From the NCBI GenBank assembly GCA_947629395.1, contig CANRDQ010000010.1, forward strand, positions 1-38,111: a DNA stretch of 38,111 nucleotides. The letters are read 5' to 3'. This document shows, one piece after another, positions 1-38,111 of the stretch (its first letter is position 1; every line of letters starts with the position of its first letter). The notes beneath the pieces are model-generated. The model saw only the letters and a program-made list of their open reading frames with translations. It did no database searches and had not been told where the DNA came from. Source of the stretch: an uncultured Bacilli bacterium. GTDB taxonomy: Bacteria > Bacillota_I > Bacilli_A > RF39 > UBA660. Made by a program: the position numbers and the translations under genes.

Positions 1-81
1 TTTAGAAAATTTAATAAAATTGCAACTTTTTTAATAAATTTACAAAAAACACTTGTAAAAACTTAGAAAGTCACAAAGAAA

Positions 82-110
82 AAAAGAAAACCAGTTATGA
101 GTTTTCTTTT
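82..110. terminator. Inverted repeat, possible terminator
   Basis: Ten-base arms AAAAGAAAAC (82-91) and GTTTTCTTTT (101-110) flank a 9-nt loop. The stem itself ends in A and T runs, so it could stop transcription from either side. No gene is seen between position 1 and the topA stop. Confidence 0.5.
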
Positions 111-173
111 AACATCTAAATCAATTTTAACCAGTTTGGCGGCACAGACAAAATGGTTCATTGCCTATAAACA

Positions 174-203
174 AAAGAAAACTAGTTAGTTTTAGTTTTC
201 TTT
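174..203 (-). terminator. topA terminator
   Basis: Arms AAAGAAAACT (174-183) and AGTTTTCTTT (194-203) with a 10-nt loop. On the minus strand the stem is followed by a T-rich tail. It overlaps the topA stop codon (194-192). The arms nearly copy those of the hairpin at 82-110. Confidence 0.75.
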
Positions 204-2222
204 AGCTTTTTCAAAATCACAATTACTACATTTTATTTTATTATCTTTGATAACCATATAATGACCACATTCAGGGCATTTTTCTTCTACAGGCATATCC
301 CAACTGGCAAATTTACATTTAGGATAGTTATTACAACCATAAAATATTTTTCCACGTCTAGTTTTTCTTTCAATTATTTTTCCATCACATTCAGGACAGT
401 CCATAATTATCTTTTCTTCTTTTTTCTCTTTCTTAACGTATTTACATTCTGGATAATTACTACAAGCAACAAATTCTCCATAACGTCCTTTACGTATTAC
501 TAATGGACTTCCACATTCAGGACATTTTTCGCCTGTTTCTTCTGGAGCTTTTTTCTCCATAGCATCAAAAGCATTTGTAACACGTGGCTCAAAAAGTTTA
601 TAGAAATCCGCCAAAATCTTATTCCAAACTTTTTTACCTGACGCTACTTCATCTAAATCATCTTCCATTTCTTTTGTGTATTCTACATTAATAAGATCAG
701 AGAAGAATTCTTGTAATTTATCTGTAGTTTCTATTCCTATTTCAGTTGGTTTGAATTTTTTATCTTCAAGAGTTACATAGCCTCTTTCTTTAATAGTATC
801 CATAGTTTTAGCATAAGTAGATGGTCTACCTATTCCTAACTCTTCCATTTCACGGATAAGTTTTGCTTCAGTATATCTTGCTGGTGGTTTTGTAAAATGT
901 TGAGAAACATCAACATCTTTAGTACTCTTAATTTCACCTTCAGACATATCTGGTAAAATTTTATCTTCACTTTGTTCATAATCTTTATATACTTTTAAAT
1001 ATCCATCAAAGATTAAAATATTACCTGTACTTTTAAATTTATAATCATTATTATCAAATATTATAGTTGTTTGATTAACTTTAGCATCAGCCATTAAAGA
1101 TGCCAAAGTTCTTTTATAAATCAAACTATAAAGTTTAAATTCATCTGCGGTTAAATATTCTTTCATTTTAAGAGGATCACGATTAACACTTGTTGGTCTA
1201 ATACCTTCGTGAGCATCTTGTACATTATCTTTCTTCTTACCTTGTTTTACATAACCAAGATATTCTTTACCATAAGTTTTAGCAATATAAGCAAAAGCTG
1301 GTTTAGTAAAATCATCAGAAAGACGAGTTGAATCTGTTCTCATGTAAGTAATAAGTCCAACACGACCTTCATCTATATCAATACCTTCATATAACTTTTG
1401 AGCAATAGACATAGTTTTTTTTGCAGAAAATCCTAATTTAGTTGAAGCTTCTTGTTGTAAAGTTGAAGTGATAAAAGGAAATTTACTCTTTTTATTTTTT
1501 TGTTTTTTATCAATACTTTCAATAGTATAATCTTCACCGATACTATCCATTACTTTTTTAGTATCATCTTCTGAATGTAATTCTAAATCTTCTTCTTTAT
1601 ATTTAAATAGCTCAGCACTAAAGTCACTAAAATTAGCTATTATCTTCCAATATTCTTCTGGAACAAAAGCTTCTATTTCTCTTTCACGATCAACTATAAG
1701 TTTTAAAGCAACACTTTGAACACGACCAGCACTTTTCGCTCCAATTTTATTTTGTAATAATTTAGAAAGTCTAAAACCAATAATACGATCTAGTATTCTT
1801 CTTGTTTCTTGACTACGTACTAAATTATCATCAATTACAGTTGGATTTTTCATAGCTTCTAATACTTTATCTTTAGTAATTTCATGAAATAAAACACGTT
1901 TATAATTATCATCTTTAATATTTAAAGCTTCTTTTAAATGCCAGGCAATAGCTTCTCCTTCACGGTCGGGGTCGGATGCTAAATATACGATATCACTATC
2001 TTTAACATCTTTTTTTAATTCTTTTATTACATTACCTTTACCTTTTATAGCGGTATATTTAGGTTCAAAACCATTATCTATGTCAACACCTAAACCATAC
2101 TTACCACTAGTAGCTAAATCTCTAATATGACCTTTAGAAGAAACAACTTTAAAATCTTTTCCTAAATACTTTTCAATAGTTTTACTTTTCGACGGACTTT
2201 CGACTATTACTAAATTCTTCAC
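192..2222 (-). CDS. topA: DNA topoisomerase I (type IA)
   Basis: Relaxes negatively supercoiled DNA through a covalent 5'-phosphotyrosine intermediate. From the chosen start, the 676-aa protein opens with a Toprim domain (acidic motif DPDREGEA near residues 85-92). The active-site tyrosine lies in ITYMRTDST near residue 293. Three C-terminal zinc ribbons begin CPECGSP, CPECDGK and CPECGHY. I take the GTG at 2222 as the start because it has a GAGGAG ribosome site 8 nt upstream, the protein then begins KNLVIVESPSKS as in the family, and a strong promoter lies just upstream at 2245-2273. The reading frame stays open to an ATG at 2321, but that extension would span the promoter. Gene of its own, with a terminator over its stop. 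Confidence 0.97.
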   Translation of the reverse strand: MKNLVIVESPSKSKTIEKYLGKDFKVVSSKGHIRDLATSGKYGLGVDIDNGFEPKYTAIKGKGNVIKELKKDVKDSDIVYLASDPDREGEAIAWHLKEALNIKDDNYKRVLFHEITKDKVLEAMKNPTVIDDNLVRSQETRRILDRIIGFRLSKLLQNKIGAKSAGRVQSVALKLIVDREREIEAFVPEEYWKIIANFSDFSAELFKYKEEDLELHSEDDTKKVMDSIGEDYTIESIDKKQKNKKSKFPFITSTLQQEASTKLGFSAKKTMSIAQKLYEGIDIDEGRVGLITYMRTDSTRLSDDFTKPAFAYIAKTYGKEYLGYVKQGKKKDNVQDAHEGIRPTSVNRDPLKMKEYLTADEFKLYSLIYKRTLASLMADAKVNQTTIIFDNNDYKFKSTGNILIFDGYLKVYKDYEQSEDKILPDMSEGEIKSTKDVDVSQHFTKPPARYTEAKLIREMEELGIGRPSTYAKTMDTIKERGYVTLEDKKFKPTEIGIETTDKLQEFFSDLINVEYTKEMEDDLDEVASGKKVWNKILADFYKLFEPRVTNAFDAMEKKAPEETGEKCPECGSPLVIRKGRYGEFVACSNYPECKYVKKEKKEEKIIMDCPECDGKIIERKTRRGKIFYGCNNYPKCKFASWDMPVEEKCPECGHYMVIKDNKIKCSNCDFEKAKEN

Positions 2223-2244
2223 AGAATCATCTCCTCTTTTTAAA

Positions 2245-2273
2245 TTTATACACAACATTAATATTATTGTCAA
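2245..2273 (-). promoter_or_regulatory. topA promoter
   Basis: Minus strand -35 TTGACA (2273-2268), 17-bp spacer, -10 TATAAA (2250-2245). The predicted RNA start lies about 15 nt before the GTG start of topA. This excludes the longer upstream ATG start for RNA made from this promoter. Confidence 0.8.
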
Positions 2274-2402
2274 ATATTTTTTAAAATAGTTTACACTAAA
2301 TGATATGTCCATAACTTTCAAAAAATATAAATTACCTATTCAAAAAAACATTTTCAAAACAAATTCTTAACCAAAAAATTTATTTAATTAATAAATAGAA
2401 AA

Positions 2403-2424
2403 TCAAACCTATAATAAGGTTTGA
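2403..2424 (-). terminator. Terminator after the 200-aa gene
   Basis: Arms TCAAACCT (2403-2410) and AGGTTTGA (2417-2424) with a 6-nt loop. On the minus strand the stem is followed by TTTTCTATTT. Confidence 0.8.
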
Positions 2425-2438
2425 CTTTTAATTATATT

Positions 2439-3041
2439 TTATTCAGGTTTATTTTTTAATACTTTAACCTTTACTTTATCTTTATTTTCATTATATTGTT
2501 CAGATGTTTTTCTAGATTTAATGGCATTTATTTCAGCAGCATGTTCTATTGGATAATTAAAGAATTCTTCATCTTTTTCAATAGGTATTGTAAGCATACT
2601 AGCTACTTTATCATAATCAAATAGATCACTAGTTAATAAATCTGTACATTCTTTTTGTAAAAGTATATCCAAAACAGTATAATCCTTTTTATCTTCATCT
2701 TCTAAGATGATGTCATAAAGAAAGTAACTTCTCCAATATTCAGTATTTTCAGGAACTTCTTCATTTGGTGTCTCTATTAATTTTTGAAGAATAACTAATT
2801 TTTGATATTCTGTATGACTATGTCCTGATAATAAAGCTACTTCTAATGGTAATTCTTTAAAGTCATAGTTACTACTATATTTTTTACTTACTTTATTCAT
2901 AACTTCATAATCATCAATAGGAAGTAAATTTTCTCCTGTTGCTTGATAATATTCCATAGCATCTTTGAATAATTCTTCTGATGTGTATTGATTCCACTTT
3001 TTATTCTCTTTAGCACTTGTTAAAAATTGTTTTATGTTCAT
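2439..3041 (-). CDS. Hypothetical protein, 200 aa
   Basis: I do not recognise this family. The protein is soluble-looking, with no signal peptide or membrane helix. It is rich in Glu, Lys, Asp and Tyr, with acidic stretches in the middle and a short basic end (KVKVKVLKNKPE). Predicted content is mainly helical. The ATG at 3041 follows a GAAGGAAGG ribosome site. It is a single-gene unit with its own promoter (3070-3097) and terminator (2403-2424), so it is likely a real expressed gene. Its neighbours topA and a MurF-like ligase give no functional hint. Confidence 0.85.
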   Translation of the reverse strand: MNIKQFLTSAKENKKWNQYTSEELFKDAMEYYQATGENLLPIDDYEVMNKVSKKYSSNYDFKELPLEVALLSGHSHTEYQKLVILQKLIETPNEEVPENTEYWRSYFLYDIILEDEDKKDYTVLDILLQKECTDLLTSDLFDYDKVASMLTIPIEKDEEFFNYPIEHAAEINAIKSRKTSEQYNENKDKVKVKVLKNKPE

Positions 3042-3069
3042 TGTTTGTTTTTACCTTCCTTCATAAATT

Positions 3070-3097
3070 AATATAACATAAGCATTTATTTTGTCAA
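3070..3097 (-). promoter_or_regulatory. Promoter of the 200-aa gene
   Basis: Minus strand -35 TTGACA (3097-3092), 16-bp spacer, extended -10 TGTTATATT with hexamer at 3075-3070. Confidence 0.8.
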
Positions 3098-3109
3098 CAA
3101 TAATAACTT

Positions 3110-4708
3110 TTATTCACTATAACTATCTGGTAAATCATTTTCAAATAAAGCATAAACATCTTTATTTGTTTTTAAACCACCAATAAATCCATAAGCTTCT
3201 CTTACATCATTATAAACTATAATTTTATCTTTTTTAAATCCAGCTTCCACTAAACCTTTATAAATTGGCTTAGTATGTTTTTCTCCAATTAAGACAGCAT
3301 AATCTGCTACTTTAGCAATTTGTTTTCCAAATTCCTTATTATATTCAGATTCTTTTTTACCTAATTCTATCATTCCTGGAGTTACAACAACTTTAGTACC
3401 AGGCATCATTCCTAATACTTCAACAGCACTTGCTGCTCCTACTGGATTAGAGTTATAAGCATCATCTATCATATAGAATCCACCTAAAGGTTTTATTTCA
3501 AGTCTATGTTCAACAGGTCTAACACTTTTTACAGCTTGTTGTAATTCTTCAACTGTAATATTAAATTCACGTCCTAAAGCAAGACCAGCTAAAATATTGT
3601 AAACATTATGTTTTCCAAGTAATCTAGTTTCAAATTGATATTTCTTTTTATCTCCTTTGAACTTAACATTAAAGATAGTACCTTTATGATTACATTTAAT
3701 GTCCATAGCTCTAACATCTACATCTTCAGAGTCTATACCAACCCAAAGTATTTTAACATCATTTTTTAATTTATAACTAACTTGTTTAGGATCATCTCTA
3801 TTAAGAACTCCTACTCCATCACTTGGAAGTGATTCAATAAGTTCAAATTTTCCTTCTTGAATAGCTTTTTCACTACCAAAAGTCTCTAAATGAGCTGTTC
3901 CTATTCTAGTTAAAATACCATATTTAGGATGTACAAAATCACAAAGTTCTTTAATTTCTCCTTTTAAATATGCTCCCATTTCAGCTATAAATACTTCGGT
4001 AAACTTATCCATATGATTATTAATAGTAATCATAAGTCCATTAGGTGTATTTAAATTTCTAGGTGTTGGAAGTGTATTGTACTTATAGTTTAAAATATCG
4101 GCTAAAATATTTTTACTACTAGTTTTACCATAACTTCCAGTTATACCTACTACTTTAAGATTATTCATATTATAAAGTTTCTTTTTTGCTAAATGCATAA
4201 AATGATAATAAACACATTTTTCATAAGGTTTATTAATGATATTTGCAATAAATACTACTAGACAATTTAAATATGTCATTATAGAAAGTATTAATAATGC
4301 GATTAGGCAAATTCTAATATTGTAGCGATATAAAACTATTACTACTACAGGAATTAAATATAATAATGTTGTTGTAAAAATAAGTCTTTTTACTCTAGCT
4401 GTAATTACTAAAGGTTTCTTTTCTTGACTATTAGCAATTCTCTTTCTTATCTTATATATTTCATATAAATAAATAATGATAGCTAAAATATAAGCAATAT
4501 TTTCTACACCATCTACTTCATAGGATATAACAGCAAGGGAAATTATAACTAATATTTGAAAATTTAATAGTAGTCCCTTATTTTTATATACCCATTTCAA
4601 ATACCTATTATTTTCATTATATAGGTTTTGTTGTAACATATGTAATGATGTTTTAGACTCAAAAAACACAGTTACAGCCATTAATATTAAAACAATATAG
4701 ATTAACAT
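3110..4708 (-). CDS. murF: MurF-type Mur ligase with N-terminal membrane region
   Basis: Probable UDP-MurNAc-tripeptide:D-Ala-D-Ala ligase, the ATP-dependent step that completes the peptidoglycan pentapeptide. The 532-aa protein starts with about five hydrophobic helices (near residues 1-17, 46-63, 71-85, 108-126, 131-157). The Mur ligase core follows, with P-loop GSYGKTS at 191-197, the central motif MGAYLKGEI, GTAHLETFG, and C-terminal motifs RPVEHRLE and DDAYNSNP. Ordinary MurF begins with a soluble UDP-MurNAc-binding domain of about 100 residues before the P-loop; here membrane helices stand in that place. The ATG at 4708 has GGTGGAGG upstream; GTG codons five codons earlier overlap that site and are unlikely starts. 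Substrate is inferred from family resemblance; another Mur ligase role is possible. Confidence 0.88.
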   Translation of the reverse strand: MLIYIVLILMAVTVFFESKTSLHMLQQNLYNENNRYLKWVYKNKGLLLNFQILVIISLAVISYEVDGVENIAYILAIIIYLYEIYKIRKRIANSQEKKPLVITARVKRLIFTTTLLYLIPVVVIVLYRYNIRICLIALLILSIMTYLNCLVVFIANIINKPYEKCVYYHFMHLAKKKLYNMNNLKVVGITGSYGKTSSKNILADILNYKYNTLPTPRNLNTPNGLMITINNHMDKFTEVFIAEMGAYLKGEIKELCDFVHPKYGILTRIGTAHLETFGSEKAIQEGKFELIESLPSDGVGVLNRDDPKQVSYKLKNDVKILWVGIDSEDVDVRAMDIKCNHKGTIFNVKFKGDKKKYQFETRLLGKHNVYNILAGLALGREFNITVEELQQAVKSVRPVEHRLEIKPLGGFYMIDDAYNSNPVGAASAVEVLGMMPGTKVVVTPGMIELGKKESEYNKEFGKQIAKVADYAVLIGEKHTKPIYKGLVEAGFKKDKIIVYNDVREAYGFIGGLKTNKDVYALFENDLPDSYSE

Positions 4709-4739
4709 AAATACCTCCACCACTATAATTGATATTTAA

Positions 4740-4748
4740 ATTATATCA
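4740..4748 (-). promoter_or_regulatory. murF extended -10 promoter
   Basis: Minus strand TGATATAAT, a consensus hexamer (4745-4740) with the TGn extension. The -35 region is poor. Confidence 0.65.
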
Positions 4749-4775
4749 TATTTATTAAAAAAATACATATAAAAA

Positions 4776-4799
4776 GCAAGAATAAGCAATTATTCTTGC
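4776..4799 (-). terminator. Terminator of the ABC transporter operon
   Basis: Ten-base arms GCAAGAATAA (4776-4785) and TTATTCTTGC (4790-4799) around a 4-nt loop, followed by TTTTT on the minus strand. It lies about 70 nt beyond the transporter stop codon. The 4800-4869 gap holds no convincing gene. Confidence 0.85.
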
Positions 4800-4869
4800 A
4801 TATTAAATAGTCTCTTCTATTTATATAGATTACCTTAACTGGAGACAATATTCTTTCATGATACTCTCT

Positions 4870-7545
4870 TTATTTATTATTAATAATGTCTACTGGTTTC
4901 ATTTTCGAAATTTTATTTACAGTTACTAAGGCAATTATAAATATAACTATTAAAATTTCTCCTAGTAAGACAATAAATATTTTAGGATTAAACATAATTA
5001 TATTAATATCAAAAAATAATTTACTAGATATATAACTATTAGCTAATTTACAGATTACTTCACAAAATATATATGTACATAATACAGATATAAAACAAAT
5101 AATACTACTTTCATATAGGAATATTTTAAATACATCAACGGTTCTCGCACCTAAAGCTCGAAGAATTCCTATTTGTTTTTTATTATCTGCGATAGAAGAA
5201 CCTATATAATTTATTATTAATAGTAAAGCAAATACTCCAAAGACTATACTAGCATAAAATCCTACGTTACTTATCATCACTAAAGCATCTGTTATAGAAT
5301 TTATTATATCGGAAAATATTGTTTTACTAGTATATTTAGAATTCTTAATAGGAAATTCTGTTAAATCATTAGTTAATTTTTCTCGATCTTGTTCTTTAAA
5401 TATAATATTTTCGGTTTGAATCTTTTTCTTTAAAACTGGAGATATATTATTTTGAGAACAATAAACATTTTCACCATCAAGTTGAATACCTATAATTTTT
5501 CCAGAAAATTTTACACTTCCTGATTGTAAGAATTCATCATATGGATTGATACTAAAATTAACTACTTTATTTAATACAGGATGTGTCTTTAAAAACTCTT
5601 TAAGAAATTGAATATATAATTCTGTATCATCTAAATATTTAAATTCATAATTAGGAACATTTCCTGAATCTATCATTTTTTCATAAGCAGTCATTTCATT
5701 TTGATAATTAGTTTGGTAATCTGTCCATTGCTTACTAAAGTTTTTATTTTCAGTTTGCGAAATCATATCTAAAAAACCTGAATTAATTATGATTTCATTA
5801 TCTTTTAGACTAGTAATAGTTATGATCTTATTACCATCATATATCTTAGTCTTTTCTTTTCCATTTGGATAATACTTCATACCTCCACTATAATCATAAT
5901 CTTTATTATCCATGTTAGCTTTTATCCCATATAAATCTTCATCAATGATACTATTATCGATTAAGGTAGCATTAATATAATCGAAAAAGCCATGATTAAC
6001 ATATAATTCATCAGAATACTCCATTATCTTTTTAACAAATTCCATATATTTATATTGTTCTTTAGTTAATAGATATGAACTGGCAGTACCCATTATTTCT
6101 TGTGTTGTTTTACCATTTAAATAACTATAACTAGATAAGTCATCATCAATAATACCTACTATTCTTAACGAAGTATTACCAAATTTTAATTTTTTATTAG
6201 AACTTAATATTTCTTCATAACTAGTTGGACTAAAGAAAGTTTCTTTTCTTTTTCCTTGTCCATCAGTTTCATAGGTAACAACAGAATTTTTTATAATATA
6301 GTCTGCTAAATATTTATGAATTAAAATTTCATCACTATTTTCTGGATATCTACCTATAACTTTTTGTTTAATTAAATTATTATTTTTATCAATTTCAATT
6401 ATTTTATTTTTTAAATATGTATTTGCATAATAAGCATTTCTAACATTTTCTCTTACTTTACTCATATCAAATTCTAAAACTACATTCTGATTATTTTCAT
6501 AAGCAACTTTTGCTTCATAAACTTCCGTTTTAGTTTTTTCTTTGATTTCGTTTACTTCTTCTGGTTCAAAGAAATATACATTACCACTATCGTAATATTC
6601 TTTTGTATCTTTGTTATATGCTAAATTTTTATTAAGTTCTATTTTGGTCTCATTTTCTTTTATCAAACTATCAGCATATGATTTAACAATATCAAAATTA
6701 GTTAATATTTGGGACATTCCTAAAAATGTTAAAGAAAGTGTAATTAATAACAAGGTAAAGAAAAGTCTTATTTTTCTTTGTTTTAGAGTTTTAAAAGCAA
6801 ATTTCAAAGATGGTAGAAAAGGAAGAGAGGCTTTCTTTAAAGTAAATTTATTTTCGGCATTAACTTCTTCCATGGTGATAATATCATCGCTAACTACTTT
6901 ACCATCTTCTATTCTAATAATTCTATCGGCATATTCTTTAGCAAGATCTATATCATGAGATACAACTACTACTAATTTATTTTTACTTATTTCTTTTAAT
7001 AATTCTATAATTTGTCGGCTATTACTTGAATCAAGAGAACCTGTTGGTTCATCCGCTAAAATTAAATTAGGTTCTTTAATTAAGGCACGAGCAATAGCTA
7101 CTCTTTGTTTTTGTCCTCCTGAAAGTTCATTGATTTTTCTCTTACTTAATTGTTCTAGTCCTACACTTTTTAGTAAATCTTCAATTTGTCCTTTTGTTAA
7201 TTTCTGCTTTTGTAAATTCTTAGCTAATTCTATATTTTCATATACGTTGTATTCTTCTAATAAATTAAAATCTTGAAAGACAAAACCTACATAAGTATTC
7301 CTATAAGAATTAAAGTCTTTCTTATGGAATTTATTCATAGATTTACCATCTATTATTAATTCTCCAGAACTATATTTATCTAAGCCACCTAACATATTTA
7401 AAAGAGTTGTCTTTCCACTTCCACTAGTTCCGACGATAAATATTAAGCCTTGATTAGGTAAAGAAAAAGTTACATCTTTTAATGCTTCTACACTAACTTT
7501 ACTTTTACTTTTATAAATTTTACAAATATTTTTTAATTCTATCAT
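4870..7545 (-). CDS. ABC transporter, ATPase fused to FtsX-type permease (MacB-like)
   Basis: An 891-aa protein joining an ABC ATPase to a permease. ATPase motifs: Walker A GTSGSGKT (39-46), signature LSGGQKQR (141-148), Walker [10 protein letters not shown] (161-169). A first membrane helix near 262-285 is followed by an outside domain of about 470 residues. Three more helices near 765-790, 810-835 and 855-880 complete the FtsX/MacB layout. Such proteins do mechanotransmission: they push or release peptides, lipoproteins or antibiotics at the outer face of the membrane rather than importing solutes. The ATG follows AGAGGTAAAG. It lies 57 bp after the gene for an exported 168-aa protein, with a hairpin between them, so the two probably share a transcript. 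Substrate unknown. Confidence 0.93.
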
Positions 7546-7578
7546 TTCTTTACCTCTTTTCTTTTTCTATAATGAAAG

Positions 7579-7598
7579 AAGGCTAATTGCTTAGCCTT
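7579..7598 (-). terminator. Intercistronic hairpin, partial terminator
   Basis: Arms AAGGCTAA (7579-7586) and TTAGCCTT (7591-7598) with a 4-nt loop. The minus-strand tail (CTTTCATTAT) is a weak U tract, so this more likely lowers or protects transcript than fully stops it. It would give more of the exported protein than of the transporter. Confidence 0.6.
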
Positions 7599-7602
7599 TA
7601 AA

Positions 7603-8109
7603 TTAATAATCTAAAAACTGAACAGAACCACTTACGTTCAAATTACCACCAAGAAACGAACCGTTCTTAAATTGAATACCATAAACCCTTCCTGATGCAC
7701 CAACTACATTATTATCTGTAGTATAGCCAGATTGAGCAGCCACTGTTATACAATTACTACCAGGGCATGAACCTTTAGGTGGTATAAAATAAATAGTAGT
7801 TGATTTTCCACCAGCACTTATTCCTCTTTTTTCAGCTAAGATTCTTCTAGCTGAAAGTGAACTATTGTTAGTAACAAATTGCACATCATAATTATCACCA
7901 CCGGAAGTGTTTACTACTACCTTAACATAATTTGCTGTTTGCCCATACATTGGATATTCTACTCGTTCACCTGAGACTGGTTGCAAATTATAGTTATAAT
8001 TATATGATTCTACAACACTAGCAGCATAAACATCTGTTGTATTAAAATAAAATATACTTGCAAAAGTAACTACTAAGAAGCTATTTAATAAAACTTTTTT
8101 CTTTTTCAT
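7603..8109 (-). CDS. Exported protein of unknown function, 168 aa
   Basis: The protein begins with a classical signal peptide: MKKKK, a hydrophobic core (LLNSFLVVTFASIFYF), then a likely signal peptidase cut after VYA. The mature part of about 135 residues is rich in Gly, Ser, Asn, Val and Tyr and looks beta-rich. Its only cysteines form a CPGSNC pair near the middle, which could make a disulfide. There is no LPxTG or lipobox, so it should be released or loosely surface-bound. I chose the ATG at 8109 because AAAGGAGA precedes it; an upstream in-frame ATG at 8136 would put the charged region too far forward. The next gene is a MacB-like ABC exporter. I do not recognise the family; a secreted bacteriocin-like or adhesin role is only a guess. 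Confidence 0.85.
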   Translation of the reverse strand: MKKKKVLLNSFLVVTFASIFYFNTTDVYAASVVESYNYNYNLQPVSGERVEYPMYGQTANYVKVVVNTSGGDNYDVQFVTNNSSLSARRILAEKRGISAGGKSTTIYFIPPKGSCPGSNCITVAAQSGYTTDNNVVGASGRVYGIQFKNGSFLGGNLNVSGSVQFLDY

Positions 8110-8169
8110 TTTATAATCTCCTTTTATTTCTTTCACAACAAGTAAATTTAAAATAGATTAATACCAATA

Positions 8170-8323
8170 TCACTTCTTTAGTTTTTGTTGTATGTTACAA
8201 AATGCCAATCATTCTAAAAATACAATATATTATTTTTTCAGACAAATTTGATATATTATACTGTTTTCGATTGCCTTTAAATAATAAATAATTAAATTCC
8301 ATCACCTCCTAGTAAAGAAGTGA
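8170..8323 (-). repeat. 11-bp inverted repeat enclosing the leader ORF
   Basis: TCACTTCTTTA (8170-8180) and TAAAGAAGTGA (8313-8323) are perfect inverted copies 132 bp apart. In the minus-strand RNA they could pair with each other. Alternatively the 8313-8323 copy can pair with the SD at 8303-8311 region (TCACTTC with GAGGTGA), giving two exclusive folds. Confidence 0.6.
8195..8302 (-). CDS. Possible small ORF in the leader, 35 aa
   Basis: An ATG at 8302 sits directly on a very strong SD (AGGAGGTGATG) and opens a 35-codon frame beginning MEFNYLLFKG and ending CIFRMIGIL, stop TAA. The SD-to-ATG distance is unusually short (2 nt), which argues against efficient use of this ATG. The peptide is basic in the middle with a hydrophobic end and one cysteine. 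The SD can be hidden by a stem with the upstream TCACTTC. It may be a leader peptide, a signalling peptide or chance. It lies about 85 nt before the exported-protein gene on the same strand. Confidence 0.35.
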   Translation of the reverse strand: MEFNYLLFKGNRKQYNISNLSEKIIYCIFRMIGIL

Positions 8324-8324
8324 A

Positions 8325-8372
8325 TTTTGATAGATGAACATACCAACCACAACTACCTTAGTATATTTATCA
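8325..8372 (-). promoter_or_regulatory. Leader stem-loop
   Basis: In the minus-strand RNA, GATAAATATAC pairs with GTATGTTCATC (10 of 11 positions, including one G-U) around a 17-nt loop. The predicted RNA start from the promoter at 8378-8406 falls at the base of this stem. No known riboswitch class is recognised. Confidence 0.45.
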
Positions 8373-8377
8373 CCATA

Positions 8378-8406
8378 ATTGTATAATTAAGATTTAAAAA
8401 AAGCAA
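8378..8406 (-). promoter_or_regulatory. Promoter of the exported protein/ABC operon
   Basis: Minus strand -35 TTGCTT (8406-8401), 17-bp spacer, -10 TACAAT (8383-8378). The -35 is weak. It would give a leader of about 260 nt before the exported-protein gene. Confidence 0.5.
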
Positions 8407-8483
8407 TATTTTTTTGAATATAATAATAAAAAATAAAATTTATTTAATAACCTTTTTGAATTTGTTTTATAATATAAAAAACG

Positions 8484-8507
8484 AAAAGAGACTTTGAAGT
8501 CTCTTTT
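8484..8507 (-). terminator. Terminator of the repeat-protein gene
   Basis: Ten-base arms AAAAGAGACT (8484-8493) and AGTCTCTTTT (8498-8507) with a 4-nt loop. The minus-strand tail is CGTTTTTTATATT. Confidence 0.9.
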
Positions 8508-8530
8508 GTATAGTAAATAATATTAAATTA

Positions 8531-11224
8531 CTACTCTCCACTTTTTAAAGTTTCTATTTCTGCTTTTAAAGTATCTATTTCACCTTTTAATTCATTAATA
8601 GCATTAACTAATGATTCTTTATTTTCTGTCTCTAGATTTACAAGTTTGCTTATTGGTACTTCTATATTATCTCCTTCACTCATAAACTTAGTTATAAATT
8701 CGCTAACAACATAAAATAAATTATTTGAATTAACTAATGTATTACCCTGTTGTAATCTACTTGGAAATTCAAGATTAATTGGGATAGAAAAAGTATTAAA
8801 TCCTTCTGGTAATCCATCTACTGTATTATGTTTAGTTCTATAAACATAAGAAGGAATATTTTGCTCTACAAATAACAAACTTTGATATGTTACTGTTGAA
8901 CCATCTGAATCCTGTTGAATAGTTACAAACAGTAAATATGTATCTATATTTCCAGCAGTAGTTGGTAGAACATTTTCTGGAGCAATATTACCCTTTATGA
9001 TATATAGTCCAGGTTCTGATATATAATCTAAGTTGACAGGATTCTCTGGAGTTCCAGTTAATTCGTTATAGAAGTTACCACTAGGGATTACTCCTCCGCT
9101 CATATTATTTACCTTTTGGTTGATTTCATTAATAGCATTAACCAAAGATTCTTTATTTTCTGTTTCTAGATTTTCAAGTCTACTTATAGGATTATAATTA
9201 TTGAAACCATTATTAACAAACCTAGTTACTAATCCATTTAGGGCATCAAATAATGTAATAGGACTAATTAATCCTCCCTCTCCTAGTTCTGTATAATTAC
9301 CTATTTTAAGAAATACTGGTTCTGAAAACAGTGTAAAACTATCTTCAGGAATTAAATATGGAAAATTTTTTGTTCTAAAACTAACTGCTGGTATTCCATT
9401 AATAAAATGTAATACTGTTTGGCATACAGTACGATCGTTGTTATTGTCTACATGTTCTATTACAAATAAATATATGGTAAAAGATTTTATAAAACTGTAA
9501 TCATATGATAATGATTCGATAGGTACTATACTTCCTTTTATTACATACATTCCAGGTTCAATAATATCATCAAGATTTATAGGATTTTCTGGTGTTCCCA
9601 CTAAATAATGAAAAGCACTATTACTAGGTACTCCTCCACCATTCATATCATTTAGTTTTTTATTTATTTCATTTATGGCATTAACAAGGGAAGATTTATC
9701 ATCAGTTTGTAAATCTTTAAGAGTACTTACTGGAACAGAATACTGATTATTATTTTTATCTATGTACATCTCTGTAATCAATTGAGAAGCCATTCCCCTT
9801 AAATCTGTATTACTAACAATTCCTTCTTCCATATCTATATATTCTTTAGGATTAAGTGCTAGATTTTTATTAATCCATTGATTTAATCTTCCAGCTTCAT
9901 AATCTGCAACTGAACAAATTCTTGAAAGTACTCCTAAACAAGATTCTTTTTTATTCCAGTATAATAGATTTTGAGTAATCATCTCTGAAGTTTTTTCTTC
10001 ATCAAAATATTTACTTACAAACATATAATTTTCAGAATTTTCATGTAATTGTTCTAAAATTTGTTCATCCCATGTACTAGTTATAGTACCAGTTAAAATG
10101 TACATACCATTTTCAATAACATTATCTATATTAATCGGATTATCATCTGTACCAATTAATTCTTTATACATACTATTTGTAGGTGTTACTTCTCCACCAT
10201 TATTAATATCATTTATTTTGTTATTTACTTCATTTATGGCATTAACAAGGGAAGTTTTATCATTAGTTTGTAAATTTGCTAAAGTACTAAGTGGTAACTC
10301 TTCATAGCTACCATTTGGTACAATGGTAGTTATTAATTCACTAAGAGCTTTACTAAATTCTTGACTATTAATAAAACCTCCTCTACTAGGCATTTCATAA
10401 TTACCATTTCTTAATTTTATTGCATTAAATGCAAATCCAAAAGGTATTTCAGTTTCACTATAATAAGTACCAAATCTTGTTGCTAATAACGGAGTTAAAT
10501 TATCAACCCAAAATATAGTTTGATACACAGGAAATCCGATTTCTACTCCTTCATTTTTTTCCCAAAAGACACTCAAAATAAAAGTTCCGTCACCTATTTT
10601 ATATTCATTTTCTTCTAAATTGTCTACTTGTAAGTTATTATTACCATTTAGTATATAAATACCAGGTTTAGTAATTTCATTAAGATCAATTGGATTTTCT
10701 TCAGTTCCTGTCAACTCTTTGACCAAACCACTACCACTATTTTGATAAATCTCATTTATGGCATTAACAAGGGAAGATTTATCATTAGTTTGTAAATCAT
10801 TTAGGGTACTAAGTGGGTTATTCTCACGTGTAAAATGGGTTACCAAATTTCCTAATATATTTCTTATTGTTTCAGTATTAATTAACCCTCCATCACCATA
10901 TGAGTTTAAATTACCTATTCTCAATTCTATAGCATTGATAAAGTTATTATAACTAGCTGTTTTTTGATAACCATCATATGCTCCATCTCTTGTTGCTAAT
11001 AATGTATAATTGTCATAACCCCATAGTAAACTTTGATTGATATTACCATTTCCATCTTCATCTACATTTGCTTTTGTAACAAACATAAAATATGCATCAG
11101 ATTCACTATATTTATATTCTTCGACCTCTTCTATATATAAGTCAACTTTGCCTTTTAATATATAAAATCCTACTTCTGTGATGTCTTCTAGGTTGATTGG
11201 CTCTTCTTCTGTTCCTGTTAGTTC
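8531..11224 (-). repeat. Five tandem coding repeats of about 170-185 codons
   Basis: Unit starts map near 11224, 10717, 10162, 9607 and 9064. Unit spacing is 169, 185, 185 and 181 codons. Units differ in their middles but keep the G-T-x-x-x-P opening and the SLVNAINE closing motif. Confidence 0.85.
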
Positions 11225-11383
11225 AAATACTGAAGGTGATTCTTCACTTTCTACAAGATTTGCAATTTCTTTTAATAGGGTTTTGTTATCAATTTCTTTT
11301 TGAGCTGTTTCTTTTGCTGCTGCTACTTTAGTTTTAGTAGTAGCTTTCTTTTTTGTTTTAGTTTCTTCTTTTTCTTTACTCAT
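8531..11383 (-). CDS. Five-repeat protein with phage tail-fibre-like motifs, 950 aa
   Basis: The N-terminal 50 residues are Lys/Glu/Thr/Ala-rich with no signal peptide. Five tandem units follow, starting near residues 54, 223, 408, 593 and 774. Each opens with a G-T-x-x-x-P-[IV]-[ND]-[LI] motif (for example GTPENPINLDDI), then a GxYxxxG strand, and ends in L-x-T-x-[ND]-K-x-SLVNAINE followed by a short coiled-coil-like run. The protein ends in a heptad coiled coil (LKGEIDTLKAEIETL). The SLVNAINE signature is common in phage tail-fibre, baseplate and related structural proteins, where it trimerises. No other phage gene is near. The ATG has GAAGGAG upstream. It is a single-gene unit with a long structured leader and its own terminator. 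Function unknown; a domesticated tail-fibre-like or surface/scaffold protein is inference. Confidence 0.9.
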   Translation of the reverse strand: MSKEKEETKTKKKATTKTKVAAAKETAQKEIDNKTLLKEIANLVESEESPSVFELTGTEEEPINLEDITEVGFYILKGKVDLYIEEVEEYKYSESDAYFMFVTKANVDEDGNGNINQSLLWGYDNYTLLATRDGAYDGYQKTASYNNFINAIELRIGNLNSYGDGGLINTETIRNILGNLVTHFTRENNPLSTLNDLQTNDKSSLVNAINEIYQNSGSGLVKELTGTEENPIDLNEITKPGIYILNGNNNLQVDNLEENEYKIGDGTFILSVFWEKNEGVEIGFPVYQTIFWVDNLTPLLATRFGTYYSETEIPFGFAFNAIKLRNGNYEMPSRGGFINSQEFSKALSELITTIVPNGSYEELPLSTLANLQTNDKTSLVNAINEVNNKINDINNGGEVTPTNSMYKELIGTDDNPINIDNVIENGMYILTGTITSTWDEQILEQLHENSENYMFVSKYFDEEKTSEMITQNLLYWNKKESCLGVLSRICSVADYEAGRLNQWINKNLALNPKEYIDMEEGIVSNTDLRGMASQLITEMYIDKNNNQYSVPVSTLKDLQTDDKSSLVNAINEINKKLNDMNGGGVPSNSAFHYLVGTPENPINLDDIIEPGMYVIKGSIVPIESLSYDYSFIKSFTIYLFVIEHVDNNNDRTVCQTVLHFINGIPAVSFRTKNFPYLIPEDSFTLFSEPVFLKIGNYTELGEGGLISPITLFDALNGLVTRFVNNGFNNYNPISRLENLETENKESLVNAINEINQKVNNMSGGVIPSGNFYNELTGTPENPVNLDYISEPGLYIIKGNIAPENVLPTTAGNIDTYLLFVTIQQDSDGSTVTYQSLLFVEQNIPSYVYRTKHNTVDGLPEGFNTFSIPINLEFPSRLQQGNTLVNSNNLFYVVSEFITKFMSEGDNIEVPISKLVNLETENKESLVNAINELKGEIDTLKAEIETLKSGE
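9669..10797 (-). repeat. Three near-identical 46-bp DNA repeats
   Basis: Copies at 9669-9714, 10230-10275 and 10752-10797 encode the L-Q-T-x-DK-x-SLVNAINE closing motif of units 3, 2 and 1. Copies differ from the third by one base each. A second sub-family of about 47 bp at 8592-8638 and 9126-9172 encodes the same motif in units 5 and 4 (L-E-TENKESLVNAINE). Confidence 0.85.
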
Positions 11384-11411
11384 ATTTTCTCCTTCATATT
11401 TCTTTTTAAAT

Positions 11412-11431
11412 TTAGTTTACAATTAGTTTAC
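11412..11431 (-). repeat. Tandem TTAGTTTAC motif in the 5' leader
   Basis: Two perfect 9-bp copies (11412-11420 and 11423-11431) with an 11-bp period, close to one helical turn. They lie between the leader terminator and the ribosome site of the 950-aa gene. A regulator site is possible; function unknown. Confidence 0.5.
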
Positions 11432-11467
11432 TTACATCCCTCCTTATTTAAATTTTTGTATAAGAAA

Positions 11468-11491
11468 AACACTTGACGTAAACCAAGTGTT
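11468..11491 (-). terminator. Leader terminator hairpin (attenuator)
   Basis: Eight-base arms AACACTTG (11468-11475) and CAAGTGTT (11484-11491). On the minus strand the stem runs into TTTTTCTTATA. It lies 85 nt upstream of the 950-aa gene and downstream of a good promoter, so it would stop transcription before the gene unless the alternative stem forms. Confidence 0.75.
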
Positions 11492-11524
11492 ATGTTAGAA
11501 TGACTATGCAAACACAAGGTTTAC
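11478..11524 (-). promoter_or_regulatory. Alternative (antiterminator) stem
   Basis: GTAAACC (11478-11484) pairs with GGTTTAC (11518-11524), and GTGTT (11487-11491) with AACAC (11511-11515), leaving a 2x2 internal loop. This 12-bp stem uses bases of the terminator arm at 11484-11491, so the two folds exclude each other. Confidence 0.65.
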
Positions 11525-11535
11525 TTCTGTTTGTA

Positions 11536-11617
11536 CCAAATTAAAAGATAATTATATTTTCTTATAATTTGGATTGGAATTGAATTTTGATTGGCGTCGG
11601 GATTCAATTCTTTTTTT
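11536..11617. promoter_or_regulatory. Two further leader hairpins; plus-strand terminator-like
   Basis: CCAAATTA near 11536-11544 pairs with TAATTTGG near 11564-11572. GAATTGAAT (11577-11585) pairs with ATTCAATTC (11602-11610) around a 16-nt loop. On the plus strand the second stem is followed by seven T (11611-11617), a good terminator shape for an antisense RNA. On the minus strand both stems would be part of the 280-nt leader. Confidence 0.55.
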
Positions 11618-11670
11618 ATACAAATAAGTGTATAATAAGGGTCTTATACTTACCATCTTATTACACCTAA

Positions 11671-11699
11671 AATATATCAAACAAAAAATTAATTATCAA
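11671..11699 (-). promoter_or_regulatory. Promoter of the 950-aa repeat-protein gene
   Basis: Minus strand -35 TTGATA (11699-11694), 17-bp spacer, extended -10 TGATATATT with hexamer at 11676-11671. The RNA start would be near 11664, giving a leader of about 280 nt. Confidence 0.75.
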
Positions 11700-11881
11700 T
11701 ATTTTTTATCGGCAAATTTTAAAAAATTTTTATCCTTTTTTCTGTTTGTAAGTAAAATCAATATTTTTAAAATTTTGTTGAACAAATACTTTACATTTAT
11801 CTAAAATTAAAAATGACACTTACCTGTAAAAGTAAGTATCTAATAGTATTTCATCTTATATAAGTTATTTAACAAAATAAA
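11700..11881. other. AT-rich gap without a gene
   Basis: No open frame with a ribosome site is seen. The only structure is a short inverted repeat ACTTAC (11819-11824 region) with GTAAGT near 11832-11837. Confidence 0.5.
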
Positions 11882-11904
11882 AAAGTCTTGATTTACAAGA
11901 CTTT
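11882..11904 (-). terminator. tRNA operon terminator
   Basis: Nine-base arms AAAGTCTTG (11882-11890) and CAAGACTTT (11896-11904), 5-nt loop, followed by TTTATTTTG on the minus strand. Confidence 0.9.
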
Positions 11905-11914
11905 AAATTCTAAA

Positions 11915-11991
11915 TGGTCGGGAAGACAGGATTTGAACCTGCAACCCCTTGGTCCCAAACCAAGTGCTCTACCAAGTTGAGCCACTTCCCG
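11915..11991 (-). tRNA. tRNA-Pro (anticodon UGG)
   Basis: A full cloverleaf: acceptor CGGGAAG/CTTCCCG, anticodon stem CTTGG/CCAAG around loop TTTGGGA with anticodon TGG, T-arm with GGTTCAAATCC. The 3' CCA is encoded (11917-11915). It is the second gene of a two-tRNA transcript, 3 nt after tRNA-Arg. Confidence 0.96.
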
Positions 11992-11994
11992 AAG

Positions 11995-12071
11995 TGGTGC
12001 GCCCGAAGGGATTCGAACCCCTGACCTTTTGGTTCGTAGCCAAACACTCTATCCAACTGAGCTACGAGCGC
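11995..12071 (-). tRNA. tRNA-Arg (anticodon ACG)
   Basis: Cloverleaf with acceptor GCGCTCG/CGGGCGC (one G-U), anticodon stem TTTGG/CCAAA around loop CTACGAA with anticodon ACG, and T-arm GGTTCGAATCC. CCA is encoded. A34 is normally edited to inosine by TadA so that it reads CGU, CGC and CGA. Confidence 0.96.
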
Positions 12072-12099
12072 AGCTATTACTCCTTCGCAATACATTTAT

Positions 12100-12128
12100 A
12101 TGTTATCATTTTTTTCTTATTAAGTCAA
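12100..12128 (-). promoter_or_regulatory. tRNA operon promoter
   Basis: Minus strand -35 TTGACT (12128-12123), 17-bp spacer, -10 TAACAT (12105-12100) with a TGA extension. It lies about 30 nt before tRNA-Arg. Confidence 0.7.
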
Positions 12129-12170
12129 TAAAAAATTTTTCTAACCACATTCCATTAATATAATATGCTA

Positions 12171-12212
12171 AAAAAAGATATTAGTCAAGAGTTATTTGCT
12201 AATACCTTTTTT
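12171..12212 (-). terminator. Terminator of the ABC-F operon
   Basis: Fourteen-base arms (12171-12184 and 12199-12212) with one G-U, 14-nt loop, then TTTTTTTAGC on the minus strand. The ABC-F stop codon is inside the loop. Confidence 0.85.
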
Positions 12213-13838
12213 TATACATTCTTTATAATAATCATAGTTACCTACGTAACTTTTAAAAGTTTTATTTTCAATAAATATAATTCTGTTAGCTAACCTATTA
12301 ATAAAATATCTATCATGAGAAATAAATAAAAGAGTTCCATCATATTCTAATAAAGCTTCTTCTAACATTTCTCTTGTAGAAATATCTATATGATTGGTTG
12401 GTTCATCAAGTATTAAAAAGTTGGCTTTCTTTTGAATTAATTCAAATAATTTAAGTCTTACCTTTTCTCCTCCTGATAGTTTAGAGGCTTGTTTAAAAAC
12501 ATTATCTCCACAAAATAGAAATTTAGCTAAACTAGCTCGTAAATGTGTTTCATCGCCAATAAAACTTTCTCTAGCAATTTGTAAAACTGTTTTATGAGGG
12601 TCTTCAAAATTTATTTCTTGAGGAATATAACCAAACTTAACATTGCTACCTACTTTAAGAATTCCTTCTGTACTAACTCTATCATTTAATCCCAAGAGAT
12701 ATTTTATAAAAGTTGATTTACCACTACCATTTTTACCCATTAAAGCTACTCTTTCTTGATAATGAATATCTAAATTAGCTTTTTCTATTAATGGTCTATC
12801 TCCAATAGTTAAACTAAATTTATTTGTTGTTAAAACATCATTACCTGATCTTTTTTCTATCTGAAAATCAAGTGGTAATTCTTTCTTATCTTCAGGTTTA
12901 TTTAATACTTCTATTTTATCTAATCTTTTTTGGATACTAGCAGCTCTCTTAAAGAACATTTCTCCTCCACTTTGACCTGCTAACCTACCAAATTCTTGAA
13001 GCCTTTTTATTTTATTTTTCATAGCTTCAATCATTTTTTGTTGATTTTTATAATTTTCAAATTCTATCATTAATCTTTTTTCATTTTCTTCTAAATAATA
13101 GGAATAATTTCCATAAAAATATTCGGCTTTACCGTTTTCTACTAATATAATTTTATTTACTACTCTATCTAAAAAATATCTATCATGGGATACTATTATA
13201 ACAGTACCATTATAATTTTTTAGATATTCTTCAAACCATTCTAGTGTTTCTATATCTAAATGGTTAGTTGGTTCATCTAATATTAAAATGGAGGGACTTG
13301 CTACCATCAATGAAGCTAGATAACAAATGGTCTTCTCTCCTCCTGATAAACTATTAAACTGTCTTTCTAGCATTTCATCTTTTATTTTAAAACCAGCACA
13401 AATCTTTTTTAATTTTGTATTCTTTTCATAACCACCTAAAGATTCATACTTTTGTTGAACATTACAATAAGTAGTACATAATTTTTCTAATTTTTGACTA
13501 TCTTGCTCATTACTCATTTTTAGTTCTAAAGATTTTAGTTTTTCTTCTAGTTTTTCTAGATTTTCAAAACCTCTAGTTAAGACTTTTTTAACAGTAAACC
13601 CTTCTAAAATAGGTGGTATTTGGGGAAGATACCCAATAGTAGCACCTTTTCTTATAGAAAGTATACCTTCATCTAGTTCTTCTTCTTTATTTATTATTTT
13701 TAAAATAGTAGATTTTCCTGTACCATTAGGTCCGATAAGAGCAACTTTTTCATTGGTGTTAACTTCAAAATTAAAATCATCTAATATCTTTTTAAAGCCA
13801 AAGTTTTTTACAGCTTTACTAAGACTTACTTCTATCAC
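12192..13838 (-). CDS. ABC-F family ATPase (ribosome-associated)
   Basis: A 548-aa protein of two ABC domains with no membrane segment. Domain 1: Walker A GPNGTGKST (36-44), LSGGEKT, LILDEPTNHLD. Domain 2: Walker A GKNGSGKST (near 365), LSGGEKVR, LILDEPTNHID. Between them is the long, Lys-rich helical linker that in ABC-F proteins reaches the ribosomal P-site tRNA. Such proteins release stalled ribosomes or protect them from antibiotics; which of these cannot be told from sequence alone. The GTG start at 13838 has GAGGTGAT 5 nt upstream. It follows the NrtR-like gene by 20 bp and is probably cotranscribed with it. Confidence 0.95.
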   Translation of the reverse strand: MIEVSLSKAVKNFGFKKILDDFNFEVNTNEKVALIGPNGTGKSTILKIINKEEELDEGILSIRKGATIGYLPQIPPILEGFTVKKVLTRGFENLEKLEEKLKSLELKMSNEQDSQKLEKLCTTYCNVQQKYESLGGYEKNTKLKKICAGFKIKDEMLERQFNSLSGGEKTICYLASLMVASPSILILDEPTNHLDIETLEWFEEYLKNYNGTVIIVSHDRYFLDRVVNKIILVENGKAEYFYGNYSYYLEENEKRLMIEFENYKNQQKMIEAMKNKIKRLQEFGRLAGQSGGEMFFKRAASIQKRLDKIEVLNKPEDKKELPLDFQIEKRSGNDVLTTNKFSLTIGDRPLIEKANLDIHYQERVALMGKNGSGKSTFIKYLLGLNDRVSTEGILKVGSNVKFGYIPQEINFEDPHKTVLQIARESFIGDETHLRASLAKFLFCGDNVFKQASKLSGGEKVRLKLFELIQKKANFLILDEPTNHIDISTREMLEEALLEYDGTLLFISHDRYFINRLANRIIFIENKTFKSYVGNYDYYKECIKKGISK

Positions 13839-13858
13839 TCTATCACCTCTTTTGTAAT

Positions 13859-14686
13859 TTATTTTCCTTTGTATTTAAAAAGTGCTGAAGGTCTATGTCC
13901 AGCCCCTGTTTGCATTTTTTTAGTTTTGACAACTTTATTGGCAATTATCCTACGGAAAGCTGGATCAAGTAATTTCTTACCTAAAATAACTTCATATACT
14001 TGTTGTAGTTCTCCTAAGGTAAAGTATTCAGGCATCATATTAAATACTATATCAGTGTAATTAATTTTATTTCTGATTCTTTCTAATCCTGCTAAAACGA
14101 CTTTAGCATGATCAAAAGCTAAATCTTTATTTTTAGTAATCGTAAAATCATAACGATCAGTAGTTTTTTCTCTTAATGTTTTTTTAACACTAAACTGTAT
14201 TAAGTCTACTCCATTATCTAAAGTTATATCTACTACATTATTTTTTTCTTCTATTAAGGTTATATCAAACCAACAAGCATTCTCATTAATCATTTCTGTA
14301 AGTTTATTTTTATCTACTAAAGCCACATATGAGGTAGAGATAACTCTCATTCTAGGATCTCTATTAATATCATCAAATGTATATAATTGTTCTAAATAAA
14401 TATTAGATAAATTAGTTTCATTTTTTAAAACTCTAAGAGCACATTCATCTAATGTTTCTGTTTTAGGATTTAAAAATCCTCCTGGTAAACACCATTTATC
14501 TTTGTAAGGATATTCTTTTCTTTTAACTAGTAAAATACTCATCATCTTTTTACTAGTTTTTCGATAGTTTTCTTGTTTTTGATCTGATACACTAAGTAAT
14601 AATATATCTGTAGTCATAGATAATTGATCAAAGGCAGATGGATCGTAATCTTTTAAAAACTCTTCTTCACTTTTATATTCTTTCAT
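13859..14686 (-). CDS. Nudix-domain protein with C-terminal winged helix (NrtR-like regulator)
   Basis: 275 aa. Residues about 20-170 form a Nudix fold with the box GGFLNPKTETLDECALRV, then LKNET. Compared with the active REx2EE pattern, the first Glu is Val and one of the EE pair is Asn, and the loop has one extra residue, so hydrolysis is probably lost or weak. Residues about 205-275 carry the NrtR-type winged helix: YFTLGELQQVYEVILGKKL, FRRIIANKVV, then GHRPSALFKY. NrtR proteins sense ADP-ribose and repress NAD-related genes. No NAD gene is adjacent; the downstream partner is an ABC-F ATPase. The start at 14686 has GGAGGTC upstream and a consensus extended -10 before that. Role as regulator is inferred. 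Confidence 0.88.
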   Translation of the reverse strand: MKEYKSEEEFLKDYDPSAFDQLSMTTDILLLSVSDQKQENYRKTSKKMMSILLVKRKEYPYKDKWCLPGGFLNPKTETLDECALRVLKNETNLSNIYLEQLYTFDDINRDPRMRVISTSYVALVDKNKLTEMINENACWFDITLIEEKNNVVDITLDNGVDLIQFSVKKTLREKTTDRYDFTITKNKDLAFDHAKVVLAGLERIRNKINYTDIVFNMMPEYFTLGELQQVYEVILGKKLLDPAFRRIIANKVVKTKKMQTGAGHRPSALFKYKGK

Positions 14687-14717
14687 TATAAGACCTCCAG
14701 TTCTTTTTCATAAATTG

Positions 14718-14726
14718 ATTATAACA
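14718..14726 (-). promoter_or_regulatory. Promoter of the NrtR-like/ABC-F operon
   Basis: Minus strand TGTTATAAT, a perfect extended -10 (hexamer 14723-14718). No good -35 is seen. Confidence 0.7.
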
Positions 14727-14744
14727 CATTTTTAAGATAAGAAA

Positions 14745-14765
14745 AAGCACATCCAAGATGTGCTT
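14745..14765 (-). terminator. Terminator of the 451-aa gene
   Basis: Nine-base arms AAGCACATC (14745-14753) and GATGTGCTT (14757-14765), 3-nt loop, then TTTCTTATC on the minus strand. It overlaps the stop codon. Confidence 0.85.
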
Positions 14766-16119
14766 AACTTACTAATCTGTTCATAATTTCTGTGATTTTT
14801 TGTTCTAAAGCTTCAGCTTGTTGTTCGGTCGCTTTAGTGGCATTACTAACATTTTCATTGATTTCAGGTTTATCTTTAGTTACTTTATTATTAATAGTAA
14901 CTGTTCCATCAATTAAATTTATATCTTCACTACTAATTTTTAAAGAAGCGGTAATATCATTATCAAAACCTTTATCATTTTTATTCTTTGTTTCAGATTT
15001 ATAACTGAAATCAATACTATTTTCATCTTGTTTATAATTAATAGTTAATTCAGTTTTTAGTTCTGTAAATACTACATTACCTGTCGCTAAACTCTTTTTA
15101 TCTTTATCTAAAATATTTAATTTATAATTATCATTTTCTTTTGTTACTTCCATATAACCTGTAGCTTTACCATCTTCTTTAATAGTTACTAAATCTTTAT
15201 CTTTTCCTACTTCATAACTGATACTGCCACTTTCTTTATTGTTTTGTAAGTAAACTATTTCATATTTTTTCAATTTATAAGTGAATTTATCTGTATAAAT
15301 ATTAAAGTCATAACTTGTATTAGTAGAATCACTATCAAGAGTTACATCTTTATTTTTGGAACTAGTATTTTCATTTTCTTTGAAATTATCTTCCATGTTT
15401 TTAAAGAAATCAGGACTTATACTAGTAATCATTTTATTAGCTTTAGAATCTTCTTGTAAATCTTTAACGATAGCTTTTAGTAATTCTTTAGCTATATCTT
15501 CAGTTAATTTAAAAGTAACTTTATATAAAGATTTTTCATTACTACTAGTAAAATATTCATCTTTTAAATTATTTTCTAGGGATTTTTCTGTTGTCTCATA
15601 TAAGTATTGTAAATCTTCTGGACTTAGAGAATCTTCCATTGCTTTAAAATAAGTGTTCTCATCTCCAGCAACATAAGTATCAAAAACTTTATTTATGAAA
15701 AGATATTGTTTATCACTTTCTAAAAAGTATTTAAATTTAAGTAGTTCTTCATTATTTAAATTGGAAGTAAAATCAGCTAGTAACTTTTCATCATCTCTAT
15801 CTTGAGATATTACTAAGGTACTTTCAGAATTATTTAAATTTTTTATTAAATTAGAATAAGCAAAATATTCAGGATCTTGTTGCGCTAAAGCATCAAAATA
15901 TTCACTTTTTACATTAAATTTAATCTTAGATGTAGTTGTAAAGTTATCTCTTAAAAAAGTATCTTTATTTTTCTTTAATACTAATTCTACTTTAGAGTTT
16001 ACACCTTTTAACATAGTTTTGAATACATTTTGGGGTTTACTTAAATAATCTAAATAAACTCCTCCGGCAATTAAAGCTATACCTATAATTAAAAAAAGAC
16101 TTCCAAAAAATTTTTTCAT
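14764..16119 (-). CDS. Membrane-anchored extracytoplasmic protein, unknown, 451 aa
   Basis: An N-terminal hydrophobic helix (residues 4-25, after MKKFF) without a lipobox cysteine acts as signal anchor. The rest, about 425 residues, is hydrophilic and rich in Lys, Asn, Asp, Ser and Thr, with alternating strand-like stretches in the second half (such as YDFNIYTDKFTYKLKKYEI). It ends in a helical tail (EQQAEALEQKITEIMNRL). No cysteine outside the anchor is evident. The layout suggests a cell-surface protein held in the membrane. I cannot assign a family with confidence. The ATG follows AGGTGAG. It is a single-gene unit with its own promoter region and terminator. Confidence 0.88.
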   Translation of the reverse strand: MKKFFGSLFLIIGIALIAGGVYLDYLSKPQNVFKTMLKGVNSKVELVLKKNKDTFLRDNFTTTSKIKFNVKSEYFDALAQQDPEYFAYSNLIKNLNNSESTLVISQDRDDEKLLADFTSNLNNEELLKFKYFLESDKQYLFINKVFDTYVAGDENTYFKAMEDSLSPEDLQYLYETTEKSLENNLKDEYFTSSNEKSLYKVTFKLTEDIAKELLKAIVKDLQEDSKANKMITSISPDFFKNMEDNFKENENTSSKNKDVTLDSDSTNTSYDFNIYTDKFTYKLKKYEIVYLQNNKESGSISYEVGKDKDLVTIKEDGKATGYMEVTKENDNYKLNILDKDKKSLATGNVVFTELKTELTINYKQDENSIDFSYKSETKNKNDKGFDNDITASLKISSEDINLIDGTVTINNKVTKDKPEINENVSNATKATEQQAEALEQKITEIMNRLVS

Positions 16120-16137
16120 ACATTCTCACCTACTTCC

Positions 16138-16166
16138 AAAATATATTATATAGTCTTCAAAGTCAA
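16138..16166 (-). promoter_or_regulatory. Likely promoter of the 451-aa gene
   Basis: Minus strand -35 TTGACT (16166-16161). The -10 is TATTTT (17-bp spacer) or TATATT (15-bp spacer) in an A/T-only stretch, so its exact place is unsure. Confidence 0.5.
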
Positions 16167-16171
16167 TAATA

Positions 16172-16207
16172 AAAAGTCGTTAAACTGTAAACAATTCGAC
16201 GACTTTT
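16172..16207 (-). terminator. pfl operon terminator
   Basis: Nine-base arms AAAAGTCGT (16172-16180) and ACGACTTTT (16199-16207), 18-nt loop, followed by T-rich sequence on the minus strand. Confidence 0.8.
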
Positions 16208-16214
16208 ATTAGTT

Positions 16215-16928
16215 TTATTTTTTATAAATTTCCATGAATTTATTATATAATGCATCACATTTATTTTTATCCATTTCTTCGATGTTTTCAAAGTAGTTTT
16301 TTTTGTTTAGTTTTTTATATTTTTCAAAGCCTAAATGATGAAATGGTAAGAATTCTACTTTTTCAATATTATTTATTTTCTTTAAATATTTGGCTAACCC
16401 TTGTATATATTCTTCATTATCCATCATTCCTGGCACAACTACTTGTCTTATCCAAACGGGTTTATTACTTTTATTAAGGGCTTCTATAAACTTTTCTGAT
16501 TCGGTTATTGGTTTTCCTGTTAAATTAAGGTAACCAATAGGATTATGGTGTTTAACATCAAAAAGTACTAAGTCTACTAGATCAAGTATTTCTTCATACT
16601 TTCCATATCCTACACCACAGGTATCTAAAGCTATATGTATGCCTTCTGCTTTTAGTTTTTTACAAACTTCTATTAAGAAATCAATTTGAAGAAGTGGTTC
16701 TCCTCCTGAAAAAGTTACTCCCCCACTATTTCTTTTAAAGTAAGGTTTATTACGAATAATCTTTTTCACTATTTCTTCAACAGTATAGTTATCTTTACCT
16801 CTAGTTTGCATTTCTGGATTATGACAATATTTACATCTAAGCATACAGCCACTTAAAAATACTACGGTTCTAATACCTGGACCATCTACTAAGCCAAGTG
16901 TTTCAATTGAATCTATACTTCCAGTCAT
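16215..16928 (-). CDS. pflA: Pyruvate formate-lyase activating enzyme
   Basis: A radical-SAM enzyme that draws a hydrogen atom from the glycine of PflB to switch on the lyase. The 237-aa protein carries the 4Fe-4S motif CMLRCKYCHNPE (Cx3Cx2C) near residues 28-39, preceded by GPGIRTVVFLSG. The radical-SAM glycine motif GGVTFSGGEPLLQ follows near residue 75, and further on DVKHHNP and WIRQVVVPG. Length is normal for the family. Its ATG overlaps the pflB stop by one base (TAATG), so translation is coupled to pflB and the two are made together. It is cytoplasmic, oxygen-sensitive, and implies anaerobic growth. Confidence 0.97.
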   Translation of the reverse strand: MTGSIDSIETLGLVDGPGIRTVVFLSGCMLRCKYCHNPEMQTRGKDNYTVEEIVKKIIRNKPYFKRNSGGVTFSGGEPLLQIDFLIEVCKKLKAEGIHIALDTCGVGYGKYEEILDLVDLVLFDVKHHNPIGYLNLTGKPITESEKFIEALNKSNKPVWIRQVVVPGMMDNEEYIQGLAKYLKKINNIEKVEFLPFHHLGFEKYKKLNKKNYFENIEEMDKNKCDALYNKFMEIYKK

Positions 16929-19156
16929 TATATTTTCTCGTGGAATGTTCTATCAATTACTTCTTGTTGTTGTTTTCTAGTTAAACGATTAAATCTTACT
17001 GAATATCCTGATACACGAATTGTAAGTAGTGGATATTTATCTGGATTGTTCATAGCATCAATTAAAGTTTCACGATTTAATACATTTACGTTTAAGTGAT
17101 GGGCTCCTTGAGAGAAGTATCCTTCCATTAATCCTACTAAATTTTCTACTTGTTCAACTTTAGAATGTCCTAAAGCACTAGGAACAATTGAGAAAGTGTT
17201 AGAAATACCATCTCGACAACATTCTTGGTATTTTAGTTTCGCAACTGAATTTAATGATGCAATTGCGCCACTAGAATCTCTTCCATGCATTGGGTTAGCA
17301 CCTGGAGCAAATGGTACTCCAGCTTTTCTACCATCAGGAGTTGCACCTGTTTTACTTCCATATACTACATTTGAAGTAATTGTAAGTACTGATAAAGTTG
17401 GATGAGCACCTCTATAACATTTATGTTTAGAAAGTTCTTTATATAATTTTTCTAATACTTCTTCAGCAATTAAATCTACTCTATCATCATCATTTCCGTA
17501 TTTAGGGAAATCTCCTTCAATTTGGAAATCAACCATAATTCCATCTTCATTACGGATTGGAGTAACTTTAGCATATTTAATAGCAGAAAGGGAATCAGCT
17601 ACTACTGAAAGTCCTGCGACTCCATAGGCCATTAGACGATTTACATTAGTATCATGTAAAGCCATAAGTCCTGCTTCATAAGCATATTTATCATGCATAT
17701 AATGAATGATATTCATAGTATTGGCATAAAGTTCAGCTACTTTTTCAATGGCTTTAAAGTAAACTTCTTTTACTTTGTCATAATCAAGTACTTCATCAGT
17801 CATCTTTTCGAAGCCTTCTAAAACTTTATCTCCTTTTACTTCATCAATTCCACCATTCATAGAATATAAAAGTGTTTTAGCTAAATTACATCTTGCACCA
17901 AAGAATTGCATATCACGTCCTACTCTCATTGCTGATACACAACAAGCAATGGCATAATCATCACCATAGATTGGACGCATAACATCATCATTTTCATATT
18001 GGATAGCATCAGTTTCAATACTCATTCTAGCACAATATTTTTTGAAGTTTTCTGGTAATCCTTCACTCCATAAAATAGTCATATTTGGTTCTGGTGAAGT
18101 ATCTAAGTTAGTAAGAGTATGAACAATACGATAACTTGTTTTAGTAACCATACTCTCTTTATTTTCATTAATTCCACCTACAGAGCAAGTAACCCAAGTA
18201 GGATCTCCTGAGAATAATTCATCATATTCAGGGGTTCTTAAATGACGAACTAATCTTAATTTTATAACAAATTGATCAATAATTTCTTGAATTTCTTTTT
18301 CAGTAATTATTCCTGCGGCTAAGTCTCTTTCAAAGTAGATATCAAAGAAAGCATCTACTCTACCTAAACTCATAGCAGCACCATTATTTTCTTTTACTCC
18401 TGCTAAATAACCAAAGTAAGTCCATTGTACAGCTTCCTTACTATTAGTAGCAGGTTTAGAGATATCAAAGCCATATCCTGCGGCCATTTTCTTAATTTCT
18501 TCTAGAGCACGTATTTGCATAGATACATCTTCTCTTAATTGAATTAAGTCAATAGTCATATCTCCAGTTAATTCTTTTAAATCTTTTTTCTTTTGTTCTA
18601 TTAGGTAATCAGTTCCATATAAGGCAATACGACGAAAATCTCCAATAATACGTCCACGTCCATAGGCATCAGGAAGTCCTGTTAAAAGTCCTACATGACG
18701 AGCTTTCTTTATATCGTCTGTATAAGCATCAAATACTCCTTGATTATGTGTTTTTCTAAACTCATTAAAGTATTTATCTACTTCTGGATTTAGTTTATAT
18801 CCATAAGAATCAAGTTCTGTATAAACCATACGAATACCACCATATGGATTAACAATTCTTTTTAATGGTTCATCTGTTTGAAGACCAACTATTACATCAT
18901 CATCTTCAGTAATATAGCCTGGTTTAAAAGCATTAATACCTGACATGTGGTCAACATCTATATCAAGTACATGTTTTTTTAACTCTTCTTTTAATAGTTC
19001 AGTACAATGATTCCAAACACGTTCAGTTTTCTCAGTAGTACCTTCTAAGAAACTTTCATCTCCATCATATTTCTTATAGTTTTTTTGAATAAAATCTTGA
19101 ACATTTACTGATTCTGTCCAAGCACCTTCATTAAAATTTTTCCATTCTTCTCTCAT
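16928..19156 (-). CDS. pflB: Formate C-acetyltransferase (pyruvate formate-lyase)
   Basis: Splits pyruvate with CoA into acetyl-CoA and formate using a glycyl radical. The 742-aa protein has the catalytic cysteine pair in [12 protein letters not shown], the substrate-end motif GTPEP-like region around [12 protein letters not shown], and the C-terminal glycyl-radical loop [12 protein letters not shown] about 20 residues from the end. Length matches the family. The ATG at 19156 is 6 nt after GGAGGG; a TTG two codons upstream touches that site and is not a likely start. It is the first gene of the pflBA operon, with an extended -10 promoter shortly upstream. Main energy route expected in a fermentative anaerobe. 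Confidence 0.98.
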
Positions 19157-19175
19157 ATACAACCCTCCACAGACT

Positions 19176-19184
19176 AGTATAACA
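19176..19184 (-). promoter_or_regulatory. pflB extended -10 promoter
   Basis: Minus strand TGTTATACT (hexamer 19181-19176). The -35 is poor, and the leader is only about 15 nt. I saw no clear Rex or FNR palindrome nearby. Confidence 0.65.
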
Positions 19185-19251
19185 TAATTAAAAGTTGTGG
19201 GAATATTTTTTTATATTTTTTTGTGTAACTTTACTATTTTATTGTATCAAA

Positions 19252-19290
19252 AAAAGTAGACTGATTCTTTTTTTGAATTTGTCTACTTTT
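19252..19290 (-). terminator. RNase J gene terminator
   Basis: Ten-base arms AAAAGTAGAC (19252-19261) and GTCTACTTTT (19281-19290), with a smaller inner stem ATTC/GAAT, then TTTTTGATAC on the minus strand. Confidence 0.9.
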
Positions 19291-19316
19291 ATCATATCAC
19301 TTCAATTTGTTTCTGT

Positions 19317-20969
19317 TTATACTTCTTGAATAACGGTTATAATCATTGGTTTTGATTGTGTTGTATGATATAAGAATTTACCAATTTTATCTCTAACTTC
19401 ATTTTTGATTTTAGTATAATCTACTCTTTTAGAATTAGGAGTAATATTTTCTTCAATTACTTGTAGAGATACTTCTTTAGTTTCTTCTAGTAAATCTTGA
19501 TTTTCTTTAACATAAACAAAACCACGTGTTAGAATTTCTGGACCACCAATTATCTTTTTAGTATTCTTATCTAAAGTACAACTAACTATAACTATTCCAT
19601 TTTCTCCTAACATTTCTCTATCTTTAAGAACTAAATAACCTATATCTCCTTGATTTCGACCATCTATTAAGATTTCGTCTGTTTCAATATGCTCATTTGA
19701 TTCTTTTAATTTACCATCAACAAATAAAGCTACATCGCCATTTTGTTTTAAAAGAATATTTTCAGGAGCGATTCCTACTTCTTCTGCTACTTCAGCATTA
19801 GCACATTGATCTTTATATTCTCCTTTTACTGGAAAATAATACTTAGGATTCATAAGATTAATCATTAACATTAAATCTTCACGTGAAGCATGATGAAGTA
19901 AATGTTTCTTATTAGATAAACTAACGGCATCAACACCAAGCATCGCAATTTCATCCATAAGCATAGTCATTCTCTTTTCAACACCTTCATAAGATGGTTC
20001 GGTAATAAAGATAGTATCAGTTTCTTTTAATTTTATGTATTTGTCATAACCTCTAACTATTTTCTCTAAATTTACAAAAGGTCTTTCTTTTTCATCAGAA
20101 ATTAAAACTACTACATTTTTATCATTTAAATTACTTAAATCACCAATTCGATTTTTATCTATGTTTAAATATTTTTCATCTATAGCTTTTTGAATTGTTT
20201 CTTGTAAAATTTTACCCATGATGACGATTTTTCGATGTGTTTTAGAAACTTCATTAAATATTTCTTGAATTCTATAGAAATGGGCTGGGAAAACAGTGGC
20301 AATAATTCTATCTTCATGTTTAACTAAAACATTTCTAATAAAACTAGCTACTCTATTTTGGGGAGATGTATGTCCTGGACGTGAAGCATATATTGATTCT
20401 GAAAGTAGACATAATACTCCTTGTTTTCCGACATAAGCAAGTTTACCAATATCTGTTTTGTATGGTCCTAACATAGTTGGATCAAATACGAAATCTCCTG
20501 TATAAACAATTGCTCCATCTTTAGTATATAAAACATAACATACAGCATCTGGGATAGAGTGTGTTACACTTACTGGGAAAATTGCTAAATCACCAAATTC
20601 TAATTTTTGGTGAGGTCTTATTTGTTTTAAATTGGCTTTTTTAATTCCGTTTTCATCTAAATCTCTTTGGATTATTTCCATGGTAAGTCTAGTAGCATAA
20701 ACAGGTACTTTAGGCATTGCTTCAATTATATCTTTAGTCGCACCCATATTACTTTCATGACCATGAGTTATAAAAATACCTTTTATTTTCTTTTCATTTT
20801 TTATTAAATAATCAAAGTTAGGTAAAATATAATCAATTCCTAAATTTCTATCGTTATCATATTTTAAACCGGCATCAAAAACAAATATATTTTCATCAAC
20901 ACTAACAACGTACATATTTTTTCCATTTTCGTTTAGTCCACCTAAACTAAAAATTTTAATTTTACTCAT
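19317..20969 (-). CDS. RNase J family protein with a degraded active site (J2-like)
   Basis: 550 aa with the RNase J plan: metallo-beta-lactamase fold, beta-CASP insert and C-terminal domain. RNase J1 cuts and trims RNA from the 5' end. Here the metal motif HxHxDH reads H69-G-H71-E-S73-N74, so its Asp and second-site His are gone. The late motif PVHGE reads PVKGE (residue 382 is Lys), and the SGHAS motif reads LHHAS. H137 and D159 remain. In Firmicutes this pattern fits RNase J2, which has little activity alone and works in complex with J1. Start ATG has AAAGGAGAG upstream. It sits directly downstream of RNase III with its own promoter inside the end of rnc. Confidence 0.93.
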   Translation of the reverse strand: MSKIKIFSLGGLNENGKNMYVVSVDENIFVFDAGLKYDNDRNLGIDYILPNFDYLIKNEKKIKGIFITHGHESNMGATKDIIEAMPKVPVYATRLTMEIIQRDLDENGIKKANLKQIRPHQKLEFGDLAIFPVSVTHSIPDAVCYVLYTKDGAIVYTGDFVFDPTMLGPYKTDIGKLAYVGKQGVLCLLSESIYASRPGHTSPQNRVASFIRNVLVKHEDRIIATVFPAHFYRIQEIFNEVSKTHRKIVIMGKILQETIQKAIDEKYLNIDKNRIGDLSNLNDKNVVVLISDEKERPFVNLEKIVRGYDKYIKLKETDTIFITEPSYEGVEKRMTMLMDEIAMLGVDAVSLSNKKHLLHHASREDLMLMINLMNPKYYFPVKGEYKDQCANAEVAEEVGIAPENILLKQNGDVALFVDGKLKESNEHIETDEILIDGRNQGDIGYLVLKDREMLGENGIVIVSCTLDKNTKKIIGGPEILTRGFVYVKENQDLLEETKEVSLQVIEENITPNSKRVDYTKIKNEVRDKIGKFLYHTTQSKPMIITVIQEV

Positions 20970-21015
20970 TTTTTCTCTCCTTTCTTTTTTTGGCCTTTCG
21001 TAAATTAGCTAGACT

Positions 21016-21044
21016 ATTATAGCAAATTTACACGTTTTTCGCAA
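21016..21044 (-). promoter_or_regulatory. RNase J gene promoter
   Basis: Minus strand -35 TTGCGA (21044-21039), 17-bp spacer, extended -10 TGCTATAAT with perfect hexamer (21021-21016). The -35 lies inside the last codons of rnc. Confidence 0.75.
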
Positions 21045-21699
21045 GTTTTTCTAGGGCCATCTTAGCCGCTACTTGTTCAGCACCTTTTTTACTAGAAGCA
21101 CTTCCTTCTCCATATTTAATACCATCTATCATTACGGCAATAGTAAATACTTTATCATGAGATGGACCTTCTTCTTTAATTAATTCATAATTAAGACTTT
21201 GTTTACTAGTTTGAACATATTCTTGTAGAACAGATTTATAATCTTGGAAGAATAAAACATTTTCATCTTCTATATAACGAGGAACTATATCTAGAATAAC
21301 TCTTCTAACTGTAGAATATCCTAAATCTAAGTATATAGCACCCATTAAAGCTTCAAATATATCAGAAAGAATAGTCTTTTTTAAAGTTCCTCCCATCATA
21401 CTTTCACCATGTCCTACTTTAATATAAGCAGGAATATTTAAATCTTTGGCATATACCGCTAAAGCTTCTTCACAAACGTAACTAGCACGAACTTTAGTCA
21501 TTTGCCCTTCTGTGGGATATTCCTTTTTATATAAATAATCTGATACTACTAAATCAAGTACTGCATCTCCTAAAAATTCAAGTCTTTCATAATCTTGCTT
21601 TTTTTTATGTTCATTAACATAAGATGAATGAGAAAAAGCTTTATCATATAAACTTAAGTCTTTAGGTTTAATATTTAATTTTTTAAATAATTCCTCCAT
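21028..21699 (-). CDS. rnc: Ribonuclease III
   Basis: Cleaves double-stranded RNA in rRNA precursors and regulatory RNAs. The 223-aa protein shows the nuclease signature ERLEFLGDAVLDLVVSDYLY near residue 38, the second acidic site in DIFEALMGAIYLD, and a C-terminal dsRNA-binding domain (DYKSVLQEYVQ to KGAEQVAAKMALEKL). Length is usual. I chose the ATG at 21699 (MEELFKKLNIKP); an in-frame TTG/GTG start four codons earlier is possible but lies on the weak GGTG ribosome site. It is preceded by a consensus extended -10 and followed by an RNase J gene, grouping two RNA-processing enzymes. Confidence 0.97.
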   Translation of the reverse strand: MEELFKKLNIKPKDLSLYDKAFSHSSYVNEHKKKQDYERLEFLGDAVLDLVVSDYLYKKEYPTEGQMTKVRASYVCEEALAVYAKDLNIPAYIKVGHGESMMGGTLKKTILSDIFEALMGAIYLDLGYSTVRRVILDIVPRYIEDENVLFFQDYKSVLQEYVQTSKQSLNYELIKEEGPSHDKVFTIAVMIDGIKYGEGSASSKKGAEQVAAKMALEKLAKNV

Positions 21700-21732
21700 T
21701 AATAACACCAACTTTCATTTTTTCCATTTCAA

Positions 21733-21741
21733 ATTATAACA
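21733..21741 (-). promoter_or_regulatory. rnc extended -10 promoter
   Basis: Minus strand TGTTATAAT, perfect (hexamer 21738-21733). Confidence 0.7.
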
Positions 21742-21750
21742 CATTCCTTT

Positions 21751-22413
21751 TTATTTATCTACTTTCTTGTTTTTGGGAAAGGACTGAAAAATTCTAATTG
21801 GAATTAAAAATATTCCTAGAAAAAGTCCTAAAGAAATACATAAAAAGAAACTACCTATCCTAAATGCTATGTCATGATCTCTAAATAGACCACCAAATGG
21901 TAATATACTACTTTTAATTTCATCTACATAATAGAAAGTTACATCAGAACTAGTTATATTTCTATCATATGACATAGCTTTTAAAATATTTTTCGCACCT
22001 ACTGCCCAAGCCGCTACAACATAGCCAGATCCTACCGCAGTGGACAATGTAACTAAAAAGCCATCTGAATTTAAAAGTGGAATAGTACTTCCTAAGAGAG
22101 CTCCTATTATAAAACAAGAAAAAGCCAAATGCAAATCTGCGATAATATTTTTTCTTTTATCAACACTTTTTTGAGCTAGTTGTTGTCGCTTATGATTTTC
22201 TTTTAATTCTTGATTAGAAAAAACATATTGTTTCTTTTTCTCATTGTTATCATCATCTTTAAATTCTCCCCTTAATCTTTTTTGTTCACACTTTTCACAA
22301 TAGCCACTTGGATACTTTTGGGCACATTTTTTACATAAAAACTTTTTACATTTCTTACATGAACTCCACATTACAGTATCTTGATGGAGATAACAACATA
22401 GTTCATTCTTCAT
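21751..22413 (-). CDS. Zinc-finger (B-box-like) membrane protein, unknown, 220 aa
   Basis: The N-terminal 45 residues hold a Cys/His metal-binding module: CCYLHQ, CKKCKKFLCKKC, then YCEKCEQK, similar to a B-box or double zinc finger. A charged linker follows (KDDDNNEKKKQ and NHKRQQLAQK). The C-terminal half has three hydrophobic stretches, near residues 90-115, 118-140 and 190-210. The zinc module should face the cytoplasm. Function is unknown. The ATG has TAGGAG upstream and an extended -10 promoter before it (22438-22446). It faces away from yidD, with which it shares a divergent intergenic region. Confidence 0.87.
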   Translation of the reverse strand: MKNELCCYLHQDTVMWSSCKKCKKFLCKKCAQKYPSGYCEKCEQKRLRGEFKDDDNNEKKKQYVFSNQELKENHKRQQLAQKSVDKRKNIIADLHLAFSCFIIGALLGSTIPLLNSDGFLVTLSTAVGSGYVVAAWAVGAKNILKAMSYDRNITSSDVTFYYVDEIKSSILPFGGLFRDHDIAFRIGSFFLCISLGLFLGIFLIPIRIFQSFPKNKKVDK

Positions 22414-22437
22414 ATTTGTCTCCTACCTACATTTCTA

Positions 22438-22446
22438 ATTATAACA
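22438..22446 (-). promoter_or_regulatory. Promoter of the zinc-finger membrane protein
   Basis: Minus strand TGTTATAAT, perfect extended -10 (hexamer 22443-22438). Confidence 0.7.
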
Positions 22447-22540
22447 TAATATTAGAGTTTGTCGTCATTTTACGTGATAAATTTTTAAAGATAATTGCTA
22501 TTTGGAATAACTTATAGTAAAATTAATACATGGTGATGAG

Positions 22541-22774
22541 ATGAAGAAAATATTCATTTTTTTAATAAAGATTTATCAGAAAATTCCTGGACCTTGGCAC
22601 AATTGTTGTCGTCATATTCCTACTTGTTCTAATTATATGATTGAAGCTATTGAGGAATATGGTTCTATTAAAGGAATATTTCTAGGAATAAAAAGAATAT
22701 TAAGGTGTAACCCGCTAGGAACTAGTGGTTATGATCCAGTACCAATAAAGGAGGAAAAGAAATGTCAAAACTAA
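22541..22774 (+). CDS. yidD: YidD family membrane-insertion efficiency factor
   Basis: A 77-aa protein with an amphipathic membrane-facing N terminus. The family signature reads [17 protein letters not shown] followed by [17 protein letters not shown]. YidD helps YidC insert proteins into the membrane. The ATG follows GGTGATGAG. Its last 13 bp overlap the start of the next gene, whose ribosome site lies within yidD, so the two are translated together. It is not next to rnpA or yidC as in many genomes. Confidence 0.96.
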
Positions 22775-23634
22775 AATTAATTGGATCAAGTATTTTATTA
22801 TTGTTGGTTATCTTTTGTATAACTGGTTGTAAACAAGATAATATGGATGGTGGTACTATTGTTGTTACAAACTATCCTAATGAATATATAGTGAGAAAGC
22901 TTTATGAAGAACACGCTACTATTACTTCTATTTATCCTGATGGTGTTGATATAGATGATTATGTAGTTTCTAAAAAGCAAAAGGAAGAATATAGTAAGGC
23001 TGATTTATTTATCTATAATGGTCTTATTGAAAAAGAAAGAGATTTGGCCATGGAATTACTTGATTTAAATAGTAATTTAAAAATTATAGATAGTGCTTAT
23101 GTATTGGAAACTGATTATTCTCCAGAGGAGTTATGGTTAAATCCTAGTTCACTTTTAATGATGGCTCAAAATATTAGAATGGGCTTAAGAGAATATATCA
23201 CTAGTTCATATTTACAAAAGGAAATAGATAATTCTTATAATGATTTAAAAGTTAAATTATCGGAATTAGATGCTGATTATCGTGTAACTGTTGAAAATAG
23301 TGAAAATAAAACTGTAGTAGTTAATGATAGTTCTTTAAAATATTTAGAGAAATTTGGTTTAAAAGTTATTTGTTTAGATGATGATATTAGTGAAAAACAA
23401 ATAAATGATACTCAAGAGTTATTTGCTGAAGGTGCAGTATCTTATATCTTTAATTATAATGGGGAAAAGAATACTAGTACAACAGATAAATATTTAAAAA
23501 TAGATCCAGCTGTACAGTTATTGAAATTAGAAAAACTAGATAACATTACAGATGAAGAAAGAGATCAAGAAGAAGATTACCTTTCTATTATGAAATCTAA
23601 TCTAGAAACTTTAAAAATAGAATTATATCAATAA
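22762..23634 (+). CDS. ZnuA-like substrate-binding lipoprotein, metal site not conserved
   Basis: 290 aa. A lipoprotein signal ends in the lipobox ITGC (Cys 23), so the protein is anchored on the outside of the membrane. The fold resembles cluster A-I metal-binding proteins: start [26 protein letters not shown] in place of the usual PxGxDPHxYEP, an [16 protein letters not shown] segment in place of HxWL(D/S)P, a long helix, then [16 protein letters not shown]. The histidines that bind Zn or Mn in the family are absent at these places, so it may not bind a metal ion. SD is GGAGG. No ABC permease or ATPase lies near it. Substrate unknown. Confidence 0.85.
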
Positions 23635-23662
23635 AAAATGTGAGAGATAATCTCACATTTTT
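23634..23662. terminator. Bidirectional terminator
   Basis: Twelve-base perfect arms (23634-23645 and 23651-23662) with a 5-nt loop and A/T runs at both ends. It serves the converging ZnuA-like gene (plus) and alkD-like gene (minus). Confidence 0.92.
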
Positions 23663-24362
23663 ATTTTCTTTTTAAACTATTATAATATTCTTTTTCTTCT
23701 TTAGTTACTCTAGTTGATTCTCTAGCTTTTTGTAAGGCTTTATTATAAGTAAAATCATCTAAAGAACTATTCTTTAAATAAATTAAAGTTTCTTCTTTAT
23801 ATTTGATTAAACAAATACTTAAAAGCCAAGCAATAGCCATTTTAATATAATATTCTTCTCTTTTAATGTTATCTATTAATTTAAATACTTCTTTTAAATA
23901 ATCTTTTTCGATATAAAAATCTAAAAGTAAGATAACTCCTACTCTAACTGTATATTCATGTTTATCTTGAAGATAATTTTTTATTTTGTTGAAGAATAAT
24001 TTTTTATTATTTTTAACTATCTTCATACCTGAAACAACTAAATCACAGATTGCCCAATTATCTATCTTTTTGATAAATTTATCAAAGTAAGTTATAGATT
24101 CATCTACATCTTTAATATTACTAATTACAAAACCTTCAATTAAGATTTCTTCATAAGTATTAGTAGTTACTAGTTTTAAAAAACTTTTATAATCAGTCTT
24201 ACTGATTTCTTTAGCTATTTTTCTTAAAAGTGGTGTTCTAACTCCTAACATAGGATATTCAGTTATAATTATTTTTTGATTAAATTCTTTATATTTTAAA
24301 TCTTTATTAGTATTTAATTCTTTTAAAAACAGTTTATACTTTTCTTTAGTCCATTTATCCAT
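23661..24362 (-). CDS. AlkD-like DNA alkylation repair protein (HEAT repeats)
   Basis: 233 aa, all-helical HEAT-like repeats, no membrane segment. Family marks are YPMLGVRTPLLRKIAKEI near residue 37, NWAICDLVVSGM near the middle, YYIKMAIAWLLSICLIKY, and the terminal NKALQKARES. AlkD removes positively charged alkylated bases (3-methyladenine, 7-methylguanine) without flipping them. I take the ATG at 24362, one base after the TruB-fusion stop, because the next in-frame ATGs upstream fall inside that gene; the ribosome site is GGAAGG at a long distance, so translational coupling is likely. It is the last gene of the lepA operon. Confidence 0.9.
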   Translation of the reverse strand: MDKWTKEKYKLFLKELNTNKDLKYKEFNQKIIITEYPMLGVRTPLLRKIAKEISKTDYKSFLKLVTTNTYEEILIEGFVISNIKDVDESITYFDKFIKKIDNWAICDLVVSGMKIVKNNKKLFFNKIKNYLQDKHEYTVRVGVILLLDFYIEKDYLKEVFKLIDNIKREEYYIKMAIAWLLSICLIKYKEETLIYLKNSSLDDFTYNKALQKARESTRVTKEEKEYYNSLKRK

Positions 24363-24363
24363 C

Positions 24364-25746
24364 TTAGTTAAATACCTTCCATGATTTATAGTCTTTACCA
24401 TTTCTTTCATAGATAGCTACTAAATTATTATTTTTATCTATAAACATTATTTTATCAGCTGTACTTTGATAATCTTTTAATACTACTCCGTTTTGAACTT
24501 TAAATAATAGATCTTTATCTATTACTTCTTTTTTTATATCTAAAGCATCTACTATTTTTATTAATTGGAAATCTTTGTTTTTTATTTGGTCTAGACTATA
24601 AGCATCTTCTAGTTTAAAACCACTTTGATAAGTTCTCTTTAAAGATGTCATAGTGGCATAACATCCAAGATAATCTCCAATATCACGAATTAAACTACGA
24701 ATATAAGTTCCTTTACTAACACGACATTTAATGATATATTCATTATCTTTTTTATCTAGTAATTCTAGTTCTTTAATAGTTACTTCTTTTTTAGGTAATT
24801 CTATAGTTTCTCCATTACGGGCATATTCATATAATTTTTTACCTTTAATTTTAACAGCTGAATAAATAGGTACTTCTTGTAAATAGGTAGTTTTAAAGTG
24901 AGCTAAAGCTTTATTAATATCTATATTATCATCTACTTCTTTAGTATCTAATACTTGTCCTGTAATATCTAAAGTGTCTGTTAAAAGGCCTAACTTGAAA
25001 GATGCAATATATTCTTTATCTTCTTTGACTAATAATTCGCCTATCTTAGTAGCTTGTCCGACAGTAATAACTAAAAGACCTGTCGCTAGAGGATCAAGAG
25101 TTCCTGTATGCCCTACTTTCTTGAAACCTAAAGTTTTAGATACGATATTAACAACATCACGAGAAGTCATATCTTTTTCTTTATTGACAAGTAAAATACC
25201 ACTATTTTGTTTTAGATAATATTCTTCTAGGGTACTATTTTTAGTCATGATTTCTTTCGCAACGGCTTCTCCTACATATCTAATATGCCATGGTTCATAA
25301 TTATAACCAGTTATTTTCTCTTTACCATTAGGATATCTTAAAATAAAACCAAATTGACTTAAATAAGGATGAATTTCTAAATATAAAGCATCTGAATCTT
25401 CTATTTCTTCAGATTCTTTTTCAACTTTAAGATCAATAGCTAGTCCTGTATGATGTTCAGAACAACCTACTTTCGCCACATATTTTTTGACGTAATCTTC
25501 GCCATTTTCTTTTAAATAGGTCTCTCTTAATTCTTCTTGTTTTTCATAAGTTCTAAAGGCCGAATTAATACCTATTATTAAGCCTTTAGTCTTTAAAAAT
25601 TCTTTTAGTTGTTCATAATGAAAAAGAGTATTTTTTTCTATTAATACATCTTCTCCTTTAACATCTTTAGTAAACTGTTTATCTATCTTCTCAATTTCTT
25701 CTTTACTTATTTTATGATATTTATTAACTAATAAAGTGTAATCCAT
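24364..25746 (-). CDS. truB: Fusion: VanY-type D,D-carboxypeptidase + tRNA pseudouridine-55 synthase TruB
   Basis: One continuous frame of 460 aa. Residues about 1-178 are an M15B (VanY/LdcB) peptidase: Zn motif SEHHTGLAID (His98, Asp105), EPWH with Glu151 and Zn-binding His154, and the typical family ending TLEEYYL. Residues 182-460 are a full TruB: GILLVNKEKDMTSRDVV, GHTGTLDPLATG with catalytic Asp218, YSAVKIKGKKLYEYAR, and SKGTYIRSLIRDIG. Only about four residues join them. No signal peptide precedes the peptidase, so both halves should be cytoplasmic; the peptidase may act on precursors as VanXY enzymes do. An internal Met167 has no clear ribosome site. ATG 25746 is preceded by GTGGTGAAG. 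Lies between tmk and alkD. Confidence 0.95.
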   Translation of the reverse strand: MDYTLLVNKYHKISKEEIEKIDKQFTKDVKGEDVLIEKNTLFHYEQLKEFLKTKGLIIGINSAFRTYEKQEELRETYLKENGEDYVKKYVAKVGCSEHHTGLAIDLKVEKESEEIEDSDALYLEIHPYLSQFGFILRYPNGKEKITGYNYEPWHIRYVGEAVAKEIMTKNSTLEEYYLKQNSGILLVNKEKDMTSRDVVNIVSKTLGFKKVGHTGTLDPLATGLLVITVGQATKIGELLVKEDKEYIASFKLGLLTDTLDITGQVLDTKEVDDNIDINKALAHFKTTYLQEVPIYSAVKIKGKKLYEYARNGETIELPKKEVTIKELELLDKKDNEYIIKCRVSKGTYIRSLIRDIGDYLGCYATMTSLKRTYQSGFKLEDAYSLDQIKNKDFQLIKIVDALDIKKEVIDKDLLFKVQNGVVLKDYQSTADKIMFIDKNNNLVAIYERNGKDYKSWKVFN

Positions 25747-25760
25747 AACTTCACCACTTC

Positions 25761-26447
25761 TTATTTTCTTGTCAATTTTAATTCTTTAACGACTGTGTTA
25801 TATACATCTTCACTTATATCTTCTTTACTTCTAATTTGATTATCTTTGATACATTCTATTTTAGTCCAATTATAAAGTTCAGAAAGTTCTAAATAAGCGG
25901 CTTCTGATTTTTTTAAGTGTTCTGGACTTTTTTCATGTTCATCTAAAAATTCTCTATTTTGTTTTAAAACATTAGAATATTCATAAGGCATATGTAAGAA
26001 AATAGTCATATCAGGTTTTGGTAGTTGTAATAACCAATATTCTAATTTATCAATCCAGTTATACATATTAAATCTTTCTTCTTGATCATCAATCTTACTA
26101 CCTTGATGAGCCATATTAGAAGATATATATCTATCTAATATTACAATGTATCCTTTATTTATATATTCTTCTGTTTTACCAATATTATACTTTCTATCAG
26201 CTGCATAATATAAACAAGCAATATGAGGGTCTACATTTACGGCTCCTTCTTTAAATTTAGATGGTCCAATATCTTCTTTTCCAAGATAATCTCCACCTAC
26301 TATTTGTCCAGTTGGACTATCATATACAGGAAAAGAAAAACGTATAACGTTATATCCTTCTTGTTTTAATTTTTCTTCTAGTAAAATTGATTGTGTTTCT
26401 TTTCCAGAACAATCTGTTCCTTCTATTACTATATACTTACCTTCCAT
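25761..26447 (-). CDS. tmk: Thymidylate kinase (dTMP kinase)
   Basis: Phosphorylates dTMP to dTDP. 228 aa. P-loop EGTDCSGKETQS near residue 9, the DRYISSNMAHQGSKI motif near residue 100 (Asp-Arg-Tyr, binding the base), and LPKPDMTIFLHMP as the late strand. The P-loop has Glu after Lys where Ser or Thr is usual at that place, with Thr next. Length is slightly above E. coli Tmk. ATG follows AGGAGA, 9 bp after the HD gene stop. Cytoplasmic. Confidence 0.93.
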   Translation of the reverse strand: MEGKYIVIEGTDCSGKETQSILLEEKLKQEGYNVIRFSFPVYDSPTGQIVGGDYLGKEDIGPSKFKEGAVNVDPHIACLYYAADRKYNIGKTEEYINKGYIVILDRYISSNMAHQGSKIDDQEERFNMYNWIDKLEYWLLQLPKPDMTIFLHMPYEYSNVLKQNREFLDEHEKSPEHLKKSEAAYLELSELYNWTKIECIKDNQIRSKEDISEDVYNTVVKELKLTRK

Positions 26448-26456
26448 AATTATCTC

Positions 26457-27038
26457 CTATCCTATTATATTATTATGATCATCAAATTCTAATATTAGGC
26501 ATTTTCGACTAGCTAAATAATCACACATGTGTACAAAGTTTTCATATTTTGTTTTAGGCTTTTCTAAAACATCATTACCTTGATAATCAGTAGTCCAAGG
26601 TCCCATATGTTTTTTTATAACTGAAGTAAGAAGTTTTATTTCTTCATCACTAAAATCTAGACTAGCACTATTTTCAACAATATAGTCAGCCATTAATATA
26701 GGATGTTCAAACTTTGTATAACGACTTTTTTCTTTTCCAAGTTTTAAACCATCATGAAGCATTAGCCCCATTAACATTATATCTTTTTCATCATTGGTAT
26801 ATTTATTACCAATTGAAGGATTTTCAAGTAATTCATGAGCAATTCTAACAGCGGCTTTAGTATGTCTTAAAAGTCCTCCCTCTCCTGCGGCATATTTAGG
26901 ATGATATTTTCCTGATGATGCGGCTGGGACTTCAAAAAAGTAATCGGGAAGTTTATCAATCATAACCTCAGCATTCTTTCTAATTCTATCACTCTTTATA
27001 TATTTTAATTCTATTTCAAATTGTTTAATCTTTTCCAT
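26457..27038 (-). CDS. HD-domain phosphohydrolase, substrate unknown
   Basis: 193 aa with the HD metal motif: RHTKAA (first His), LMLHDGLKLG (His-Asp pair), EHPILMADYI, KKHMGPW and MCDYLAS (final Asp). The N terminus YHPKYAAGEGGLLRHT resembles the HD part of YhaM-like and related RNA or nucleotide hydrolases. The start overlaps hemW by 14 bp with a GGAGG inside hemW, so the genes are translated together. It sits before tmk, but a nucleotide role is only inference. Stop is TAG. Confidence 0.88.
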   Translation of the reverse strand: MEKIKQFEIELKYIKSDRIRKNAEVMIDKLPDYFFEVPAASSGKYHPKYAAGEGGLLRHTKAAVRIAHELLENPSIGNKYTNDEKDIMLMGLMLHDGLKLGKEKSRYTKFEHPILMADYIVENSASLDFSDEEIKLLTSVIKKHMGPWTTDYQGNDVLEKPKTKYENFVHMCDYLASRKCLILEFDDHNNIIG

Positions 27039-28131
27039 TACTACCTCCTACAAAAGATAAAAGAATCTCATTTTCAACATAAAGTTTATCTCTAGGTATA
27101 AAAATATATTTATCGTTTTCTTCTAATAATCTTTTATCTAATAAATCAATTATATCAAATTTTTCAGAAATAGTACAATGATATGTTCGATAAAATTTAT
27201 CTTTAGAAACACCTTCACACTTTCTAAGCCCTAAAATCATCTCATAAATACATTTATCTTCTTCACTTAATTCTTCTATATCTAAGATAAAATCTTTCTT
27301 TAAATATTTAGAGAAACTCCTAGTATTAGTAATTCTTTTACTACCAATATAAGAAGCTGCCCCTAAACCTACTCCATAGTATTCTTCATTATTCCAATAT
27401 CTTAAATTATGTTTACTCTCATAACCAAGTTTAGAAAAATTAGATATTTCATATTGTTTAAAGTTATTATCTTCTAAAGTCTTAATAATAGTGTTATACA
27501 TTTCATAATCTAAATCTTCACTAATATTCTCTACTTTATCAATATAAAGTTTAGTATGTTCTTCTAAGATTAAAGAATATGTAGATATATGAGTAACATC
27601 TAAACTAATTAAAAAATCTAAATCTTGTTTTAATTCTTCAATAGTTTCATCTTTTAAACCATACATTAAATCTACATTAATATTAGTTATTCCTATTTTT
27701 TTAGAATATTCTATTAATTCTTTTACTTTAGAAATATTTAAATCTCTATTTAGGAATTTTAAATGTTTTTTATTAATAGTTTCAATACCAAAACTAATTC
27801 TATTTATTCCATATTTTTTAAATAAATCTAATTTTTCTTTAGTAAGAGAATCAAAATTAGCTTCAATTGTATATTCTAAATTAGAATTCTTTTTTAGGTT
27901 GTCTAATATTTTAAAGAGTCTTTCTAATTCAGAAATAGTTAAGGCACTAGGTGTTCCCCCGCCTATATAGATTGTTTCTAAAATATCATCTTGATAAACT
28001 TCTTTTATTTCTTCTTCTAATATCTTTAAATAATTATCTATCATATTCCTATTAGTATATAATTTAGGAAAATCACAATAAGAACAAATCTTATTACAAA
28101 AAGGAATATGAACATACATAGATTTTATCAT
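27025..28131 (-). CDS. hemW: Radical-SAM heme chaperone HemW
   Basis: 368 aa. N-terminal radical-SAM motif VHIPFCNKICSYCDF (Cx3Cx2C), then IYIGGGTPSAL, FGIETINKKHLKFLNR and NVDLMYGL. The C-terminal HemW domain contains YWNNEEYYGVGLGAASYI. HemW binds and transfers heme; it is not the coproporphyrinogen oxidase HemN. Gene order lepA-hemW is kept in Bacillus. The start overlaps the lepA stop by one base (TAATG). No heme biosynthesis gene is in the window. Confidence 0.94.
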   Translation of the reverse strand: MIKSMYVHIPFCNKICSYCDFPKLYTNRNMIDNYLKILEEEIKEVYQDDILETIYIGGGTPSALTISELERLFKILDNLKKNSNLEYTIEANFDSLTKEKLDLFKKYGINRISFGIETINKKHLKFLNRDLNISKVKELIEYSKKIGITNINVDLMYGLKDETIEELKQDLDFLISLDVTHISTYSLILEEHTKLYIDKVENISEDLDYEMYNTIIKTLEDNNFKQYEISNFSKLGYESKHNLRYWNNEEYYGVGLGAASYIGSKRITNTRSFSKYLKKDFILDIEELSEEDKCIYEMILGLRKCEGVSKDKFYRTYHCTISEKFDIIDLLDKRLLEENDKYIFIPRDKLYVENEILLSFVGGSNGKD

Positions 28132-29921
28132 TATTCGTCTGTTGATAAAATGGAAAGGAAGGCTTCTTGAGGTACTTCTACACTTCCTAACATTTTCATC
28201 TTTTTCTTTCCAGCTTTTTGTTTTTCAAGAAGTTTTTTCTTACGGGTAACATCTCCACCATAACATTTCGCTAAAACATTTTTTCTCATGGCTTTAATAT
28301 CACTTCGAGCAATTACTTTAGAACCAATACTAGCTTGAATTGGGACTTCAAACATTTGACGTGGTATTATTTCTTTTAATTTAGACACAATAGCTTTACC
28401 ACGATTATAGGCAAAATCTTTATGAACAATTAAACTTAAGGCATCAATTATATCACCATTAAGTAAGATATCCATCTTAACTAAAGAACTTTCTTTATAA
28501 CCAATTACTTCATAATCAAAAGATGCATAACCCTTAGTATATGATTTTAACTTATCAAAGAAGTCATATACGATTTCTGATAATGGCATTTCATAATGAA
28601 TAGTAACTCTTTTATCATCTAAATAATCCATATTTAGAAAACTACCTCTTTTATTTTGGCATAATTCCATAATAGGACCAATATATTCTTTAGGTGAAAA
28701 AATACTAATTTTAACGTAAGGTTCTAAAGTTTTAGATATTTTTGATTTATCTGGCATTTTAGCTGGTGAATCTACAAAGATTACATCGTGATTAGTAAGT
28801 TCTACTTGATATATAACGGAAGGAGAAGTCGCAATGATATCTATTCCAAATTCACGTTCAATTCTCTCTTCGATAATTTCCATATGAAGAAGTCCTAAGA
28901 AACCACAACGGAATCCAAAACCTAAAGCTTTAGATGTTTCTGGTTCAAAAGATAAAGCTGCATCATTTAATTTTAATTTTTCTAAAGCTTCTCTTAAGTC
29001 TTCAAATTTACTAGATTCAATAGGATAAAGACCTGAATACACAGTAGGTTTCATAGGTTTATATCCTGGAAGTCTTTCTAAAGCAGGATTATCTTTTAAG
29101 GTAATGGTATCTCCTACTTTGACATCATCAATACTTTTTATAGAGGCATATAAATAACCAACTTGTCCGGCTTTTAAGACATCTACTTCTTTTTCTTTAG
29201 GATTATTTATACTAAGAGATAAAACTTCATAAGAGGCATTAGTTTCCATCATTAAAATTAAATCTTTTTTCTTAATTTCTCCATCTACTATTCTAATACT
29301 GGTAATAATACCACGATAAGAGTCAAAGACACTATCAAAGATTAAAGCTTTAAGAGGTTTATTAACATCACCTTTAGGAGCAGGAATATCTTCTATTATT
29401 TTAGCAAGTAATTCTTTAATACCCGTTCCTGTTTTCGCACTAGTATAAACAATATCTTTTTTATCAAAACCAATATTTTCTAGTTCTTCTGTTACTTTAT
29501 CAATATCGGCATTAGGAAGATCTATTTTATTAACTACTGGAATTACGGTTAAATCATTATCTAAAGCTAAATAGAGATTTGCTAGAGTTTGAGCTTCTAT
29601 TCCTTGAGATGCATCTACTACTAAGAGAGCTCCATCACTAGCGGCTAGTGATCTACTAACTTCATAAGAAAAATCAACATGTCCTGGGGTATCTATTAAA
29701 TTTAAAAAGTAATCTTCACCTTTATAATTATAAGTAAGTTCTACAGCATTAAGTTTAATAGTAATACCACGTTCTCTTTCTATATCCATAGAATCAAGTA
29801 ATTGATCTTTCATTTCTCTTTTTTCCAAAGAACCAGTCTCTTCTAATATTCTATCTGCAATAGTACTTTTACCATGATCTATATGAGCAATAATACAAAA
29901 ATTTCTAATATTTTCTTGCAT
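28131..29921 (-). CDS. lepA: Elongation factor 4 (LepA)
   Basis: 596 aa, normal length. GTPase motifs AHIDHGKST (G1), RERGITIK (G2), DTPGH (G3) and NKID (G4) are intact, and the C-terminal LepA domain runs to [28 protein letters not shown]. LepA acts on the ribosome as a GTPase in initiation and assembly and under stress. SD TAGGAGGTGG is excellent. It starts the operon lepA-hemW-HD-tmk-truB-alkD. Confidence 0.98.
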
Positions 29922-29949
29922 GATTCCACCTCCTAAATTTACTTATTTT

Positions 29950-29958
29950 ATTATAACA
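29950..29958 (-). promoter_or_regulatory. lepA operon extended -10 promoter
   Basis: Minus strand TGTTATAAT, perfect (hexamer 29955-29950). Confidence 0.7.
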
Positions 29959-29990
29959 AATTTCTTATAATATTTAAATTTATATTATAA

Positions 29991-30014
29991 AAAGATAAGA
30001 ATTTTCTTATCTTT
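29991..30014 (-). terminator. Terminator after the Nudix gene
   Basis: Nine-base arms AAAGATAAG (29991-29999) and CTTATCTTT (30006-30014), 6-nt loop, then TTATAATAT on the minus strand. It overlaps the stop codon. Confidence 0.75.
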
Positions 30015-30480
30015 CATCTTTAATAATATGGACTGTTTCTTTAGGTAAATCTTTCAATAAGTCAATAACAAACTCAGGTTTAAAGTTATAAGAGTCTAAA
30101 TCATTTCTATTAACCCATTTAAATTTATATTCTTCCCCTTCTACTCCAGAGAATTCTTCTGTTTCTTTAAAGATATCTTCATTAGTTGTTTTTAATAAGT
30201 AATTAAAAGATATTTCATGATAGATAGTACCATTTAATTCAAAGAAATTTTCTAATATATATAGTAATCTGTCTACTTCAACATCAATATCTAGCTCTTC
30301 TTTTAATTCTCTAACAATAGCATTTTTAGTATCTTCTAGCATTTCTACTCTTCCTCCTGGAAGTAAGTAAAAATCAAAATCACTCTTACGATGAATTAAT
30401 ATTTTCTTTTGATCAGGACTTAATAAAATTCCCCCTACTCTAAAATTAAACTTTTCATTTCCTTCTTTAAATGATATCAT
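30007..30480 (-). CDS. Nudix hydrolase, substrate unknown
   Basis: 157 aa. A complete Nudix box GGRVEMLEDTKNAIVREL, then KEELDI (REx2EE present), so it should be active with Mg2+, unlike the NrtR-like protein in this window. It hydrolyses a nucleoside diphosphate linked to X; which cannot be told. The ATG at 30480 has GTGGAGG at good distance; a GTG four codons upstream lies in that site. It sits between the 107-aa gene and lepA, in the gpr-spoIIP run. Confidence 0.92.
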   Translation of the reverse strand: MISFKEGNEKFNFRVGGILLSPDQKKILIHRKSDFDFYLLPGGRVEMLEDTKNAIVRELKEELDIDVEVDRLLYILENFFELNGTIYHEISFNYLLKTTNEDIFKETEEFSGVEGEEYKFKWVNRNDLDSYNFKPEFVIDLLKDLPKETVHIIKDER

Positions 30481-30548
30481 CTTTACCTCCACTACAAATC
30501 AATATATTTTTATTTTACTGCTTTTTTGATATAAAATCTACTAATAAA

Positions 30549-30872
30549 TTATTTTTCATCTACAGCTCTACTCATCTGTTTAAAAAGATAATTCATAATA
30601 GAGTTCATTCCCTTTTCAATACCTCTACTTACTTTACTAGTTATTTTAGTTATTCTATTACTATAAACTTTTTCTTCTTGAATATAATCTTTAACATCAA
30701 CAGCTTTTCCTTTTTTTAAATCAGCTTCATATCTTTTAATAGCTTCATTTGTAAGAGTTGTTCTTTTATCATTTTTTATTTCATAATAACCTGTAGCTTG
30801 TGCTGTATAAAGAATTAAAAAAGTAAGGACAATAGTTCCTCCAATAATTCTAATTAGATTTTTATTTTTCAT
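30549..30872 (-). CDS. Small membrane protein, 107 aa (YqxA position)
   Basis: An N-terminal membrane helix (residues 5-26) is followed by a charged, helical domain of about 80 residues with KRYEADLKKGKAVDVKDYI and KVSRGIEKGMNSIMNYLFKQM. It follows spoIIP with a 1-bp gap and precedes lepA. In Bacillus the same spot holds yqxA (DUF3679), also a small N-anchored protein. I infer possible equivalence by position and layout only; sequence identity is not evident by eye. A role in sporulation is possible. Confidence 0.8.
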   Translation of the reverse strand: MKNKNLIRIIGGTIVLTFLILYTAQATGYYEIKNDKRTTLTNEAIKRYEADLKKGKAVDVKDYIQEEKVYSNRITKITSKVSRGIEKGMNSIMNYLFKQMSRAVDEK

Positions 30873-30873
30873 T

Positions 30874-31806
30874 TTATCCCTGATTCTCCTTTATTACTTG
30901 AACAAAAGCCTCTTCAAAAGCAACGATAGAGTTAAAGACTTCATCAATTGTATTTTCCATACCACCAAACTCAACCAATATCGTATATGGCGAAAAATCT
31001 TGATTATAAACTCCATTAACACCAGCTCCTCCTTTTTTATATATTCCTTTACTAAGTCCTGGATATTTTTCAGTTAAAATATTATTAATTTTAGTTACAA
31101 AGTTTAAGTTCTTTTCATAATTAGGATTTTCTAAACCGATTAAAAATATTATTTTGGCATAAGTTTTATCTTCTATTTTAATAGTAGTTTTATCTTTAGA
31201 AAGAGAATCTCTATGAACATCAATAAAATATGTTAAAGATGGATTAGTAGCTTTAGAACTTTCTAAATAACTACGACTAGCTTCATAACTATAAACATAT
31301 TTTTTACCATTGGCTTTTAAATAATCAGAGATACTTCTTTCTTCTACTAAACTAGTTAAATTATGTTCTTTTAATTTTTCTTGTAAAATATAACTTCCTA
31401 CCATAACAGTTGGGGAAACACTATATTCAGCAAAATTACTAGCTTTATAATTTTCTGTTTGATGAGAATTATAAATATAGATAAGAGGTTGTGTAGAAGG
31501 TTTAGACTCTGTTTTTGGTTGTTCTTTTAACTTTAATTTAGTAAAACCTTTATAATTGTTATTTAATAAATTAAGGGGATTACTTAATAGTTTTATTACT
31601 GATTTAGTAAAGTTGGTTTTTTTTAATTTTAGAGCTTTATTACTTTCTTTTAATAATATGTTATTTAAGGTTTCATTATCAAAGGATATTTCTTTTTGTT
31701 CTAAATAAGAAAAAGTAAGATAAAAACTATAAATAAAAAACACAAGAAATAAAACGAATATATACATTCGCTTTTTCTTTCTTGTTTTAAATCTTTTTTT
31801 AGCCAT
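30874..31806 (-). CDS. spoIIP: Stage II sporulation protein P (SpoIIP)
   Basis: Cell-wall amidase/endopeptidase that thins septal peptidoglycan in forespore engulfment. 310 aa. A short basic N terminus and one membrane helix (14-33) anchor it. The catalytic domain has IYIYNSHQTENY (metal histidine and glutamate), YFIDVHRDS, and the late LVEFGGMENTIDE. It is shorter than B. subtilis SpoIIP because the region between the anchor and the enzyme is reduced. Partners SpoIID and SpoIIM are not in the window. The start lies in a possible hairpin (ATTATCA with TGATAAT). Confidence 0.95.
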   Translation of the reverse strand: MAKKRFKTRKKKRMYIFVLFLVFFIYSFYLTFSYLEQKEISFDNETLNNILLKESNKALKLKKTNFTKSVIKLLSNPLNLLNNNYKGFTKLKLKEQPKTESKPSTQPLIYIYNSHQTENYKASNFAEYSVSPTVMVGSYILQEKLKEHNLTSLVEERSISDYLKANGKKYVYSYEASRSYLESSKATNPSLTYFIDVHRDSLSKDKTTIKIEDKTYAKIIFLIGLENPNYEKNLNFVTKINNILTEKYPGLSKGIYKKGGAGVNGVYNQDFSPYTILVEFGGMENTIDEVFNSIVAFEEAFVQVIKENQG

Positions 31807-31870
31807 ATTATCACTTACTTTCTATTAAAATGATAATATAGGCTTTATTTAAATTTTGTCGATTTATAGT

Positions 31871-32899
31871 TTAAGTAGCATTTTCATGTAAAGCTTTATT
31901 AAGACCATTTCCAATTAAGGAAGTTAATTTATTCATGACATAATCTATTTCTTTAGGTGTAACCATTAAATTATAATTAATGGGAGACAATACTTCAAAT
32001 ATTAATTCTTTAGTTTCTTCTTCAGTTAAAGAACCAATCATACCAAAGATTTTACTTTTTTCTTCTAGGGATAAGTCTTTATTAAAAGATAGATAATCTT
32101 GATAATTATTAGGTACTAATTTTAATTTGTTATTATTGATGTTTTCCATTTTAAATCTAAAGTGTTTATACATATAAAATATTGTATCACTAGCGATAGT
32201 TACAGCATCCACTATAGTTGGAACACCTATGGCAAAAACAGGGATACCTAACAGTGATTTATCTAATTTTCCACGATTGTTGCCGACTCCTGATCCTGGG
32301 GCAATACCACTATTACTCATTTGAATAGTTTTATTAAGTCTATCAATAGATGTTGACGCAAGAGCATCAATTACAATTAGAAAATCAGGTTTAACGGTAT
32401 CTACTACCCCTTTAATTAAAGAACCAGTTTCAATACCGGTACTACCAGTAACACCTGGCATAAATATAGATACTTCACGATAACCTTTTTCTATTTCACC
32501 GAGAGTGAATAAATGTTTAGTAACTAAAACATTATCTAAAGTATTTGGCCCTAAAGAATCAGGAGTTGATTCTTTATTACCGAGTCCTACAATGAGAACA
32601 CTACTATCTTCTTTGATATTTTCTTCTTGAAGCATCTTTTTAAAGGTTTTTACAAACATATCTTGAACTTTCTGATAATTATTTTTATCCGTAATATCTT
32701 TAAAAGAAATGGTTTTATAACTACCCGCAGCTTTACCTAAAGTTTTAGAAGCTTTCTCTTTTATAACCGTTTCTTCTAAGATAATATCACCTTGTTCATA
32801 TCTCTTATGTTCTACTCCATCTAACTTCTTACTGACATCAATTGATTCAATAATTAGGTCTGTTCTTAAGTTTTTATTCTTTAAATCTATTTCATGCAT
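31871..32899 (-). CDS. gpr: Spore germination protease (GPR)
   Basis: Degrades small acid-soluble spore proteins when spores germinate. The 342-aa protein begins with a short propeptide and LRTDLIIES. Family marks include VLIVGLGNKESTPDSLGP, MPGVTGSTGIETG, VIDALASTSIDRLNKTIQ, and PGSGVGNNRGKL. Its presence points to a lineage that forms, or formed, endospores. ATG follows AGGTGAT. It diverges from rpsT, as in Bacillus. A sigma-F/G-like promoter is suggested at 32916-32946. Confidence 0.97.
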   Translation of the reverse strand: MHEIDLKNKNLRTDLIIESIDVSKKLDGVEHKRYEQGDIILEETVIKEKASKTLGKAAGSYKTISFKDITDKNNYQKVQDMFVKTFKKMLQEENIKEDSSVLIVGLGNKESTPDSLGPNTLDNVLVTKHLFTLGEIEKGYREVSIFMPGVTGSTGIETGSLIKGVVDTVKPDFLIVIDALASTSIDRLNKTIQMSNSGIAPGSGVGNNRGKLDKSLLGIPVFAIGVPTIVDAVTIASDTIFYMYKHFRFKMENINNNKLKLVPNNYQDYLSFNKDLSLEEKSKIFGMIGSLTEEETKELIFEVLSPINYNLMVTPKEIDYVMNKLTSLIGNGLNKALHENAT

Positions 32900-32915
32900 G
32901 ATATCACCTAATTAA

Positions 32916-32946
32916 TATTTTCCCCATTTTGTAACATTTTATTTGC
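32916..32946 (-). promoter_or_regulatory. Possible forespore sigma (F/G) promoter of gpr
   Basis: On the minus strand GGGGAAAATA fits the sigma-F -10 pattern GGnnAnAnTA, with GCAAATA 14 nt upstream as a weak -35. It overlaps the -35 of the rpsT promoter on the other strand. Confidence 0.4.
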
Positions 32947-32971
32947 ATTTTTCGTTATTTTTTGTTAGAAT
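32943..32971 (+). promoter_or_regulatory. rpsT promoter
   Basis: -35 TTGCAT (32943-32948), 17-bp spacer, extended -10 TGTTAGAAT with hexamer at 32966-32971. Confidence 0.7.
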
Positions 32972-33002
32972 TAATATGTTTACGAAAAAGTGAGGTGAAA
33001 AA

Positions 33003-33266
33003 ATGCCAAATATTAAAAGTGCGAAAAAGCGTGTTCGTAGTAATGCTAAAAAAGAAACAGTTAATACATTAATTATTTCTAGTATGAGAACTGCTATTAA
33101 AAAATTCGAAAATAGCGTAAAAGAAGGAAACAAAGAAGAAGCAGCTGTAAAATTAAATATTGCTCTTCAAAGAATTGATAAAGCACAAAGCAGTGGTAAA
33201 ATCCATAAGAATAAAGCAGCTCGTGCTAAATCAAGATTAATGAAAATGAAAAACAATATGGAATAA
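33003..33266 (+). CDS. rpsT: 30S ribosomal protein S20
   Basis: 87 aa, strongly basic and helical: NIKSAKKRVRSNAKKETVN, then the middle helix and GKIHKNKAARAKSRLMK. It binds 16S rRNA in early 30S assembly. SD GAGGTGA precedes the ATG. Single gene with its own promoter and terminator, divergent from gpr. Confidence 0.98.
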   Translation: MPNIKSAKKRVRSNAKKETVNTLIISSMRTAIKKFENSVKEGNKEEAAVKLNIALQRIDKAQSSGKIHKNKAARAKSRLMKMKNNME

Positions 33267-33267
33267 T

Positions 33268-33295
33268 CCTATAAGTTTAACTTATAGGTTTTTTT
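33268..33295 (+). terminator. rpsT terminator
   Basis: Eight-base arms CCTATAAG (33268-33275) and CTTATAGG (33281-33288), followed by seven T (33289-33295). Confidence 0.9.
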
Positions 33296-33330
33296 ATACT
33301 CTAAATTATGATAATTAAGAAAATAAAAAA

Positions 33331-33349
33331 AGTGCTTTTAAAAAGCACT
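33331..33349 (-). terminator. Terminator of the zinc-ribbon gene
   Basis: Eight-base arms AGTGCTTT (33331-33338) and AAAGCACT (33342-33349), then TTTTTTATTTTC on the minus strand. Overlaps the stop codon. Confidence 0.88.
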
Positions 33350-33664
33350 CTTTACAAAACGTATTATATCATCAAAAAATCTGACTATATCTTTTCCTAA
33401 CATAGAAAAGTCGGCATGAAAATAACTCTTTAAAATTATATATATCGCAATTACAAATACTATTAAACAAACCGCAATAGATATATATACTATATTTTCT
33501 ATTCTTTTAGCTCTTCTTCTTGCTGGAGTCATCTCTTCTGATTTAATAGTTTCACGTTTTTTCATGGGACTAGTTTCACTAACAATGGGATGTCCACAAT
33601 GGGGACAAATAATATCCGTATCTTTAATAGCTAATTTACACTTTTCACATACCTTTTTACTCAT
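33338..33664 (-). CDS. Zinc-ribbon membrane protein, 108 aa
   Basis: N-terminal zinc ribbon with two CxxC knuckles (CEKCKLAI and CPHCGHPI), a basic middle (PARRRAKRIE), one membrane helix near residues 57-80, and a short end with FFDDIIRFV. The zinc ribbon should be cytoplasmic. Function unknown. ATG follows GGAGGATG; promoter at 33686-33714. Confidence 0.86.
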   Translation of the reverse strand: MSKKVCEKCKLAIKDTDIICPHCGHPIVSETSPMKKRETIKSEEMTPARRRAKRIENIVYISIAVCLIVFVIAIYIILKSYFHADFSMLGKDIVRFFDDIIRFVKSAF

Positions 33665-33685
33665 AATACATCCTCCACTATCTTG

Positions 33686-33714
33686 ATTATATCATATCTA
33701 GATTATCTCAACAA
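33686..33714 (-). promoter_or_regulatory. Promoter of the zinc-ribbon gene
   Basis: Minus strand -35 TTGTTG (33714-33709), 17-bp spacer, extended -10 TGATATAAT with perfect hexamer (33691-33686). Confidence 0.7.
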
Positions 33715-33774
33715 AATATAATGTTATTTGTCATGTAAACTAAACTTACTCATATTTACTTATTTTTGACGTTT

Positions 33775-33783
33775 TGATATACT
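33775..33783 (+). promoter_or_regulatory. Promoter of the transglutaminase-like gene
   Basis: Extended -10 TGATATACT (hexamer 33778-33783). The leader is short and the -35 poor. Confidence 0.6.
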
Positions 33784-33799
33784 GATTTTGGTGATAAAT

Positions 33800-34738
33800 A
33801 TGAAAAAACTGATTGTAACAGGAATATTATTAATCTTACTTGGTGTTACCTATGGTTTTAAAGATAATATTATTGATTTGTACTATAAATATGGTTACCA
33901 ATATGTACCTTTAAATATTAGTCAAAAACCTACTGTAACTCTTGGTGATAAGAATCAATATTATCGTGATTATGATTTTGATTTTGTTCAAAACACAGAT
34001 AATTTTGAACCTATGAACAAACAAGATATTTATAATATTTATTATACAGTTATAAATGCTGGAAAAAGCAAATTTACTTTTTATTGTCCTGTTAAATATA
34101 AAGATTGTTTAAGTGAGGTTAAGAAACTAGCTAACGATCAAACTACTCTATCACATATAAATAATTTTGTTCATCCTTTTAATGGTTTTAAACATATTGA
34201 AACTGAATATGATACGGCTGGAAAAGTAGTAATTAAAATTAATAAAGTTTATAATACAAAGATGATTGAAGAAATTGAAGAAGAAGTTAAAGAGATAGAA
34301 GATGATATCTTTAGTTCTAATTTAAGTACTCAGGAACAAATAAAGAAGATTCATGATTATATAATTGATAATAGTATTTATGATTCTGATCGAAGTGATA
34401 ATAACATTGTTAATTATGAATCTGATAATGCTTATGGTACTTTGTTAGAGGGTCATGGTTTATGTGGTGGTTATACTGATAGTATGGCTATATTCTTAAA
34501 TGATTTACATATTAAAAATTATAAAGTTTCTAGCGAATCTCATGTTTGGAATGCCGTTAATATTATGAATAATGATTGGTATCATTTAGATCTTACTTGG
34601 GATGATCCAATTACTCCTGATAAAAGTAATTTACTAGAATATAATTATTTCTTAATTCAAACTGATAAACTTGAAGGCTTTGCGGATGGACAACATGATT
34701 TTGATAAAACAATTTATAAAGAAGTATATGGAAAATAA
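33800..34738 (+). CDS. Membrane-anchored transglutaminase-like protein, 312 aa
   Basis: An N-terminal helix (residues 2-20, after MKK) anchors or exports it. The transglutaminase-like core has the Cys-His-Asp triad: GLCGGYTDSMAIFL (Cys), SHVWNAVNI (His) and WYHLDLTWDDP (Asp). Before it comes a Tyr/Asp-rich region and a charged helix (EEIEEEVKEIEDD). Such proteins may be proteases or cross-linkers at the cell surface. ATG 33800 follows GGTGAT; a TTG four codons earlier is less likely. It lies on the plus strand before an unknown 284-aa gene with its own promoter. Confidence 0.9.
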   Translation: MKKLIVTGILLILLGVTYGFKDNIIDLYYKYGYQYVPLNISQKPTVTLGDKNQYYRDYDFDFVQNTDNFEPMNKQDIYNIYYTVINAGKSKFTFYCPVKYKDCLSEVKKLANDQTTLSHINNFVHPFNGFKHIETEYDTAGKVVIKINKVYNTKMIEEIEEEVKEIEDDIFSSNLSTQEQIKKIHDYIIDNSIYDSDRSDNNIVNYESDNAYGTLLEGHGLCGGYTDSMAIFLNDLHIKNYKVSSESHVWNAVNIMNNDWYHLDLTWDDPITPDKSNLLEYNYFLIQTDKLEGFADGQHDFDKTIYKEVYGK

Positions 34739-34760
34739 TCTACATTGTGGATTATTTTTT
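34732..34760 (+). terminator. Terminator of the transglutaminase-like gene
   Basis: Nine-base arms AAAATAATC (34732-34740) and GATTATTTT (34750-34758), 9-nt loop, followed by T. It overlaps the stop codon. Confidence 0.8.
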
Positions 34761-34787
34761 GTATTTCTTAATATAATGTGATATACT
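34759..34787 (+). promoter_or_regulatory. Promoter of the 284-aa gene
   Basis: -35 TTGTAT (34759-34764), 17-bp spacer, extended -10 TGATATACT with hexamer 34782-34787. The -35 begins at the end of the preceding terminator's T run. Confidence 0.7.
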
Positions 34788-34818
34788 ATAGGTATAAAGA
34801 TAGGTGGTGTTTAAATAT

Positions 34819-35673
34819 ATGGATACTACAATGCATATAATCAAAAACGGGCATGTAACTAGTTTAGACACATCTGAAGAAGCGTCGGCGTACTTAGATA
34901 GTCCAAATTCTGAACTAGTTACTAAGTATACGAATGAAGGTTGTTCTCTTCTTGCATATGACAACAATGAAAATTTAACTTGTCATATTTCCAGCAAAAT
35001 AACTTATGATGATTTTACAGAAATCTTAAGTACAATTCAATCGTTAAAGAAAGAAAAGCAACATCTTTCAAAATTTAAATGTTTCAATTATTTACAGGAT
35101 GGGGATTATGACTCTATTGATAATATCAGTAGAAGTTCTATTGAACCATTAATTGTTACTTTATGTAGTGATAAAATTGGAACTATATCTGCGCATAATA
35201 AAAAGCGTTTAGATAACTTTAGAAATTATAATTTAAACAAAATGTTGATGGGAGAAATTTCTTATTCTCATGATTTACCTATGACTGCTAGTAGTTCTGG
35301 TTTAATTATAATTGGACAAGACTTTGTAGATAAGAAAGCTCTCAATAAGAGAACTCATGAAGAGTTATTTCAAGCTACTATGAAAAAGAATCATAATAAA
35401 GATATTACCTCTTCAGAATTTTATAGACAAGAACATGGAATTTTAGGATATATAGTTAGAAATACTGTAACTGTATTATCTGCAAGTGAAATTAATGATT
35501 TTCAAAGAGAAGAACTTTCTAAATTTAAGGAAGAAATTAAAGACTTTCAAACTAAAACTCATATGCCCGTTATAGTTGATGTTGGTGTAGTCAAAGATAA
35601 TCAAATTAATTCGGTATCAGGACTTGATGGTTTCGATACTTTAATTAATAAACAAAAAAATAGAACTTTATAG
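34819..35673 (+). CDS. Hypothetical protein, 284 aa
   Basis: I do not recognise this family. No signal peptide or membrane helix is seen, so it should be cytoplasmic. It is mixed helix and strand, hydrophilic, with a helical stretch IQSLKKEKQHLSKF, a LPMTASSSGLIIIGQDFVD segment, and a late charged helix (REELSKFKEEIKDF). A HEELFQATMKKNH segment offers several histidines, but no clear metal motif. I take the ATG at 34819; the frame opens at a GTG five codons earlier, on the GGTGGTG ribosome site. Stop is TAG. Converges with rbfA. Confidence 0.82.
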   Translation: MDTTMHIIKNGHVTSLDTSEEASAYLDSPNSELVTKYTNEGCSLLAYDNNENLTCHISSKITYDDFTEILSTIQSLKKEKQHLSKFKCFNYLQDGDYDSIDNISRSSIEPLIVTLCSDKIGTISAHNKKRLDNFRNYNLNKMLMGEISYSHDLPMTASSSGLIIIGQDFVDKKALNKRTHEELFQATMKKNHNKDITSSEFYRQEHGILGYIVRNTVTVLSASEINDFQREELSKFKEEIKDFQTKTHMPVIVDVGVVKDNQINSVSGLDGFDTLINKQKNRTL

Positions 35674-35686
35674 GTTCTATTTTTTT
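35654..35686. terminator. Bidirectional terminator
   Basis: Thirteen-base arms (35654-35666 and 35674-35686), 7-nt loop. It ends both the 284-aa gene (plus) and the infB-rbfA operon (minus), overlapping both stop codons. Confidence 0.92.
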
Positions 35687-36027
35687 TCGTCTTTATGAAT
35701 GTTTTCAATAATATTTTCAATATTTTGTCCATACTCTACTGATTCATCATAATAGAATTTTAATTCTGGAGTATGACGTATTTCGATTCTCTCACTTAAA
35801 CATTTACGAATAAAGGGAGAAGCTTTTTCTAAGGATTGCATTACTTCTTTTTTTATAGAATCATCTAGTAAACGGAAATATACTTTAGCAAAACTTAAAT
35901 CATTAGTAATATCGACATCAGTGATAATTACTGATTTTAAAAGTTCATTTTTTACTTCTGTTTCTAGAATAACACTTATTTCACGGACAAAGCTGTGATT
36001 TAAACGTTCAATTTTAATTCTATTCAT
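35677..36027 (-). CDS. rbfA: Ribosome-binding factor A
   Basis: A 116-aa KH-like protein needed for 16S maturation and cold growth. Marks: RIKIERLNHSFVREIS, VIITDVDITNDLSFAKVYF and the end RIEIRHTPELKFYYDESVEYG. The ATG overlaps the infB stop by one base (TAATG) with a weak ribosome site, so translation is coupled. In Bacillus truB follows; here the operon ends after rbfA and truB lies 10 kb away. Confidence 0.97.
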   Translation of the reverse strand: MNRIKIERLNHSFVREISVILETEVKNELLKSVIITDVDITNDLSFAKVYFRLLDDSIKKEVMQSLEKASPFIRKCLSERIEIRHTPELKFYYDESVEYGQNIENIIENIHKDEKK

Positions 36028-38111
36028 TATTTTCTTTCTATTTCTACTAATTCATAAAGTTCAATCATGTCGCCTTCTTTGTAATCTTGGCAACCATCTA
36101 AAGTAATTCCGCAATCCATTCCTTTGGTAACTTCTTTAACTTGATCTTTTTCATGTTGAAGAGTTTTAACTTTTCCATTATAGACAACAACATCATCTCT
36201 AATAATTCTAGCTTTGGCATTGTTAGTAACTTTTCCACTAACTACATGACAACCAGCTATTCTTCCTACTTTAGAGAACTTAAATAATTGTCTAATTTCA
36301 GCAGTACCAATAACTTTTTCTTCAAACTCAGGATCAAGCATCCCTTTCATAGCACTTTCCATTTCTTCTACTACTTTATAAATAATATCGTAAGTTCTAA
36401 TTTCAATATGTCTTTCTTCAGCTTCATCCATAAGTTTAGCATTAGCTCTAACATTGAAACCGATGATAATAGCATTACTAGCTTCAGCTAGAACGATATC
36501 TGATTGGGTAATAGCTCCTACTCCCGCTCTAACAACAGAAATTCTTACTCCTTCAACATCGATTTTTTCTAAAGAGTTTTTAACAGCTTCTAGGCTTCCA
36601 TTAACATCTGCTTTTAAAACAACATTAATTTTTTTAACTCCTTCTTGAATTTGACTAAATAATTCATCAAGAGACATACCACTTTTATTATTGTCTTTAA
36701 CTTTAGCACGAGCTTCACGTTCTAGGGCTATTTGTTTAGCTTGCTTTTCTGTTTCAAAAGCCATAAATTTATCTCCAGCTGATGGTAAAGTATTTAATCC
36801 CGTTACTTCTACAGGAGTTGATGGTAAAGCTTCAACTATATCTTTTCCTAAATCATTAGTTAAAGTACGTACTTTCCCAAAACCAGTACCAACAACAATA
36901 GGATCACTTAAACGTAGTGTTCCGTTTTGAATTAACATTGTTACTTTACTACCAACGTGTTTATCTTTTTTACTTTCAATAACAACTCCAGTAGCATAAC
37001 GTGCTGGGTTAGCTTTGTATTCATTAAGTTCGGCAATTAAAAGAATATTTTCTAGTAATTTATCAATTCCTTCTCCGGTATGAGCTGAAATTTTATTGAC
37101 GATAACATCTCCACCCCATTCTTCTGGAGTTAGACCATTCTCAACAAGTTCACTCATAACACGGTCAGGGTTTGCATTTTCTTTATCAATTTTATTAATA
37201 GCAACGATAATAGGTACATCAGCAGCTTTAGCATGGTCTATTGCCTCTTTAGTTTGTGGCATTACTCCATCATCTGCCGCTACTATGATAATAACAATAT
37301 CTGTAACACTAGCTCCACGAGCTCTCATTTCTGTAAAAGCTTCATGTCCTGGTGTATCAATAAAAGTAATCTTTTTACCATTTACTTCAACTTGATAAGC
37401 TCCAATAGCTTGAGTAATTCCTCCAGCTTCGCCACCTACGACATTAGTTTTACGAATTTTATCAAGTAAAGTAGTTTTTCCATGATCAACGTGTCCCATA
37501 ATTGTAACTACAGGTGGACGTTCTACTAAGTTTTTAGGATCATCTTCTATTTCAAAATTTTCAAAATTAGAAATATCAGCAGTTTCTTCTTTCTTTAATA
37601 TTTTATCGTATTCACTAGCTAAAACTTCGGCTGTATCGTAGTCAATACTTTGATTAAGACTACTCATTACTCCTAGTCCCATTAGTTTTTTAATAATTTC
37701 AGTTGGCGCAACTCCTAAACGTTCTGCGAAACTAGAAACACTCATTCCTGCTTCATATAAAACTTCATTATCTTTTTGTTTCTTTTCGTTACTTTGTAAT
37801 TTTTCTTTTTGTTTATAAATTTTCTTTCTTTGTTTTTTGAAATCTTCTTTATTTTCTTTTTTCTTTTTATTTCTTTTGGTAAATTTCTCTTCATTTTTAG
37901 TATTATCTAAATCGATATTAGTTCCTTCTGCTAAAGACATAACGTGATCAAACTCTTCATCATCATAGTTATCTTCTACTTCATCACTATCACTTTCTTC
38001 TTCACTATCATCAGTAGCACTGTTTTGAACTTCATTATCTAATAAGATAATATCTTCTTCTCCTAGTTCGGTATTTTCATCTTGAAAATCAATTCCTAAT
38101 TTTTCGCATAG
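36027..38111 (-). CDS. infB: Translation initiation factor IF-2 (5' end beyond window)
   Basis: GTPase that brings initiator tRNA to the 30S and promotes subunit joining. GHVDHGKTT (G1), [20 protein letters not shown] (G3) and NKID (G4) are intact, with full C-terminal domains. Before the GTPase lies an IF2-N module ([24 protein letters not shown]) and a Lys-rich stretch. An ATG at 37940 has no good ribosome site, and the frame stays open for 57 more codons to the window edge. Those codons encode a very acidic run ([15 protein letters not shown], then DDEEF) preceded by LCEKLGIDF. The other two minus frames are closed here, so the real start is probably outside the window. Confidence 0.96.

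Follow-up and report, generated by a model that had tools for sequence, protein, structure and literature searches.

A putatively bifunctional VanY-TruB fusion in gut Bacilli, probably old and probably maintained by TruB's dependence on the peptidase start

M15B carboxypeptidases take the C-terminal D-Ala off cell-wall peptides, and the described enzymes closest to the one considered here are the bifunctional D,D-dipeptidases/D,D-carboxypeptidases VanXY (VanXYc, VanXYg), the L,D-carboxypeptidase LdcB/DacB and the D,D-carboxypeptidase VanYB, the last of which is membrane-bound. TruB is the tRNA pseudouridine-55 synthase, and the usual place of its gene is directly after rbfA. That a conserved fusion of two genes reflects a shared function is the assumption behind 'Rosetta stone' function prediction. 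The zinc, catalytic and D-Ala-contacting residues of pneumococcal LdcB are described in excerpts of PMC4087270. Among the titles and abstract openings listed in searches of the open-licence PMC literature, no report of a VanY-TruB architecture was found. Here, we describe a gene that places these two core, unrelated enzymes, one of wall metabolism and one of tRNA modification, on a single polypeptide across a broad clade of uncultured gut bacteria.

The window, a stretch of 38,111 bases with 27% G+C from an uncultured Bacilli bacterium of family UBA660, carries the gene and its parts on the minus strand:

24364..25746, minus strand: VanY(M15B)-TruB fusion gene, 460 aa (ORF, translation, Pfam/NCBIfam, AF2 model)
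25213..25746, minus strand: M15B peptidase domain, residues 1-178 (Pfam; fold matches VanYB, VanXYc and LdcB)
25270-25641, minus strand: Pfam VanY core, residues 36-159 (E 2.5e-29)
25432..25461, minus strand: SEHHTGLAID, residues 96-105, with zinc ligands His98 and Asp105 (M15/LAS motif)
25285..25296, minus strand: EPWH, residues 151-154, with catalytic Glu151 and zinc ligand His154 (roles by motif)
25192..25230, minus strand: joint, residues 173-185 (translation, AF2 model)
24367..25203, minus strand: TruB domain, residues 182-460
25093..25095, minus strand: catalytic Asp218 of TruB (alignment)

The gene runs from an ATG at 25746 to a TAA at 24366-24364 as 460 codons in one frame, whereas translation of 24364-25746 on the plus strand, a choice that the original prediction had left unnamed, meets many stops. 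The single frame, both sets of active-site residues and a joint of about four residues (TLEEYYL-KQNS-GILLVNK, with TLEEYYL at residues 172-178) were all confirmed by translation, Pfam and NCBIfam. VanY passed its Pfam gathering score (102.2 against 25 bits), and the HxxxxxxD...ExxH zinc/catalytic set is complete in the window protein (His98, Asp105, Glu151, His154). On the TruB side, Pfam matched TruB_N at residues 204-349 (E 7.4e-48) and TruB_C_2 at residues 350-390 (E 2.8e-9), and the NCBIfam equivalog TIGR00431 was passed with 224.1 bits against a cut-off of 151.45. An AF2 model of the fusion (mean pLDDT 91.6, pTM 0.80) predicts that the final helix of the peptidase (173-180) continues into the opening strand of TruB (183-189), giving the joint a structure, as had been proposed for examination. 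The N-terminus has no hydrophobic segment: over its first 70 aa, Kyte-Doolittle means in 19-residue frames peak at 0.41, which agrees with the predicted lack of a signal peptide. Secretion or membrane anchoring is at odds both with this N-terminus and with the TruB half, which requires the cytosol; judged by its sequence, the window protein is cytoplasmic and not exported. The likeness to VanXY enzymes that had been drawn on this point holds for location only.

A search covering 5.8 billion proteins returned both domains in each of the best 120 of 8000 scored candidates, the query included, with lengths of 451-577 aa; model A2 was built from 63 of these 120. The only source name among them, 'tRNA pseudouridine55 synthase' for P0009, conceals a predicted cytosolic wall peptidase. 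RF39/UBA660 are genome-reduced gut Bacilli. Excerpts of PMC13155120 assign family UBA660 to order RF39. In samples anchored on G001, the nearest genome of the scan at 65% identity, the fused gene was found in at least 24 of 288 genomes of its order (21 full, three with a partial peptidase match), at least 25 of 243 of its family (22 full, three with a partial peptidase match) and at least three of 392 of its phylum (none partial, and all three also in the order sample), these counts being lower bounds with 4 to 6 candidates scored per genome. The scan of the genome collection yielded 80 loci; L001-L011 are fused, L009 having a gap, and the N-terminus of L047 and L057 is short and degenerate. 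The nearest genomes, G716 and G001, whose LepA is 85-87% identical to that of the window, carry the same fusion with no stop between the halves, and the same open frame is shared by other genomes at 45-66% identity. An assembly or sequencing artefact that removed a stop, a concern raised with the original prediction, is therefore excluded by these genomes and the 120 fused proteins, and we give it almost no credence. In all 11 fused genomes examined, the fused gene was the sole full TruB match; G009 has an additional 95-residue TruB match at bases 17-307 of another contig. No viral relative of the fusion was confirmed in IMG/VR. In 50,697 phage records 31 matches were obtained, none spanning 80% of the query, and the ten listed fell mostly on the TruB half.

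Whether TruB could be made separately was assessed from start codons and ribosome-binding sites, two of which concern the window directly:

25751..25755, minus strand: Shine-Dalgarno-like GGTGA before the ATG at 25746
25246..25248, minus strand: codon of Met167, proposed internal start

With the main start taken as the best among several nearby start codons, a Shine-Dalgarno match of at least four bases precedes it in 43 of the 46 fused loci. The joint region is devoid of any start codon in 20 of the 46, and an internal start preceded by a four-base match occurs in five (L007, L011, L116, L124, L157). A conserved start at Met167, suggested earlier as the origin of a separate TruB, was rejected: methionine occupies this position in 3/119 proteins, and no Shine-Dalgarno match precedes it in the window. 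As far as these sequences tell, the fused TruB is without a conserved start of its own.

Residues were counted on 119 aligned proteins, leaving out P0005, a 577-aa fusion in which part of the peptidase-TruB sequence is repeated internally and which resembles an assembly chimera. His98, Asp105, His154, Ser96, Gln70 and TruB Asp218 are kept in all 119, as are TruB Tyr246 and Arg350, which we take to be the active-site Tyr and Arg of TruB; Glu151 and Arg65 are each kept in 118. By motif, the seven peptidase positions would correspond to the zinc, catalytic and D-Ala-contacting residues of LdcB. At the level of fused loci, the six peptidase residues tested are all present in 37/46, window included, and at least one is lost in nine (L009, L047, L057, L127, L129, L130, L131, L156, L160), seven of which have gaps in the peptidase with the frame maintained (L009, L047, L057, L129, L130, L131, L160); the TruB catalytic Asp is retained in 46/46. 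In 14 of 14 pairs, dN/dS (Nei-Gojobori) was 0.12-0.35 for the peptidase half and 0.05-0.34 for the TruB half, with some pairs near saturation and the L002/L153 VanY value computed on 66 codons owing to a late first Met. Two of these pairs are degenerate forms, so the low values are no proof of enzyme activity. Purifying selection on most peptidase halves shows them to be useful, more than carried along, which counts against persistence through TruB's dependence alone; residue retention, gaps and dN/dS together point to a peptidase that is usually selected yet dispensable, joined to an indispensable TruB.

The nine loci with missing active-site residues also bear on a different reading, in which the N-terminal half is generally a structural or RNA-binding appendage of TruB and a peptidase no longer. 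Consistent with it, the L057 remnant is still predicted to be folded (block pLDDT 66-88) and dN/dS of the L047/L057 remnant is 0.28. As a general account it is quite improbable in our view, given that the ligands and D-Ala-contacting residues tested persist in 37 of 46 loci, the window included, and that each site is kept by no fewer than 118 of the 119 proteins.

The fused gene of the window lies among the following genes:

28131..29921, minus strand: lepA (PF06421)
27025..28131, minus strand: hemW (TIGR00539 above cut-off)
26457..27038, minus strand: HD-domain-like protein (just below Pfam cut-off)
25761..26447, minus strand: dTMP-kinase-like gene, upstream of the fusion (PF02223; below NCBIfam cut-offs)
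23661..24362, minus strand: DNA_alkylation (AlkD-like) gene (Pfam; start presumed)
35677-36027: rbfA (name from BLAST matches and position)

The order is thus lepA, hemW, HD-domain-like, dTMP-kinase-like, fusion, AlkD-like, and rbfA lies 9.9 kb from the fusion start, bearing out the earlier observation that this truB is away from rbfA and in the lepA run. In L174, no dTMP-kinase-like gene was seen to separate the HD gene from the fusion, which points to a lineage-specific gain or loss. As called from 24410, the AlkD-like ORF overlaps the fusion by 47 bases; its start is more likely the ATG at 24362, one base past the fusion stop. Elsewhere in the window (30874-32899), a spoIIP-family protein gene stands beside a GPR endopeptidase gene (TIGR02867 and TIGR01441, both above cut-off), pointing to endospore formation in the window's lineage.

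Other fused genes occupy other places. Besides the lepA run (window, L001, L150/L174), the fusion directly follows rbfA in ten loci (L007, L008, L010, L011, L121, L122, L124, L125, L126, L128). A third place is the slot between polC and nusA-infB, which holds fused genes in L295 and L005 and split ones in L296, L012, L013 and L294. On sequence pieces that reach one side of this slot only, polC adjoins fused (L292, L299, L004), degenerate (L298, L047, L057) and split (L293) forms, and a degenerate form precedes nusA in L297. Here polC, nusA, rpsO and pnp were confirmed on one example each and the other cluster genes were assigned by BLAST grouping. The split truB of G013 (L013, 7983-8837) is interrupted by an in-frame TAG, for which a pseudogene, an error in the sequence or a further copy elsewhere are candidate explanations. 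Spacing from TLEEY to TruB is nearly constant over the 46 loci.

In a tree with 20 of the 21 standalone VanY ORFs of the same genomes (one of two from L188 was left out), 40 fused VanY domains formed a single clade against these paralogues (97/91), for which one old origin is the simplest reading. Its nearest relatives in the tree are L184 and L185, standalone VanY proteins with a hydrophobic start ending in Cys, presumably lipobox-like, in which the peptidase domain is followed by some 124 more residues. The TruB halves gave a less uniform picture: in a quick tree, built after excluding three of the 136 TruB domains that were shorter than 230 aa, those of fused proteins were not monophyletic (nine changes), and the TruBs of the window, L001 and L150 adjoined the split TruB L134 (SH-aLRT 88). 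This pattern leaves room for transfer, or for more than one fusion event involving the same peptidase. LepA was found in 55 of the 60 genomes sought, and in a LepA tree of 56 genomes the window, G716 and G001 grouped together (100/100) and belonged to a clade of 23 rows, of which 16 are fused, five split and two degenerate (95/84); fused rows lie on both sides of its drawn root. The LepA tree conflicts with the VanY and TruB trees for G112/G025 and with the VanY tree for G764, suggesting horizontal transfer or mis-binning as candidate causes.

These conflicts, the scattered TruB halves, the three or more kinds of place in which the fused gene sits and the lack of remnants before split truB would all suit a history in which one VanY gene was fused to truB more than once independently, or in which one fusion spread horizontally, in place of a single vertical origin and losses. 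The one VanY clade, the near-constant TLEEY-TruB spacing and the occurrence of fused and split forms at one locus speak against this, and we regard it as rather unlikely. The simplest reading is a single fusion that would have moved as a unit at least twice and undergone repeated decay or removal of the peptidase, with some horizontal transfer likely on top of one origin. No VanY remnant was detected upstream of 89 split truB genes (E 0.01), so that the support for clean losses comes from trees and synteny. One stop-containing match in G732 proved to be rbfA upstream of truB and no remnant, and the oddly long frames or internal stops at TruB in G749, G760, G206, G290 and G127 gave no VanY match in any of the five genomes. 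The TruB of G760 (L301, 1057-2196) begins with about 83 extra residues that are unrelated to VanY, and may be a further case within this family of a TruB extended at its N-terminus.

The original prediction had offered a link between wall-precursor trimming and translation. Under such coupling one domain might, for instance, regulate or position the other, and selection would act on their physical union. The fusion is old and sits in at least three genomic locations (on the polC side, after rbfA and in the lepA run), both halves are mostly catalytically intact and the joint is short and structured, as such coupling would have it. Nine of the 46 loci have lost peptidase residues, all 46 retain the TruB Asp, seven loci have peptidase gaps, and split relatives occur at the same locus; because relatives with a decayed or absent peptidase are nested among fused ones, with truB at the same locus, coupling is disfavoured. 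We know of no biology that couples VanY-type peptidase and TruB reactions, and we consider the link unsupported and improbable. A more specific version, in which binding or trimming of wall peptides by the peptidase alters the action of TruB on tRNA, or the reverse, would be a long shot; if true, wall-precursor supply would be matched to tRNA maturation in small-genome gut Bacilli, and dead or shrunken peptidase halves would mark lineages that dropped the control. The other option in the original prediction, a functionally unlinked pair joined when a stop was lost, agrees with the data better than coupling does, but the fusion is old and spread over many species, and is no local accident.

The other wall enzymes of these genomes were surveyed alongside. 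PF02016 (LdcA family) is present in 13/20 fused, 3/5 degenerate and 4/17 split genomes, a higher frequency in fused than in split ones (Fisher p 0.02, uncorrected for kinship and with genome completeness unknown), and its presence beside the fusion in 13 of 20 rules the fusion out as a replacement for LdcA. All 20 fused genomes searched have 2 to 4 VanY-family matches and so at least one VanY besides the fusion. A hydrophobic N-terminal segment (2.0-3.7 in the N-terminal prefix, Kyte-Doolittle) is found in 16 of 21 standalone VanY ORFs; with the extra copies mostly of this kind, it would be the fused copy that works in the cytosol. As a check for a link to a ligase of other than D-Ala-D-Ala type, Ddl was also sought, and a Ddl domain match was obtained in 38 of 42 genomes (one in 36, two in two). 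Several Ddl have the YE(D/E)KY loop, a putative mark of the D-Ala-D-Ala type, although in many of the 30 loci the pattern was missed or matched another segment. In many of the L259-L288 genomes, Ddl is about 400-410 aa long and matches about 120-138 of the 204 positions of Dala_Dala_lig_C, as would be expected if these enzymes carried an insert.

On balance, we think it probable that this is an old in-frame fusion yielding one cytoplasmic, bifunctional protein, kept by the dependence of TruB on the peptidase start. The evidence for this reading comprises the single frame, the intact motifs, the lack of a conserved internal start, the one VanY clade and the interspersed forms, each plain in the sequences. 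The fusion would have arisen once, when a VanY-type gene without an export signal was joined directly to truB at the cost of truB's own start and ribosome site, after which TruB could be produced only as the tail of the peptidase. This one-way dependence, and no functional link, would hold the frame open. The M15B half would remove the C-terminal D-Ala from a cytosolic peptide, be it the pentapeptide precursor or a recycled stem peptide, and the C-terminal half, apparently the one TruB of the cell, would make pseudouridine 55. In lineages with no need of the peptidase, active-site mutations or in-frame deletions would erode it and leave TruB in place, or the lineage would revert to plain truB at the same locus; we infer that the direction of change was loss, not repeated gain. 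Neither half is remarkable by itself; what is out of the ordinary is the architecture, together with its age and graded decay. The series of intact, degenerate and split forms offers a natural case for distinguishing shared function from the mere loss of an independent start.

Among known systems, VanXY gives the top PDB sequence match to the peptidase half (4mur, E 2.2e-27), and the VanXY enzymes (VanXYc, VanXYg) resemble the fusion in having the same ligands, no export signal and a similar length; the fusion nevertheless falls below the NCBIfam vanXY equivalog cut-off (131.1 against 250 bits), and VanXY has no TruB fused to it. VanYB gave the highest peptidase Z score (5zhf, 24.0, tied with 5hnm and 6a6a) at 30% identity to the peptidase half, and is not fused; the Z scores of VanYB (24.0), VanXYc (22.9) and LdcB (22.6) are too close for a firm ranking by fold. 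The segment between beta4 and alpha5 (bisubstrate selectivity loop) measures 32-33 residues in VanXY, 31 in LdcB, 28 in the window and 34 in 106 of 120 relatives; VanXY and LdcB are not separable by this length, which was rejected as a guide to D,D versus L,D specificity, and both D,D- and L,D-bonds are candidate substrates. LdcB/DacB is likewise of the M15B family, with the fusion below the NCBIfam LdcB cut-off (102.5 against 275 bits), and according to excerpts of PMC4087270 LdcB acts outside the membrane, in contrast to the cytosolic location predicted for the fusion. LdcA (S66), the cytosolic L,D-carboxypeptidase of peptidoglycan recycling, would share compartment and similar peptides with the fusion, but is a serine peptidase unrelated to it. 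The fused TruB differs from ordinary TruB in forming the C-terminal half of a peptidase fusion.
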